The notes under the pieces: generated by a model | The model's input: the letters and a program-made list of their open reading frames with translations, nothing else | What the model was told of the DNA's origin: nothing | The model's database searches: none | Part shown: positions 1-64,000 of the stretch, piece after piece | How positions within the stretch are numbered: the stretch's first letter is position 1 | How the letters are laid out: every line of letters starts with the position of its first letter | Translations under genes and position numbers: made by a program | Origin: Dryococelus australis | Taxonomy: Eukaryota > Arthropoda > Insecta > Phasmatodea > Phasmatidae | Length of the DNA: 64,000 nt | Assembly: GCA_029891345.1 (NCBI GenBank) | Contig: CM057003.1 | Span: 9,242,209 to 9,306,208 of the forward strand | Direction of reading: 5' to 3'

Positions 1-69
1 GTAGCCCCGATGGCAATATATCTAATTTTTACAGTTTAAAATAACAGCGGAAAATATCGTAAGTAGGCC

Positions 70-124
70 GTAATGGTACGGTGTTGTTTTATTGAGCGAG
101 AGAGCATCTGCTGAGCGAGGCTTG

Positions 125-159
<35 letters not shown>

Positions 160-1290
160 ATTTGTCTCTTTCACACTCGGGAAGTTTCACTTCGCTAATA
201 AGCGGTAATTACACATGTTTTCAATTGTAGCATATTCCATACTTATTACAGCAAAGTAATGGTTTTTGAATTTGTAATTTACAACTGAAAATAAATATTA
301 ATGTTTGAATACTTATTTTAATATATTAAGATATGACGGCGGGGCAGAAACAAAGTGGAGTTGGCAGACGTGGTGAGCCATGATGTCATGGCGTGTTGCT
401 GTTTAACCAAACGAAGCATAAATTATACTTACTCCGAAAAATACTTCAAATTACCACATCACGTTTGTAGACGTGTTTTTTAAACCCACCTAGGCAAGTT
501 ACGATGTTGTGATAAATCTGTGTTTATGCGGTAGTAATAAATACACTTTTACAGTTTGTTTCGTTAACCGCTGCGTGTGAAATAGCGTGGCGTGGCTGCG
601 TGGTGATCGTTACGCTGGATGTGTGTGTGAGCGTGATTTCAAATATTTGACGTGAACTATTTATAAGTTTTAAATGTGAACTGTTTTTATGACGAAGTTA
701 TTTATTTACATCCACGTCTGTTTATTTATCACAACGTTGTATTTTTGCCCTGGGTGTTTGAGACGCTGTCGTGTAACGTGATTTACCACCAATCCCAAAA
801 AAATAACCAAGCCCAGCCCCAATAAATTTCAATAAACCGAATAAGTAAGTAGCAATGCATATAAATATGAGCATAATAAAAGTTACGGTAGGCTTATTTG
901 TGTGCATGTTCACCGCTATATTTTAAGTTTGTATTACAAAAATGAGCGACACGAGTTACGTGCTTGATTTTAATGTCTCTTTTTCGTTGGACTGGTTATT
1001 CTTTCGTTATTCGAACTGAGGCCGTCCTTCTAAAAAAATAAACCAACACATATCCATAACAAAAAGTTACATACTATAGTTCATCACCCCGCAGTTGTAA
1101 CAGTGTTTAACACAGTCGCGGCAAAATATTAACGTGCATTACGTGCATTGTGCTATTTCGTGGAAAACAAATATGTTGATATAACATAATCGTAAGAATT
1201 ATCGAGAATTCAGGCATTTTTAAAACGTCATTAAGCTGACCTAAATAATATTATAGGCCTAAACTGTGAATATTTATACGAAATGGTTTT
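70..1290 (-). repeat. 1.2-kb interspersed repeat R1, copy 1
   Basis: Read on the minus strand, this block matches 26765-27925 at many points. Shared features are a 'TTTAGGCCTATAA' segment near one end, an 'ATATTTTGCC' segment, a stretch 'ACAACGTTGTGATAAA' in the middle, 'GTAATTTACAACTGAAA', and a GA/TC dinucleotide run near the other end. Both copies hold a short reading frame starting with a strongly hydrophobic segment (here 913 down to 722, 63 codons) and ending in K-(I/V)-QRCDK. The copies are diverged by substitutions and small indels, so they are old. No terminal inverted repeat or target duplication was recognised. It could be a non-autonomous transposon or a fragment of a larger one. 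No protein function is claimed. Confidence 0.75.
129..156. repeat. (TC)n microsatellite inside R1
   Basis: About 14 uninterrupted TC dinucleotides. The other R1 copy carries a GA run at the equivalent place (27836-27860), so the microsatellite belongs to the repeat family and is not a random local expansion. Confidence 0.9.
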
Positions 1291-1780
1291 TGAAATAGAC
1301 CTACGACAGATTTATTTGAAAAGCTGTAAACATTAAACAACACATTTGAAAAATGTAATGTAGAAGTCAAATTTCAATGTTTATGTTTAGGTACAGCGAA
1401 AGTATACGGAACACATATACACACATAATGGAATGGTATGAATGGTATGTAAACATTGATTTTGACAGATGCTACATGGCAGACACATGGCAATGTTTGT
1501 TTACATTTGGCGGAAGGATGCGAAACGGGCCTGCAAGTAGATATTTAGTAGGGCTCCGAGAAATTTGCTTCCAGTGGGTAATGGACTATAGTTGAATCGA
1601 AGATGGGTAGCATCTTGATTGTGAACAAAATGTAGATGCAAATAAAAGTGTTGGCCTGAGAAACTATTTACGGCCCCCAATTGGGATCGCTATAGCCACT
1701 GGGTTACTGCGGCTCTACTTGACATTACTCTACCCACTGTGGCTCTGCGGCCCCACTTGTTATATGTCTATAGCAACATG
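1291..1780. other. AT-rich stretch, no gene seen
   Basis: Only a 72-codon chance-length frame (1377-1595) with no recognisable motif. No splice-bounded conserved exon was recognised. The right part may be the start of the LINE-like tail that follows. Confidence 0.5.
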
Positions 1781-2204
1781 GAAGAATGTAGCTTTCTAAC
1801 AGTGAAATATTATAAGAATCGGCAATATAGTTTTGGTTGAGCATGTTTAGAAAGCAGCCAAATAGCTCATATATATCCGACTTTGTTCACAAATTTTGAA
1901 TTTTCTCATGGATTTTTTTTTATTCAACTAAGCATTTGACCATCTGGAAGAATGTAGTTTTCTAACAATGAAAGAATTTTAACAATCGGTCCTGCAGTTT
2001 CAATAGAGTATGCTTACACTAAAAAACAGCCCAGTAGCTCACAAAAAAAAATTGAAATTTCTTAACAATTAAAAAAAAAATTAAACATAGCCTAAGTCCA
2101 TCGTGAAGAATGTAGCTTTCTTTTCTCACAGTGAAAGAATTATATTAATCGGATTAGTAGTTCCAGAGAATACCTCTAACAAACAAACAAACAAACAAAC
2201 AAAG
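1781..2204 (+). mobile_element. LINE-type 3' tail with (CAAA)n end
   Basis: A segment beginning GAAGAATGTAGCTTTC and continuing with 'GTGAAAGAATT' and 'ATCGG' occurs three times, at about 1781, 1947 and 2104. It ends in six CAAA-type tetranucleotides at 2178-2203. A phrase of the type 'atcgg…agtagtt…' followed by tetranucleotide repeats is characteristic of 3' ends of RTE-like non-LTR retrotransposons in arthropods. No reverse transcriptase remains, so this is a 5'-truncated insertion. The triplicated segment of about 160 bp is unusual. Confidence 0.55.
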
Positions 2205-2460
2205 GGAAGAGTGAACAGATTTGTGCGGCTCTTAACATCGAGGCCTTGAGACCTGATGAGGGTGATTGGGATGAGTATGGAGCAGCACCGGAATGAAGTG
2301 ACGAGGAAAGCGGGGGATCCCCGAGAAGACCCACCGACCAACGGCATCCTCCGGCACGATTCCCACATGCGAAAATCCGGAGTGACCCGGCCTGGGATTG
2401 AGCCCGGGTCGCCTTGGTGGGAGGCGAGCAGGCTAACTGCTCATCCACTGTGGCCCCCAT
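2205..2460 (-). mobile_element. tRNA-derived SINE, family SB, copy 1
   Basis: On the minus strand the head reads GGGGGCCACAGTGGATGAGC followed by AGTTAG, which resembles a Leu/Ser tRNA A box. About 40 bp further on is a B-box-like GGCTCAATCCC. The body matches the copies at 30604-30875 and 31325-31578, including 'CTCGGGGATC' and 'GTTAAGAGCCGC'. It directly abuts the LINE tail. The body is not coding, and open frames here are incidental. Confidence 0.85.
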
Positions 2461-3840
2461 AAATAAACAAATTTTACCTCTTTATATAATAGTGTAGATA
2501 CCTGTATTACAATAGTGATTATATGGAATTCGATAAAAAAAACTACGTTTATTCAGTTATTGAAGCAAACAGTCCTTTACGTTATACCTTAATGTGACTG
2601 TAAGAGAAACAATTTAAGATTGAACCACAATGGCAGGATTTATTTTACTTATTTGGAAAGTAGCAAAGAGCTTTTAACGAGATTTTAAAATTAAATTAAT
2701 TAAAACCTGATTTTTTTTATCGGTACGTTTCTACTGCTTAGATAGGCAGTTGTGTGACCTTTTTCTCTCTCTATGAAAATACTCATTCTAGACTTTGTTT
2801 CACAGAGGACGCAAAATTAACACTGGAAATAACATAAATTCTTCACTATGGGTATTGTTATGCTGTATGTGTGAAATTTGCAGTACAAGGAAAAATTTCT
2901 AATGCCGATCTTTCGCAGGCGAGCGGCCTTGTATCTTATGGTGGGACGATAGATAACCGTTTGTTCGTGTTACCAAGAATCCTTCAATTGGAAACAAGCG
3001 ATGTCGAGCGGAACCGAATGGGGAGGCCGGAATCTCAGGCTAAGCCCCACAGGCACTCGAAAGTTTACTGAAGCAGGATGAGTTTACTCTCCCTGCCCGC
3101 ACGCAAGTAAACTCCGTGTGGCTAACACCCTTTATTCTTTGAAGAGAGGCGTGAGTCAAACAATCATTATCCCGTCTCCTTCCACTTTCCAAGACGATGT
3201 GCGATGTGAACAGATGTCGCCCACGCCTACAGGTCATCTTTAATTGATATTAATCCCTCACACTTTTTTTAAATTTTTACTGCAACGTCTATTTATGAAA
3301 ACGTGGGACATAAACCAACGCCAAATACTTAATTGAAGTCTACGGATTATTGCGAAACGATACAGAAAAAAATATAAAGGATAATCCCAGGTAACGTTAT
3401 TTGTCAACTTTGCAAGTAAATATTTTGCTAAACTAATACAATTATATAGAGGTACATTTTAAGCCGTAAACGTGTATTTTGCATTACAACGCGAGATATT
3501 CCAGCTAAAACTCTGTTATAAAAATGTTCACAAATCTGATAAGCATCATTCTGTATTTAAGTCACATATTGAATTTTCTGTACTAGCATACAAATGCCTG
3601 TAAACTTTCACTATGCCTAATATTAATTTATTTCCCATTCTTCCTTAAGGAGGCGTACCGAATGTTCTCGTCGTAGAACATAAAGATTCAGCCTTAATAT
3701 AATCCTGTAATTTTTTAATTTTTACCCAGTGAATGCGTTGCTGTTTACTTAACTTGTAGCTCCCGAGGACAATTAATTAATTAATTTTGGCCAGTAATAC
3801 AAATTTTGTGTCATCAGCAGTGCACTCAGAAAAAGGTTTT
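2461..3840. other. AT-rich non-coding stretch
   Basis: Nothing recognisable as an exon, RNA gene or known repeat. Two short frames near 2871-3237 overlap on opposite strands and show no family motif. Confidence 0.5.
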
Positions 3841-3844
3841 GTTG

Positions 3845-4010
3845 AATATACAAAGTTTGTTTGGCGCAAAGAAGTTAATTGTTTGTATAGGTGCAGTAAA
3901 ATATTTTGCTGCTGATAACAAATTATTTTGCTGTTCTTGTGCGGTTGCCGCAAGGTTTAGTTGATCGTACCTAAAGATTTGTTTGGCTCAACGTACATTA
4001 AACCGGCTCG
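3845..4010 (+). repeat. Interspersed repeat R2, copy 1
   Basis: Matches 49684-49880. Shared phrases include 'GTTTGTATAGG', 'AAATATTTT', 'CAAATTATTTTG' and 'TTTGGCTC' followed by A/GACGTA. Both copies are rich in the word TTTGTTTGG. The nature of the repeat is unknown. Confidence 0.6.
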
Positions 4011-5473
4011 ATTAAAAAATAATAATAATAAAAAAAAAAAAAATTGTAACCCGACTGATTTTCAAATCCTAGATTATTTGCACACAAACGCTACGCCCTA
4101 GCAAACTTTTTCTTATAAATTCTATTTAAGTGAAAAATACGTATGACATGTGAAAATGATTTTTTACTTTTCCCTACGAACTATGACAAAGACGGACGAA
4201 CAAAAATATATATACCCATACCTCAACCGAGACTTGTAAACAGTCAATCTATCAACTTCGTGGCCACACCTTTCGCCCGATCCTCACCGTCAGTTTGTAT
4301 CGGAATTAAATGCAGTGGGGTTTATGAAATTTCACAAATATTTTTCGAGGTCGTACATAAATTCCAGCACTGGATTTTGCTTTTTTCAGTTTATGTATAA
4401 AATGATATATTTTTACTGAAATGAATATGTCAATATATTAAACCCGTTGTTTCGCAAGAGTGTCGCGTTCGCGTTACTTATAATTGCTCGGTTTTGTACC
4501 AGCTAGACTCAATAATAGAGATTATGAACTCATGTGAACATTAAAACTGTAATAGCGAGAGCAGTCAAGATTGGTACCGTTAGAAAACGTTCTGGGTGCA
4601 GAAATCCTGTCGTAAATCTGTGACCTACTTTCCGCTTCTCTAACACGCTGATGAACTTGTTAATTCTTCGTAGTTAAGTAGAGCATCAGCTCTGATCCTA
4701 TGAAGTCCGCTAAATCGGCTTGTGTGAGTGTCCTGTTTTCAGAACTTCGAGAGTGGATGGAATTCTAACGATTAATGCCCACTCCATGAAGACCACGTGC
4801 AAACTCTCCATTCGTAATACAGGGAAAAGTCCTTCCAAGTCACAACACTTAGCGCCACTTGAGTGATCCGGGCATCCATAATCCTGCCACAGCTATTCCC
4901 ACCAACTAACGACATCCGATCTGTCAAGCCACATCCACACGACTAAATCGACTTCCTGGTACCACGTTTTTCACGGTAATTCTTGGCTTTCAATTTTCTT
5001 GCACATTTAAAACACGTACATTAGTTCCATGACACACAACACAAACTATACTTATATAATTAAAAGTTTAAATTTAATTACAGACTCGTTGATGTGCGAG
5101 AAAATACAAATCAAGTATAAAAATACACCACATATCTGTCAAATTTTTTCCTTGAACTTTTTTGACGTTTAATACATGTTATCATGTTATTATTCGGGCT
5201 GGACAATGCAATTTCCAAAAATAGGGAGGGGGAGGGATTATTCGTGTCTGGCCGCAATTTGTTACACACTCACAGAAAATAAAGGGCAGCTGTCAGACAG
5301 CCTGCAAATTTAGTTCACGCTAGGTATCCAGTTAATTGTTTACGGCGTTGAATTCAGGGAACAGCAGTTACATAATTATCCTCCATTATTTATAGAATTT
5401 TTGATAAGATGTTTTTGAAGAATAATTCAGAAAAATGGACTTTTAAAAACATCAAGGTAAGATACGAGTGTAA
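4011..5473. other. No recognisable feature
   Basis: AT-rich sequence with a poly-A run near 4030. An 85-codon frame at 4143-4400 has no recognisable motif. Around 4440-5000 the base composition is more balanced, but no exon was recognised. Confidence 0.45.
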
Positions 5474-6280
5474 GTCTATTCGCGGCTTCTTCGCGTTTTT
5501 TTATTCACACCTTTGAAAATATCCCCATGTATGACGTGTCTGGTGGTTTCCTAAAGACGTCTTGTACCTCAAGCGTTTAATTCTTCTGATAACATAAAAG
5601 TGCCTTATTTTTTGTTATAGTGATATCGATTATATTTCATTTATAAAATTATAATGTTTCATTATATAATCTGTTCACGGTAAGATGAGCACTTTCGGAA
5701 GCCCTGCTTAAGATCTACTTGTATGCACGTCATGTATACTTCCGCCTTATGTAAAATTAACATTGCCAAGGGTCTCATCCCTTTATTAATGCGTCGGCCA
5801 AAAGAAACTGTGAAATTATTACAAAAGTGAATATTTTAAAATCTGGCAATTTTTACACTTCAGTGCATTAAAAAAAAACAACGAAAAAATAATTTAACTT
5901 ATCACGAATGAACACCTAACACTTTTTATTCGACATTAAGATATGGAACTACTTTCCCATCCATCGTTGCCAACTTTATTGGGCACATGTCACTCAGTAC
6001 ACCCACTGAAATACATGCAGACAGGAGCACTGACTTTTTTCTAGGGTTGATTTGAAAAGTGCTCACTTTATCGTGAACAGCCTTTAATCAATACGAATCA
6101 CAACAGTGATAAAACAGGTGTTCTGGCAATGCCTTGTAAGAAATAGTTCTACTGCAAAACGTTATTAAAATGAGTCCGCACGAGTCCGATACATTGTCTC
6201 TTTGGTGTAATTTTCTGTACTGAGTTCAGGAACAGCCTGAAAGCAGGGCTCCAGAAGAATTGGAGATAACCGTGGATGTA
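5474..6280 (-). mobile_element. MITE type C, split by a type A insertion
   Basis: The left part (5474-5666) carries the type C distal end: TCTATTCGCGGCTTCTTCGC, then 'ACACCTTTGAAAATA' and 'CCCATGTATGACG'. The right part (6089-6280) carries the internal motif 'TGGCAATGCCTTGTAAG' and the proximal end 'AGCAGGGCTCCAGAAGAATT'. A complete type A element lies between them. Removing it restores a type C element of about 385 bp like those at 20512 and 35075. Confidence 0.75.
5667..6088 (+). mobile_element. MITE type A, copy 1
   Basis: Left end CTGTTCACGGTAAGATGAGC with CACTTTC, then 'GGAAGCCCTGCTTAAG' and 'ATCTACTTGTATGCA'. The right end is AAAGTGCTCACTTTATCGTG and AACAGCC. The ends are mutual reverse complements over about 28 bp. 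The interior has no coding capacity. It is inserted into a type C element, so it is younger than that element. Confidence 0.9.
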
Positions 6281-6730
6281 CTACACCCTCCAGTGGGCGG
6301 CGAAACGACCGGGACTGGGCGGTCGCGGGACGGGAAACGAGGCAGTGGGTCTGGTCGTGGACCCGGGGAAATTGGCGTAGCGGTAACGGGCGGGTAGTGC
6401 AGAGAAATCGTCCGGGGCCAGCACGCACGAAACCAGCTACGAAGAACGTCCCGTATACGAACAGGCAGTCGGGCACGATGGCTTCCTCTTGTAAGGTAGG
6501 CCTGGAGGTGGGTCATCAGGAAGCACAGCCACCGGCATAACGGGATTGTTTTCACCAGAGAACGAATTTCGCGCCTGCTCCCACTCCCGCGTGATGCCAT
6601 GAAGCTGTGGTACGGATGAAGTCCACAATAGTCCGCAGCACGACATTTTCCTTCAGAAGTAGCATTCTCCACATCCAATGATAGTGAGTCAGAGTTGCTA
6701 TATTTGTAAGAGCAAAAAAAAAAAAAAACG
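6281..6730. other. GC-rich island ending in poly-A
   Basis: About 6285-6480 is clearly more GC-rich than its surroundings, and a run of about 16 A lies at 6715-6730. Minus-strand frames (up to 178 codons) cross it but show no recognisable domain and read through the poly-T. It could be a transcribed repeat or a processed copy of something unrecognised. Confidence 0.3.
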
Positions 6731-7690
6731 GGACACACATGAGGACGTCTACATCTGACCACGTACAGCTGTGAAGATTGTTATTTCAAAGACCCCCTTT
6801 ACTCATAGAATGTTATTAACAGTGTTTTCAATTTCATAACACGTAATTATTATGCAAACATCTGAGCCGGTCACGCTAGACAAGCCAATAATCTGATTTC
6901 CGAATTACTTTTTTCGTTTCATTTCTTCGTGCAAACCCAAGTGCGACAAATTTTAGTTAGGGCACAGAACACGATCTCCAGGATCGAGATGTATTGCCAC
7001 AAATAAAAAATCAAAACTTCGGAACCTCCGCTGATTTATTATAACCTGTTGGCGTATTCAACAAGTAAATCCAGATATCTTGCCAAGATTTAAAATTCCG
7101 TCTGGAAAATCTAACCTATAAAGAGAACACGTATGTGTAAAAACCTGGCATGTGGCAACAATATAGTACGTTGGCTGATGCACTGGACATATAAGCAGTA
7201 ACCTACATTGTGTTCTCCGTCTGTTAAGGTAAGGGAGACATGAAGGATTGTTGCAATGGATGCTGGCGCCGCTGTAAAATAGAACTGAGGAATGTTTATG
7301 TCTTGTCTCCTGCATATTTATCCTATATATTATACAAATTATTAAATATATTTATTAAAAATATATTATGTTATATAATATACTATTAATTATATAGGGC
7401 CTAAAATATTATGTTAAATATATATTTTTATATATAATTTATGCTTATATATTACTAGAGATTATATATTATATATGTAATGCATATATTAAATATTATT
7501 ATATTACCATGTTCTATTATATTTTCATATTCTATAATAATGCTAAACTAATATTATTTTTAATATCATGTATTATATAAAATATAATATATTACTTTTA
7601 ATATAATGTTATATACTATATATTATTTTGGTATTATGTAATATATAATATATATTATTTTTTATTATATGTTATACGTGTATATTTTTA
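6731..7690. other. No gene; very AT-rich from 7310
   Basis: Sequence from about 7310 is nearly pure A and T and merges into the 35-bp repeat. An 85-codon minus-strand frame at 7058-7315 has no motif. Confidence 0.5.
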
Positions 7691-7694
7691 AATA

Positions 7695-7875
7695 TTATGT
7701 ACTATATAATATATAATACATCTTATATATTATGTACTATATAATATATAATATATCTTATATATTATGTACTATATAATATATAATATATCTTATATAT
7801 TATGAACTATATAATATATAATATATCTTATATATTATGTACTATATAATATATAATATATCTTATATATTATTA
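7695..7875. repeat. AT-rich minisatellite, 35-bp period
   Basis: Units start with TCTTATATATTATG at 7721, 7756, 7791, 7826 and 7861, exactly 35 bp apart, with a degraded unit before them. One unit has 'ATGAACT' in place of 'ATGTACT'. Confidence 0.9.
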
Positions 7876-7960
7876 AAAATAATACAATATAACGGCTGAT
7901 TAATATGCCTAAGGAGTATTTATATCTTGTCTCCTGAATATTTATCTCCGTACATACACC

Positions 7961-8235
7961 TTGCAGACACCAGGCGCGGTGGCGCAGTTGTAACTAACTG
8001 GAACCACATTCGGGAGAACCTGAGTTCGATTCCTGGTACCTGCCCCCCCCCCCTTCCCGTCCTAATACTTGTTTCTGTTTCCCAATATTTTCCTAAATCA
8101 CTCCGGGCGAATGCTGGGATGGTTCCTCACAACAGCCATGACTGAACTCCTTCACCTTTCCTGCTTTCCTCAGCAACTTGCTCCGTCTCTCATGAACTCA
8201 CTGCCAACGTTAACGCCTGTTACACACGGTTCACT
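7961..8235 (+). mobile_element. tRNA-derived SINE, family SA
   Basis: The head contains a Pol III A-box-like GGTGGCGCAGTTG (about 7978) and, about 40 bp on, a B box GAGTTCGATTCC. A short C-tract and a pyrimidine-rich body with no coding potential follow. Only one clear copy is seen in the window. It is not a functional tRNA gene because the anticodon arm and acceptor stem do not fold. Confidence 0.75.
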
Positions 8236-8250
8236 TTCTTGCACAAGAAG

Positions 8251-8271
8251 GTACACAACTATGTTGTGTAC
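8251..8271. repeat. Short perfect inverted repeat
   Basis: GTACACAAC, a 3-base loop TAT, then GTTGTGTAC. It lies exactly between the SINE and the 81-bp minisatellite and could have nucleated the array. Confidence 0.8.
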
Positions 8272-8739
8272 ACATCGCGTGAGTGGCTAACTTGTTTTGC
8301 AAAGTGGCTGGCATGCTGCAACATTCAAGTACTATGTTGTTCAAGTCAACTTACATCGCGTGAGTGGCTAACTTGTTTTGCAAAGTGGCTGGCATGCTGC
8401 AACATTCAAGTAGTATGTTGTTCAAGTCAACTTACATCGCGTGAGTGGCTAACTTGTTTTGCAAAGTGGCTGGCATGCTGCAACATTCAAGTACTATGTT
8501 GTTCAAGTCAACTTACATCGCGTGAGTGGCTAACTTGTTTTGCAAGGTGGCTGGCATGCTGCAACATTCAAGTACTATGTTGTTCAAGTCAACTTACATC
8601 GCGTGAGTGGCTAACTTGTTTTGCAAAGTGGCTGGCAAGCTGCAACATTCAAGTAGTATGTTGTTCAAGTCAACTTACATCGCGTGAGTGGCTAACTTGT
8701 TTTGCAAAGTGGCTGGCATGCTGCAACATTCAAGTACTA
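8272..8739 (+). repeat. Minisatellite, 81-bp period, about 5.8 units
   Basis: Units begin ACATCGCGTGAGTGGCTAAC at 8272, 8353, 8434, 8515, 8596 and 8677. Units differ at one to three sites, such as TACTATG versus TAGTATG. As 81 is divisible by 3, a 177-codon frame (8239-8772) runs through with a 27-residue repeat of the form SREWLTCFAKWLACCN. There is no evidence of a real gene: no conserved flanks and no splice context. Confidence 0.95.
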
Positions 8740-9507
8740 ATGCTGTGTATACAGTACGTGCATGGGTCTTGAATACAACACGCGGTTCGCCAACTTGTTC
8801 ACAAAAGATGTACGTCTGTATCAGGCTTAAGTTATACCTACACCTTGCAGACACCATAGATATCGGCAAACATTATTTATTTTATTTAAAAATAAGAAAA
8901 AAGTCACTTCTTGACTCTATGTGACCGAAAGAACACTCAAAACAAACCACTCTTTCGTCAAAATGCGAGGCAGTGAGGCGAATATTGCGCGGACGCGAGA
9001 TCTTCGTCAAACACGTAATTTTTTTCATCCTTTCTCAGAAAAGAAAAATAGGAATGAGCAATTTTCTTACCTGTGCAAACAGTTTAACACTTTTAAATTT
9101 GTTCCTCCGGGAAGTTACTTTGTGTACACTTCGAGCATCTGTTCGAGTAATTAAAATGAGGCTAAGAGAGGATTTCTTTTCAATTTTATCTTTCCTGGAA
9201 TTCGACCAGTTTTTACCAAACACGATTTTTTTTCAGGAAATTGTTTTTTTTTTTCAATGACAATATTTATAATAGTTAAATAAAACTTTCAAACTTTATT
9301 ATTTTTGATTCAATTAGAAACTGTTTACCAAATGTTTGCATTTTTTTTCAGTCAGTTGTTTTCTTGATAATTATGATGCTCGATGTGACAATAAACCCGT
9401 TTTGGTATTAAATACATAAATGTACAATTTGAAGTGATGAAGAGGCGAACAAAATAATAAAACAAATAATTTTACCACGGCAAAGCTGCCATTGTGTATA
9501 ATACATC
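8740..9507. other. No recognisable feature
   Basis: AT-rich. Short overlapping frames on both strands (8688-9260) contain no family motif. Confidence 0.45.
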
Positions 9508-9722
9508 GAATTCACAAAGTGAGCACTTATTTGTAATAATATTCAATAAATATATTTTATTATAGCCTTAGACGTTAACTTTCAAGTACGGTGAAATATA
9601 TACTTTGTGTTTACTACTTAATGAGCAATATTTATTTTTGAAAGAGGTGGAAGGATAAAAAATGGCAGAAAGTAAAAAGTAACTAGGGCCTCAAAAGTGC
9701 TCACTTGACCGTGAACGGCCTA
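9508..9722 (-). mobile_element. MITE type B, copy 1
   Basis: The left end is degraded (ATTCACAAAGTGAGCACTT). The interior has 'ATAAATATATTTTATTATAG' and 'GGCAGAAAGTAAAAAGTAAC'. The right end is CAAAAGTGCTCACTTGACCG, then TGAACGGCC, followed by TA. The core matches the copies at 45806, 48926 and 52136. Confidence 0.85.
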
Positions 9723-11781
9723 TAACGATCATGTTTCAGAGTGGAAATCGCAGGTGAAACGGCAAAAGAAAGTAGACATAGAGCTGCACATATGAAGGGC
9801 GGGAGAGGAGCTGTATTCAAGTGCTGCATCGTGTTCACACAGGTTGTTTTGTTCGATCTTGCATGTGTAGTACTGAATTTCCCTGATCCTTCGCGTGGTT
9901 CAGTTTACTAGATGAAGTAAAAAATTTGTTAATTGAATCTACATGACACTGACTGACAAGAAATGTAATAAAATCTCCACATCTGGCCATTTATAAAAAC
10001 AATTAATTTTAACGACACCAAATAAATGGCGCTGTGGCCGTAATTGCTTTCTTAATGTCTTCGTAGTTTTCGCTGGAGATTTAGTAAATGCTTGAAAATT
10101 ATTATTTCGGCATATTTCGTTGTCAATAAGGTCGAAACCTGTATAACGCAAGTTACTTGGCCAATTCTCAGGAGAAATCTCTCAAACGCAAACATATTAT
10201 TTAGGTGTGAATTTATTCTGAGTTAGCATTTCATTAACTCTAGTTCACACACTCATTAATCCAGCGGCTATAGGAGTACCAAACAAATAATCATCTAACT
10301 ACGTACCAAACCCCTTTTCTGCCTTAGTTTTCTTGCATTGCTTCTGCACCACTTCACTTTCGAAGTGTTGCGCCCCTGAAAAAAATCTATTCAATGTCCG
10401 AAAATAGTAGTCTCCATACAGACTTGGCGAATTGTAATGGAGTCGACATGAACAACTTTTAACGTTTTACTGTTCACGCTGTATCTTAATTAACAAAAAC
10501 TTAACAAGCGCATTGTTTCGTATATGTAAAAATAGAAAATACATTTATAGTGAGTGCTAAATTCGACGTCTTAAGCAGATGTTTCATCAAGTAGGAGTAT
10601 GCGTACAATGATTATACAAAAGAATAAAAATATTTTGTTTAATTTTTTTTATATACTCAGGTGTTCAAAATATAACATTAATAGTCGTGACAAACGTTTA
10701 GCGAGATTATCGTCAGAATAAAGTAAACATTTTTTCGCAAAAGAAAATTACTGACATTTAACGGTGTACGTGAGAAAAAGCTCAAATAAAAATCAACGTT
10801 ATAGATATTTAAACTTATGACTTATGCATTTGAGAAGCGATTTTAGTAGCAATAAAAAAAAATAAAAAATTCAGAGTTGCGTTTATGAAACAGATTTTAG
10901 TTCAAATAATCTGTAAAATGCAAAATTTTATAAAATGACATTTGAGAGAGTTCGCGGCTAATATATAAAATGTAAAAGCTTGTAGAGTATTTTACCCGGA
11001 ATCTGTAATCAGTATATGTCATCAACCGCCGGAATAAAATGTTTACATAACTGAAAATGATTTATTATGAAACACCGTTAAATGTTTTAATGTAAAATTT
11101 ATTTTCTAAAAAATATTTTTGCTGCCTCCTTTTGTGCATTTCCTATTAACAGTTTCTAAATTACTCAAAAATATAATTATATCTTAAACGTTAACGGTAT
11201 TTTTGTTTAGCACTTCCAACTGCTCAAAATGTTTAGCGTTGTTGATATTAGGAAGTGTTCCTTTTATTCGCATTATTTAAGGAGCAGGAATGTGATAAAC
11301 TTCATTCACGGTTTTATCTTCACGGCCTTATATCACTTGATGTAGCAATATATAGAAATTAAAAAAATATATATATATTTACAGCATTTGAAATATTGAC
11401 CGGCCAACATGAAAAGAAATCTTTTAATAGTTTATGCCATCCGTTGAAACAACGGCAGAACTCCCCTGAATACAAAACCAAAACCATATTAGGTAATAAT
11501 TACTTTCGAATTTCTCGTATCTATAACGAAATATTTTGAAGTTCTTTTTACTTTTAAGCGCACAACCTTTTTAAATAAATGGCTTGCCACTCAAATGGCG
11601 AACATTTATGTGACACATTTCCATACGACGGCAAAGGAAAAATGTTGCATTCCGTGAAATTTCCTTTCAATTCGTGTAACCATTTTGCTTTCTTATCTGA
11701 AAAGGAATTTACGTCAGTGTATAGAGAAATAAGCGATACGTCGCAATAAGATGCAAAACTATAATATGGTTTAATCACATA

Positions 11782-11783
<2 letters not shown>
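9723..11783. other. AT-rich non-coding stretch
   Basis: No exon, RNA gene or shared repeat was recognised in these 2 kb. Frames of 60 to 75 codons on the minus strand have no motifs. Confidence 0.5.

Positions 11784-11854
<71 letters not shown>
11784..11854. repeat. (TA)n microsatellite
   Basis: About 35 uninterrupted TA dinucleotides. Confidence 0.97.
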
Positions 11855-11856
<2 letters not shown>

Positions 11857-12406
11857 GGAGCAGAACTGGTATACTTATAAAGTTAAACAGGTCAAAAAAA
11901 TTAAGCAAAGTGAAAATTGCATTTCGCATTGGAAGATATTGCGGGACAAATATTTGTATTGCAAGCTGGATCGCACTGTCAACCATGCAAGAAGTACCCA
12001 ACTTGATTCTTGGGAAAATAAATCTTCTTGTCAATACAAATGGGATTACTAAAGACTACAGTCTCATTAAATGTAGAAGCAGTGAATTAAAAGGAAGATC
12101 TATTTTTGCTGAACACGTAACTTTATTTTCGGAGAGTTATAGGATTACTTTCCGCGCGTGCTCAAAGATATAAAACGCTTCAAAACAAGCGACGTCAACA
12201 AAAGTTTTTTTTTTTTTTTCAAATGTTTAGGTGTATGTGTACACTAACCTTAGGTGTTTTGGGAAGAAGTTAAAAACTCTTGTTCAGTAGCAAGTTTCTG
12301 GCGACTGTTGGTACAATTTGCAATGTAATTAATTTGGAATTTAATACTACTGCAATAAGAAAAGCGAGAATTCTCTCCCATCCATAGTGGAAATTAATTT
12401 GGTAAA

Positions 12407-12812
12407 GGCTGTTCACGATAAAGTGAGCACTTTTGAAACTGACATTAGAAAACGTCCCTGCACGTCTCTGCACCGATTAACATTCGCCCAGCAAAGTTGG
12501 TAACGTTGGATGGAAAGTAGTTCCATATCTTAACGTCAAATAAAAAGTGTTTGGTAACCATTTGTGATAACTTAAATTATTTCTTACGCTTTCTGTTTTT
12601 TTTAACGCATCGAAGTGTAAAAATGAGCAGATTTGTAAAATATTTAACTTTCCTAATAATTTCCGAGTTTTACTCGACTGAAGTATGAATAAAGTGATGA
12701 GGTACATGGCAACGTTAATTTTATATAAGGCGGAAGAATACACAACGTGCATACAAAAATATCGTAAGCACGGCTTTCAAAAGTGTTCAATTTACTGTGA
12801 ACAGCGTATAGG
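12407..12812 (-). mobile_element. MITE type A, copy 2
   Basis: Left end GGCTGTTCACGATAAAGTGA with GCACTTTTGAA. The interior has 'CCAGCAAAGTTGGTAACGTT' and 'GGAAAGTAGTTCCATA'. The right end is GGCTTTCAAAAGTGTTCAAT, then TTACTGTGAACAGC. It is in the opposite orientation to copy 1. Confidence 0.92.
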
Positions 12813-14284
12813 TACATTCAATTAGGTATTCAAATGCCGAGTCTGGTCTGCTTGATACGTTTGGCTCACAATATTTCTGGGAAACGGAAAGGATATCTCT
12901 TTTCCCTAACCACTGTAAAACTCCTGCCTGATAGGTGAGTCCTGATTGCAGCATGTAGCGACGTTGTCAGACTAATTAGACGATAGCTGACAAGGGGCGA
13001 ATTACAGAAACAGGAAAATGAAATTCTAATTGGACACCGCAGGGAATTGTTTTTCTGGAGGAACGAATATAAACAACTGCCTCATAAAATAAAAACCCCT
13101 TTCCAAGCGGAAGAGAAATTTCGGGGTTTTGTACGGGAATTTGAAAACGGCCTCGTTAAACCGATGAAATTACGTGTTTAATGGCACGTGTACGCAGTTG
13201 TTCAGCATAAATAACCATCGTGTTTGCTTTCGTAGCTTCTTGTGTGCGCAAAATATGTACAGATTTCCTCGGCCATAAAATTAATATCAAACACACAACG
13301 TGCAGGCACTGTACTAATCAGTTAATAAAAATATATGCTCTAATAAAATAAAATAACTTAAACTTATTTTAACTGTACAAGAGTCGAAATTAACGGAATT
13401 GTACTAGGAATTGTAGCTGTGGATATGAGGTCTGCTAGAAATAGATCTAAATATCTCACATTTTCAGGCACAGTGATTCAGACAGTAAAAGCCCGTATTA
13501 CTGTATATAAATTTAAAAATAAAATATACATAAAAACGAAGTAGTTACTACTCATGATTACCAAATGTAAATTTTGTACACATCGCACAAATGAATTAAG
13601 TACATAAACGCATACTTACTGACCCCTAAGGTTTCTTTGTAATATTGGTAATCTTCATACGTTGTGAGTAAGCCCTAAGTGTTGTTTGTACCTCTTAGGT
13701 ACAAAAAAAATAGCCTTAAGCACGTTTATAGAACAACAACTTCCAAGAATATTTGTCATCTATTTCACACGTGAGTGCTTATAATCTTAGTGTTAACTTA
13801 ATTCATTATAAATAAGAAATCGTAAAATATTGAATCATTCTATTTCATGCAATTTAAAGCAAACAGGATTAATACCGTTTTCATGTACGCTCCAAAAACA
13901 GTTTTATAAATACAGTCAATGGCAAAATAATCTAATTGGTTTGGAAGGCCTCGCTAAATTAACAATGATAAAAACAATTTAACATGAGTGTTCTTAAATA
14001 AAATCATAATTACAATTTTCCTGAAATAATGCTAAAGTTTTCTCTCGCCCCACCCACTTCGTAACCTAAGGCTGCAATCTGCATGTGAACTACAAACAAA
14101 ACTAAATGAGTCCAAAAAATAAAACAAAGAGAAATCAGCACGGCGTATCTGTGCACTACCATTAGATTAAATAATTTTTTTAAAAATAGATAACAGTGAA
14201 GCACTCTTCAATGATGCTATATGAATACGTTAATTAGCCAGTAAACAAAGTTAACTTTACATATGAAGTCAAAATGGTTACTTT
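12813..14284. other. AT-rich non-coding stretch
   Basis: No coding or repeat signal recognised. A 64-codon minus-strand frame near 14010-14204 is hydrophobic but has no family motif. Confidence 0.45.
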
Positions 14285-14525
14285 TTTTTAAATATAAGAG
14301 CTATTTCTTACTAGCCATTATATCACATTTCTATTCTCTGTTTGTAAATTTTAATGAAGGCAAAATTATAAGGGACAATGTTATTTATCCAAATAAAAAT
14401 TACTTATATGAGAGGAAATATAAACACTTGCAATAAATTATTTATTTTGAAAAATGCCAAACATATGAAACATGGGACGATTTTTCAAAGTTTAGATTCA
14501 AAAGGTGTTTAGAGAAGGTTTGAGC
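14285..14525 (+). mobile_element. MITE type C, truncated
   Basis: Contains the type C internal phrase 'GCTATTTCTTACTAGCCATT' and the distal end 'GATTTTTCAAAGTTTAGATT' with 'CAAAAGG', as in the copy ending at 28350. The proximal half is missing. Its end lies about 75 bp before the 117-bp minisatellite. Confidence 0.55.
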
Positions 14526-14600
14526 AGGCTACAACTGAAGAGTTTTGAAAGCCCTGCCCGCTACGTTTGTGTATCCGCCCGAAGACAAAGGAAAAAACTT

Positions 14601-15653
14601 AACGTGTCTTGTGTCCGACAACAGGTAATCGTGTATCGGTCAAGGGACATTGAGAAACTGCGCCCAAATATGCGTCGCTACCACGACGAACCTCACAGCA
14701 GCAAGCTGGAAAAACTTAACGTGTCTTGTGTCCGACAACAGGTAATCGTGTATCGGTCAAGGGACATTGAGAAACTGCGCCCAAATATGAGTCTCTACCA
14801 CGACGAACCTCACAGCAGCAAGCTGGAAAAACTTAACGTGTCTTGTGTCCGACAACAGGTAATCATGTATCGGTCAAGGGACATTGAGAAACTGCGCCCA
14901 AATATGAGTCTCTACCACGACGAACCTCACAGCAGCAAACTGGAAAAACTTAACGTGTCTTGTGTCCGACAACAGGTAATCGTGTATCGGTCAAGGGACA
15001 TTGAGAAACTGCGCCCAAATATGAGTCTCTACCACGACGAACCTCACAGCAGCAAGCTGGAAAAACTTAACGTGTCTTGTGTCCGACAACAGGTAATCGT
15101 GTATCGGTCAAGGGACATTGAGAAACTGCGCCCAAATATGAGTCTCTACCACGACGAACCTCACAGCAGCAAGCTGGAAAAACTTAACGTGTCTTGTGTC
15201 CGACAACAGGTAATCGTGTATCGGTCAAGGGACATTGAGAAACTGCGCCCAAATATGCGTCGCTACCACGACGAACCTCACAGCAGCAAGCTGGAAAAAC
15301 TTAAAGGTGTCTTGTGTCCGACAACAGGTAATCATGTATCGGTCAAGGGACATTGAGAAACTGCGCCCAAATATGCGTCGCTACCACGACGAACCTCACA
15401 GCAGCAAGCTGGAAAAACTTAACGTGTCTTGTGTCCGACAACAGGTAATCGTGTATCGGTCAAGGGACATTGAGAAACTGCGCCCAAATATGAGTCTCTA
15501 CCACGACGAACCTCACAGCAGCAAACTGGAAAAACTTAACGTGTCTTGTGTCCGACAACAGGTACATCATGTATCGGTCAAGGGACATTGAGAAACTGCG
15601 CCCAAATATGAGTCTCTACCACGACGAACCTCACAGCAGCAAGCTGGAAAAAC
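14601..15653 (+). repeat. Minisatellite, 117-bp period, 9 units
   Basis: Unit starts (AACGTGTCTTGTGTCCGACA) fall at 14601, 14718, 14835, 14952, 15069, 15186, 15303, 15421 and 15538. Units are nearly identical. The main variants are ATGAGTCTC versus ATGCGTCGC and ATCGTG versus ATCATG. The frame encodes a 39-residue repeat (…VSCVRQQVIVYRSRDIEKLR…). It stays open for seven units until a one-base insertion near 15305, and is disrupted again near 15562. The two single-base insertions argue against a maintained protein, although long open frames on one strand are notable. Confidence 0.95.
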
Positions 15654-16197
15654 CCTGGTTAAGATCCCCGCCTACCTGGAGATTTTTCCCGCGTCTGAGG
15701 CCGAGAAGCGTGGGAGCGATAAGGGCGAAACTGCAACGCGCATCAAGTCCCCCATCGCCCCTAAGCGCAATTCACTGAGCTGGCTTACAGAGTTCTCGTC
15801 GTGCTGTGTGTACCTATGGAACTTTCAGCGACGAACCTTTAGGAAGGCTCACAAGTGTCACTGTGATGTTGAGGAGTATAACTGTGATACTCTCATTAAG
15901 CGTCTTTGTGAAGGAAATGTCTGCGATATTGCCAGTAAAAGTTGAATTGGGTAAAGTGATACCGTGGGAACAAAACCTGTATGGTTCGTATCCAATGACC
16001 CTTTGCCTAATGGAGATTGTTTTTTAAATCGTGTTATCGTAGTTGAAGCAACACGACCTTTTTTAGGAATGTGAAAGGAGGCCAGTGATAAAGGACGAGA
16101 AGTTTTTACGAACCAGAGGTGATTAGTATTTCGGTCAGAGAGTTCCAATTCTTCAGCTTGAATATCTGAATTATTTGAGGAGCCTGCATCGTCTGTG
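15654..16197. other. No recognisable feature
   Basis: Follows the minisatellite without a clear element. About 15655-15780 is moderately GC-rich and continues the array frame briefly, but matches no family I know. Confidence 0.4.
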
Positions 16198-16538
16198 TTT
16201 AAGGTGGATCAGTCCCCGCCATCTTGTATTTTCACTATTTTTGTCATAAGTTCCATTTAAGAACCTTTAATGAAAATTTTCGCACGTGACATAAATAACA
16301 GCTCCTTAAGCTTAATCAACATAATACATTTCTATATAATTTATTGGATATATATATATTTTTCTTTTGGTTACAGAAATGGACCTGGCAACAATAGTCC
16401 AGCAATACATGTTCTAGAACATGTGCAATGCAATGCCCTACGCTTTGACGAAGCCCTAAATAAAATGCAAAATCTGTGATGCAATTTACGATGAAAATTC
16501 TGGTAATCCTAGATGGCGGGGACTGATCCGCCTTAATG
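16198..16538. mobile_element. Small MITE-like element with 25-bp inverted ends
   Basis: Left end TTTAAGGTGGATCAGTCCCC then GCCATCT. The right end is AGATGGCGGGGACTGATCCG then CCTTAA, the inverse with one or two mismatches. The interior is AT-rich and non-coding. It contains the 18-bp palindrome ACATGTTCTAGAACATGT at 16407-16424. Confidence 0.7.
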
Positions 16539-16645
16539 AGGCTGAACCTTCTGCGATAAATTGTCATTTGTGCGTACTCGTGCGCTGTGTCTGAAAGAGC
16601 CCTAGAATTCGGTAGTGATTCGGATTTTGACGAATAGTGTATACA

Positions 16646-17018
16646 GACTGTTTCGTAACTTATGTTACAGGTTTTGGGAGGTGACCCCTTACGAAAAAAC
16701 GTTACGAAAAATGCAGATTGACTTATGTCCGGAAAAGGCGTCTAAAAGTGGAAAACACCCCCAAAAGCTGGGCTTTAAAATTAATTTTTATTTAATAAAG
16801 TGGAAACAAATTAATATTAATATAAGATATTATATATTGTAACTTAACATTACTTTTTGCAATTTTATTTAGTAAAAGGCCATTTTTAAAGCCCAACTTT
16901 CGGGGGTGTTTTCAACCCTTAGACATCGTTTCCGGACGAACGTCAATCGGCATTTTCGTAATGTTTTTCTAATAATGAATCACACTGCAAAGTCTGTAAC
17001 ATAAGTTACGAAACAACC
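16646..17018. mobile_element. Foldback MITE, inverted arms of about 130 bp
   Basis: The left arm (16646-16781) begins GACTGTTTCGTAACTTATGT. The right arm (16890-17018) ends with its inverse, ACATAAGTTACGAAACAACC. Both arms share 'GATTGAC', 'GTCCGGAAA', 'GAAAACACCCCC' and 'GGGCTTTAAAA'. Only about 100 bp of AT-rich loop separates them, so the whole element can form one hairpin. No coding capacity. Flanks are TA-rich, so a TA target is possible but not proven. Confidence 0.9.
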
Positions 17019-17020
17019 TC

Positions 17021-17054
17021 TATATATAATATGTATATATACATATTATATATA
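17021..17054. repeat. 34-bp perfect palindrome
   Basis: TATATATAATATGTATA followed directly by its exact inverse. It lies two bases beyond the foldback MITE. Confidence 0.9.
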
Positions 17055-17175
17055 AAAATATAAATCATATATGTACATATTTTATACATGTAACACGTAT
17101 TTTAAGATGGAGTGCTTTGAAAAAGCTATAGCTATGTTGGAGTGCTCTGAAATGCTGTTTGTAATGTACGTGACG

Positions 17176-18668
17176 CCTTGGTAGCACTCCTCAGGTGTGG
17201 TCTGAAGTTTGTGTTCTTCCCATAGATAAGCACGTTGGAAGCACTCCTCAGGTGTGGTCTGAAGTGTGTGTTCTTCCCACAGATAAGCACGTTGGAAGCA
17301 CTCCTCAGGTGTGGTCTGAAGTGTGTGTTCTTCCCATAGATAAGCACGTTGGAAGCACTCCTCAGGTGTGGTCTGAAGTGTGTGTTCTTCCCATAGATAA
17401 GCACGTTGGAAGCACTCCTCAGGTGTGGTCTGAAGTGTGTGTTCTTCCCACAGATAAGCACGTTGGAAGCACTCCTCAGGTGTGGTCTGAAGTGTGTGTT
17501 ATTCCCACAGATAAGCACGTTGGAAGCACTCCTCAGGTGTGGTCTGGTGTGTGTTCTTCCCATAGATAAGCACGTTGGAAGCACTCCTCAGGTGTGGTCT
17601 GAAGTGTGTGTTCTTCCCATAGATAAGCACGTTGGAAGCACTCCTCAGGTGTGGTCTGAAGTGTGTGTTCTTCCCACAGATAAGCACGTTGGAAGCACTC
17701 CTCAGGTGTGGTCTGAAGTGTGTGTTCTTCCCACAGATAAGCACGTTGGAAGCACTCCTCAGGTGTGGTCTGAAGAGTGTGTTCTTCCCACAGATAAGCA
17801 CGTTGGAAGCACTCCTCAGGTGTGGTCTGAAGTGTGTGTTCTTCCCACAGATAAGCACGTTGGAAGCACTCCTCAGGTGTGGTCTGAAGTGTGTGTTCTT
17901 CCCATAGATAAGCACGTTGGAAGCACTCCTCAGGTGTGGTCTGAAGTGTGTGTTCTTCCCATAGATAAGCACGTTGGAAGCACTCCTCAGGTGAGGTCTG
18001 AAGTGTGTGTTCTTCCCACAGATAAGCACGTTGGAAGCACTCCTCAGGTGTGGTCTGAAGTGTGTGTTCTTCCCATAGATAAGCACGTTGGAAGCACTCC
18101 TCAGGTGTGGTCTGAAGTGTGTGTTCTTCCCATAGATAAGCACGTTGGAAGCACTCCTCAGGTGTGGTCTGAAGTGTGTGTTCTTCCCATAGATAAGCAC
18201 GTTGGAAGCACTCTTCAGGTGTGGTCTGAAGTGTGTGTTCTTCCCACAGATAAGCACGTTGGAAGCACTCCTCAGGTGTGGTCTGAAGTGTGTGTTTTTC
18301 CCCATAGATAAGCACGTTGGAAGCACTCCTCAGGTGAGGTCTGAAGTGTGTGTTCTTCCCATAGATAAGCACGTTGGAAGCACTCCTCAGGTGTGGTCTG
18401 AAGTGTGTGTTCTTCCCACAGATAAGCACGTTGGAAGCACTCCTCAGGTGTGGTCTGAAGTGTGTGTTCTTCCCATAGATAAGCACGTTGGAAGCACTCC
18501 TCAGGTGTGGTCTGAAGTGTGTGTTCTTCCCATAGATAAGCACGTTGGAAGCACTCCTCAGGTGTGGTCTGAAGTGTGTGTTCTTCCCATAGATAAGCAC
18601 GTTGGAAGCACTCCTCAGGTGTGGTCTGAAGTGTGTGTTCTTCCCATAGATAAGCACGTCGGAAGCAC
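17176..18668. repeat. Minisatellite, 57-bp period, about 26 units
   Basis: The unit includes GCACGTTGGAAGCACTCCTC and a GTGTGTTCTTCCCA segment. As 57 is divisible by 3, frames stay open on both strands (minus 391 and 275 codons, plus 301 codons), read as 19-residue repeats. One unit has a small deletion (about 17540) and one a single-base insertion (about 18300). A two-state site, CATAGATAAG (T) or CACAGATAAG (C), gives the order T C T T C C T T C C C C T T C T T T C T T C T T T T. Units follow one another without spacers, so it is not a CRISPR. I see no gene structure around it. Confidence 0.97.
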
Positions 18669-19467
18669 GTTTTAAAGTTTCGTGGAAAACGTGTGATTTC
18701 AAACACAATGCAACGCGGTTAAGTGCGAGTTAGGCGGGAGTATATTAACTTTTTTTTTAACCCCCCGACTGTTTCTACCTAGCCACCGGTAAAAAAATAT
18801 AACAGATATGATGCATATGATCCATGAAGTTGACGGCGCTTGGAAGAAAACAAACGTAAATCAGTTTCAGAGGCGAACAATTAAAATATTAGCCTTCTAA
18901 TATGACGTTCAGTAATACGATTAAAATATGTATGACACTGCCACATAGAAAAAATTTGCCTACAAAATATTCGAAGCATTAGGATTATTTTTAAGGTGAA
19001 TTAAACGAATGTTATGGGTAGTTGTTTTTCGAAAACTTATTTAGGAAATTACTTGATAATATGGCAACCTGTAACAATAAATTTATGGTGAGGATGGTAA
19101 ATCTGGCGTAGTGGCCATTTTTGCCTGGTGTTTGGTATGCGTGGAGGATGTGAGGACGACAATAGCAAGTTTAGGTAGTTAACCCCTTAACCTACACATT
19201 AAGTTTTCGTTCCAGGTGTTGACAAAGAGAAGATATTTGGTCTCGCAAGTACTTGCGAATTCCTTGTAATAACTTACTTGATGGAAACTGTAGAAAATGT
19301 TGATATTGGTCTACAGAATCTATAGCCACCAATAATACAATTCTGGTATGCTAGCAGCAACCAATAACATTAACCAGGGAAAAGACGCTGTCGGTGTTGA
19401 TGCTAGCTTCTGACCTTGTACAGCACTCACCAAGACTTTACACCTTCTAAAGCACGTCATACGTGAA
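18669..19467. other. No recognisable feature
   Basis: AT-rich. No exon or shared repeat seen. Confidence 0.45.
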
Positions 19468-19475
19468 CTGAACGA

Positions 19476-19759
19476 CAGGGATAGGAAAATTTCGCGAGTT
19501 CAAAGACCTATAGGCTAGACTCCATAGTTCTGTGTACACCAGAGTCTCAGCTGTTTGTTCATTGGTTGCTGCCCCAGTGTTACCTCACACTTGGCAGTAT
19601 GAGAATCACTACTTTTTTTCTTACAAGTTTGCTATTGGCTCAGAGGCGTCTAGGGCGTGGTCTAATGAACTGTGACACAGTTGCAAATGTGACTTCACTG
19701 TATACATTTTTGACGTCTCTCTTGTCCCGAAATAAATTCGAGAAATTTTCCTATCCCTA
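19476..19759. mobile_element. hAT-type MITE with 8-bp target duplication
   Basis: Left end CAGGGATAGGAAAATTTCGC and right end GAAATTTTCCTATCCCTA are inverted. The flanks CTGAACGA (19468-19475) and GTGAACGA (19760-19767) agree at 7 of 8 bases. CAGGG-type ends with an 8-bp duplication are typical of the hAT superfamily. The 284-bp interior is non-coding, so it must have been moved by a transposase encoded elsewhere. Confidence 0.88.
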
Positions 19760-19767
19760 GTGAACGA

Positions 19768-20080
19768 ATATACTGGGGATGATATTATAAGAGGTTAAAT
19801 GTGATTGCAGGCTTCCACAGCCATTGTGACAATGATTGCCTCCAAATTCAAGGGCAAGCTGCGTTCTTTCTGACATCGTCTTGGCTTTTAAGGATCGGCT
19901 TCGAGGATCAGAGGTGGTAGAGGAGACCTACGTTTCGCCATTCACCTGGATCCAAGTTGATTTTCAACCATAAAGACGTCTGCTGCAATGCATGAGATAA
20001 AAGTTGGCAACACTCAACCCCACCTCGAGGAAACTCATCCTCGAAAGCTAAGAAAACCAAAGGTCAGGTTCGTACGTAAA
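19768..20080. other. No recognisable feature
   Basis: About 310 bp between two MITEs. No motif recognised. Confidence 0.4.
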
Positions 20081-20502
20081 GGCTATTCACGATAAAGTGA
20101 GCACTTTTGAAATCTACTTGTGGAAAATATTACCGCCCCTATTTGCATAAATTATATCGGGAATACTGACCGGCATGCATCCAGTTAAGTTGGTAACGAC
20201 AGGTGAAAAGTAGTCTAGAGTTTTAATATTGGATTAAAAATTTTACATGAGCGTTTGTGAATTCTGAAACTATTTCATTGATATCGGTTTTATTTTCATA
20301 ATGCTTTTAAGTGAAGAAACTGTCAAATTTGTAAATTATATTTAAAAATAGTTTAGCAGTTTCACTCGATCGACGTACGAATAAATTTGTGTGGTCCATA
20401 GCAATGTTAATCTTACCTCTAGTGGAAGAATGCACAATATGCATGCAAGTAAATCTTAGCAGGGCTTTCAAAAGAGTTCAGTTTACCACGAAGTGCCTAT
20501 AA
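20081..20502 (-). mobile_element. MITE type A, copy 3
   Basis: Left end GGCTATTCACGATAAAGTGA with GCACTTTTGAA. The right end is CAGGGCTTTCAAAAGAGTTC then AGTTTACCACGAAG. The interior matches copy 2, including 'CCAGTTAAGTTGGTAACGA'. Confidence 0.9.
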
Positions 20503-20511
20503 GGAAATGTA

Positions 20512-20945
20512 TCGTCCGTTCACGGTTACTTCCAACTTTTCTGAAGCCCTGCTAATATTCTACTTCCAGGATATTCCTGCGCCTCGTGCGAACAAAGCTT
20601 AACCGAGTCTAGAAAATTGCACCGAAAGGAAAATGCACCGCATTCGCGGACAATCTGTGTAATAATATTTTGCATAATAACTACTTCTTACTAGGCATTG
20701 CCAACACATCTGTTCTGTAGCTGTTCTTATTAATATTAATTGTGAATTAAATATTGTAATTTGCAAAGATATTATAGGTAAATGTTCAGTTTAACCAAGA
20801 GTAAGATACTTTAATGGTAACACAAGTACAAAACTCTTGTGATACATGCGGTATTTTGGAAACAACCAAACGCATCATACATGGAGTTATTTTTCATAGG
20901 TTTGTTTCAACGAGCGTGAAGAAACGACGAATAGACTATAATCAT
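20512..20945 (+). mobile_element. MITE type C, near-complete copy
   Basis: Left end CGTTCACGGTTACTTCCAAC with TTTTCTGAAGCCCTGCT. The interior has 'TTGCACCGAAAGGAAAATGC' and 'TTACTAGGCATTGCCAACAC'. The distal end is 'AAGAAACGACGAATAGACTA'. The left end shares GTTCACGG and AAGCCCTGCT with type A, so the two types are related. Confidence 0.85.
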
Positions 20946-21116
20946 AGCACGATATATCTACTTGCATATTTCACAGTTCAGGACGATATTTTCGACTTCA
21001 CTGATCTATCGCTAGCGTGTCCCTAACGAAGCAAGAACATTGACTGTCCTTTCACCTAGAAGGCGCGTCCTTGACTGTCGTCACACAATGCGACAACTCA
21101 CATGCACTGACAACTA

Positions 21117-21537
21117 CAGGCTGTTCACGTTAAACTGAGCACTTTTGTTAGCCCTGCTTACGATCTACTCGTATACGTATTGAGTGTTCTTCCGCCATAT
21201 GTAAAACTAACGTTACTGTGGGCCGTCGGCACTTTATTCATGCGTCGATCAAGTAAAACCTTGATCTTACTAGGAAAGTGAATATTTTACAGGCCTGCTC
21301 ATTCCTATACTTACATGCAATAAAAATACAGAAAACTGAATAAATAATTTAGGCGTTCACAAACGTTAACGTGACAATTTTGGCTCGATGTTAAGCCGTG
21401 TTACTATTTCTCCATCGTAGCTACCAACTTAACTGGGCTCTTGCCAGTCAATATGCACATTAAATTATATGCTGGCTGAAGCAATGACTTTTTCCAACGG
21501 GCTGATTGCAAAAGTGCTCGAATAACAGTGAACAGCC
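21117..21537 (+). mobile_element. MITE type A, copy 4
   Basis: Left end GGCTGTTCACGTTAAACTGA then GCACTTTTG. The right end is AAAAGTGCTCGAATAACAGT then GAACAGCC. The interior matches the type A consensus, including 'CTTCCGCCATATGTAAAACT'. Confidence 0.92.
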
Positions 21538-21632
21538 GGTACTCGACTGACGGCGCGGTCAAATGCGATATTAGTCATATGCGGCAACACACTGGTACAA
21601 GTTAAGGTAAGGCGTAAGGAGACGAGAACATG

Positions 21633-22666
21633 GACTAAAGATGAGGTAGACCGCTTATTTGTCTTCTGCACACGTACCCAAAACACTGTCAAAGTCATGT
21701 GGTGAACAATGATGAACGTGTTTGTTTACATTTTAATTCTAGAATGACAAGCACTGTTACATTAATATTGTCATTTTAACCAACTTGAAGTTGATCAAAC
21801 TGCATTAAAAATTAGCTGGAGTAAGTATAAAAATATATCTAACCTAAAATTTAATTCACACCGTTTTTGCAAGTCGTACTGGCAGAAAAGCAGTTCGATG
21901 TAGAAGGCACGTAGAGTGCACTGTTAAAATTTTCCATATATTTAGGGGAATTTTTGCGAAAAATCACAGTAAATATACGGAAACGCAATCCGCAATGACG
22001 AAAAAACGGAGTTAAGGGCGTAAATTCAGAATACGGAAAATATCCGAATTTTCTATAACTTCGGGTTTCGGGCACGAACAATGGCCAGTTTACACGAAGC
22101 TTTCTTCGGCACTGTAACCAGGAAATTATAGTTTCTGCGGCAGTTAAGGTTATCCATGACACTAATACCTGTTCTTTCAAACATCGAAGAGTAGCAATAG
22201 GCGTCTGTAACACTTACCAACACTCAAAATACACTTATGTAAGTAATACAGAAATTCAAAAGTTATACCTAATTCACTAAGTGAGTATTGTAGGTAAGTG
22301 GTTTGGGTCGTCAGTTTGTAACTTTTTGACTCGTCTTCAAATCTTGCTTAGGTGAAAATATTACATTTTTTAAAAATATATTTTTATACACAGTAGAACA
22401 CCCACATAATGAAAATTAAAATAAAATAGATGTTAAAAATGATTTAAACTAGAAGGGTAGAAAACTAACTAGGGAATTAACGGAAAGGTTCCGTGATTTT
22501 TACGGAAAGTCCGTTTTTGAAAATCAATGTGTCCGTAATTTTACGGATAGTTTACGGACACCTCTGGATAAATTTTTACCAACACTTTTCCATAAAATGA
22601 AGGAAATTTTTTTTTAGCAGTGTGGTTGTGCGTATCTAGCGAGGTCGGTCTACCTCATCTTTAGTC
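21633..22666. mobile_element. Candidate 1-kb element with 21-bp perfect inverted ends
   Basis: GACTAAAGATGAGGTAGACC plus G at 21633-21653 recurs as its exact inverse at 22646-22666. The interior is AT-rich. A 120-codon minus-strand frame (22213-21851) has no motif I recognise. No target duplication is visible. The right end lies 16 bp from the neuroligin exon's donor site. It could be a transposon or an inverted repeat of other origin. Confidence 0.5.
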
Positions 22667-22682
22667 TACGGGCGGGACTGAC

Positions 22683-23147
22683 CTGGGGATAGTCGCTGTC
22701 CTTGGTCTGGTAGTCGAAGACGTAGAAGAAGGACCTCGAGGTGGAGGCGGGCGGAGAGCCGCGGTTGCTCAGCACGTCGCCCGTCTGCACGAGCGGCGCC
22801 ACGAACTGGGCGTCGCTGAGCGCCGCGACGCACGCGTCCCTCGTGTTGACGGGGTGGAGGACGGTGCGCTCCCAGTCCGTGTATTCGTTCACGACGGTGA
22901 AGAAAATCTCGGAGAGGTGGTAGGTGTAGGCGTTGCGCACGTACGTGCGCAGGATGCGGTCGCGCCGCTCGCCCTCGAAGCCGAAGCGCACGTCGTCTCC
23001 GGAGAAGCGCCACAGGGCCTCGGCGGTCACGACGCCGAAGAGCAGGTCGTAGCGACCCGCGGCGCCCGCCGCCGCCAGGGCGGCGTCCCCGCTGCGCTTC
23101 ACGTTGCCGCCCGTCGACGCCGAGTGCGGCGGGCCCGCCGCGAACCC
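22683..23147 (-). CDS. nlg: Neuroligin, internal exon (second of two seen)
   Basis: This exon encodes part of the extracellular cholinesterase-like domain of a neuroligin, a postsynaptic adhesion protein that binds presynaptic neurexin and lacks esterase activity. It is 465 bp (155 codons), phase 0 at both ends. The acceptor is TTGCAG before 23147 and the donor GTCAGT follows 22683. Key segments are YDLLFGVVTAEALWRF (about residues 40-55), RILRTYVRNAYTYHL, NEYTDWERTVLHPVNTRD, DACVAALSDAQFVAPL and FFYVFDYQTKDSDYPQ at the end, all typical of insect neuroligins. The first 37 residues or so are Ala/Gly/Ser/Pro-rich and look like a variable loop. GC content is far above the surroundings. The next exon, with the end of the domain, should lie left of the window's visible coding. 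The paralogue is uncertain. Confidence 0.93.
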
Positions 23148-23179
23148 CTGCAAGTTAGGCCACAACCACACATGTGCTA

Positions 23180-23553
23180 AACAACACTCACGATAAACTG
23201 ACCACCTTTGAAATGAACCTTAGAAAAAAGTCACTGCCCCTGCCTGCATATATTTTAATGTGCGCATCGAGGGACATGCGCCCAGTAAAGTTGGTAACGA
23301 TGGATGAAAAGTAGTTCCATATATTAATGTCGAATAAAAAGTGTTAGGTAACCATTTGTGATAACTTAAATTATTTTTTGTTTTTTTTTTTAACGCATCG
23401 AAGTGTAAGTTTGTAAAATATTTAACTTTCCTAATAATTTCCGAGTTTTTCTCAACCGAAGTATGAATAAAGTGATGAGGTCCACGGCAATGTTCATTTT
23501 ATATAAGGCGGAAGAATACACAACGTGCCGTAAGCAGGGCTTTCAAAAGTGAC
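23180..23553 (-). mobile_element. MITE type A, copy 5, in neuroligin intron
   Basis: Left end ACTCACGATAAACTGACCAC with CTTTGAAA. The interior has 'GCCCAGTAAAGTTGGTAACG'. The right end is truncated at GCAGGGCTTTCAAAAGTGA and has lost the last 15 bp or so. It begins about 32 bp upstream of the exon's acceptor in gene orientation. Confidence 0.88.
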
Positions 23554-23590
23554 GAACAAGTCCTTGTTAAGTATAATCACTAGAGGCCTG

Positions 23591-24040
23591 CGTATTTCGC
23601 GTTGTTATTTAAGGATAAGTTATACTTAAAAAAATGTTTATGTTCTTGTAATTTTGCAATTGGTCCATATTTCATATGACATGCACTGGTTAACTCTGCG
23701 CCAGTGAATAAGACATTTATTTTGGCGTGACCAGTCGGGTGAACTGCTGCAAGGTAAGCTGGTTTTATCTCCGTTCTGTACCATGTTGCTTGATAGTTTA
23801 CACTTCCACCACTTAAACGTAGCCCGGCAGCTCACGCCACAGGACGAGTGTAATACGTCCCTTGCTGCTCGCTTCTGATGGTTGGAATGCAAAATTCGCG
23901 TTATCATTTGGGGAAAAGTTAAGACTTTAAACATCTTTATAGATTTTGTAAGTTTCTCGTTAGTCCATATAAAATTTGTCACGCCCTGGTTAACTCTGCG
24001 CCAACGAATAGACACATCATGTTGGCGTGACCGAATCACG
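23591..24040. repeat. Diverged tandem duplication, about 300-bp spacing
   Basis: A 145-bp segment at about 23591-23735 recurs at 23893-24040. Shared phrases are 'CTGGTTAACTCTGCGCCA' and 'TTGGCGTGACC'. In the second copy GTCACGCC and GGCGTGAC bracket the phrase as a hairpin. The origin is unknown. Confidence 0.7.
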
Positions 24041-26480
24041 TGCAGGCCAGTTACAGGCAGAATTACTTCTTGTCACGTCTCCAGGCAGTAAACAATCTTC
24101 GACGGATGGGATATAATGTCAATTATGTTGACCCCATCACGCTGCTTAGTAATAACGTGATTTCTCCAGATCCCTACTATCGCTAATACTGTAGGATATT
24201 CCAAACCAACACCACACGACACAAGAGAATGGGAACTGAAGTGTGATTTGGATGATGGAGGTGGCAAAAGTCATGGAATGGCATCATTGGGGGCTTGATA
24301 TGAGAACCTAAGATTGAATAGAAACTTTCCGTATTGTCTTGGAATGATTAGGTAAAACTGGCTTCATTCGAGGATGTTATCGGGTCTAAGATATAAAGCA
24401 CATCGTTTCTCAGGGGACTGTGGTCTTGAAATGCAGATAAATCAAAAATGGGACCACAGAATATGTTCCATGTATGCGGGATTTCAATCCATCGGAATTC
24501 AATACATAGATGTTCCAATGTAATGCTCCAAGTAAACCCCATTAGGTATTGGTCCTAGGAGTGGAATTATTGCCTCAACCACGGAAAGGGTACAGAATAC
24601 GTAAACACACATGACTGAAATACTGTGGCTGTTCCTTTGATGAGAATGTGCCCACTCGCTGATAGTCTGTCCCATGAACGAGTGCACTTTTTCATGATAG
24701 TTCTGCAATTAGCTTCGTGTAGAGTTATTTCCACGGGAAAAAAATCTTTCTTCTGACCCACTGGGGGCAATTGAAAGTCATCTGTGTGTGTTTATGAAAG
24801 CCACATCTTTGTCGATGAGGGGAGGGGGCTTGCTTCCGTGGAAACATCCGTTGATAGGACTGCGTTCAGTACCGTCAAAAATGTGCACTCATTCGTGGGA
24901 CGGGCAATAGATTTCGTTAATATTTCGGACGGGTCGTGTGTCTGGCCATCTGCGTGATGCGAAATAAATTTCATTGGCTGGGCTGTAGGGTGGCACGTAC
25001 ACTGTAAAAAAATTTCTGGTAAACTTCCTAAACTGCAATTTAAGTTTTTAGCCTATACATTATATGGTAATAGTACTACATATCAGGCTAAAAATATGGG
25101 AATATTTAGCATCGCTTCTACACAATGTTGGGAACTTCCATACGCATTTGACTCTTCCCCGAGCTACTGTAGGAACATTATCATGGGTGAATGGGAAAAT
25201 ATTTTAACATTCGTTCTTTGCCTGTGAACGTATACACTGAGAAGACATGATTAAAAATATTATTTTTAGAGTGTAATCGCCCAGGCTCTGATTGGCAAAC
25301 GACACACAGTAGGCCGGATCTAGACACCATAATGAAAAAATCATAGAATGCCACTTTTAATTTTTGAGCTTAAATTTATCAGAAAGTTATGGCAGTTTAA
25401 GAAGAATGTTAAGACTAGAAATTTTTGTAGGAACTACGAAGAAGTCATCTTTCTTTGCTCGACATTCTGCGCTTGGGTGAAACATTTTGTGGCCCAGATT
25501 GAGCTGAAAAGATGTTTAGAACTTTTTTCCCCCCCTCAGACCACATTAAAGTATCTAGCAATGATATGAAACTGACAGTTTTATCTCCAACCGATCTGGT
25601 TACACCATTCGAAATACAGCTTTTATTTTAAACTGTATTTGACTTGAAGATGTGATTTTAAAATCATTGCCACGGATGGCTACGAAGCTTTCACAGCATG
25701 AAGAATACATTGGGGTGTCAATAGACAGAGGGAATAGCCACCCGGATTTGACCCTTAAGTTAAAAGAGTTCTAAATCCGACACCACGCTAGATTCCACAA
25801 TCCTGTACACACTCGAGCAGAATTTACGTGTTAATTCGCTGCCACTATTGATTTTGAATGCTGTACGGTGGGTCGGAAAACTGCAGATCCAACGGCACAC
25901 ATGAAAGTAACATCTCCTAGTACGCAGTCTACCTTCAGCACCGAAATTTGACGCGAAATGATAGGTTCTCTACACATTACCAGTGCATAAGGATGACAAT
26001 TTTGCGCATTCAGTTGCCCGTTAATTTAATTTACAGACGTACAGATGAATGTATGTATCATTCGCTCATCGGTTGATTGCTGCCTTAACTGGAAGGAATT
26101 GTTCCACGGACTCCTGTTACGCGTGGATCAAGTTGGACTTGTTTTATCTAAAGAAAATAATGATGATCATTACCTAAGAAAGGGCTAAGCGATATTACAA
26201 TATTTCTCTTAAGTGCGTAATGAAACTTGCTGAATTATAGGTTACCAATAAAAAATTCCTAACATCATAAAAGAAATGGTTCAATCCACAAATAACAGTA
26301 ACAGAACGTACCGTGCCTGATAATACTGAACTACTGTAACAATAATACAAGATCATGTTTACACCGATAATACGTAATTCAACCAAAAATTTTGTTTGTG
26401 ACCAACCTACTTATATGAGCAATATTTCTTTTTTGCGGTAACAAATCATGTGTTGCGGCGAAGAAAGTGTATTAGGTGTA
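24041..26480. other. Intronic sequence, no exon recognised
   Basis: Minus-strand frames of 60 to 69 codons cluster at 24348-24974 in different phases. Their density suggests an old coding remnant, but I recognise no family. The rest is AT-rich with nothing identifiable. Confidence 0.4.
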
Positions 26481-26585
26481 TAGGCTGTTTACGGTAAAGT
26501 GAGCACTTTTAAGGCCCTAGTTACTGTTTGGTTCCAGCCATTTTTTATCTTCCACCACTTAAAAAAAATATATTGCCCTGCAAGT

Positions 26586-28350
26586 ATAGTTGATTCACGA
26601 TAACTTCGGCCTTTCCTAAAGAATTGCAAAATTTCTACTTTTGGTTACTGATTTCGTATCCTTCCGCTACACGTAAACATAAACACTGCCATGTGACTTC
26701 TAATTTTATAACTGTGAAAATACGTTGGTTGCTATTTACAGCTGTTCAAATAACTATGTCATATTGCAGAAACCATTTCCTACGAATGTTCACTATGTAG
26801 GCCTATAACAATATTTAGGTCAGCTTTATAACTATTTGTTACACTCTATATAGCATTTTACGCATAATACACGTTAATATTTTGCCACAACGGTGTTTGT
26901 GACAACTGTGGTGGAAACAACAGTAGTATTTAACCTGTTGTTATTAATATGTGTTTGGAATAGAAATTACAACGAAGGGACAACCAGTCCAGCGAAACGA
27001 CGTAGTAAATTCAAGCACGCAACTCGTGTCGCTTATTTATTGTACATCGACAAACGTAAAAGATAGTGTTGAACATGCAAACACATAGGCTTACCGTAAC
27101 ATTTATTCCGCTAATATTTACATGCATTGTTACTTACTGGTTTGTAGGTTTATTTTATTATTTATTTAATCTTATCTGGGCGGGCTTAGTATTTCGTTGG
27201 GATTGTTGCAGACATTCAAATCACAGAAACGTAAGCTCGTTTTCCAAACACCTAGTTTCAAAGGTACAACGTTGTGATAAACATGCGTGAATCTATATAA
27301 TTAATTTCGTCATAACATCAGTTCATGGTTAAAACGTATAAATTTTTCACAATTTTGATATCAAGACACACACACCTGGCCTGCGTAACGATTACAACGC
27401 AGCCACCACGCCCTTTCATACGCAACGATCAAAACACATTTTACTCTGCCGTGGAAACACATATTTATCACAACATTGTAACTTCCGTAGGATGTTTAAA
27501 AAACACGAGTACGAACTTGACGCTTCATTGAGAAACACGCCGTATCATTGTATGTCGCTTGCCGCCGCCATATTGGGAACGCTTTCCACACCACGTCTGC
27601 CAACTTGCTGGATTTGTAAGTGTCGCGTAACGAGCTGTGTCGCGCCATCGCATCTAAAATATGCCGTTGCATTTAAATAACATATAATGGGTATTTAAAC
27701 AATAAAATCTCGTTTCAGTTGTAAATTACAATCTCAGACATCATTACTGTTACTGTAATTAGTATGAGATGTGCTCAAATTAGAAATAACAAAATGTATA
27801 CCTTTACTACACAGGTGGCACGATCTTCCCGACACAGAGAGAGAGAGAGAGAGAGAGAAGAGAGACAGAGAGAACGAGAGAGACACGGTCTGCTTCGCTT
27901 ATTGAACTTTTATTCCGGACGGAAAAAAAAAAACACCAGCCTACACACGGGAACTTGCGCGGATATTTTTAACTGCAGCAATGAAATGTGTTTCCGTCAG
28001 TGCTATCTAACAATACAAATGTATCAATTGGCAATGTTTAATTTAAAAATAGTATACATAAAACGAGGTTAAAAAATATTGTAACTGTGAACTATTTCTT
28101 ACCGGCCATTGCTAACACGTCTCTGCTCTCGCTGTTGATAATTCATATTTAATACGAAATAAATATTACAAGTTATATAAGATACTAAGGTAAAGTTTCT
28201 TTTATTCCATACTCTGAAGTTAATCACAGTGTTAAATACTTGTGTAATACAAGTTATTGGAAAAAACAGGTTGACAATACGCCTAGGGTGATTTTTCAAA
28301 GGTTCGATTCCAAAAGGCCGAAGAAAGCGTGAATGGACTATAATAAACAA
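26586..28350 (+). mobile_element. MITE type C, itself split by an R1 copy
   Basis: Left end ATTCACGATAACTTCGGCCT with TTCCTAAAG and 'TTCTACTTTTGG'. The distal part at 28081-28350 has 'TTACCGGCCATTGCTAACAC' and the end 'GATTTTTCAAAGGTTCGATT' then 'GAATGGACTATAAT'. R1 copy 2 lies between them. Confidence 0.75.
26765..27925 (+). repeat. R1 repeat, copy 2
   Basis: This is the plus-strand counterpart of 70-1290. It carries a 74-codon frame at 27066-27290 with a hydrophobic segment (TVTFIPLIFTCIVTYWF) and a KVQRCDK end, parallel to the frame in copy 1. A GA run at 27836-27860 matches copy 1's TC run. It is nested in a type C MITE, which is nested in a type B MITE. Confidence 0.78.
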
Positions 28351-28492
28351 CGTGTATATATTTCACCGGACTCGACAGTTAACGTCTAGCGCTACAATAA
28401 AATATATTTATTGACTACTATTCCAAATGATACGGCTTTCAAAAGTACTCACTTTATCGTGAATAGCCTATAACATAAACAGTATATATACG

Positions 28493-29263
28493 TTGTTCAC
28501 GATAAACTGAGCATTTTTGAAAACCCTGCTTATGACCTAGGTACTTGTATGCGCATGGTGTATTCTTCCGCGTTAGTAATATTAACGCTGCCCTGGGCCT
28601 CATCACTTTATTCATGTGTTGGCAAGTGAAACTGTAACATTGTTAGAAAAGTAAATATTTTACATATATTCGAATTCTTACACTTAGATGTATTTAAAAA
28701 ATAACAGAATTCTAAATATATAATTTAAGTTATTTCAAATGTTTACCTAACACTTTTGATTCTGCTTTAAGATATCAACTACTCTCCTTCCATGGTTACC
28801 AACTTGACTGGGCGCATGTCACTCAGTGCGCCCGTTAGAACATGTCCACAAATGTGACCATTTCCAATTACGGTCCTCTTGGTTCCTCCCTAGCCTTTGA
28901 TATGGAATAATAAATGTTTTACAGCGCGAATGCAGTTTAAACGCAGGTTTTAAAATACGTTATATTTCCAAAGTAGACCTTATCGACAAACATTGAACAC
29001 GATGTATTTCATTTCAAAGAGAAATGCTTGGTTTCAGTAGGCTCTACTTTTCTACAGTCAATGGTTGTGCCCAACAGTAAAATCCGTACCAAAATTCATA
29101 CAACCAAACTAAGAAATACACTCCGTATACATTTTTTGGCTGTTTCCCGAGAATGTACACGAACAAGGAAACCTTTGGAAATGGACTACTCGCATGCAGG
29201 TAGGACCAGTGACATTCTTCTACGGTTGATTTCAAAAGTACTCACGTTACCATGAACAACATA
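28493..29263 (+). mobile_element. MITE type A, copy 6, enlarged by a 340-bp insertion
   Basis: Left end TTGTTCACGATAAACTGAGC then ATTTTTGAAAACCCTGCTT. The interior runs normally to 'GCGCATGTCACTCAGTGCGC'. Extra sequence (about 28857-29196) interrupts it before 'CAGGTAGGACCAGTGACATT' and the end TTCAAAAGTACTCACGTTAC then CATGAACAAC. The insert has no recognised ends. Confidence 0.82.
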
Positions 29264-30235
29264 TAGTTATTTTCTTTGATTTTCTTTCCTTCGGTAATCA
29301 TTAAAATAAATATCAGTTTTAGAATTTTTGCTAGTCGATGTAATCTTGTAGTTTCTTTTAATAAATAGTATAATTATGTGTGTATAAATCCATGTCAGGT
29401 GTGTGTGTCGTTTTGTGTATGCATGCATGTGTAAAGAGCAATCGTGTAAGTTCACTATTCAGGTTATTTTTATTTTATGTATGTTGCTTTTATATATTTC
29501 ATATATGCTTCTTTCTTAGTGTATCGTAGACTAGGTTTTGTGCCATTGCTTTCTTTATTTTTCTTTTTAAAAAATAAGTGTTATGTTTTACTATGCAATG
29601 TGGTTAAGTGTAAGAGAAGGTGATAATACCTTAACTTCACCACAAAAGATAAAGACGTTTTATTATTAATAATTTTATTATTATATCTATTGAATTACTA
29701 GGTAGTTTTAATCCTTTTAAGGGGAACAAAATAACTTTTTCTCACGTATTTAAGTGGTAAAGTAGTCAGAAGTGAATATTAGGAAAACTTATTAATCTGT
29801 ATGTTATGTTGTCCTTTTATTGTTACATTATTTTTATAATATTATGTGGCGATGGATTTTAATTTTCTCTGATTCTGGGATATTCTAAGTGTATGGCTAT
29901 TAACTGTTGTAATCTCGATTTTTTTTTGTTTGTAATTTCTCTGTATGTGTTTCATGTCATGTGTTTTGTATTGTATGTGGCTGTTTGGCTTTGTATGTGC
30001 ATTGTACTTAATATAGTGTCATCCTGTAACTGGTTTCAATACTGTTGGGTGGCACTTTAAGCCAATAAATAAATAAATAATGAAAGAAATTATACCGGAG
30101 GACGAAGAAACAACAGCAAAGGACGGAGCATTGAAATTGGCTCGTGGTCCCTATAAGACCCTAACGGAAGTAGAAGAATAAATAAATAAAAAATATTATT
30201 ATATATTATTATTATAGGTTGAAAGTGTTGTTGTC
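29264..30235. other. T-rich stretch with AATA repeats; possible LINE 3' end
   Basis: A T-rich block ends with 'GGTGGCACTTTAAGCCAATA' and AATAAATAAATAAATAA (about 30061-30080), which looks like a retrotransposon 3' end with a tetranucleotide tail. No protein remains. More AATA and ATT repeats follow to the exon boundary. Confidence 0.35.
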
Positions 30236-30240
30236 GGCAC

Positions 30241-30542
30241 CTGCAGGTCGGCGCTCGGGTGCGTGAGCATCTCCCGCTGGAGGTCGGCGCGTATGACGAC
30301 GCCGTCGACGCTGGGGCCGAAGGCGCTGAGGTAGGTGGGGGCGCGCACGTCGGCGCCCAGCAGCTCGTCGAGGGGCACCTCGCGCAGGCAGTCGACGACG
30401 AGCTCGTGGTCGCGCGACAGGTCCTCGGGCACGGAGCAGTTGACCTCGCGTGCCAAGCGCACGGCGTAACTCGCCGGGTCCTCCACCAGCGCCCAGCTGC
30501 TGAGCGACGACCCTGACAGCAGCACGGCGCGGTGGAACAGCC
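30241..30542 (-). CDS. nlg: Neuroligin, internal exon (first of two seen)
   Basis: This 302-bp exon lies upstream of 22683-23147 in the same gene. The acceptor is GTGCGCAG before 30542. Its first two bases complete a split Gly codon, and it ends …CTGCAG at 30241 before donor GTGCCG. It encodes the segment just after the nucleophile elbow of the cholinesterase-like fold: GLFHRAVLLSGSSLSSWALV, then EDPASYAVRLAREVNCSVPE, LVVDCLREVPLDELLGAD, and AFGPSVDGVVIRADL. All are typical of insect neuroligins. Joined to the next exon it gives HPSADLQ followed by GFAAGPP without a frame break. The exon carrying the elbow itself is not in the window, so it should lie beyond 64000 or in unrecognised sequence to the right. 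Confidence 0.93.
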
Positions 30543-30603
30543 CTGCGCACAGCATCACCAACCTTCCCTCACACATCCCCCCACGCACACAAACACACAC
30601 ACC

Positions 30604-30875
30604 TGGGGGCCACGGTGGCTGAGCGGTTAGACTGCTGGGGCTCGCCTCTCCCACCGAGAGCCGAACCGAGTTCAATACCCGGCCGGATTGTTACGCAAGT
30701 GGGAATAGTGCCGGACGATGATGCTGTTGTACGGGTTTTCTCGGGAATCTCCCGTTTCCCCCATCCTTGCAATCAGGCGCTGCTCCGTACTCACTTCACT
30801 TCACTTCACTCACGTCGGCTCTCAAGACCCCGATGCTATGAGCCACCCAAATCTCTTCACTCACTCACTCCACAC
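30604..30875 (+). mobile_element. tRNA-derived SINE, family SB, copy 2
   Basis: Head GGGCCACGGTGGCTGAGCGG then TTAG, a Leu/Ser tRNA-like A box, and a B-box-like GAGTTCAATACCC. The body matches 2205-2460 in reverse. It ends with TCACT repeats. It lies about 60 bp upstream of the neuroligin exon, on the opposite strand. Confidence 0.9.
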
Positions 30876-30931
30876 GCACCTGACCGCAATTAAGGTTGGG
30901 AAGATTAATGTTAAAAGTTTGGCGAAGGGAA

Positions 30932-31117
30932 AATGTAAAATGTAAAGGACTTTTTAACGTCCCCCGGTTTTATACTTCAAAGCATGGCAGGGGATGGCTT
31001 ACAGACTAGCTTATAACCTAACTTAGACTAACGCCTATACCTTGTCCGGGATTCTAACCCAGAGCTTCCGCAACCCACATCGGTGGCGCAAAAGCCGATT
31101 GCGCCACGGGAGGTCGG
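30932..31117 (-). mobile_element. tRNA-derived SINE, family SC
   Basis: On the minus strand the head reads CCCGTGGCGCAATCGGCTTT (A-box region) and, about 35 bp on, GGGTTAGAATCCCGG (B box). The body ends in ACATTTTACATTTT-type repeats. Body and tail differ from SA and SB. Confidence 0.82.
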
Positions 31118-31324
31118 CGTGAAGCGAAAATGTTCGCCACTAGGTGAGCGCTGGTGTCGGCAACGTACCAGATTTTCTCTTATTTTGATTGTAGTATACA
31201 TGAATCCAAGATAAAATTCTAAGTAGAATATTCCACTTTTATTATTATTTATTATCCACGTAGCTTAACATTTGACCACTGCGCACCAAAAGGCGGAAAT
31301 GTTTCATGTACCAGACTCTCCCAG

Positions 31325-31578
31325 AAGAAATCTAGTGAGTGAAGAGATGTGGGCGGTTCTTAACATCGAGGTCTTGAGAGCTACTGAGGGTGAAGCATGG
31401 CGAGGCTGGCGCAGCGCCGGAATGCGAGGGCGGGGGTAAACGTGAGATCCCCGAGATAACCCGCCAACCAGAGACAACGTCCGGCATGATTCCCTCATAC
31501 GAAAACTCGCGGGTGACCTTGAAGGGAATCGAACCCGATTCACCTTGGTGGAAGGCGAGTAGCCTGGCCCTAACAACA
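31325..31578 (-). mobile_element. tRNA-derived SINE, family SB, copy 3
   Basis: Matches copies 1 and 2. The B box reads GGGTTCGATTCCC on the minus strand. The extreme head is degraded. Confidence 0.87.
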
Positions 31579-33127
31579 ATCTAACTTACTCTCTCAGTGT
31601 GTCTACTGATCACGAAATTTATGAAAATAATGAAAAATATTTCATGAAATTGTGTTTTTGTGTCAGTCATTGTCGATTGACACTAATGTTCCATGCAAAC
31701 TTTTGAAAGGTGGAACCATAGATATTTTTTATGACTATGCGCCCATCAACACCGTGCGTTATACACTCAAACACAATAAAATTGGCACACCCAGAACGGT
31801 TGTTACTGTGCAACGCATTGTCGAGAAGTCATGAATTGAACTAAAGTCGTTGCGAAGAAAGAAATTTGGTTCTTATGAAATCAGTAGACACCCTCTATCT
31901 GTAATGTACGAACGTCAGTAGTATACCTAAGCCACTATTTTATGTAAACAAAACAACAAAATATATTACTTGTAATTTTAGCAGTAATTACGAGAGATTT
32001 GAATTATTGAACGTCCCCAACACACGCTGGAAGAAATAACACAGTACACATTTCGGCAAGCGTTACTTACACAAACGCACATGTTGATAAACGCCACCTG
32101 TTGGCATTAATTTCAATTATCTCTGTCCGTTCAGTCAGGTCGTCAGAGTAAACGAAACTATAATGGCCAAAGTGGTAAATTACCGACACTGTGTTTATCA
32201 AGATTCAGTTCATTTTAGAGAAAGTCTGAATTACGGGGTGTATAACGTCCCGTCGTTTACAACACCACGATACAGGAAATCCCCTTACAATACGGGAAAG
32301 TAGGACATTCTAACAGCGCTTCGCCAACACACGCGACTACTTCCGAGTCTAAAGTTCACTCTGACGCACAGAGAGTGTAGAGAAATGCACATGCGCGACC
32401 TCTCAACTACTTCATTACAACGTTCTAGAGGGTACACAATGATTGCCGTTTGGCCATTGTTTCACAATTAGTTGTGAGATCACTCAGATGATGTAGGTTA
32501 TTTCGGCGGATTATAGCAATTTGATGCAATATAGTTATGCAGCAATTTGTTGCAAACATTTTCCTAGTCCACTTCATGATAGCGGCGGTGTTTGTAACGA
32601 TCTTCGTTGAGTCTTAAGGCCTGGTATAAGTTTGCTTGCATCAGTCGTTTACAATGGTTGTTCACATCGCCATGTGCACATCGCATATTACTCGTATCAT
32701 CTGGAATAACTAAAACGTATACACATTTTTCACAACAGTCATTTCAAAATTGTTTTAATAATTCTAAACAAGTGCTGCAAAGTTCAAATTAACCATCAAA
32801 TTATTATAAACACTCATGTTATACGTTACCACTCTGCCTCGCCACTAATTCGTGTTTCGCAACAAATGGTACGATGGCCTGTGTATCATGTTATGTGATC
32901 AAATATTTTTACCGAAATTTGCAGATTAGTTGCGAACTATAAAGAATTCTTTATAACCTCAAAACCTGAAAACACACGCTGTTGCATCATCAATTGAGAT
33001 TTCTCAGATGAGCATTGACGCTTAATCCTACAGGGCCCAGGGCCATAGAGGACGTAAATGTATTGCCTCAGGTGTTATCACGATATAAAACTCTCGTGAA
33101 ATTGTTATTAAATTTTCTCCTGAATTA
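31579..33127. other. No recognisable feature
   Basis: Mixed-composition sequence. Frames up to 61 codons have no motif. No shared repeat identified. Confidence 0.45.
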
Positions 33128-33556
33128 CCTATAGCGTATTCACGGTATCATCACGCATTATGAATCAACACTACAAAAAATCACCCCATGTACGACGCGT
33201 TTGCTTTATTCTTAAATATGCAATATATTAAATTTGGGTTTTATACTTCCGTTAACATAAAAGTAATTCCTTTTCGGTTAAATTTAAATTTAATTACATT
33301 TTATCTATAAATTATTACATTTCATTTATGAATAAAAAGAAAGAGAAAACAAATGTGTTAGCAAGGCCTAGTAGCAAATAGTAACCATGCAAAATATTAT
33401 TAAAATAAACACTCACAAATACGGTGCGTTCTCAATTTGGTGTTATATTTTAGACATAGTTTAGTTTTGTTTTCATGAGGTAGAGGAATTTCCTGAAAGG
33501 ATATCTTTAGCAGGGCTTTAGTAAAGTTGGAAGTAACTTGAATGGACTGTAACAAT
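33128..33556 (-). mobile_element. MITE type C copy
   Basis: Left (distal) end 'GCGTATTCACGGTATCATCA' and 'CACCCCATGTACGACGCG'. The interior has 'TTAGCAAGGCCTAGTAGCAA'. The right (proximal) end is 'AGCAGGGCTTTAGTAAAGTT' then GGAAGTAACTTGAATGGAC. Confidence 0.82.
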
Positions 33557-33599
33557 AAACGTTAGTCCATTTATACAAATAATTTTATTTCATGCTGTT

Positions 33600-33800
33600 T
33601 ATGATTGATATTAGGTACCTTTGCAAGACTTTCCTAGAATGTTTTTTTTCGAGTCAATTTTATATCCTTCCACCATACAAAAAAAATGAACATTGTCATG
33701 AACCTCATCTCTTCATTACTACATCGACGAAGTGTAACTTTGAAACTGAACAGAAATATGTTACAAATACGTCAAGGTGAATTCAATAATTTTATTATCT
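33600..33800 (+). mobile_element. MITE type A fragment (degraded)
   Basis: The phrase 'CCTTCCACCATAC…ATGAACATTGTCATGAACCT' parallels the type A interior ('CTTCCGCCTTATGTAAAATT' then AACATTGCCA). No ends survive. Confidence 0.4.
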
Positions 33801-35074
33801 ACAAATTCAAGGTGTTGCACTTTTAAAAAGACGCCTACGTATGGACCTAACCCTTTCAACATTGCTGAAAATTCTACTGAAAGCAGGCCAACAAGCCAAC
33901 ATGTGCAGTTAGGGGCAGTGTTTTTTAAACATTGACTTCAGTAATGCTCACTACTAATCGATAACAGTACCAATGAAGATTCTGACCGCCTACCACAATC
34001 CCAATTGAGCTTGATGTCACCTGGTCTACTCAGCTACTGTGAAGCAACATACTTGCCAGGTTGCAAAAAAAAATATTTTTTCTAAGTTTTAAGACTCAAG
34101 GATTATAATATCGTTTACTGATATTCCTCTTATGCGCATCGATTAATTAGGCACTAAACTGCACTCTGACCACTTTACATTACCCACGCCTATAAAACCT
34201 ACATTCAAAATCTGCATGCGCTTCCGGCACCTAATATATATTTAATATCACCGTAAGATTTTTATTACATTAAATTTGATTTTAATTTAAAAATTTATGT
34301 CATAACCAGTAGCTTGACCTCACTGTTAGGGAGCTATGAACTCTGGCATTAAGGAGATAAATCGCAGCTGCTAAAATTACAACTTCCCAAACTGCGTACA
34401 GAATATTTCATGAAGAAAATCTGCTGTGAACAAGTCATTAAAAAGTTTTAATCAGTAGTCGCAATAAATAAGTATTCGATTTTCATTATCACGTAATTTT
34501 TATCAAAAACCTTCAATCTATTTTTCATTAATAGTCACAACTTCACTAAAAATTCGGGTTCGATAATATTTTTAATTAGTTCATTAGTATTACTGTTACA
34601 ATTTCAATTAACTGTAAAACATATTTTAAACCAAGCTTTTATTTATAAATGAACTAAAAAGATAAAAATAATTATTGGAGTGGGTACAGAATTTGTAGAA
34701 TTTTAAAGACGTGGTCGAACAGCCGTAATAATCTTTCCTACAAATTAATATTTTTGTGTCAATTTTTATTTGGTATATGAAAGCTTGGCGCGAATAAAAG
34801 CCTTACGCAAGATATGTGGTTACTACGCTTACGCAAATGAGGTATACGATATATATTGCGCCAAGTTTTTATATGCTAAATAAAAATTGCCGACAAAATG
34901 TTGCATGCATGATAATGAAGGCATTGCGCGCCTTACACGAAAGAGATGAAAACGGTATGAAATAAAGGGGCAACACGATGCAAGCCAGAGAAGTAGTGGG
35001 GAAGAGAGAGTGAGAGGGAGAGACCGATAGCTACTGTAGTGTTGCGGTCTTTGATCTTGATATTCACAGGCGGT
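33801..35074. other. AT-rich, no gene seen
   Basis: No exon or repeat recognised. Overlapping minus-strand frames of 72 and 84 codons near 34829-35151 cross a GAGAG-rich patch and are not convincing. Confidence 0.45.
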
Positions 35075-35480
35075 ATATTCCATTCACCGCTGCTTCCAAC
35101 TTTTCTGAGCCCGTGCTGAAGTTCTACTTCCAGTATAATCCTCCATCTCATGCAAACAAAACTTAACTACGTCTAGAGAATTGCACCAAAGGGAAGACAC
35201 ACCACTTTAGTGCACACTCAGTGTAATAATTATGCATAAGAACTATTTATTACTAGGCATTACCAACACTTAATTATAACTGAAAGATTGCAATTTATTA
35301 CTAAAACATATGTTAAAAGTTCAATTTAACCAAAAATACACTATGTTTATGTTAACACAAGTATAAAACGTTTGTGACACGTGACATGTTTAGGAAACAA
35401 CGAAGAACGTCATACACGGGGTATTTTTTCAAAAAGTATGATTCAAAAGTTGTAAAGAACCCGCGAATAGGGTGTATCAC
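35075..35480 (+). mobile_element. MITE type C copy
   Basis: Left end ATTCACCGCTGCTTCCAACT then TTTCTGAGCCCGTGCTG. The interior has 'TTGCACCAAAGGGAAG' and 'TTACTAGGCATTACCAACAC'. The distal end is 'ATTCAAAAGTTGTAAAGAAC' then CCGCGAATAGG. Confidence 0.85.
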
Positions 35481-36315
35481 GCCATTTGCAGCCTCCGCCG
35501 AACATAAGTGCAAGTCGAAATATTTTGTATGATGAATCGTCTTTGGGTGAAACTATCGCCTGTTCTATCGATTAGAATCGAGGCCGTGACTTTACAATCA
35601 ATGTTCTACAATTTGCAAATGAAAGCACCGAGTACTGATCTTCTTTTGCGTTTATGTATGTGCGATGAAATGTAAATAACTTTGCACACAGCAAAAACGA
35701 ATTGTTCCATTTGGTGGTAGTTAAATAGCAAGACTGAGACCCAGCTTCGTTACCATTACGTTTGAAATATACTCCTTTACAGAGTCTCATGGTAACTGAT
35801 ACCACAGATTTCATATAACAAATCACACTAATTTAACTCTCGATAAATGAATAATAATCTATTCCAGCACCTAGCTTTTTACTTATAAGCAATATTCACT
35901 ACATTTCATAATTATTTTAATAACTTATGTTTATATGTTTTTTGGTGCTGAGGTATGCCATGGGTAGAGATAATTCAAAAGTAATTCGGTGTTTGGTTAT
36001 TGGTAATAGCTCATTTGCAGTTTTCTGAAACTATACGCCTTTTTTCTTTCTATAAACTTACAGACCTTGCCTTACCTAAGACAAAATTTTTTACAAAAGC
36101 ACATATCTTAGTAACAAATGAATCCAAGATGTATTACTTATTTCCCTTTCTCTTGTATTGAATCGTACCACAGTTACTTGTGGGTAAGTCAGTTTACCAG
36201 TTGTCCCAAAGTAATGCTTACACTCTTTGAACGAGGACAGCAGAAGAGCCATTACAGACAATCTGATGGGACTGCTTGTATCTGACAATATAAGGGCAAC
36301 GTTGGATGTGTGAAA
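35481..36315. other. No gene seen
   Basis: AT-rich. An 84-codon minus-strand frame has no motif. The right part may belong to the decayed transposon that follows. Confidence 0.4.
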
Positions 36316-36319
36316 AGGT

Positions 36320-36690
36320 CAATAACAGTTACAGATGTTCATAAATGTCCATCATCAGCAGCAAGACATCGTCTGAAATGCGTTAGAACACAACAACAAA
36401 CACAGATAACATTTTCCATGGAAGTGTATTTACAAGTGGTCACAATGACGTATCTTATGGCCTACAGCGACCGTGACGTTGTGACTTACAAAGTATTCTT
36501 TGGCGTTCTCCGCAGATAAAAAACAAATTGCGTTCAGTCTGGAGATCTGGGTGGATACAAAACACTTCCTAGTCGCCTCATCCACCTCCCAATAAATGTT
36601 TCATCCAGGAGTGACAATGCGTCTCCATGGTAGGTAATTTGGCGGTTCACCTTCCTGTTGGACAAGGTGGGTGGATTTGGTGAACAGCTG
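36320..36690 (-). pseudogene. Decayed Tc1/mariner-type (DDE) transposase fragment
   Basis: Read on the minus strand in shifting frames, 36680-36500 gives FQQEGEPPN, then an ETFIGRW-like stretch, then PPRSPD followed by a stop. Downstream, about 36420-36330, come MENVI and an RTHFRRCL…DDGHL-like stretch. This is the C-terminal catalytic block of IS630-Tc1-mariner transposases of the DDE_3 type: FQQDGAPPH-like, FPGRWIG-like, WPPRSPDL-like and a C-terminal RGGHL-like end. Several stops and frameshifts make it a pseudogene. I saw no inverted ends. Nothing shows it mobilised the MITEs here. Confidence 0.75.
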
Positions 36691-37196
36691 GCACAATATT
36701 TTCCCAAAACATTATACGATAACTTCCACCTTTTTCTTATTTCACATGCGCTTATTTTTTACTCGTGTTTAAGATTATAGTTATGCGAAAGCGTTTATAA
36801 GTAATCTTTTGTTTTGTTTTTTTTTTTTTACTTTCCCTGACTCTTTGCTTGGTTATGATGTTACATGAAACACATGTTCTGTAATGGATGTTACAATTGT
36901 GTTTACACTTGCGAGTGATCGTCTGACCACTTTACACGCTGCTTGGACTCTATAAGCATTTGCATACTCCAGCGATCATTCCGTTCGAAGCATGATTACT
37001 AGCTGTGACCATTTTTGCCACATACGAAAGGCCTTAACTAAGCTACAATAGAATCAATGGTAAATGATTGTTAATTTATTATAACGTTTCCACCAGGACA
37101 ATAAAAATTTTTAAAAAAATCGTAGCATTAAATACAACTAAACCTCACCAGACTCACTAAATACATGCGTTTTATTTACATTGTAATTCTCCTATA
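36691..37196. other. No recognisable feature
   Basis: May include the 5' remainder of the transposase pseudogene. No motif identified. Confidence 0.35.
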
Positions 37197-37546
37197 AGCC
37201 GTTCGGGGTTAATTAATATCTTTTTTAATCAACCTTTGAAAAATGTATCTGCCATTACCTGCACAAATTTTAACGGACTCGGTGACTGGCATGCGCCCAG
37301 TAATGTTGGCAACGTTGGAGGGAAAGTAATTTTTTGTCTTAACACTTAAATAAATAAATTTATTTTGCTTATAGTTTTTTAAAGCGGAAAATATTTACTT
37401 TTCAAATAATCTCTCTTTTCCACATTACCGACGCATGGATAAAGTGATCTGGTCGATGCCAACGTTAATTTTACGTATCTCACAAGGATAAACTATCTGC
37501 ATGCAAGTAGATCTTATGGAGGGCTTTAAAAAGTGCTCAGTTTACC
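37197..37546 (-). mobile_element. MITE type A, copy 7, left end eroded
   Basis: The interior has 'GCATGCGCCCAGTAATGTTG' and 'GCATGCAAGTAGATCTTATG'. The right end is GGGCTTTAAAAAGTGCTCAG then TTTACCGTGGATAA. The left end is reduced to AGCCGTTCGGGGTTAAT. Confidence 0.8.
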
Positions 37547-38905
37547 GTGGATAATTCCATGCTCTTATTTTCACCACCGAAATGCGCCGACAAACTGCAA
37601 ACACACACGAGCCTGTTTCCTCCGCTACGGGAAGAATCAAGGAGGCGAAACTACTTCAAAGACCGCATTACAAGCTCGAGAAAAGTGAAGGGTGGTGGGG
37701 GGGATAGATGCGGGGGTAAACGGGGTTAGAGAAAGAAAGGCCGGGAAAGCGTCAGGCCTAAGTATGACTTAAAAGCGATCCTGGAGACGCCCCCGCCAAA
37801 AACCTTGACTGTAACAGCGAACTTCACAAGAAAGCAAGGGATTAGGCCCTTACGCAACTGATAACTTTAACGTTTGACTTTACATTTGCTTTCCAACATG
37901 TTGTTTGTTATGGAACTTGACACAATTGTAATGCCAATGGTAAAATCATGCACTCTTGACTTTACGATTTCGAATATTTGAAATTTAATGTCAAATTCAA
38001 GCAGCCATTTTGCCAAGAATTTAACAGAGGTTATGTGGAAATTACATTATTTTATTGTAGGGCGATTTTAAGCTCGGTATGTTGAACAAAGTTCCTCTTA
38101 AATTAAATAAATGGCAAACAAATATAATGTGAAGAGGAAATATATGAATTGACACATTTTAATAAAGTAAACAAGTCAGTTTTTTGTTTTGAAATAAACT
38201 TTCAATGTAAAATTTTATCCTATTTAAAAAAGGTACTTAAAATGTATTCCCGGATAATATAATTACTTACTGAACAATATAGACACTTTTATAAAGATCG
38301 CAGAACCAATGTTCAATTATCTGAACTCTGAGTTTACAATATTGTATTGTGTATTGGTGGTTTCGTCAGAGGAAAGAAAACTTAAAGTCAAATGCTAAAA
38401 TTTTCTATTGTGTAAGATCCTTTATTTTCCAGGGGAGAAAAGTTTCCGCCCGACTTGTTACTTGGGACGGTTTCGTGGAGTAGTTGGGCTGAAGATGGGG
38501 AAGGGGGGAAGGAGATGGGGGAGGGATAATGTAACGATGCAGTTACGGCAGGGAAGCTGCGGGATTATATTTAGTGTCTGGGAAGAAAGGAGGAGCCGGC
38601 TATGTCTGACACCGCGGGCATGGTAATGAGAACTCTGGCCTGGCCCCCGGGTAAACCACGTGCGGTGACATCGCGTTTCAACCATCCCCCAACACCCTTC
38701 CCCACCTACTCCAAAATCCTTTACAACCCCCTGAGGAGGGCCTAGCGGAAACTTTACACATCCCAGAACTGCAACCCGCGCAACCGGAGAAAAGTACGGG
38801 CTAGGTAATTATTGCGCCGGGCAGGACATCGTGATCTGTTGGCAGAGAAAAATGGGTGGGAGACATTTTCCTTGCCATAACACGCCAGAGCAAAACAGCT
38901 ATATG
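37547..38905. other. Mixed composition; two G-rich patches, no gene recognised
   Basis: Purine-rich, G-rich patches lie at about 37690-37745 and 38480-38530. Short frames across them have no family motif. The remainder is AT-rich. Confidence 0.4.
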
Positions 38906-39317
38906 CTGTTCATGGCAAACTAAGCCATTTTGAACGTCCTGTCTAAGATATACTTGTATGTAGGGTGTATATTCTTCCGTAGGACGTATAATTAGCATTA
39001 CCATGAGCCTCATCACTATCCATGCGTCAGTAAAGGGAAACTGAAATTATTAGAAAAGTAAGAATTTGCAAATATGCTCATTTTTACAATTTTACGCATA
39101 AAAAATATAAAACGAAACAAATAATTTAAATAAATACATACTGTTAGCTAACACATTTTGTTTGACGTGAAGATACGAAACTACTTTCCCTCCATCATTA
39201 TCAACTTTACTGGGCTCATGTCACTCAGGGCACCCTGTTAAAATATATGCAAGTAGGAGCACTTACTTTTCTCTAGGGTTGACTTCAAAAGTGCTCACTT
39301 TATCGTGGACAACCTTT
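38906..39317 (+). mobile_element. MITE type A, copy 8
   Basis: Left end GCTGTTCATGGCAAACTAAG then CCATTTTGAACGTCCTG. The right end is TTCAAAAGTGCTCACTTTAT then CGTGGACAACC. The interior has the standard 'TCAACTTTACTGGGCTCATG'. Confidence 0.9.
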
Positions 39318-39894
39318 ATACAGTTTTAACATATATTCCCTCTTTTCTTTCAACTTTTGCTGAGGAGGAATCAGTGACTTTGAGCGCAGGATCACTAAAA
39401 GAGAACTTCCTTATGCAAGAGCAGCCTATCATTTGTACGATAGGGGTAATCGCATTAAAACTCACAAATAAAGAGTATAAAACCTTACTCGACGTTTCCA
39501 GTGGACTTTTACGTACAAACAATTGTCCGAAATCGCCCGCACGTACAAAAACATTTTGAAAAAGCATTCTGACGCATGAGAGCGTAAATGAATTAAGATG
39601 ACTATTCAGAGATGGAATTCATCACACCTGCTCAAATCGGTATTTTTCACAATCTGTAATTCGAGCCAAAGATATATAATGTAAATAAGACGGTGAACTC
39701 AGCGTAAAAGAAATTATAACAGTAAATAGTGGACGAAGATAGACCTAAATTAGTTAAGGGATATTAGCATAATCATTTTAATAAACTGTTCTTAGAATTA
39801 AATTCAACCAATTACGTAAGGGAGTAAAACTAGCTATAAGTTACTGTTAAATGATGAGTCAACTTTCCTTTACATGATGCAAATAAATTTTAGT
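39318..39894. other. No recognisable feature
   Basis: Overlapping 84- and 83-codon frames on opposite strands at about 39305-39567 have no motif. Confidence 0.4.
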
Positions 39895-41710
39895 AAATTT
39901 CTTGAAAGCTTAGATGTTAGGTAGGCATTAACGTCTCATTGACAGCAATATCATTACAGATGAAACCAGAAACATTTGAGAGAGTACAGAGACAATTAGA
40001 ATACGCGAGTGACTTACCCAGGATTCGAATTCAGAAAAACAAAAAATTAAGCTAGCTGGCAATCCACTGCATCACGGAGGTAGGATTCGGAGCATCGATT
40101 TCGGATGTAATCAATCTAATGGTTTTAATGATAGGGTTCACTAACCTGAAATGTTTACTTGGCCATCATTTTGAAAATAAGTGTCTGAGGCTCTAAAACG
40201 CACAAGTTTACATGACCTACCATAACGCTACTTCTGTGGAAAAATTCGATGGAAATCTGTTGATTGGTCTCCGAGATATGGCATTAAAACCTAATTTTCT
40301 AACATGGGACTATATTACAAAATTAGTTCAAGAGGCTCTGCACACGAGGTTTGTAATAGATGATGTCAGCATAAAAAGTTTAATTAAAATTGTTAAATTT
40401 TTGAATAGTTATGCCAAAAATATGTAAATATTTATATGGCCGCCATTTTTAAATAATTTCTAGAACCCATCTAGATCATGTAACTATACTTGGCCTTCTG
40501 TAGGTGTGCAAAATTTTCTGGAAACTAGTCGAATTATTCCGCAAATATTACATAATGTTCAGTTTACTCACCTGACTCTACTTTGTAAAAAAAATCTTGC
40601 AAAGGAGGATCTCTATATGCCTGTCGGTTGTTTGGTCCTCGGGATACGGCATGCAACCTCCATTGATCATGTGACGGTCTTCATAAATGGAGGTAGAAAT
40701 ATTTATATATTAGCACATTTGAATATTGAGATAGATAAAACAAACTAAGTTAAATTAATATTTTTACATAGTTTCGTAGATATATCACACTAAGCTAAGA
40801 TGTTCGTGTATGATAGTACAACTTCTTAGCCAAATTTGAAAGAAATAGGTTAATTATTTCCCAAGATACGGCATAAAAACTATATTATTTCACGTGGGGC
40901 TATCTTACAAAATGGCAGAGAAATGAGGCTTTGCATAAACAATTTTGATGTATACAACTGATACTGTCAGCATACAAAATTAAGTTGAAATTAATTTTGC
41001 AGTTTCGTAGCTAAAAAATTTGGAAATAAAATTATTAGATAGAAGCCATTTTGAAAATATGTTCGTCTGACCAACTCAAAATGAATTACTTTACATAGCC
41101 TGCCACAGTGCTAAATAGTTTGCCAACTTTGGTAGGAATCGGAAAATTGTTTCCCGAAATATGATATAAAAACTTTATTTATTCGTTTGGTACTATCTTA
41201 CAAAATGGAGGACAAAGGAAGCTCCGTGTACACATATTTTATGTTTGCTATATATACTTCTAGCATACAAAGTTAAGTTAGAATTGATTTTTTTTCGAAG
41301 ATACAGCATACTATGCCACAATATTTAGATAGCCACCATTTTGAAAGTAATTGCATGATATACTTGTAACATATTGCTATATATTAACTGCAGCAGTACT
41401 ACTTTACTGCCAAATTACACAGAATTTTTTAATTCGTGAAGCGCTATCTTACAAAATGGAGGACAAGAGTTATGTTTCTGGTTTATTTGACGCCCCTAAT
41501 CCTACCTCCGTGATGCAGTTGATTGTAATATAGTTAAATTTTACGACTTTTTTTGCATTCGAATCCCAGGTAAGTCACTCGTGTATTTTAATAGTGTTGT
41601 AATTGTTTCACATGTGTCTGGTTTCATCTCTAATTATATTTCTGTCAATGAGACGTCAACGCCTATCTACCATCTACACTTTTAAGAAATTCACTCAAAT
41701 TTATTTGCAT
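39895..41710. mobile_element. Composite element: inverted tRNA-headed repeats around tandem core
   Basis: The left arm (39895-40085) and right arm (41495-41710) are inverted copies. Each has, from its inner edge outward, CCTACCTCCGTGATGCAGT (A-box-like), a B-box-like TTCGAATCC, GTAAGTCACTCG-type sequence, and a conserved GACGTCTCATTGACAG-like motif (left arm reads CTGTCAATGAGACGTTAATG inverted). The 1.4-kb core has at least four diverged repeats marked by CTATCTTACAAAATGG at about 40309 (variant), 40902, 41190 and 41447. Recurring 'GCCATTTT(T/G)AAA' phrases lie between them. Frames of 60 to 80 codons in the core are short and unrelated to known families. It could be two SINEs that landed head to head, or one foldback-like unit. 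Confidence 0.7.
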
Positions 41711-44700
41711 CCATATAGAGGAAAGTAGGCTCATTAGTTATCAATAACTTCTTGTTATTTTCTTTACATGCCCATTCGTGTTTTTAAAAGGCAGTTTCTT
41801 TTGAATTCTTAATTTGTACAGTCACTGCAGTGAGCATAAATAGCTTGTACAATTAAAAGAACTACAAGTAAGAATGTTTTTCATTTGGCAGAATGTAATC
41901 AATGTGGAAAAATTTTCATCCAAGGGTGTGAGGACTTCTTAAACCAGATTATTTATTTTCAAGTTATTCGCAGATATCGACGTCGTAGTTTCATTGTAGG
42001 TAATTTAAAACTTAGCAGACTATTCAATACATTGAGAATACATTAAAATCATTATGGTTTATGTGGCTTTAGTTGCATTTTTTCGCATATTCTGCAAAGA
42101 CACTTTCTATTTTACACACCTGACGAAACAATGTTCATAACACGCTTAGATAGATCAGGTGAAAATTCTAGTAATGTTTATTTAAAAATGCAATCTAATG
42201 ACAGGTTATAGAATATAATTTTTGAAATCAAGATAACTTTAACGCCAGGTTTGCACTTCATCCACAAAAATGCCTAAATAAAAGCTAAATTTCTTTTCTT
42301 GTAATAATTGCATACTATCGCAGTATTTCCTTACTCTTTACATAACCTATGGCATTAGTGATATAGAATATTCCTGGCGTGATGAAACGGAGGATCCGTC
42401 ACGTGAGGATGCTTGTATGTAAATTTTCTTTTTGTAGATTCGAACGCCTCCGCGACTGGAGTCGCGTCGACCTGCAAAGCGGAGGTGTGCGGCGGGTTGC
42501 CGCCCGGGAGAAAAGTTAAGGAGTAAATAAGCTGGTTGCCTGTGACTGGCCGGGATTTCGCATCCAGTTCCAAATGTATTAAGAAAAGAGGGCTCTGCCA
42601 TAGCGTAGACAGCGCTGGAAGTATGGTCTCCGGGAAGGCGTATGGCCAGTGGAAGGGATCAGGCTGATATAAATGCAGATGCAAGGACAGTCCTCGGGGA
42701 GACGATCCCAGCCGGCGAGCTGGTTGTGCTTGGAGGCGAGTGGTGCCGCCCGAGAGACGAAGATGGAGACGAGGAGACTGCGCTTCGTGAAGGATAAGTA
42801 TAATGCTGGTAGCTGGGACTTATATAAAAAATTCTCTATCGGCGAAGGTGTCAAGAACGGGACTTGGAAAATATCCCATCGTAAAGAGTTTGAACTTAGT
42901 CTGAGAATGAGAGGCAAATGGGACGTAGCAGAATTTTCGGTCGTAGCACGACTTTGATTATTTTTCTCCCCGGTGCTCGGAAAAAGACTTAGTCATTTTT
43001 AGGTGTGATTTGGACATTTTCTGCGGCTGTTCGACTTTGTTTATTCTCCCTAGTGTTTGAGAAGGACTTAGTAGATATTTGTGAGGCGGTTTTGAACTTT
43101 ACCTGTGAATGCAAGCTCTATGGATCTTAGCTGTTTTGAGCAGTATTACGCCGATATCGATTATTCTTTTTCTCAGTGTTCGGAAAAGAAAGAAAATTAG
43201 CCTTCGGGAGGGGCAGATTTCGGCTGATGTGAAATTTCACGCTGTGTTTAAGGGAACTATGGGACTCGGACAAATGGGAATTAAGTAGTGTATTACTAAA
43301 GCCGAGTATGTTGAGAAGTATTTCCATTAAAGGAGTAGTAGGAAACTTGGCCTTCGATTTCGGCTTAGCCATAAACTCTGAAGAATTAGACTGTGCCTTG
43401 ATGTGGAAGTAGTGCAAGCAGAGGGTTCCCTTGACATTTTTGGACTAAACGGACAGTGTACTTTTGGAAGAGTTCATTGTTGGCATTGGAGAAAGAAGAC
43501 GACAATGACTATGTTTGTGGGGATTCGCGCTTGTTAAGATGTTTATCTTCATGGTAATATTGGTAATGATGGGGTATGATGTGGTGTGTGTGGTGTGATG
43601 GTCTTTGGATTGAGGTTGTACGAGTGGAGGAGAGGAAAGTAGGGGACAATATCCCTTGCCTGCTCCTCCACAATTTGGTGTGTTTGTTGGTGAATGACGT
43701 CGAGGGGCAACTGGTGTTCATGCGGGGAGCATACCCCTAGGCTCCCTCAGCTGCTGTATTGAGAGGCTGGCGATCCAGGGCAATACCGCCACGTTCCTGG
43801 AAGTAGGTGGAGAGAATATCCTCAGGCCTGGTTGGATCTGGATGGTGCATTGTCGTGTAATGTTTTGAATGACCGAGAGTGAGAACGTGGTATTTCTATC
43901 TTAAAATTGGGGGTTATAAGGGAAGGTTGTTAAAGCCAGCTCTTGGAGATCATCCCTCTGGTTGACATCTTAGAAGTTTTTTAAAATAGGCACCAAAGTT
44001 GTAAATACTGGTTTTGTGGGATTTTTAAATAAAGGTGTGTAATTATCATTCTTGTGAGGTGTAAAAAATGTAAAGTACCTTTTTGAAATGTCATTTTCAG
44101 GACACTAGGAAGGTCTTGGAGTAAGTATTAATAGTGCATTGGATAAGATTGAGTGTAACTCTGTGTTTGAACCTTTCAAACTTTTTAAATGTCATTTTAA
44201 GGCGGCATTAGATACTGAACGTGTTGTAACCTAGTGCTAATGTATTGTAAAAGTGGCTATAAGCAAAGATAATGCTTTTGAAGCTTAGTAGCCGAGCAAA
44301 GGTTGTGTTTACAGGTTTAAACCGCTATTTGTTTGGGCGAAGTAGCAAATATAAAGTATTGGTAAAAAAATATAATAATACTGAGATGTTTAAAATATAT
44401 ATTTTAAGATGTTTTGTTTGGCGAATACCCAGTGTTGGTCAAAGTTTTTATTATAATGTTTTTCCCTGGGTAAACGTTTGTAAAATGCTTGAAATTAAAA
44501 TGATGTTGATGGGTGTTATTTTCGAAAGAGCTATTTTCAAGTTTTCAGTGATTGTGTTTTCAAAGATCATGTGCCTGAGAGTTCATCTATTAAAAGAAGA
44601 TGTAATTCTGAGCGGTTGATCTTGAAGAGTTCAGTAAATTCATTGAAACCTGAGTTTCTATGGGAGTTTTGGTTTTGATAATGTTAAGAGCCTTTCCCCC

Positions 44701-45732
44701 AATTTCCGGACAGGGTTGAACGCACTACAGTCTAACAAAAGAACCTATCCTGATGATGTTTTGCGAGGAATGTTTTTTTGAGAACCCATCCTTTTTCCCG
44801 AACCTTTCTCGAAAATGATATAAAAGGAGGGTTTGGATTGAGGTTGTGCTCCTGGTGTAAGGCCCAGGGGGGGGGGCACAGTGATTTAGATTGTGCTTGT
44901 TCTTTGTTTTGTTTGTTTCCTTTTTAGTACAGTCCATATTTGTCAGATTGCCAGCTGTGTTACTACCAAGTTCTTGTCTTTTTTATTGTGATTATTTCCT
45001 TGTGATGTCTTGTTTACTAAATGCATTAAATCGTACGCGTCATATTTTGCAATGGCCAAAAACCATTCTAATTATTAAAGTAATATAACTATACTAGCGT
45101 CATTATACTTAAAGGATAAGATCGTTTTAATGGAAATTTTGATCAGTATATTAACCCGTTTAGTCACCGTGTCCACAAATGTGGACACGTTGCAAATTAA
45201 TGAAAGTTATGACCGGAACTATAACCAGCAGGGCACCAGTGCCCAGTCTTTGGTGCGACTAATGTTATTTGTGTATTTTTCTACACCTTTCTGATATGAA
45301 TGGTTAATGCAAATATAATTTAACAAGCCCCGTGTTGTTCAATGGTTGAGAAATAATGCTTAACGCAAGTACAGTCCATACCAAAAAATTAAGTGATTGT
45401 GACACTTCAAGTCGGAAATTAATGTTTGACTGAACGGGTTAAATTCCATCCCATATACCGCCAAATTATGAAGTTAAAATAATGAGTACTGTAGACATCA
45501 AGTGAAGTTGGTGAATGCTTTTACGCGAAATATGCTGTGAGTCCGAGACATTTAAGTGCTTCTTTTAGCAGAATGAAGACAGAATGACATTTTAAACTAT
45601 ACTGAAGTTAGTGAGAAAAAATAATTAGCTTCTGTGGTTTTGTTTAACCCTTTTCCGAAAAGATTCTTAATTATTTTAGACCTGATTACAACAGTAATTG
45701 TTTATGCTCCAGTTACTAAAATTAATGTAGTT
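41711..45732. other. 4 kb without a recognised gene; possible retroelement leader
   Basis: A more GC-balanced, G/T-rich part spans about 42340-44900. A phrase 'CGGAAAA…GACTTAGT' with CTCCC(C/T) before it recurs in diverged form at about 42966, 43050 and 43165. Frames of 94 to 115 codons (42673-42957 and 44272-44619 plus; 42347-42917 and 43127-43417 minus) match nothing I know. An untranslated leader or LTR of a retrotransposon is possible, but no LTR pair or primer-binding site was found. Confidence 0.35.
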
Positions 45733-46316
45733 AGATTCTGTTCACTGTTTTTTTCACACTTCTTGAATCGAACCTTTGAAAAAGCACACCATGCATGATG
45801 CATAGGTCATTCACGGTAAAGTGAGCACTTTTAAAAGCCTTCTCAATTGGAATAATAGCTAATAAATATATTTTATTTGCCCCTTAGAACGTAACTTCAG
45901 AGTGCTGTGGAATATGCACACTGAGTTTGCTACCTACACGGAAATATTTATATTAAATTTTTGTCGAAGGTAAAAAAGTTGCTAAAAGAAAAAAGTAAGT
46001 AGGTATTCAAAAATGCTCACTTTAACGTGAACAGCCTAGGAAATTTCACTTATTTTCATGTGTTATTTATATTCCACTTAATGTGAATAAAAACTCTGAT
46101 AAAATACACGTGCTGGTAATACCTACTAATAAATATTTCTCACTAAAAATATTATTTAACTGAGTGCTCACGGATGCGATGCGTTGCCCCTTTCGTGTAT
46201 TTGTTTTACTCGGTTAACCTTTGTTTGCATGAGGCGGAGGAATAGCTAAAAAAAAAGTAGGACATATGCAGGGCTTCAGAAATGTTGGAAGTGATGCCAT
46301 TAACTATACAAGATAT
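45733..46316 (-). mobile_element. MITE type C, split by a type B insertion
   Basis: The left part (45733-45803) has the distal end 'TTCTTGAATCGAACCTTTGA' and 'CACACCATGCATGATG'. The right part (46042-46316) has 'CGTGCTGGTAATACCTACTA' and the proximal end 'GCAGGGCTTCAGAAATGTTG' then GAAGTGATG. Removing the intervening type B element restores continuity. Confidence 0.82.
45806..46041 (-). mobile_element. MITE type B, copy nested in type C
   Basis: Left end GGTCATTCACGGTAAAGTGA then GCACTTTTAAAAGCCTT. The right end is CAAAAATGCTCACTTTAACG then TGAACAGCC. TA flanks both ends inside the type C element, which fits a TA target duplication. Confidence 0.9.
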
Positions 46317-47190
46317 TAAAAAAAAAAAATTAGGCCAGTAGAAAAGGTTTGAAGAAACGACAGCCTTGTACCCTGAGTAAAGTTTTCCCATTATAAACAT
46401 CATAACCGGACGAAAAATTTTCAACCGCAGACGGTTGTGATATTTTTTTTCTGGAATTAAGAGCCTTGTTGCTGCACAATGTGTTAAGGTACTAAATAGC
46501 ATGGCAATAAAACTATTTGAGAAATGCAAATGTTATGTTGTGCCCTACCAACAAAATTTAGAAGGGTACAACAAACCTCTGTCAACGTGAACTTGCCTTT
46601 AAACGAGCATACTCGCTGAATCCGCCATTGGTAGACACCGCAGTATTCACAACAATGTGCTAACTCCGGCGGTGAAAGAATGCCAATACGACGATATCCG
46701 CGAGGACACAACACGGGCCTACGGAAACAAAACAAACTGAAGAAGAAGAAGAAAAACCCCACATCCCAACAAAAACCAGAATACTAAGAAAACTGCCCAA
46801 AAACCAGAAGCACCAAAACAAACCATTGTGGATTATTACCGGGGGAACAATGTAAAACAAAAAAGAAGAAAAATGTATAAACCCAAATAAAATATTTAAA
46901 AAAATATTACCACCGTAATGAGAATCCAACACGGACAAATAACAAACCACTATGAACATTAATATCAAAACATCACCAAGACAATAAATATTAAATAATT
47001 TTAAGTACAAATAACACGAACACCTGATAATACGGAAAGCCAATATACATTAGTAGGAATGGCTGACAGTAATAACAATAATTAAATTTAAAAAAATTTA
47101 AAAAAATTTATATTATTTATGTCGTGAAACTTTGCATCGCCGCCTGTGGCGAGTGTATTATACGTAATTTTTTGTTTCAAGAGTTAATTG
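46317..47190. other. No gene recognised; A-rich plus strand
   Basis: From about 46700 the plus strand is A-rich with GAAGAAGAAGAAG and many CAAAA words. Read on the minus strand it gives a 127-codon, extremely hydrophobic frame (47043-46660), which is what T-rich sequence yields by chance. An A-rich retroelement strand is possible. Confidence 0.35.
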
Positions 47191-47282
47191 CGTGTTTAAT
47201 TTTCTCCTGTTTGTTATTTTTGATGGATTATTTTTTAGATTTGTAGTGCGGTCCATCTTTCCTACATGGCTTGATACCTACA

Positions 47283-48041
47283 CATTCCAGCAGATTACTG
47301 CTCTAAATGTCCTGCTCATATTCCAGCAGATTGCTGCTCTAAATGCCCTGCTCATATTCCAGCAGATTGCTGCTCTAAATGCCCTGCTCATATTCCAGCA
47401 GATTGCTGCTCTAAATGTCCTGCTCATATTCCAGCAGATTGCTGCTCTAAATTCCCTGCTCATATTCCAGAAGATTGCTGCTCTAAATGCCCTGCTCATA
47501 TTCCAGCAGATTGCTGCTTTAAATGCCCTGCTCATATTCCAGCAGATTACTACTCTAAATGGCCTGCTCATATTCCAGCAGATTGCTGCTCTAAATGCCC
47601 TGCTCATATTCCAGCAGATTGCTGCTCTAAATGCCCTGCTCATATTCCAGCAGATTACTGCTCTAAATGCCCTGCTCATATTCCAGCAGATTGCTGCTCT
47701 AAATGCCCTGCCCATATTCCAGCAGATTACTGCTCTAAATTCCCTGCTCATATTCCAGCAGATTACTGCTCTAAATTCCCTGCTCATATTCCAGAAGATT
47801 GCTGCTCTAAATGCCCTGCTCATATTCCAGCAGATTACTGCTCTAAATGCCCTGCTCATATTCCAACAGATTGCTGCTCTAAATGCCCTGCTCATATTCC
47901 AGAAGATTGCTGCTCTAAATGCCCTGCTCATATTCCAGCAGATTACTGCTCTAAATGCCCTGCTCATATTCCAGCAGATTGCTGCTCTAAATGCCCTGCT
48001 CATATTCCAGCAGATTGCTGCTCTAAATGCCCTGCTCATAT
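47283..48041 (+). repeat. Minisatellite, 36-bp period, about 21 units
   Basis: The unit is ATTCCAGCAGATTGCTGCTC then TAAATGCCCTGCTCAT. Variable positions are ATTGC/ATTAC, CAGCAG/CAGAAG and TGCCCT/TTCCCT/TGTCCT. The plus frame (47192-48163, 323 codons) reads as IFQQIAALNALL repeats after a hydrophobic start (MFNFLLFVIFDGLFFRF). The minus frame is also open (253 codons, repeats of MSRAFRAAICWN). The consistent register of Leu, Ile and Gln would suit an amphipathic helix, but both strands are open and no gene context supports translation. Confidence 0.95.
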
Positions 48042-48925
48042 CTAGCCAAGCCTCACGGCAGCGATGTTTAGCCGTGGTTGTTGATCTACCAGCTGCTCTT
48101 CAAATTTACGAAAGCCATGTACTCTTATTTAAATTGTCGCACGCGGTTTCTCTAAAAATATAATTCGGATGCTTATGTCATGGACTTTCTCGCAGCCCAT
48201 TTGTTAACAGTACGTCGATAATGAAGTAAAAATAAAAATGGAAATGGAAAACTCTGTGCGTGCATAAGTAAAATACTTAGCGGTGCGCCACTCCTCCCAT
48301 AAGATTTACGTTTGTTTCAATCAATAAAATTTAGTTGAATATCCATATTAAAATTGTTTTGCATTCTGTGTTTTTAATACAATACAGTTTTATTTTGGTA
48401 GTAACCTACTTGCAAAAGAATATCTCACATATGACAATACTCATTGTTGTTTAATTCATTTAAATCAGTGTTTATATATTTATTACCTTGAATTCAGTGT
48501 TCTGGTTTTTTAAATATATATATTTTTTTAAGTCCTCGCACCTTAAGTGTTTACTATTCTATTGTTGCAACATGCGAAACCGAGTGATTATTTCAACGTA
48601 TTATGCTACTATTTAAATTTTGGTGAAGGAAATTCGACTTAGGGGCCCGGGCCCTTTGTCTTACTATTTTAAAGAGGGTAGCACTAGTTGCGGAGATTGC
48701 CCTACGGGTGTCCCTTTAAGGCATCCTATACGAGCGGAGTCGAGGACGCTTATATTGTTTGCCCCCTTTCTGCGGCTTATGATTCGCATTCCAGCCCTGT
48801 GACGAGAGGATGGCACAGCTCCTGTTAACATGGCTGTCAGAACTGCCAATCGATATAAGTTAACCGAACTGGGTTGAAGTACGGATCCATAAACTTCTAA
48901 GCGCAGCATGCGAGGACGTTGGGCG
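48042..48925. other. No recognised gene
   Basis: About 48640-48910 has balanced composition with short open frames on both strands (60 and 81 codons). It might be an old coding fragment, but I do not recognise it. Confidence 0.35.
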
Positions 48926-49172
48926 CTATAGGCTGTTCACGGTAAAGTGAGCACTTTTTAAGGTTCTTCCAAATTTTTCCCTTCATCCAATTTCCATCTT
49001 CCCGCTGCTTTTTAATATAAACATTGCAATGTGACCAATAAACACAGTGTATACATTTAACCACCCTTAAAACTTAGTGCCTGAGGCTGCAATAAAATAT
49101 ATATATTAGTTGATAATGACTGTTGGGTGGGCCTTAAAAAAAGCTCACTTTATCGTGAACAGCCTATAAGCA
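48926..49172 (+). mobile_element. MITE type B copy
   Basis: Left end TAGGCTGTTCACGGTAAAGT then GAGCACTTTTTAAGG. The right end is AAAAGCTCACTTTATCGTGA then ACAGCCTA. These are the cleanest inverted ends among type B copies, with TA on both sides. Confidence 0.93.
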
Positions 49173-49683
49173 TCATACGTATATTAGAACTCAGTGCACC
49201 CAACTGAACCAAGCCAATTTGTCAATAAATTTGGAATGAATTAATTTAAATGATGCAAAGTTCCTAAACCGAAAATTTAATCATCCAGCGTTGTGCTACA
49301 TCACAAGTATACGATATGAACAACCATATCGTATAAAAATGTAGTTGAAAAAGTATGCGTGGAGATTTATAGTTACCACAAAACCGAGTGAATGATTGTA
49401 TGCCCAGCGTGCAAAGTAAGTGAAGTTCCGTTTGGCACAAATATAACTCATGAGAGTATTATAGCATTGCACATGTAATAGCAGTTATGGTGTTATTGTA
49501 CTTGAAATAAGTGGTTTACGGGAAGGAAGGTCACAACAATTTACAGCGCATGATAATTTCAAGGTGGTCCGTTGGAAATCCACCGATATTTGCCACATGT
49601 GAAACTCAAGACTACTACAACAAGACGAAAATATCCTCTGGATTTACAACGGGCAATGAGAAAAAAGTTTTGTTAAATCAAAC
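49173..49683. other. No recognisable feature
   Basis: AT-rich. A 78-codon plus frame from 49511 has no motif. Confidence 0.4.
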
Positions 49684-49880
49684 AAAGCTTGTTTGGTGCA
49701 ACCAAGTATTTGTTTGTATAGGGGTAATGAAATATTTTCTTTGCTGAAGCCAAATTATTTTGATATTCTTATTTGGCTGCCACATACATAGATTTGGTTG
49801 GTTGGTACAACTAAATATTTGTTTGGTGCAACTAAATATTTGGTTGGCGTAACTAAAGATTGGTTTGGCTCGACGTAAAT
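49684..49880 (+). repeat. Interspersed repeat R2, copy 2
   Basis: Matches 3845-4010. The word ACTAAATATTTG(T/G)TTGG(T/C)G is internally repeated two or three times here (about 49808-49870), so this copy has a small internal tandem expansion. Just to the right, GAACGAGATTCGAACC (about 49921) reads on the minus strand as a tRNA T-arm-like GGTTCGAATCTCGTTC, hinting at another tRNA-derived unit. Confidence 0.6.
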
Positions 49881-51615
49881 TAGGTAAGTATTTTGGGTCG
49901 ACATAAAAAATGTTAGAAGTTCGAACGAGATTCGAACCTATATCACCTGTGTTCGAGCGGTATGCCTTAGTAACCTCCTCTAATGTGACTTCAGATGAAG
50001 TAAAAAGTATTCAAATACTGCAAATAAAGGATAAGGAGCGCAAACAAACATTTCGAATTTTAGAGCTTTATGATTCAGTTTTCTGTTCAACTTGTTTTAT
50101 TACGGTGTTTATACAATTATTGAGCATAAATAGGTGCACTAACAATACCCTGCTATCATTCCTAATTGTCTCAAAAAATACAAACTCTCGAATTGTATTT
50201 TCGAACGAAGGTAATCCAATTAGTGACCAAACAAATATATACATTTGTTTCAACAAAATATTGTGTTGGCTGTTCTTTTGGTCCAACACCGAGATTCTGT
50301 TTGTTCAAACGTGTATTTTGTTAGATGAACAAAAGTAATTTTGTTGGTATTCAAATTTTTGTTTGCTTAACACTAAAAGGCCTACAGGGGCAAGTAGTAT
50401 ATTTCTGGCCCTATACAAACAAATATTTTGTTCGATTTTCTCTCGGCTCGAGCTAACAAACGCCATAGCGTACAACTTCACCCCGAACAAAAATTTCAGG
50501 GACATATTTCACCAGAGACCGAGCTCCGAAGACGTTTTTGGTCACGAAGGCATAACCATAGCGCTTTACACTGCCATTCCCGCCAGGGATTGAAGTCTTT
50601 CCGACCATTAGCGAGCCAGACTCTTTTCCCCTCCCGCTCGGCTAATACGAAAAACCTTTGCATAACAAAAAGAGGACAAAAAAAAACAGAACTGGCCGAG
50701 GGGGAGGGTAAAGAAAAACGGGGAAACAGTAATGTGAAACACGAGCCGGAAATAAATTTTAAAAAAGTTTCCCCGCAAACAGAAGATTGGCGAGGGAATT
50801 TCACCCGACACGTCGTAAGAATTTGCACGTACTAAAGTGAAACCGCTTGCTCATAAATTGCCCTTCGCGGGGCTCGGAACTTTAATAATACAACTCCCTC
50901 CACGACCGCCTCCCCCCAATTCTCCCCCTACCCAAAATCTCCTCCATAGCAGGGTCCTCGAAGAAAGGGGAGAGTGACAGAGGGCGACAGAGAGAGAGAG
51001 AGAGGACTCTCTTGAAGCGAGTCCAATATCAGGACTGCCCCGTGTTACACGGAGCCCCGGAGGTTTTTTTTCCTGGGGGTCGGAAGGACTGCATCTCTTG
51101 ACATTGCTGGGATTGGAAAGCGGCTGGGGGGGAATGAGGGGTTGGGTGAAGGGGAGGTAAGTTACTGTCATTGCCGCAGAGGCCCGAGGGGTCGAGTGTC
51201 CTTGCCGCCAAACACCCCGTGTCGCCATCGTCATGGAAAATACGTTGAGCATTGCGAAGAGTGGTCCCGGGAGGGAGGGGGGGGGGATGTGGAACGATGG
51301 ACGCGGCCAGGCGGTAGTAATGGAAGAGACTCTGGAAATCCTTGCCCGAAGGAAGCGGGCCTGTGGGTTTCCTGGTCCCTTTGAACTCCTTTGGAAGTTG
51401 AAAGTCGCGTGGTTTCGCTCGGCCGGGTTGTCGCCGTCGACGCGCGGCGCTCGCCGTGTGTCGGAAGGGCGAAACCGACAGATTCAATCGCTGTAACGCC
51501 AGACGGCGGTCTTCCTTACTCGACCTTACGTGAAATATATTTACGTATCAAGTTGAATTTCTGCGGTTTCGTACTACAAATATCGAGGCCCTGGTTCTTG
51601 AATTTCCCCAACTGT
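49881..51615. other. No recognised gene; GC-rich 50500-51500
   Basis: Several overlapping frames of 110 to 152 codons lie on both strands at 49910-51496, as expected in a GC-rich island. None carries a recognised motif. The region has G-runs, C-runs and a short GAGAG run (about 50990-51003). A promoter-proximal CpG-rich region or unrecognised first exon is possible. Confidence 0.35.
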
Positions 51616-52039
51616 AGGCCGTTCACGGTAAAATGAGCACTTTTGAAAGCCCTGCTCAACATCTACTTGTATGTAAGTTGTGTATTCCTCCGTCTTAAGT
51701 GAAATTAACATTAACAAGTGCTTCGTCATTTTATTCAAACATCGATCAATTAAAACCGTGAAATTATTAGAAAAGTAAATATTTAACAGAGTTTCGCAGG
51801 TATACACTTCGATGGATTAAAACAAAAATACAAGCGAAAGAAATAAACTAAGTTATCAGAAATGGTTACCCAACACTTTTTATTGGACGTTAAGATGCGG
51901 AACTACTTTCTCATCCATCATTACAAACTTTACTGGGCGCATGTCACTCAGGGCGCCCGTCAAAATATATGCAGGTCGGAGCGGTGACTTTTTTCTAAGG
52001 TCGATTTCAAAAGTACTCACTTTATCGTGAACAGCCTTT
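51616..52039 (+). mobile_element. MITE type A, copy 9
   Basis: Left end GGCCGTTCACGGTAAAATGA then GCACTTTTGAAAGCCCTGCT. The right end is TTCAAAAGTACTCACTTTAT then CGTGAACAGCC. It is among the least degraded type A copies. Confidence 0.95.
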
Positions 52040-52135
52040 ACTTGATTTACCAATTTGGTGCTTCAAAAATTAGACTTTTGCCGGCGATTAGGCTCGAAAC
52101 TTCAGTCTCCTCTAATCATGGGCTACGCTGATTAT

Positions 52136-52373
52136 TGGCCGTTCACGGTAAAGTGAGCAGTTTTGAGGGCCTAGCTACTTTTTTATTTCAGCCATTTAAA
52201 ATCCTGCGACCATTTATTAAAATAAATATTTTCATGTAAGTAATATACACAGTATGTAGGTTCCACTGCACTCGGAAATTAAAGTCTAAGGGTAAAATAA
52301 AATACATTTATTGACTATTATTCCAAACGAGAGGGCTTTCAAAAGTGCTCTCTTTACCGTGAATAGCCCATAA
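52136..52373 (+). mobile_element. MITE type B copy
   Basis: Left end GGCCGTTCACGGTAAAGTGA then GCAGTTTTGAGGGCCTAG. The right end is CTTTCAAAAGTGCTCTCTTT then ACCGTGAATAGCC. It lies only about 96 bp from a type A copy. Confidence 0.93.
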
Positions 52374-55300
52374 AACAGAATACCTACACACAAAAACTAG
52401 CAAAAACCACCCAGGTAACCTCGATTTTGAGATAATTAAGGGGATGCTTTTGATTTGTAAGGCTGCCTTTGATACGATAAGGTAGCAATTGGTTAACGTG
52501 ATTATTTAGTGGTTTACTTAGAGTTGATCAATCTCATATGGAGTCGCCGAAAATATTACAATTTATATGACTTTATGAATGTTCAAAATGTCCCGATTTT
52601 TATCATCCAACATTAAGAATCAATTTTTATTAATTAGGACAGGTTTTGCAATGCCCTGTTCTGTCTTTATTAAACAGTATTTAAATTTATAATGATGGTA
52701 AGCAACATTTTCGTTTCCACAATGTGTGATTAAAAATATCCACACTTTAATTGCTTGGACCAGTGGTTAAGAAGGAAAGATTATAATTATTGGGTTAATC
52801 AAAACATGTATAGGAAAAGTTTTTGTCATTCTTGCTTGTAGTGGAATTATATTAGAAAGTTCTTCTTAAAATTTGGTGATTTTAGCTGATAATTTCATAT
52901 GGTTATTTTGATATGATAATGAGATGGTTCTTAATTAATTCAACAGAATATAACTTTTTCAGGAGCAGATCAAAACTCTCTTCAGTAAATGATGATTTTT
53001 GTAAGATTTGATTTAATCAAGTAAACTTCTATGATGCTGCTCGAATAGTCTGATATATCTTAGAAGCCTTTACCGGTAGGTAGATATTTTACAGTTTTGA
53101 TAAAATAACTCTTACAGTTGCGTGAATGTATTTCGATGTTTCAGGGTGATTTATTTTTGTTGTGCTTTCAGTGAAAACGCTAAATACAACGTGAAGTATT
53201 TGTTTACACTAATAAGGGAAAGAGATGAAACACCCTTTAAAAAATATTATTTTAGCTGTCTTGTCTAAAGCAGTAAACTTGAGTCCTGGCTACCTCTTAC
53301 CATTAAAACTATTATATAATAAGTATACAAATGTAGAAGCAAAAATTCGAAGAGTTAGGGCCCTCAAAGAGAAATAAAATCATCCGATATATATATATAT
53401 ATATTAGAGTCTAGCAGTGATTTTGATAGCACTGTGGGAAATGCGCAGTTCTCTGAAATTACTCCAGGACTCAAAATGTACTTTGTCACCAGGACAGCAA
53501 TTAAAATAAAGCGTTTTGAGAACACTTGTAATGTAAGCCACTTAGAAGTCTACACTAATTTGTAGGAATTTTTCTTTGTTTCCAATAATACAAGAATATC
53601 ACTAATGCAAAGAAATTAATATTAACATGACAATGAAAGTTCCAGTACGTTTATATTTACGAAGTGTTTTGGAACAACATGTGAAAATTCAAATCACATG
53701 ATCTATGGACTGATATAAAAAAATCGTTGTAACATTTTCGGAAAGGTCGTCTAGAATTTTTTAATTAAAATCTAATTTAGGCACAAAAACGCAGGGGCTC
53801 TGCAGCAATACGTACCTGTGTGCGCACCAAATTGCATATCACGAAGGCAAATGGAACTGGCACACTATGTAGAGAGCGACTGTACATACGGCACTATAAA
53901 CTCGAGGTACGTGGTCGTCGCTAGTGGTTGATTGTTAGAACACGTGTGTCAAACTATATGAACAGCGGGTGATTAGCAATTGAGTGGTAAAAGCTGCCAA
54001 AAAGTGTTTCCATTTTATTTTCGTGGGTTGGCGACGAATGTCAGCCGGTTTCACGTTTCATGGATTCGAAAACGGAGCGCATTTCACAAACGAAGGAGTC
54101 TCGATATTCGTGAAAATTGAAAACGGACACAACGATGCGTGAATGTGAATTTAATGACAGCAAACGGCGTCCGCACCTTGTCACAGAATTAAAAATTATC
54201 ACCGTAGATGCACATAATATTAGAAATAGCATTGAAGCATTAATATTTTGTGACATGACTCCATTTTTGAGTTTCTCGCGTACGATAAAATTTTCCGAAA
54301 CATGGAATCAAGAATCCTTATGTCGATCAGCCCTTACGAACTTAGGTCCCCAAATAAAATATCACAAAACATAATATTTGGTATAGCTAGTCCACAGATA
54401 TTTGAGAAGTTTTAAATAGCGTAAGTAATAAGCAGAAGGGGGAAATTTATATTTCCCTTTGCTTTCGCCACATACACAAATTATCACTGCATTGGAACTT
54501 AATATTATTATGTATATTTCGATTATGTGACAAAAAGGAATGCTTAGAAATAATTAAAGTTAGTATTTGCATGAATGTACTTACAAGAAGAAGATACTGT
54601 TTTCTGTGATCACTAGTTCCAATACTATACGGTTGAAAGGACGTTAATACTTTGGTCAAATTGTCAAAATTTGTTGCTAATAATGCTGTTAACATTACAG
54701 TCAGTGTTATTGTTAAAATGTAAAACATACAATTTTGGGAAGGGATTTTTTTTGACTGTTGAATTCAGTATTGTCTAATCAACTATTGAGAAGCTATAAC
54801 AACATCTGAAGGGAATTATGTCGCGCGAATAGTGCAGTTGTGTTTGCTGAAGAAAATGTCGCTCATCACGTAAGGATGAATACCAACGTAGTCGCGGCTG
54901 TGAAAGGAGACCAGACGTGACATCACTCCGTATCTTGCCTTCCTGGTGTCAGCACGGTCTTGGCTGCGACCATATGTCAAATAAACTCCTGTAGCGCCAC
55001 CTTTGGCCGAGGTGATCATTCCTCAATTATCCCATCAGTGCGTGCCAGCTTCGCGGATCCCCCTTCACCCCTCCCCCCTAACCCAACCCCTTCCACAACT
55101 GAAGGCGTCACATGGCGCTCTCCCGAAATTCTGTCTGTTATTTCCCCATCTGGTCGCCCTTGAGGGAGGAAATGGGTAGGAATGGGACGTCGGAGGGGTG
55201 TGGGACTACTCGCGCTAATAGTTATGCAAGCTTGTTCCTTGCGCCTCTGTGAACGTCGTCAGCCCTTCGCTGGGTGCTACCTACCCCTTCAACAACCACC

Positions 55301-55902
55301 CTCTTTCCACACCCTCCAGCCGAAACCCAGACGGCACGCCTCTTCTTGTCGACCGGCCCAGACGTGGAGGGGGTAGAAATTAAGCCACATCCACACCCCT
55401 TAGCTGGCACCAATCCCCCCTCCCCCCACACCCACCCTGTGTGGCACTCGCTAATGGAATTAGTTCGCCAGCGTCGCCGCGCGCCAGACGTGAGGCGGTA
55501 ATGTCGCCCGGAGGGGGCTGGGTTGAAGGGCGGTTGAAGACGCAAGCGATGATTTCATTACTCGTTTGCCCCTCGGGCCTCACCATCCCCTCTACAACGA
55601 ACTGCCATCCCTTTTCAGCGTCACGCAGCGAACGTGATGAAGGAGGAGGAGGAGGTAGACGATGAAAGCTACGTTGGCAGGAAGAGTCGCTACCTCGCGT
55701 GCCAGGTCACCCTCTCCACTCTCCCCCGCCCACTTTATCAAACCTTCCCCACCCCCTACCTTCCCACCAAAAACCCTCTCCATCGCGGTGTCTTACTCCA
55801 GGTGGAAGCTAAGCTCATTTCCGGACTACGTAAGGGAGATATCGTATCTGCTGCTGACGCCGAAAAGATTTGCAAGCGAGTCTGGAGCCAAAATCGTCTA
55901 AA
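52374..55902. other. AT-rich, then GC-rich 54950-55770; no gene recognised
   Basis: 52374-53800 shows no features. A 93-codon hydrophobic minus frame at 54728-54447 (start MFYILTITLTVMLTALLATN) could be a membrane-protein fragment but matches no family I can name. 54950-55770 is C-rich, with many short opposite-strand frames that look incidental. Confidence 0.35.
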
Positions 55903-56326
55903 AACTGTTCGCGATAAAGTGAGCACTTTTGACATCAACCTTAGAAAAAAGTCACTGTCCCTATCTGTATATATTTTACCGGGTGTACTGAGTGACATGC
56001 GTCCGGTAAAGTTGGTAATGATGGATGGAAAGTAGTTCCATATATTAACGTCGAATTAATAGTGTTAGGTAACCGTTTGTGATCATTTAAATTATTTATT
56101 TCCCTTTCTGTTTTTTTTTTCTCATGCATCGAAGGGTAAAAATTAGCAGATTTTTTTTAATGTTTACTTTTCTAATAATTTTGCTGTTTCACTTGACCGA
56201 CGCATGAATAAATTGATGAGGCCCTGGCAATGCTAATTTTCATAAGGCGGAACAATACACAACATGCATACAAGTAGATCTTAAGCAGGGCTTTCGAAAG
56301 TGCTCATTTGAACGCGAACAGCCTTT
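55903..56326 (-). mobile_element. MITE type A, copy 10
   Basis: Left end ACTGTTCGCGATAAAGTGAG then CACTTTTGA. The right end is CAGGGCTTTCGAAAGTGCTC then ATTTGAACGCGAACAGCC. The 72-bp minisatellite begins immediately after it. Confidence 0.93.
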
Positions 56327-56618
56327 ACCAGGCTGTTGAACCAAGTCTGATGAATAGAAAAACCGGTCGTTTGGTCGCTGCCATCACAGCTGACACATAC
56401 CAGGCTGTTGAACCAAGTCTGATGAATAGAAAAACCGGTCGTTTGGTCGCTGCCATCACAGCTGACACATACCAGGCTGTTGAACCAAGTCTGATGAATA
56501 GAAAAACCGGTCGTTTGGTCGCTGCCATCACAGCTGACACATACCAGGCTGTTGAACCAAGTCTGATGAATAGAAAAACCGGTCGTTTGGTCGCTGCCAT
56601 CACAGCTGACACATACCA
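56327..56618 (+). repeat. Minisatellite, 72-bp period, 4 identical units
   Basis: Units start ACCAGGCTGTTGAACCAAGT at 56327, 56399, 56471 and 56543 and appear identical, so the array is very recent. The 24-residue repeat is open on both strands (108 codons each). The unit's first bases GGCTGTT match the MITE end, and with the adjacent AACAGCC they form an inverted repeat. Confidence 0.96.
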
Positions 56619-56792
56619 GACCAGAGAAGTTTGACGGGGCAACGAAATCATTTTTTTTCTTATGCGAGTATGTTACTCAAGTTCTTTTGATATTATTCTG
56701 TCGGGCATGCATGGAACACGCTTTTCTCTTTGCTGAGCCGGAGCAAGTTGAGGATGAGCCCATGATACCTTAAGAAATTATGTAGGGTTTTT

Positions 56793-56932
56793 TTTGTATA
56801 TAATGATAAGCTCGGTTATATTTGTAAATAATGAAGAGCTCGGTTATATTTGTATATAATGATAAGCTCGGTTATATTTGTATATAATGATAAGCTCGGT
56901 TATATTTGTATATAATGATAAGCTCGGTTATA
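56793..56932. repeat. Minisatellite, 28-bp period, 5 units
   Basis: Unit TTTGTATATAATGATAAGCT then CGGTTATA. The second unit is variant (AATAATGAAGAG). As 28 is not divisible by 3, there is no long frame. Confidence 0.93.
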
Positions 56933-58164
56933 TTTGTATTATTAAAGCTTGCTCGTGTTAAATATCGTATGTTGTTTTGGTTTCCTGGATTCTGTTGAAA
57001 TCCCTAAATACGTAGTTACTCCTGATTTTCTGCTGTGCAATAACTGACAAAATATAATGCAGAATTGTACGTTTTAATAAATATTGTATTACTGCAGGGA
57101 GTAATTATTTAATTATTTTTTTCGAAATTTTTCAATTGACCATTAGAAACGTATATCGAAATGAAATATTACCATTACCATCTGCGGGAAATGGTTTCGT
57201 GAAATACACCGGGTAGTCCAACAAACATTGGCTCTTGTTTCTCTGCTTAAAGTGAGGGATGTGGTCTCCTACAGCCCCACAGTGTAACATTTGCACAATC
57301 TAGGGGAACTTTATTCTCTGGCTGATATGTATGTAGGTTTTTGAAATTGTTTCGCGTTTCTGAATATATTTTAAAAAATCTTTACATCAAATGGACTCTT
57401 GTGTGATACTATTTTTAACATTCATGTGCTAGCACATAACTTTTACACACACGATCAAAAACACATACTTTCAGTGAACAGATAAACAAAAGAAATTGCA
57501 CATACACATCTATACTCAGAGCGATATGTTACGCAGCTAATTATAGGCTAGAACTTAACATGGTTCATAATACACGATATGTTACAGGCGAAAAATTCAA
57601 ACAAAGACACCAAAGTCGCATAATTGCCATTATAAAGTGCTTACGTCTTGTTTTAAAACAAGGAACAGCCATATTGTTACTCATTCCGAATCAATGCTCT
57701 CAAAACGATCCGCTGACTGTTCTTTTAACATTTGCAAAACCTCTGCTGTCATCGTTTTGAATTTGTAGTCTTTAGAGGCGCGTGTATACGCGCAGTTGAT
57801 GGATCAGAATGTGAGGTTGCGTTTTTCAGGGTTTATATTTACCGGTAATCACAGATATTATAGTCAGATACGATTACAGAATACTTGGTTATGTTGTCAA
57901 AATATAATTTTCAAATTCAGCTTTATTATAGTAGTTAAACAAAATACAATGTATTATTTTATTATTTTAATAGTTCATTGACATGGAGTGCATGCGTAAG
58001 TATATTTATGTTTGTTTCTAAACAATATTCAGTATTATAATTTTGTTTGTTATTTATCAATTATTCCCTAATTGTCTCGCGTCTCGCTATCGCTGATTGG
58101 CGGAGAGATATGACGTAGTCAGACGAGTTACAAGTGGAAATCTTACCTTGACGCCCAGTAGACG
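56933..58164. other. AT-rich, no gene seen
   Basis: Frames of 61 to 66 codons only. The outer edge of the long-repeat transposon may extend into the right part. Confidence 0.4.
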
Positions 58165-58690
58165 ATAGTGCAACACTTCACGAGTTATATATCGCCACTC
58201 TGAACGTCACTTCTCAACTGCACTCCGAGGCACGATGTGCGCCTTTCGCTACTGTTGTCCGTATGAGTACCAACCGAGTAGCAAAAACCTACCTATTCCA
58301 AAATATCCTACTCGATGCCACGGACAATAAATGGCATGATAACAATGTGTGCGAAGTAGCTTAAGGGGTCGGAAGGTCAAATTGCTCGAATTTAAAACTT
58401 TAATTTATTGCTTATTGGAAACGTTCATAATTCCTTCAAAATTACACCGATTTATATTCTAAAACCAGTTTCGAATTCCTCTCAACGGGGCCTTTCAAGT
58501 GAATTCTAACATTAGCTACTTCTTATAAACGGTTTAAATGTTAGCTACCAGAGGTCATCATAGCAAATATCAGAATGGTGTCTCACAGGCCCCTAAAGTT
58601 AAATCTCATTTTAAAGCTCTTTATGAAGGGAATTAAAAAAATAATATGTTCATTTTCGTTTTGGTTAGTAGTTATTAAATAAACTTACCT
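58165..58690 (+). repeat. Left long inverted repeat of the transposon
   Basis: Best-matching part 58270-58650. Outer matching weakens before about 58205 but shows continued collinearity ('GAACGTCACTTCTCAAC' against the right arm's inverse 'GTAACGTTCTCTCCTAAC'). Confidence 0.82.
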
Positions 58691-59220
58691 TTCAACATGT
58701 TTGCCTTCTGTACTGTAAATGTTATGTATTGAATTTGTCCACAGGAAAAGCTCACGTGGGCACCTCCTGACTTCTTCATTGTATTAGCAACATTGTGTCT
58801 TAAAATATCTTCTCAAAATGTTAACCATAATTTAATATATTTTTGTTTGATTGCAGGACAGAAGTAAATCTCCAACAATAACGGAGGTTGCAGAGGAAGA
58901 TGTAATTCCGTCTGGGGTATCGCAGTAGCTGCGTTATACATGTTTCGGATTAGAAAGACGTTGCGAAGCTAGTCTGTCAGCAAAGTAGGTATTGAATCTT
59001 GGAAGACATTACTGAGAGCAGCAGAAATCCGCAACTATGAACCCATTCTGAATACTGGAGAAAAACGTCGCAGAAGGAGAAATTCCAGAAATATATTACC
59101 ATAGGAAATGTCGAAGCATTTTTGCGATGAAGAAACTGTTGGAACTCCATAAAAGAGAAGAATATAAAACCAGTACAAACCAAAGATGAGCCAAGCAATA
59201 ATGAATACTGTCAATGAGAC

Positions 59221-62200
59221 GGAGGATCCTCCAGTGTAGTTTATGAAGTAAAATGTATTATCTGTGAAAAAATTTCTAAGTACTTGAAAGGCCAGCATAC
59301 CAGGGAACAACTCGTTCAGGGTTGTGAATTATGTGCAGATGAAAGTAATAGGAATACAGCATAAATGAAGATGGATTCAAGGATTATTGGTATTCCAGGC
59401 AGAGACTTAGTAGCCGCAGAGACTCATTATCACAGATGGTGCTACCATGCTTACACAAAATTAGAGAAAACTGATATAAATTATAGCTCTGACAAAAACT
59501 TCATTGAAGATAGTACAAATTATGATGATGTGGAAAAGGTCGCTTTTAAGTAACTTTTAAATTGTATTAGAATTTACTTGTTTACTGATTTACGAGTTAT
59601 GGCAATGATTGAAATAACAAAAATGGAATTGTATGGCATCAGCGATGTCAGAGAGTCGACAAAAAAAAACGCATTCTACGAAAGCTTGAAAACGAGTTCC
59701 CAGGAGTTTTGCGCAGTTTCTCAATGACGGAAGACTGTATTTGTACCCAGAGAATCTCGCTGTCTTTAAGTTGTTTAGAGAAAATAAAAAAAATTAAAGA
59801 AAGAGCTTCAGAGCCTAAATACTACACTGAAAGATAATATTATTATGCAAACAGCCTACAAACTAAGACTTGAAATTCAAAAGCAACCGGTTACACAAGT
59901 TTGGCCTCCAAATATTGAAAAACTGAGTGAAGAAGTCGTCGTGCCAGAATCACTTTCTAAGTTCTTGTATGCTTTGATTACTGGATCAGAAAATAATGTT
60001 CATGCTCGAACAAAACAACGAGTTTCATCCTTACAGCAATGGTAAGTTAAACCTCCAAAACACATACGTCTTTCATTTGCCATAGAATCTCTTAGAGGAA
60101 ATGTTGAGTTAATAACAATTCTCACTCGTCTTGGCTACTGCATTTCTTACTCTAAACTTGAAGAGATTGTTGTTGCAGCCTTATGCATTCAAAAATGGTT
60201 ACAGCAGATAGAGCCGCGATTGTATCTTCTAACATTGTGCTTGGTGTTTTGGCTACTTTAGCTTGGGATAACAGACGGACAGCAGGAGACATTATGTGGG
60301 AAGGTAACATCACCAAAACTGTCTGTCTGCATTTTTGATCAGGCACTGTATGCAAAAGCCTTAGAAATCATATGGAAGCATCCCCATGTGTTTAAAGAAG
60401 TGATCGTTCTTCGTTTAGGTATATTTCATACCATATGCACATGAAAGGAAAGAGGTACAAAGATGCTGGGTTACGAGATTTGAGTTTTGAAGCAGTTGTA
60501 ATTGCTGATGGTTCAGTTGATGCTGTAATGGAATACCGTTATTGCAATAGAGGTATTAGACTACAAAAAATTATATATGAAGCTTTAATGAGAGTGGTAT
60601 GGAAGGGTTTCATACCTTGGTTGGGTGATAATCATAAGGATGATCAGTGTGAGTTGTATGATTTATTGACACATGTGAACAATTTCTCTTCAAATATTTG
60701 CATGACATCAGCAGAAGAACTTGTTCAAAGAGTTTCGTATGGAAGGTTATGGCAACATTTCAAAGACTACATGAAATTTTTGAGAAATGGAAATGGAGCC
60801 CTCTCAAAATTCTGGATTCTTGCCTAGATATGGTTGAATTACTCCTCTGTTTCATTCGAGCACCATGGGAAGGGGATTCGTTGCTTCATTTGGCTTCCAT
60901 TTGTACCATGATCCCTTGGTGTTTTGCCTATGAAAGGATAAATTATGCAAGGTGCCTGCCTGTATACTATGCCCAGATGACACAACTTGCCAATGAACAT
61001 CCTGATATACACAGCTACTTCATGCAGGGAGGATTTTGTGTGCAACTAGGAATCAAAAATCAATTCGGCCATATATCAGTAGATCAAGCCATTGAAGAAA
61101 CTATAAAGAAAGATACATAGACTGCAGAAGGAACAAAAGGGTTCAGCTTAAATCCAGATGCAGTATCAATATAACTATTTTACATATGACGCAAGGTGTT
61201 TGCTTCTGCGGCAACTCCGAGAAATTATTGGGGATAAAATATACAATTTTTCTTATCAAGATATTCATACAGCTCGGATTCAAAAGAAGATGCAAGAGTT
61301 CTAGAATTGATTCGTTTGCTTGATAATTTGGTGAACCCCTTTTCTGATAGCCACAGTGATCTTGTGAGTTTATCTAGTAAAGTTATAGTTTCTGATGACG
61401 TGGTAGAAGATCTGCATAGAGTTTATGCTGTTGGAGAAGAAGAATACCAGAAGTTTAAAAGTTTGCGCCTTGATAAAGAAATGTCGGAAATTCAATTCCA
61501 TGATAAAATGACTAAACTAAATCTAAAGATTCTCTTTCAAATTGTTGAGAGAAAATCTTGGAAGAGAGAACAGGGAAAGAAGTAATTCTGAACGTAACTT
61601 ATTTTCGCTTATAGCCCAAGGTGGGCAATAGAACATGAAAGAAATTCTTGCTCATCCACTTGGACCTGTGCCTTGGGCACTTGCCAATGGTGATGGGACA
61701 GTGCGAAAGGCTAATAAAGCAGTACTCAGGAAAGAACCTGAGAAAGTTGCCTCAAGCAGAAGTAATTCATCAGCCAGCTGTTATAGTCATTGAGGGCTTG
61801 AGTATAGTCCACAAAGTGAAGAGAAAACATTTGGTCAGTTAGCTGACACTTTTTTTCTCAATGGTAATGCAGGACGCTGCAGATAACATAGAAATACATG
61901 TAGTGTTTGATGTGTACAGGGATATATCCATTAAAAATATCGAGGGGTATAGGCGTGTTTCAAATCCGAACACTCTTAAGTTCAAAAACATCTCCTCAAA
62001 TCACAAAATCCAACAGTGTAAAAAGTTTCTCTTAAGTAGCAGCAACAAAACTGAGTTAGTTAGATTTCTTGTTGACCAGTGGAAGCTTACTACCTACAGA
62101 AATGCATTAATAGGTAAGATACATTTTGTGACAGTTGAAGAAAAGTGCTTCAAGATTACACCCCTAGAATGGGACCCTGTACTTGAATTAAGATACACCC

Positions 62201-63055
62201 ACAAAGAAGCAGATACACGAATCTTGTTTCATGCCTTATATGTTTCTCAATCAGGAACCACATCAGTAGCGATATGTTGTGAAGATACAGACATACACAT
62301 ACTGAGCTTAGGTTTTGCACATCTTATTCCCAGTAACTTGTACTTCAAGTGTGGTGCTCACAACCATGTCAGATATATTAATGTTTCAAAACTTTCAACT
62401 ACTTTAGGAAGAAGTGGTTGTGAAGCTTTGATTGGTCTTCATGCTTTCACAAGATGTCTCTCTGTGAGTGCTTTCGCTGGTCGCAGGAAACTGATTGCTT
62501 TAAAGCAAACGAGAAATGATGAAAGCTTCCAAACTGCATTTTCTGAAGTAGGAAAATAATGGGATGTCCCTGAGCAGTTATTTGAGAAGATAGAACTACA
62601 TACATGTCGCATGCACGTGTCATCTTCTCCAACAAACTTAGTCAATGAGCTGCGATACCGAATCTTCTGTGCAAAATAAGGAAATTTAATCCGGTCAACT
62701 CCCACCATGCCAAGATTGTCCTCTCATGCATACACTGCGTGTAAACTACCAAGCCAGCATTTGGAGACGCAGCATGAGAAGTGATCCTGAAATACCAAAC
62801 CCAAAGGAATTTGGATGGGTTTTTGACGGTAACAAAGTTTCAATTCAATGGATGCGAAAACCTGCTGCTCATGGTGTAATGATAGACTTGATGGCATGTG
62901 ATTGCAAGCATTCGTGTAAAATACGAATTGTTCATGTATTATTAATGGACTGAAGTGCACTGAAATGGGCAAACCACCGGCTTGTGATAATCAAAAAGAA
63001 AAATACTAAGAGCTTGGGAGAACTGAGGGTGAAAGTGAGGGCTTTAAAATAAAAC
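59221..63055 (+). pseudogene. Broken transposon gene with zinc-cluster, PIN-like motif and Cys-rich tail
   Basis: Frames chained on the plus strand give one degraded protein of roughly 1,100 to 1,200 residues. (1) 59239-59460 has a CIIC…H…CELC…HYHRWCYHAY cluster, probably zinc-binding, interrupted by an in-frame TAA before MKMDSRI. (2) 59700-60060 has a FLNDGRLYLYPENL-like segment. (3) About 60330-61120 has FDQALYAKALEIIW, VVIADGSVDA, DMVELLLCFIRAPWEGD, then PWCFAYERINYARCLPVYY. (4) About 61640-61860 is an AHPLGPVPWALANGDGT-like segment split across frames. (5) 61861-62559 has HKEADTRILFHAL, EDTDIHILSL and GLHAFTRC. (6) 62726-63020 has a C-D-C-x3-C…GLKC tail. At least six stops or frameshifts break it. 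I know this arrangement from multi-copy uncharacterised proteins in insects and other invertebrates. The acidic pair in (5) resembles the core of PIN/XPG nucleases, an inference only. Confidence 0.78.
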
Positions 63056-63324
63056 AGTTCATGTGTATATGATACACGATTATAATATGTACTGTGATAA
63101 CCAAACGGATTAATTTTCTTATTTTCCAATTGCTACATGAAACAAATCAAACCTACAACGTTGCGAGAAGTCAACCACAGTGTAAAGTGTGGAAACTCAC
63201 TATTGTAAAACAATGGAAGAATCCTTGCGACACACAAGTTCTTTGCTTTGGAACACGACAGGAGAATGAACTGATATGTTTCTGTGTAAACATTCCGTAA
63301 GCAATATGGGAACAAAGAAAGTTT

Positions 63325-63905
63325 GAAATATAACTTTATTTTATAACCTCTGCACAAAATGAAAATTCAAATATTATTTGGAATTCCTTTCATAAAATGC
63401 TTTAAAATGAAATATATAACTTTACGTGTCTGTGACACACCGCTCAGATGTTTTCAATAGTGACTTTTGGTGGCTAACTTTCAAATCATTCGTAGAAAGT
63501 CGTTAAGTACCTAATGTTGCCCACTCATTTGGAAGGCCACGATGACAGGAATTCGGAACTAGTTTCAGAATTTAAATCGGTGTAATTTAGAAGGAATTAT
63601 GGTTATTTCTAATGAGCATCACGTTAAAGTTCACAATTTGATCAATTTGACCTTTTGACCTTTATTTAACCCCTTAAACTACATGGCACACATGGTTATC
63701 ATGACATTTCATGTTCCTGGGAATGTGGGATACTTTGCAGTAGGTAGAGTTTTGCTCCTTTGTTGGTACCAATTAGTCGATATTTGGCGTCTGGCCCACG
63801 GACTATTACGCGCGATGAACAACGGAGCAGCTTGCTATTTGGTTAGGAGAGAACGTTACACCATTGTATTTTCATATTTTTTCTGCTATATTGTGAATTT
63901 CGAAA
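63325..63905 (-). repeat. Right long inverted repeat of the transposon
   Basis: Inverse of 58165-58690. The inner part at 63349-63450 and the middle at 63500-63700 match best. 63906-64000 shows no clear match. Confidence 0.82.
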
Positions 63906-64000
63906 TCTGAATAAAGTTCCCTCAGATTGCGAAAATGTCACAATGTGAGCCGTGTCTACATATTGCATGATGTATGACGTATGCATTGTGTAATGAACAG

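Follow-up and report, generated by a model that had tools for sequence, protein, structure and literature searches.

The element at 58255..63805 (forward strand, 5551 bp) of the 64,000-nt stretch of Dryococelus australis DNA analysed here, hereafter the window, is quite probably a decayed copy of an AcademX-type DNA transposon, of the autonomous cut-and-paste kind, with an accessory XPG/FEN1-like nuclease. PMC10045372, in its AcademX passage and with reference to Kojima 2020 (Mob DNA 11:15), gives these elements target duplications of 3 or 4 bp and an encoded nuclease. We found a 3-bp duplication signal in nine sequences of the window's family, and a nuclease in its protein by the order and spacing of motifs, with a weak profile match. 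The name AcademX rests on duplication length and nuclease, because the comparison with Academ was made by published description only.

Ends, arms and genomic copies

The original prediction placed at 58165-63905 a transposon with inverted arms of about 500 bp. The element is there, in a slightly shorter span: comparison with other copies puts its limits at about 58255 and 63805. At the right end, 63805, the family terminus TAGTCCGTGGGCCAG is matched at 15 of 15 positions. The left end, about 58255, was set by eye because the left terminus of the window copy is damaged; this copy scores 8/15 for the terminus, at a wrong location. The arms themselves were delimited from other copies and by gapped alignment. 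They occupy 58255..58695 (left, forward strand) and 63323..63805 (right, reverse strand, beginning from outside with the terminus), measure about 440 and 480 bp, close to the size foreseen, and are about 73% alike. In the gapped alignment of the window's own locus (L029), letters 13-441 of the left arm pair with the right arm at 73.6%. Two blocks pair without gaps, one of 136 nt (58367-58502 with 63525-63660, 80% complementary) and one of 49 nt (58600-58648 with 63368-63416, 78% complementary). More complete copies (L009 and L010, for example) reach about 5.9-6.0 kb, and about 0.4 kb present in such copies is missing from the window copy at a gap junction (60313..60324, unstranded). An outer inverted pair of 39 nt (57278-57316 and 63909-63947) was considered for the true ends and rejected, because the flanks that hold it are matched by no other locus among L001-L048, the window's own aside.

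Arms and gene are not chance occurrences: a search of the host genome (3.4 Gb) gave 40 scored matches for the left arm, of which 30 reach 80% or more, and 152 for the C-terminal piece of the protein, the window's own being counted each time. Self-BLAST recovered both arms as an inverted pair in 12 of 20 copy stretches. Of the 20 best gene loci, 18, the window's own among them, have the right arm downstream of the gene; in the other two none was found within reach. The dispersed copies, the right arm in these 18 loci and the 3-bp duplication bear out the idea that a mobile element carries the gene as its payload. Thirteen copies diverge by 5.9-8.5% from their own majority sequence and by about twice as much from one another, and because of this star-like divergence the family looks extinct in the host genome.

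Of 21 sequences, the nine whose ends were both intact and scored were used to look for the duplication. For a length of 3 bp their flanks agree at 22 of 27 positions, against 38% in shuffles, and none of 2000 shuffles reaches 22. The duplication is perfect in five of the nine (TTA, AAT, ATA, AAT and TAA), and in the same nine sequences lengths of 1, 2 and 4-8 bp show no excess agreement. The window copy has no readable duplication.

The coding region and the placement of the element

The coding pieces between the arms all lie on one strand and probably form one gene. In the window this region is disrupted by stops and frameshifts, and the copy is decayed and non-functional. A zinc cluster had been proposed at the N-terminus; we found there two Cys/His modules, which may both bind zinc. 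The first, of the YHRKCRSIF type and decayed (59000..59124, forward), was read by eye; a similar row in L014 stands at 28.8% to the second module. The latter, of the CxxC ... CC ... HYHRSCY type (59239..59550, forward), is given by tblastn rows. A central region (60324..61200, forward; a 317-aa open frame in L048) is conserved among close copies and keeps many acidic residues in the majority columns of 17 rows. It is the likely place of a putative transposase core. A DDE catalytic triad was not located in the decayed close copies, and in a family so decayed its absence is neither shown nor excluded. The Cys-rich tail that had been announced is present at 62747..62950 (forward, CDCKHSC type, tblastn rows) and may be related to the TSO1-like CXC domain; PF03638 matches weakly (E 0.38), and only in a distant relative in L016.

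A Pfam scan of eight pieces from the window and five from other copies gave no match at the cut-off in any of the 13, sub-threshold matches being unrelated; polymerase, integrase and helicase went unmatched in these same pieces. Neither Pfam nor sequence searches of the PDB returned an XPG match, and the PDB searches gave nothing else of use. Two scans of viral contigs found no relative, a third gave 64 pattern matches of which none was confirmed, and phage records yielded no relative.

These results bear on two other placements of the element. It might belong to another long-armed superfamily, for example as a Kolobok with an accessory nuclease or as a Maverick/Polinton remnant, and to this we give a small chance. 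The target duplication of Kolobok is TTAA, whereas the window's family has duplications of 3 bp, no fixed TTAA and no signal at 4 bp; the lack of a polymerase, integrase or helicase match in the 13 scanned pieces also speaks against such a placement. Maverick/Polinton was set aside on the 3-bp duplication together with the lack of a viral-type gene match in the scanned pieces. What favours Kolobok is that KolobokD, KolobokE and KolobokP, in the part of PMC9587614 that describes them, also bear an accessory nuclease beside the transposase. Somewhat less probable still is a new superfamily whose sole tie to Academ would be a nuclease domain in common. Comparison by description leaves room for it, as does the failure of all 13 pieces to reach the Pfam cut-off, but duplication length and nuclease both fit AcademX as published in the passage of PMC10045372.

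The probable nuclease block and its proposed role

The XPG/FEN1-like block spans 61774..62520 on the forward strand and was delimited by motif order and spacing and by a weak profile match. The codons for its acidic sites begin, all on the forward strand, at 61792 (E, with D in 17/27 rows), 61909 (D), 62206 (E), 62212 (D), 62284 (D), 62290 (D) and 62458 (L, with D in 13/27 rows). The window copy has therefore lost the last active-site acid and has E for the first. Attention had been drawn to EADTR and EDTD motifs about 25 residues apart. They are real (62206-62220 and 62281-62292), share one forward frame, lie 24 residues apart from D to D, and are part of a larger acidic set in the order D, D, E-x-D, D-x-D, D, each position of which is kept in 13-22 of the 27 read-through rows, the window row included. 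The family thus presents the seven-acid order of the XPG/FEN1 active site, with approximate spacing; in FEN1 these acids are D34, D86, E158, E160, D179, D181 and D233 (PMC6009646, in the part giving residue numbers). In a far relative in L016 every one of the seven places is likewise acidic (D, D, D-x-D, D-x-D, D), with spacings of 42-71-2-23-2-56, against 52-72-2-19-2-52 in FEN1 by the residue numbers in that part of PMC6009646. A motif-and-spacing pattern, drawn up after both transposon families (the window's and that of the far relative in L016) had been seen, matches both, and it occurs in 91 of 116 archaeal FEN1 frames and in 0 of 544 other frames.

Profile comparison gives weaker support. 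Against 50 archaeal FEN1, hhalign scored 31.1 (E 0.0018) over 60 columns, with a probability of only 14.8%, in a register where TGCD of the family falls on GTD of FEN1; the best of 40 column shuffles scored 22.2. With the far relative added, the score fell to 28.9 (probability 8.5%) while shuffles reached 26.75, and the far relative alone scored 21.2 in the wrong register. With tblastn, the C-terminal half of the far relative's block matches the family and the N-terminal half has no match at E 0.01. The XPG/FEN1 superfamily is marked by a PIN-like fold with a helix-two-turn-helix; a single-sequence AlphaFold2 model of the window's block was unusable (pLDDT 33). The PIN/XPG-type acidic layout of the original prediction fits FEN1/XPG in order and spacing, and on this sequence evidence the protein probably carries an XPG/FEN1-like nuclease domain.

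In the AcademX reading, the N-terminal Cys/His modules would recognise the arms and a central DDD/E transposase core would cut the ends and join them with a 3-bp stagger. As an accessory nuclease, the XPG/FEN1-like domain would cleave or trim 5' ends or flaps at excision or gap repair. That this domain is itself the recombinase, cutting and joining in place of a DDE core, seems very improbable: the acidic nuclease layout is real and a DDE triad was not located in the family, but the long conserved centre keeps many acidic residues, and FEN1-like enzymes hydrolyse 5' flaps and are not known to perform strand transfer, which counts against it. This part of the original prediction found no support, since the relevant part of PMC9587614 counts Academ with the superfamilies that have a DDD/E transposase.

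The results raise the question of what a flap-type nuclease does in cut-and-paste transposition. The original prediction put the element protein in an invertebrate group usually left uncharacterised; such proteins would thereby be tied to a transposon whose ends are defined, whose target duplication is 3 bp and which probably encodes a FEN1-like nuclease domain. This probable domain was missed by the Pfam scan, and its description is an aid to annotation. Should the AcademX assignment be right, the principle is not new and the gain is one more extinct family.

Comparison with known elements and nucleases

The AcademX nuclease is of the XPG type. The likeness to AcademX lies in the duplication, 3 bp here and 3 or 4 bp there, and in a nuclease present in both (PMC10045372, AcademX passage). 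AcademH, of the same superfamily, differs in the corresponding passage of PMC10045372 by duplications of 9 or 10 bp and a helicase; we rejected it on the clear 3-bp signal among the lengths of 1-8 bp tested and on the lack of a helicase match in the 13 Pfam-scanned pieces. KolobokD, KolobokE and KolobokP are likewise DNA transposons that combine an accessory nuclease with a transposase, but their nucleases, in the part of PMC9587614 concerned, are of other types: DEDDh, lambda exonuclease-like and His-Me finger. With the FEN1/XPG 5' nucleases the element protein shares the seven acids in order and approximate spacing, and its GCD region aligns with their GTD region, while overall sequence similarity is at the limit of detection. 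Host FEN1/XPG enzymes are repair proteins outside any transposon protein, whereas the domain described here would be part of one.

Inverted arms, termini and target duplication

The original prediction placed the gene remnant inside a mobile element with long inverted arms, and the arms are real. Two paired blocks separated by about 5 kb come out of an ungapped repeat search, one of 136 nt with 80% complementarity and one of 49 nt with 78%; with gaps allowed, letters 13-441 of the left arm align to the right arm at 73.6% in the window's own locus. In the host genome, which comprises 646 contigs and 3.4 Gb, a search with 58165-58700 gave at least 40 arm matches, the window's own counted; this is a lower bound since 40 of 88 candidates were scored. 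Thirty of these, including the window, show at least 80% identity (best outside the window, 88%). The other ten, at 74-77%, probably represent right arms, and six belong as opposing arms to copies already listed. Both arms occur as an inverted pair in 12 of 20 stretches fetched around arm matches (self-BLAST within each stretch).

The gene itself is also repeated, with at least 152 genome matches to a C-terminal protein piece (150 of 749 candidates scored). Among the 20 best gene loci, each taken together with 1.5 kb on either side, 18 have the right arm downstream of the gene, the window's own locus being one of them. At locus L035, the same copy as L013, some 1.8 kb of extra sequence puts the arm out of reach; at L047 the right arm is absent within the fetched stretch. 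For the close family this answers the refuting condition set in the original prediction, that other copies of the gene lack the arms, and supports the gene as the payload of a mobile element; the genome also contains gene copies at 30-40% identity.

Arm matches start mostly at query positions 99-104 (58263-58268), within the interval first proposed, a first hint that the true edge lies nearer. Anchored edges of family copies revealed a terminus common to both ends, TAGTCCGTGGGCCAG. An automated scoring of the window plus the 20 stretches (at least 10 of 15 letters) found it at the left end in 16 of 21 sequences, at the right end in 12 and at both in nine. Comparing the three bases that flank the element on either side in those nine gives agreement at 22 of 27 positions (five perfect pairs, three with one difference, one with two). 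Random re-pairing of ends gives 38% agreement, and none of 2000 shuffles reached the observed value; lengths of 1, 2 and 4-8 showed no excess agreement in the same sequences. L009, outside the nine with its left end mislocated by the mechanical scoring, has flanks ATA/ATA by eye. The window copy ends on the right at 63805 with a 15/15 terminus. Its left edge, about 58255, was placed by eye, and because the left terminus is damaged no target duplication can be read there.

Thirteen copies, the window's among them, were compared across a core of 1.45 kb; they differ by 5.9-8.5% from their majority and by 11.0-15.3% from each other (mean 12.9%). This star-like divergence is that of one burst followed by decay. 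In the window copy the gene is broken by stops and frameshifts, and about 0.4 kb is missing.

Genomic surroundings

Outside the element, a 39-nt inverted pair (57278-57316 and 63909-63947, 85%) would bracket about 1.1 kb if the element were removed. Possibly the pair marks a small, older transposon that the element invaded; the flanks carrying it had no match in the other fetched loci. Exon-like frames on the minus strand at 22653-23219 and 30202-30690 match carboxylesterase PF00135 (E 2.9e-8 and 1.9e-14) and look neuroligin-like by eye. Relative to the strand of this gene, the element lies upstream. Five tandem arrays with 95-100% matches give rise to long open frames: 8272-8739 (unit 81 bp), 14593-15653 (117 bp), 17178-18668 (57 bp), 47284-48041 (36 bp) and 56326-56619 (72 bp). 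Pfam matches of the frame at 14496-15353 are probably spurious, no single stretch passing. Near the family copy in L027, a 348-aa minus-strand open frame from offset 6265 resembles by eye a PIF1-type helicase, perhaps of Helitron origin.

The acidic block as a probable nuclease

The coding pieces begin at the N terminus with two Cys/His modules, continue with a long conserved centre and then the acidic block, and end in a Cys-rich tail. None of 13 pieces (8 from the window, 5 from copies) reached the Pfam cut-off. The EADTR and EDTD motifs, originally likened to those of PIN/XPG-type nucleases, are borne out and form part of a larger block, with IDGMS and VVFD upstream of EADTR and TGCD downstream. 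Seven acidic positions are kept, in order, in 17, 19, 17, 19, 22, 16 and 13 of 27 read-through rows (window included, rows contained in others dropped, gaps counted as losses); the window copy has E at the first and L at the last.

A second broken gene, in L016 (about 4753-6229, minus strand), adjoins a family copy. It carries VVDGG, VVFDG, GDADG, GGDVD and TGCDT, and a cysteine-rich tail weakly matching the TSO1-like CXC domain (E 0.38). Family members align with its C-terminal half (L037 at 23% identity and E 3e-7; L032 at E 0.008), its N-terminal half has no family match at E 0.01, and it has no long arms of its own within L016:3000-7801. With acid spacings of 42-71-2-23-2-56, its motifs show the same acid layout in two diverged families.

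The active-site carboxylates of the 5' nuclease FEN1 are given as D34, D86, E158, E160, D179, D181 and D233 in a section of PMC6009646, a spacing of 52-72-2-19-2-52 against 39-99-2-24-2-56 in the family. Archaeal FEN1 genes were collected and 50 aligned as a comparison profile. Against it, hhalign scored the family at 31.1 (E 0.0018, probability 14.8%, 60 columns), setting TGCD on the FEN1 GTD; the best of 40 column shuffles scored 22.2, and reversing the alignment gave 15.6. Under a permissive setting, on an alignment that includes the L016 relative, the match covers 236 columns and pairs IDG, FD, DTD, GCD and, offset by two, the EAD region with FEN1 counterparts. Against the nuclease reading, adding the L016 relative lowered the score to 28.9 (probability 8.5%; 60 shuffles up to 26.75), and alone the relative scored 21.2 in the wrong register. 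A motif-and-spacing pattern fits both transposon families; it was composed with both already seen, so it gauges rarity and is no blind test. It matches 91 of 116 archaeal FEN1 frames, or 108 when loosened, and none of 544 other frames of at least 230 aa from the same 120 loci. PDB sequence searches and Pfam searches gave no XPG match, and AlphaFold2 on the window sequence alone gave a pLDDT of 33. Taken as a whole, the acidic block is probably an XPG/FEN1-like nuclease.

Probable relation to Academ transposons

The X in AcademX, a lineage of the Academ superfamily, stands for XPG. No catalytic triad was found in the family's protein. The suggestion that the nuclease is itself the recombinase lacks support and is very unlikely, Academ being listed, in a passage of PMC9587614, among superfamilies encoding a DDD/E transposase. 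The central region presumably holds the transposase core, and the FEN1-like domain presumably serves as an accessory nuclease on 5' ends or flaps. According to an excerpt of PMC10045372, which cites Kojima 2020, AcademX makes duplications of 3 or 4 bp and AcademH of 9 or 10, lengths related to the encoded nuclease and helicase. Together, duplication length and nuclease make AcademX the best fit for the element.
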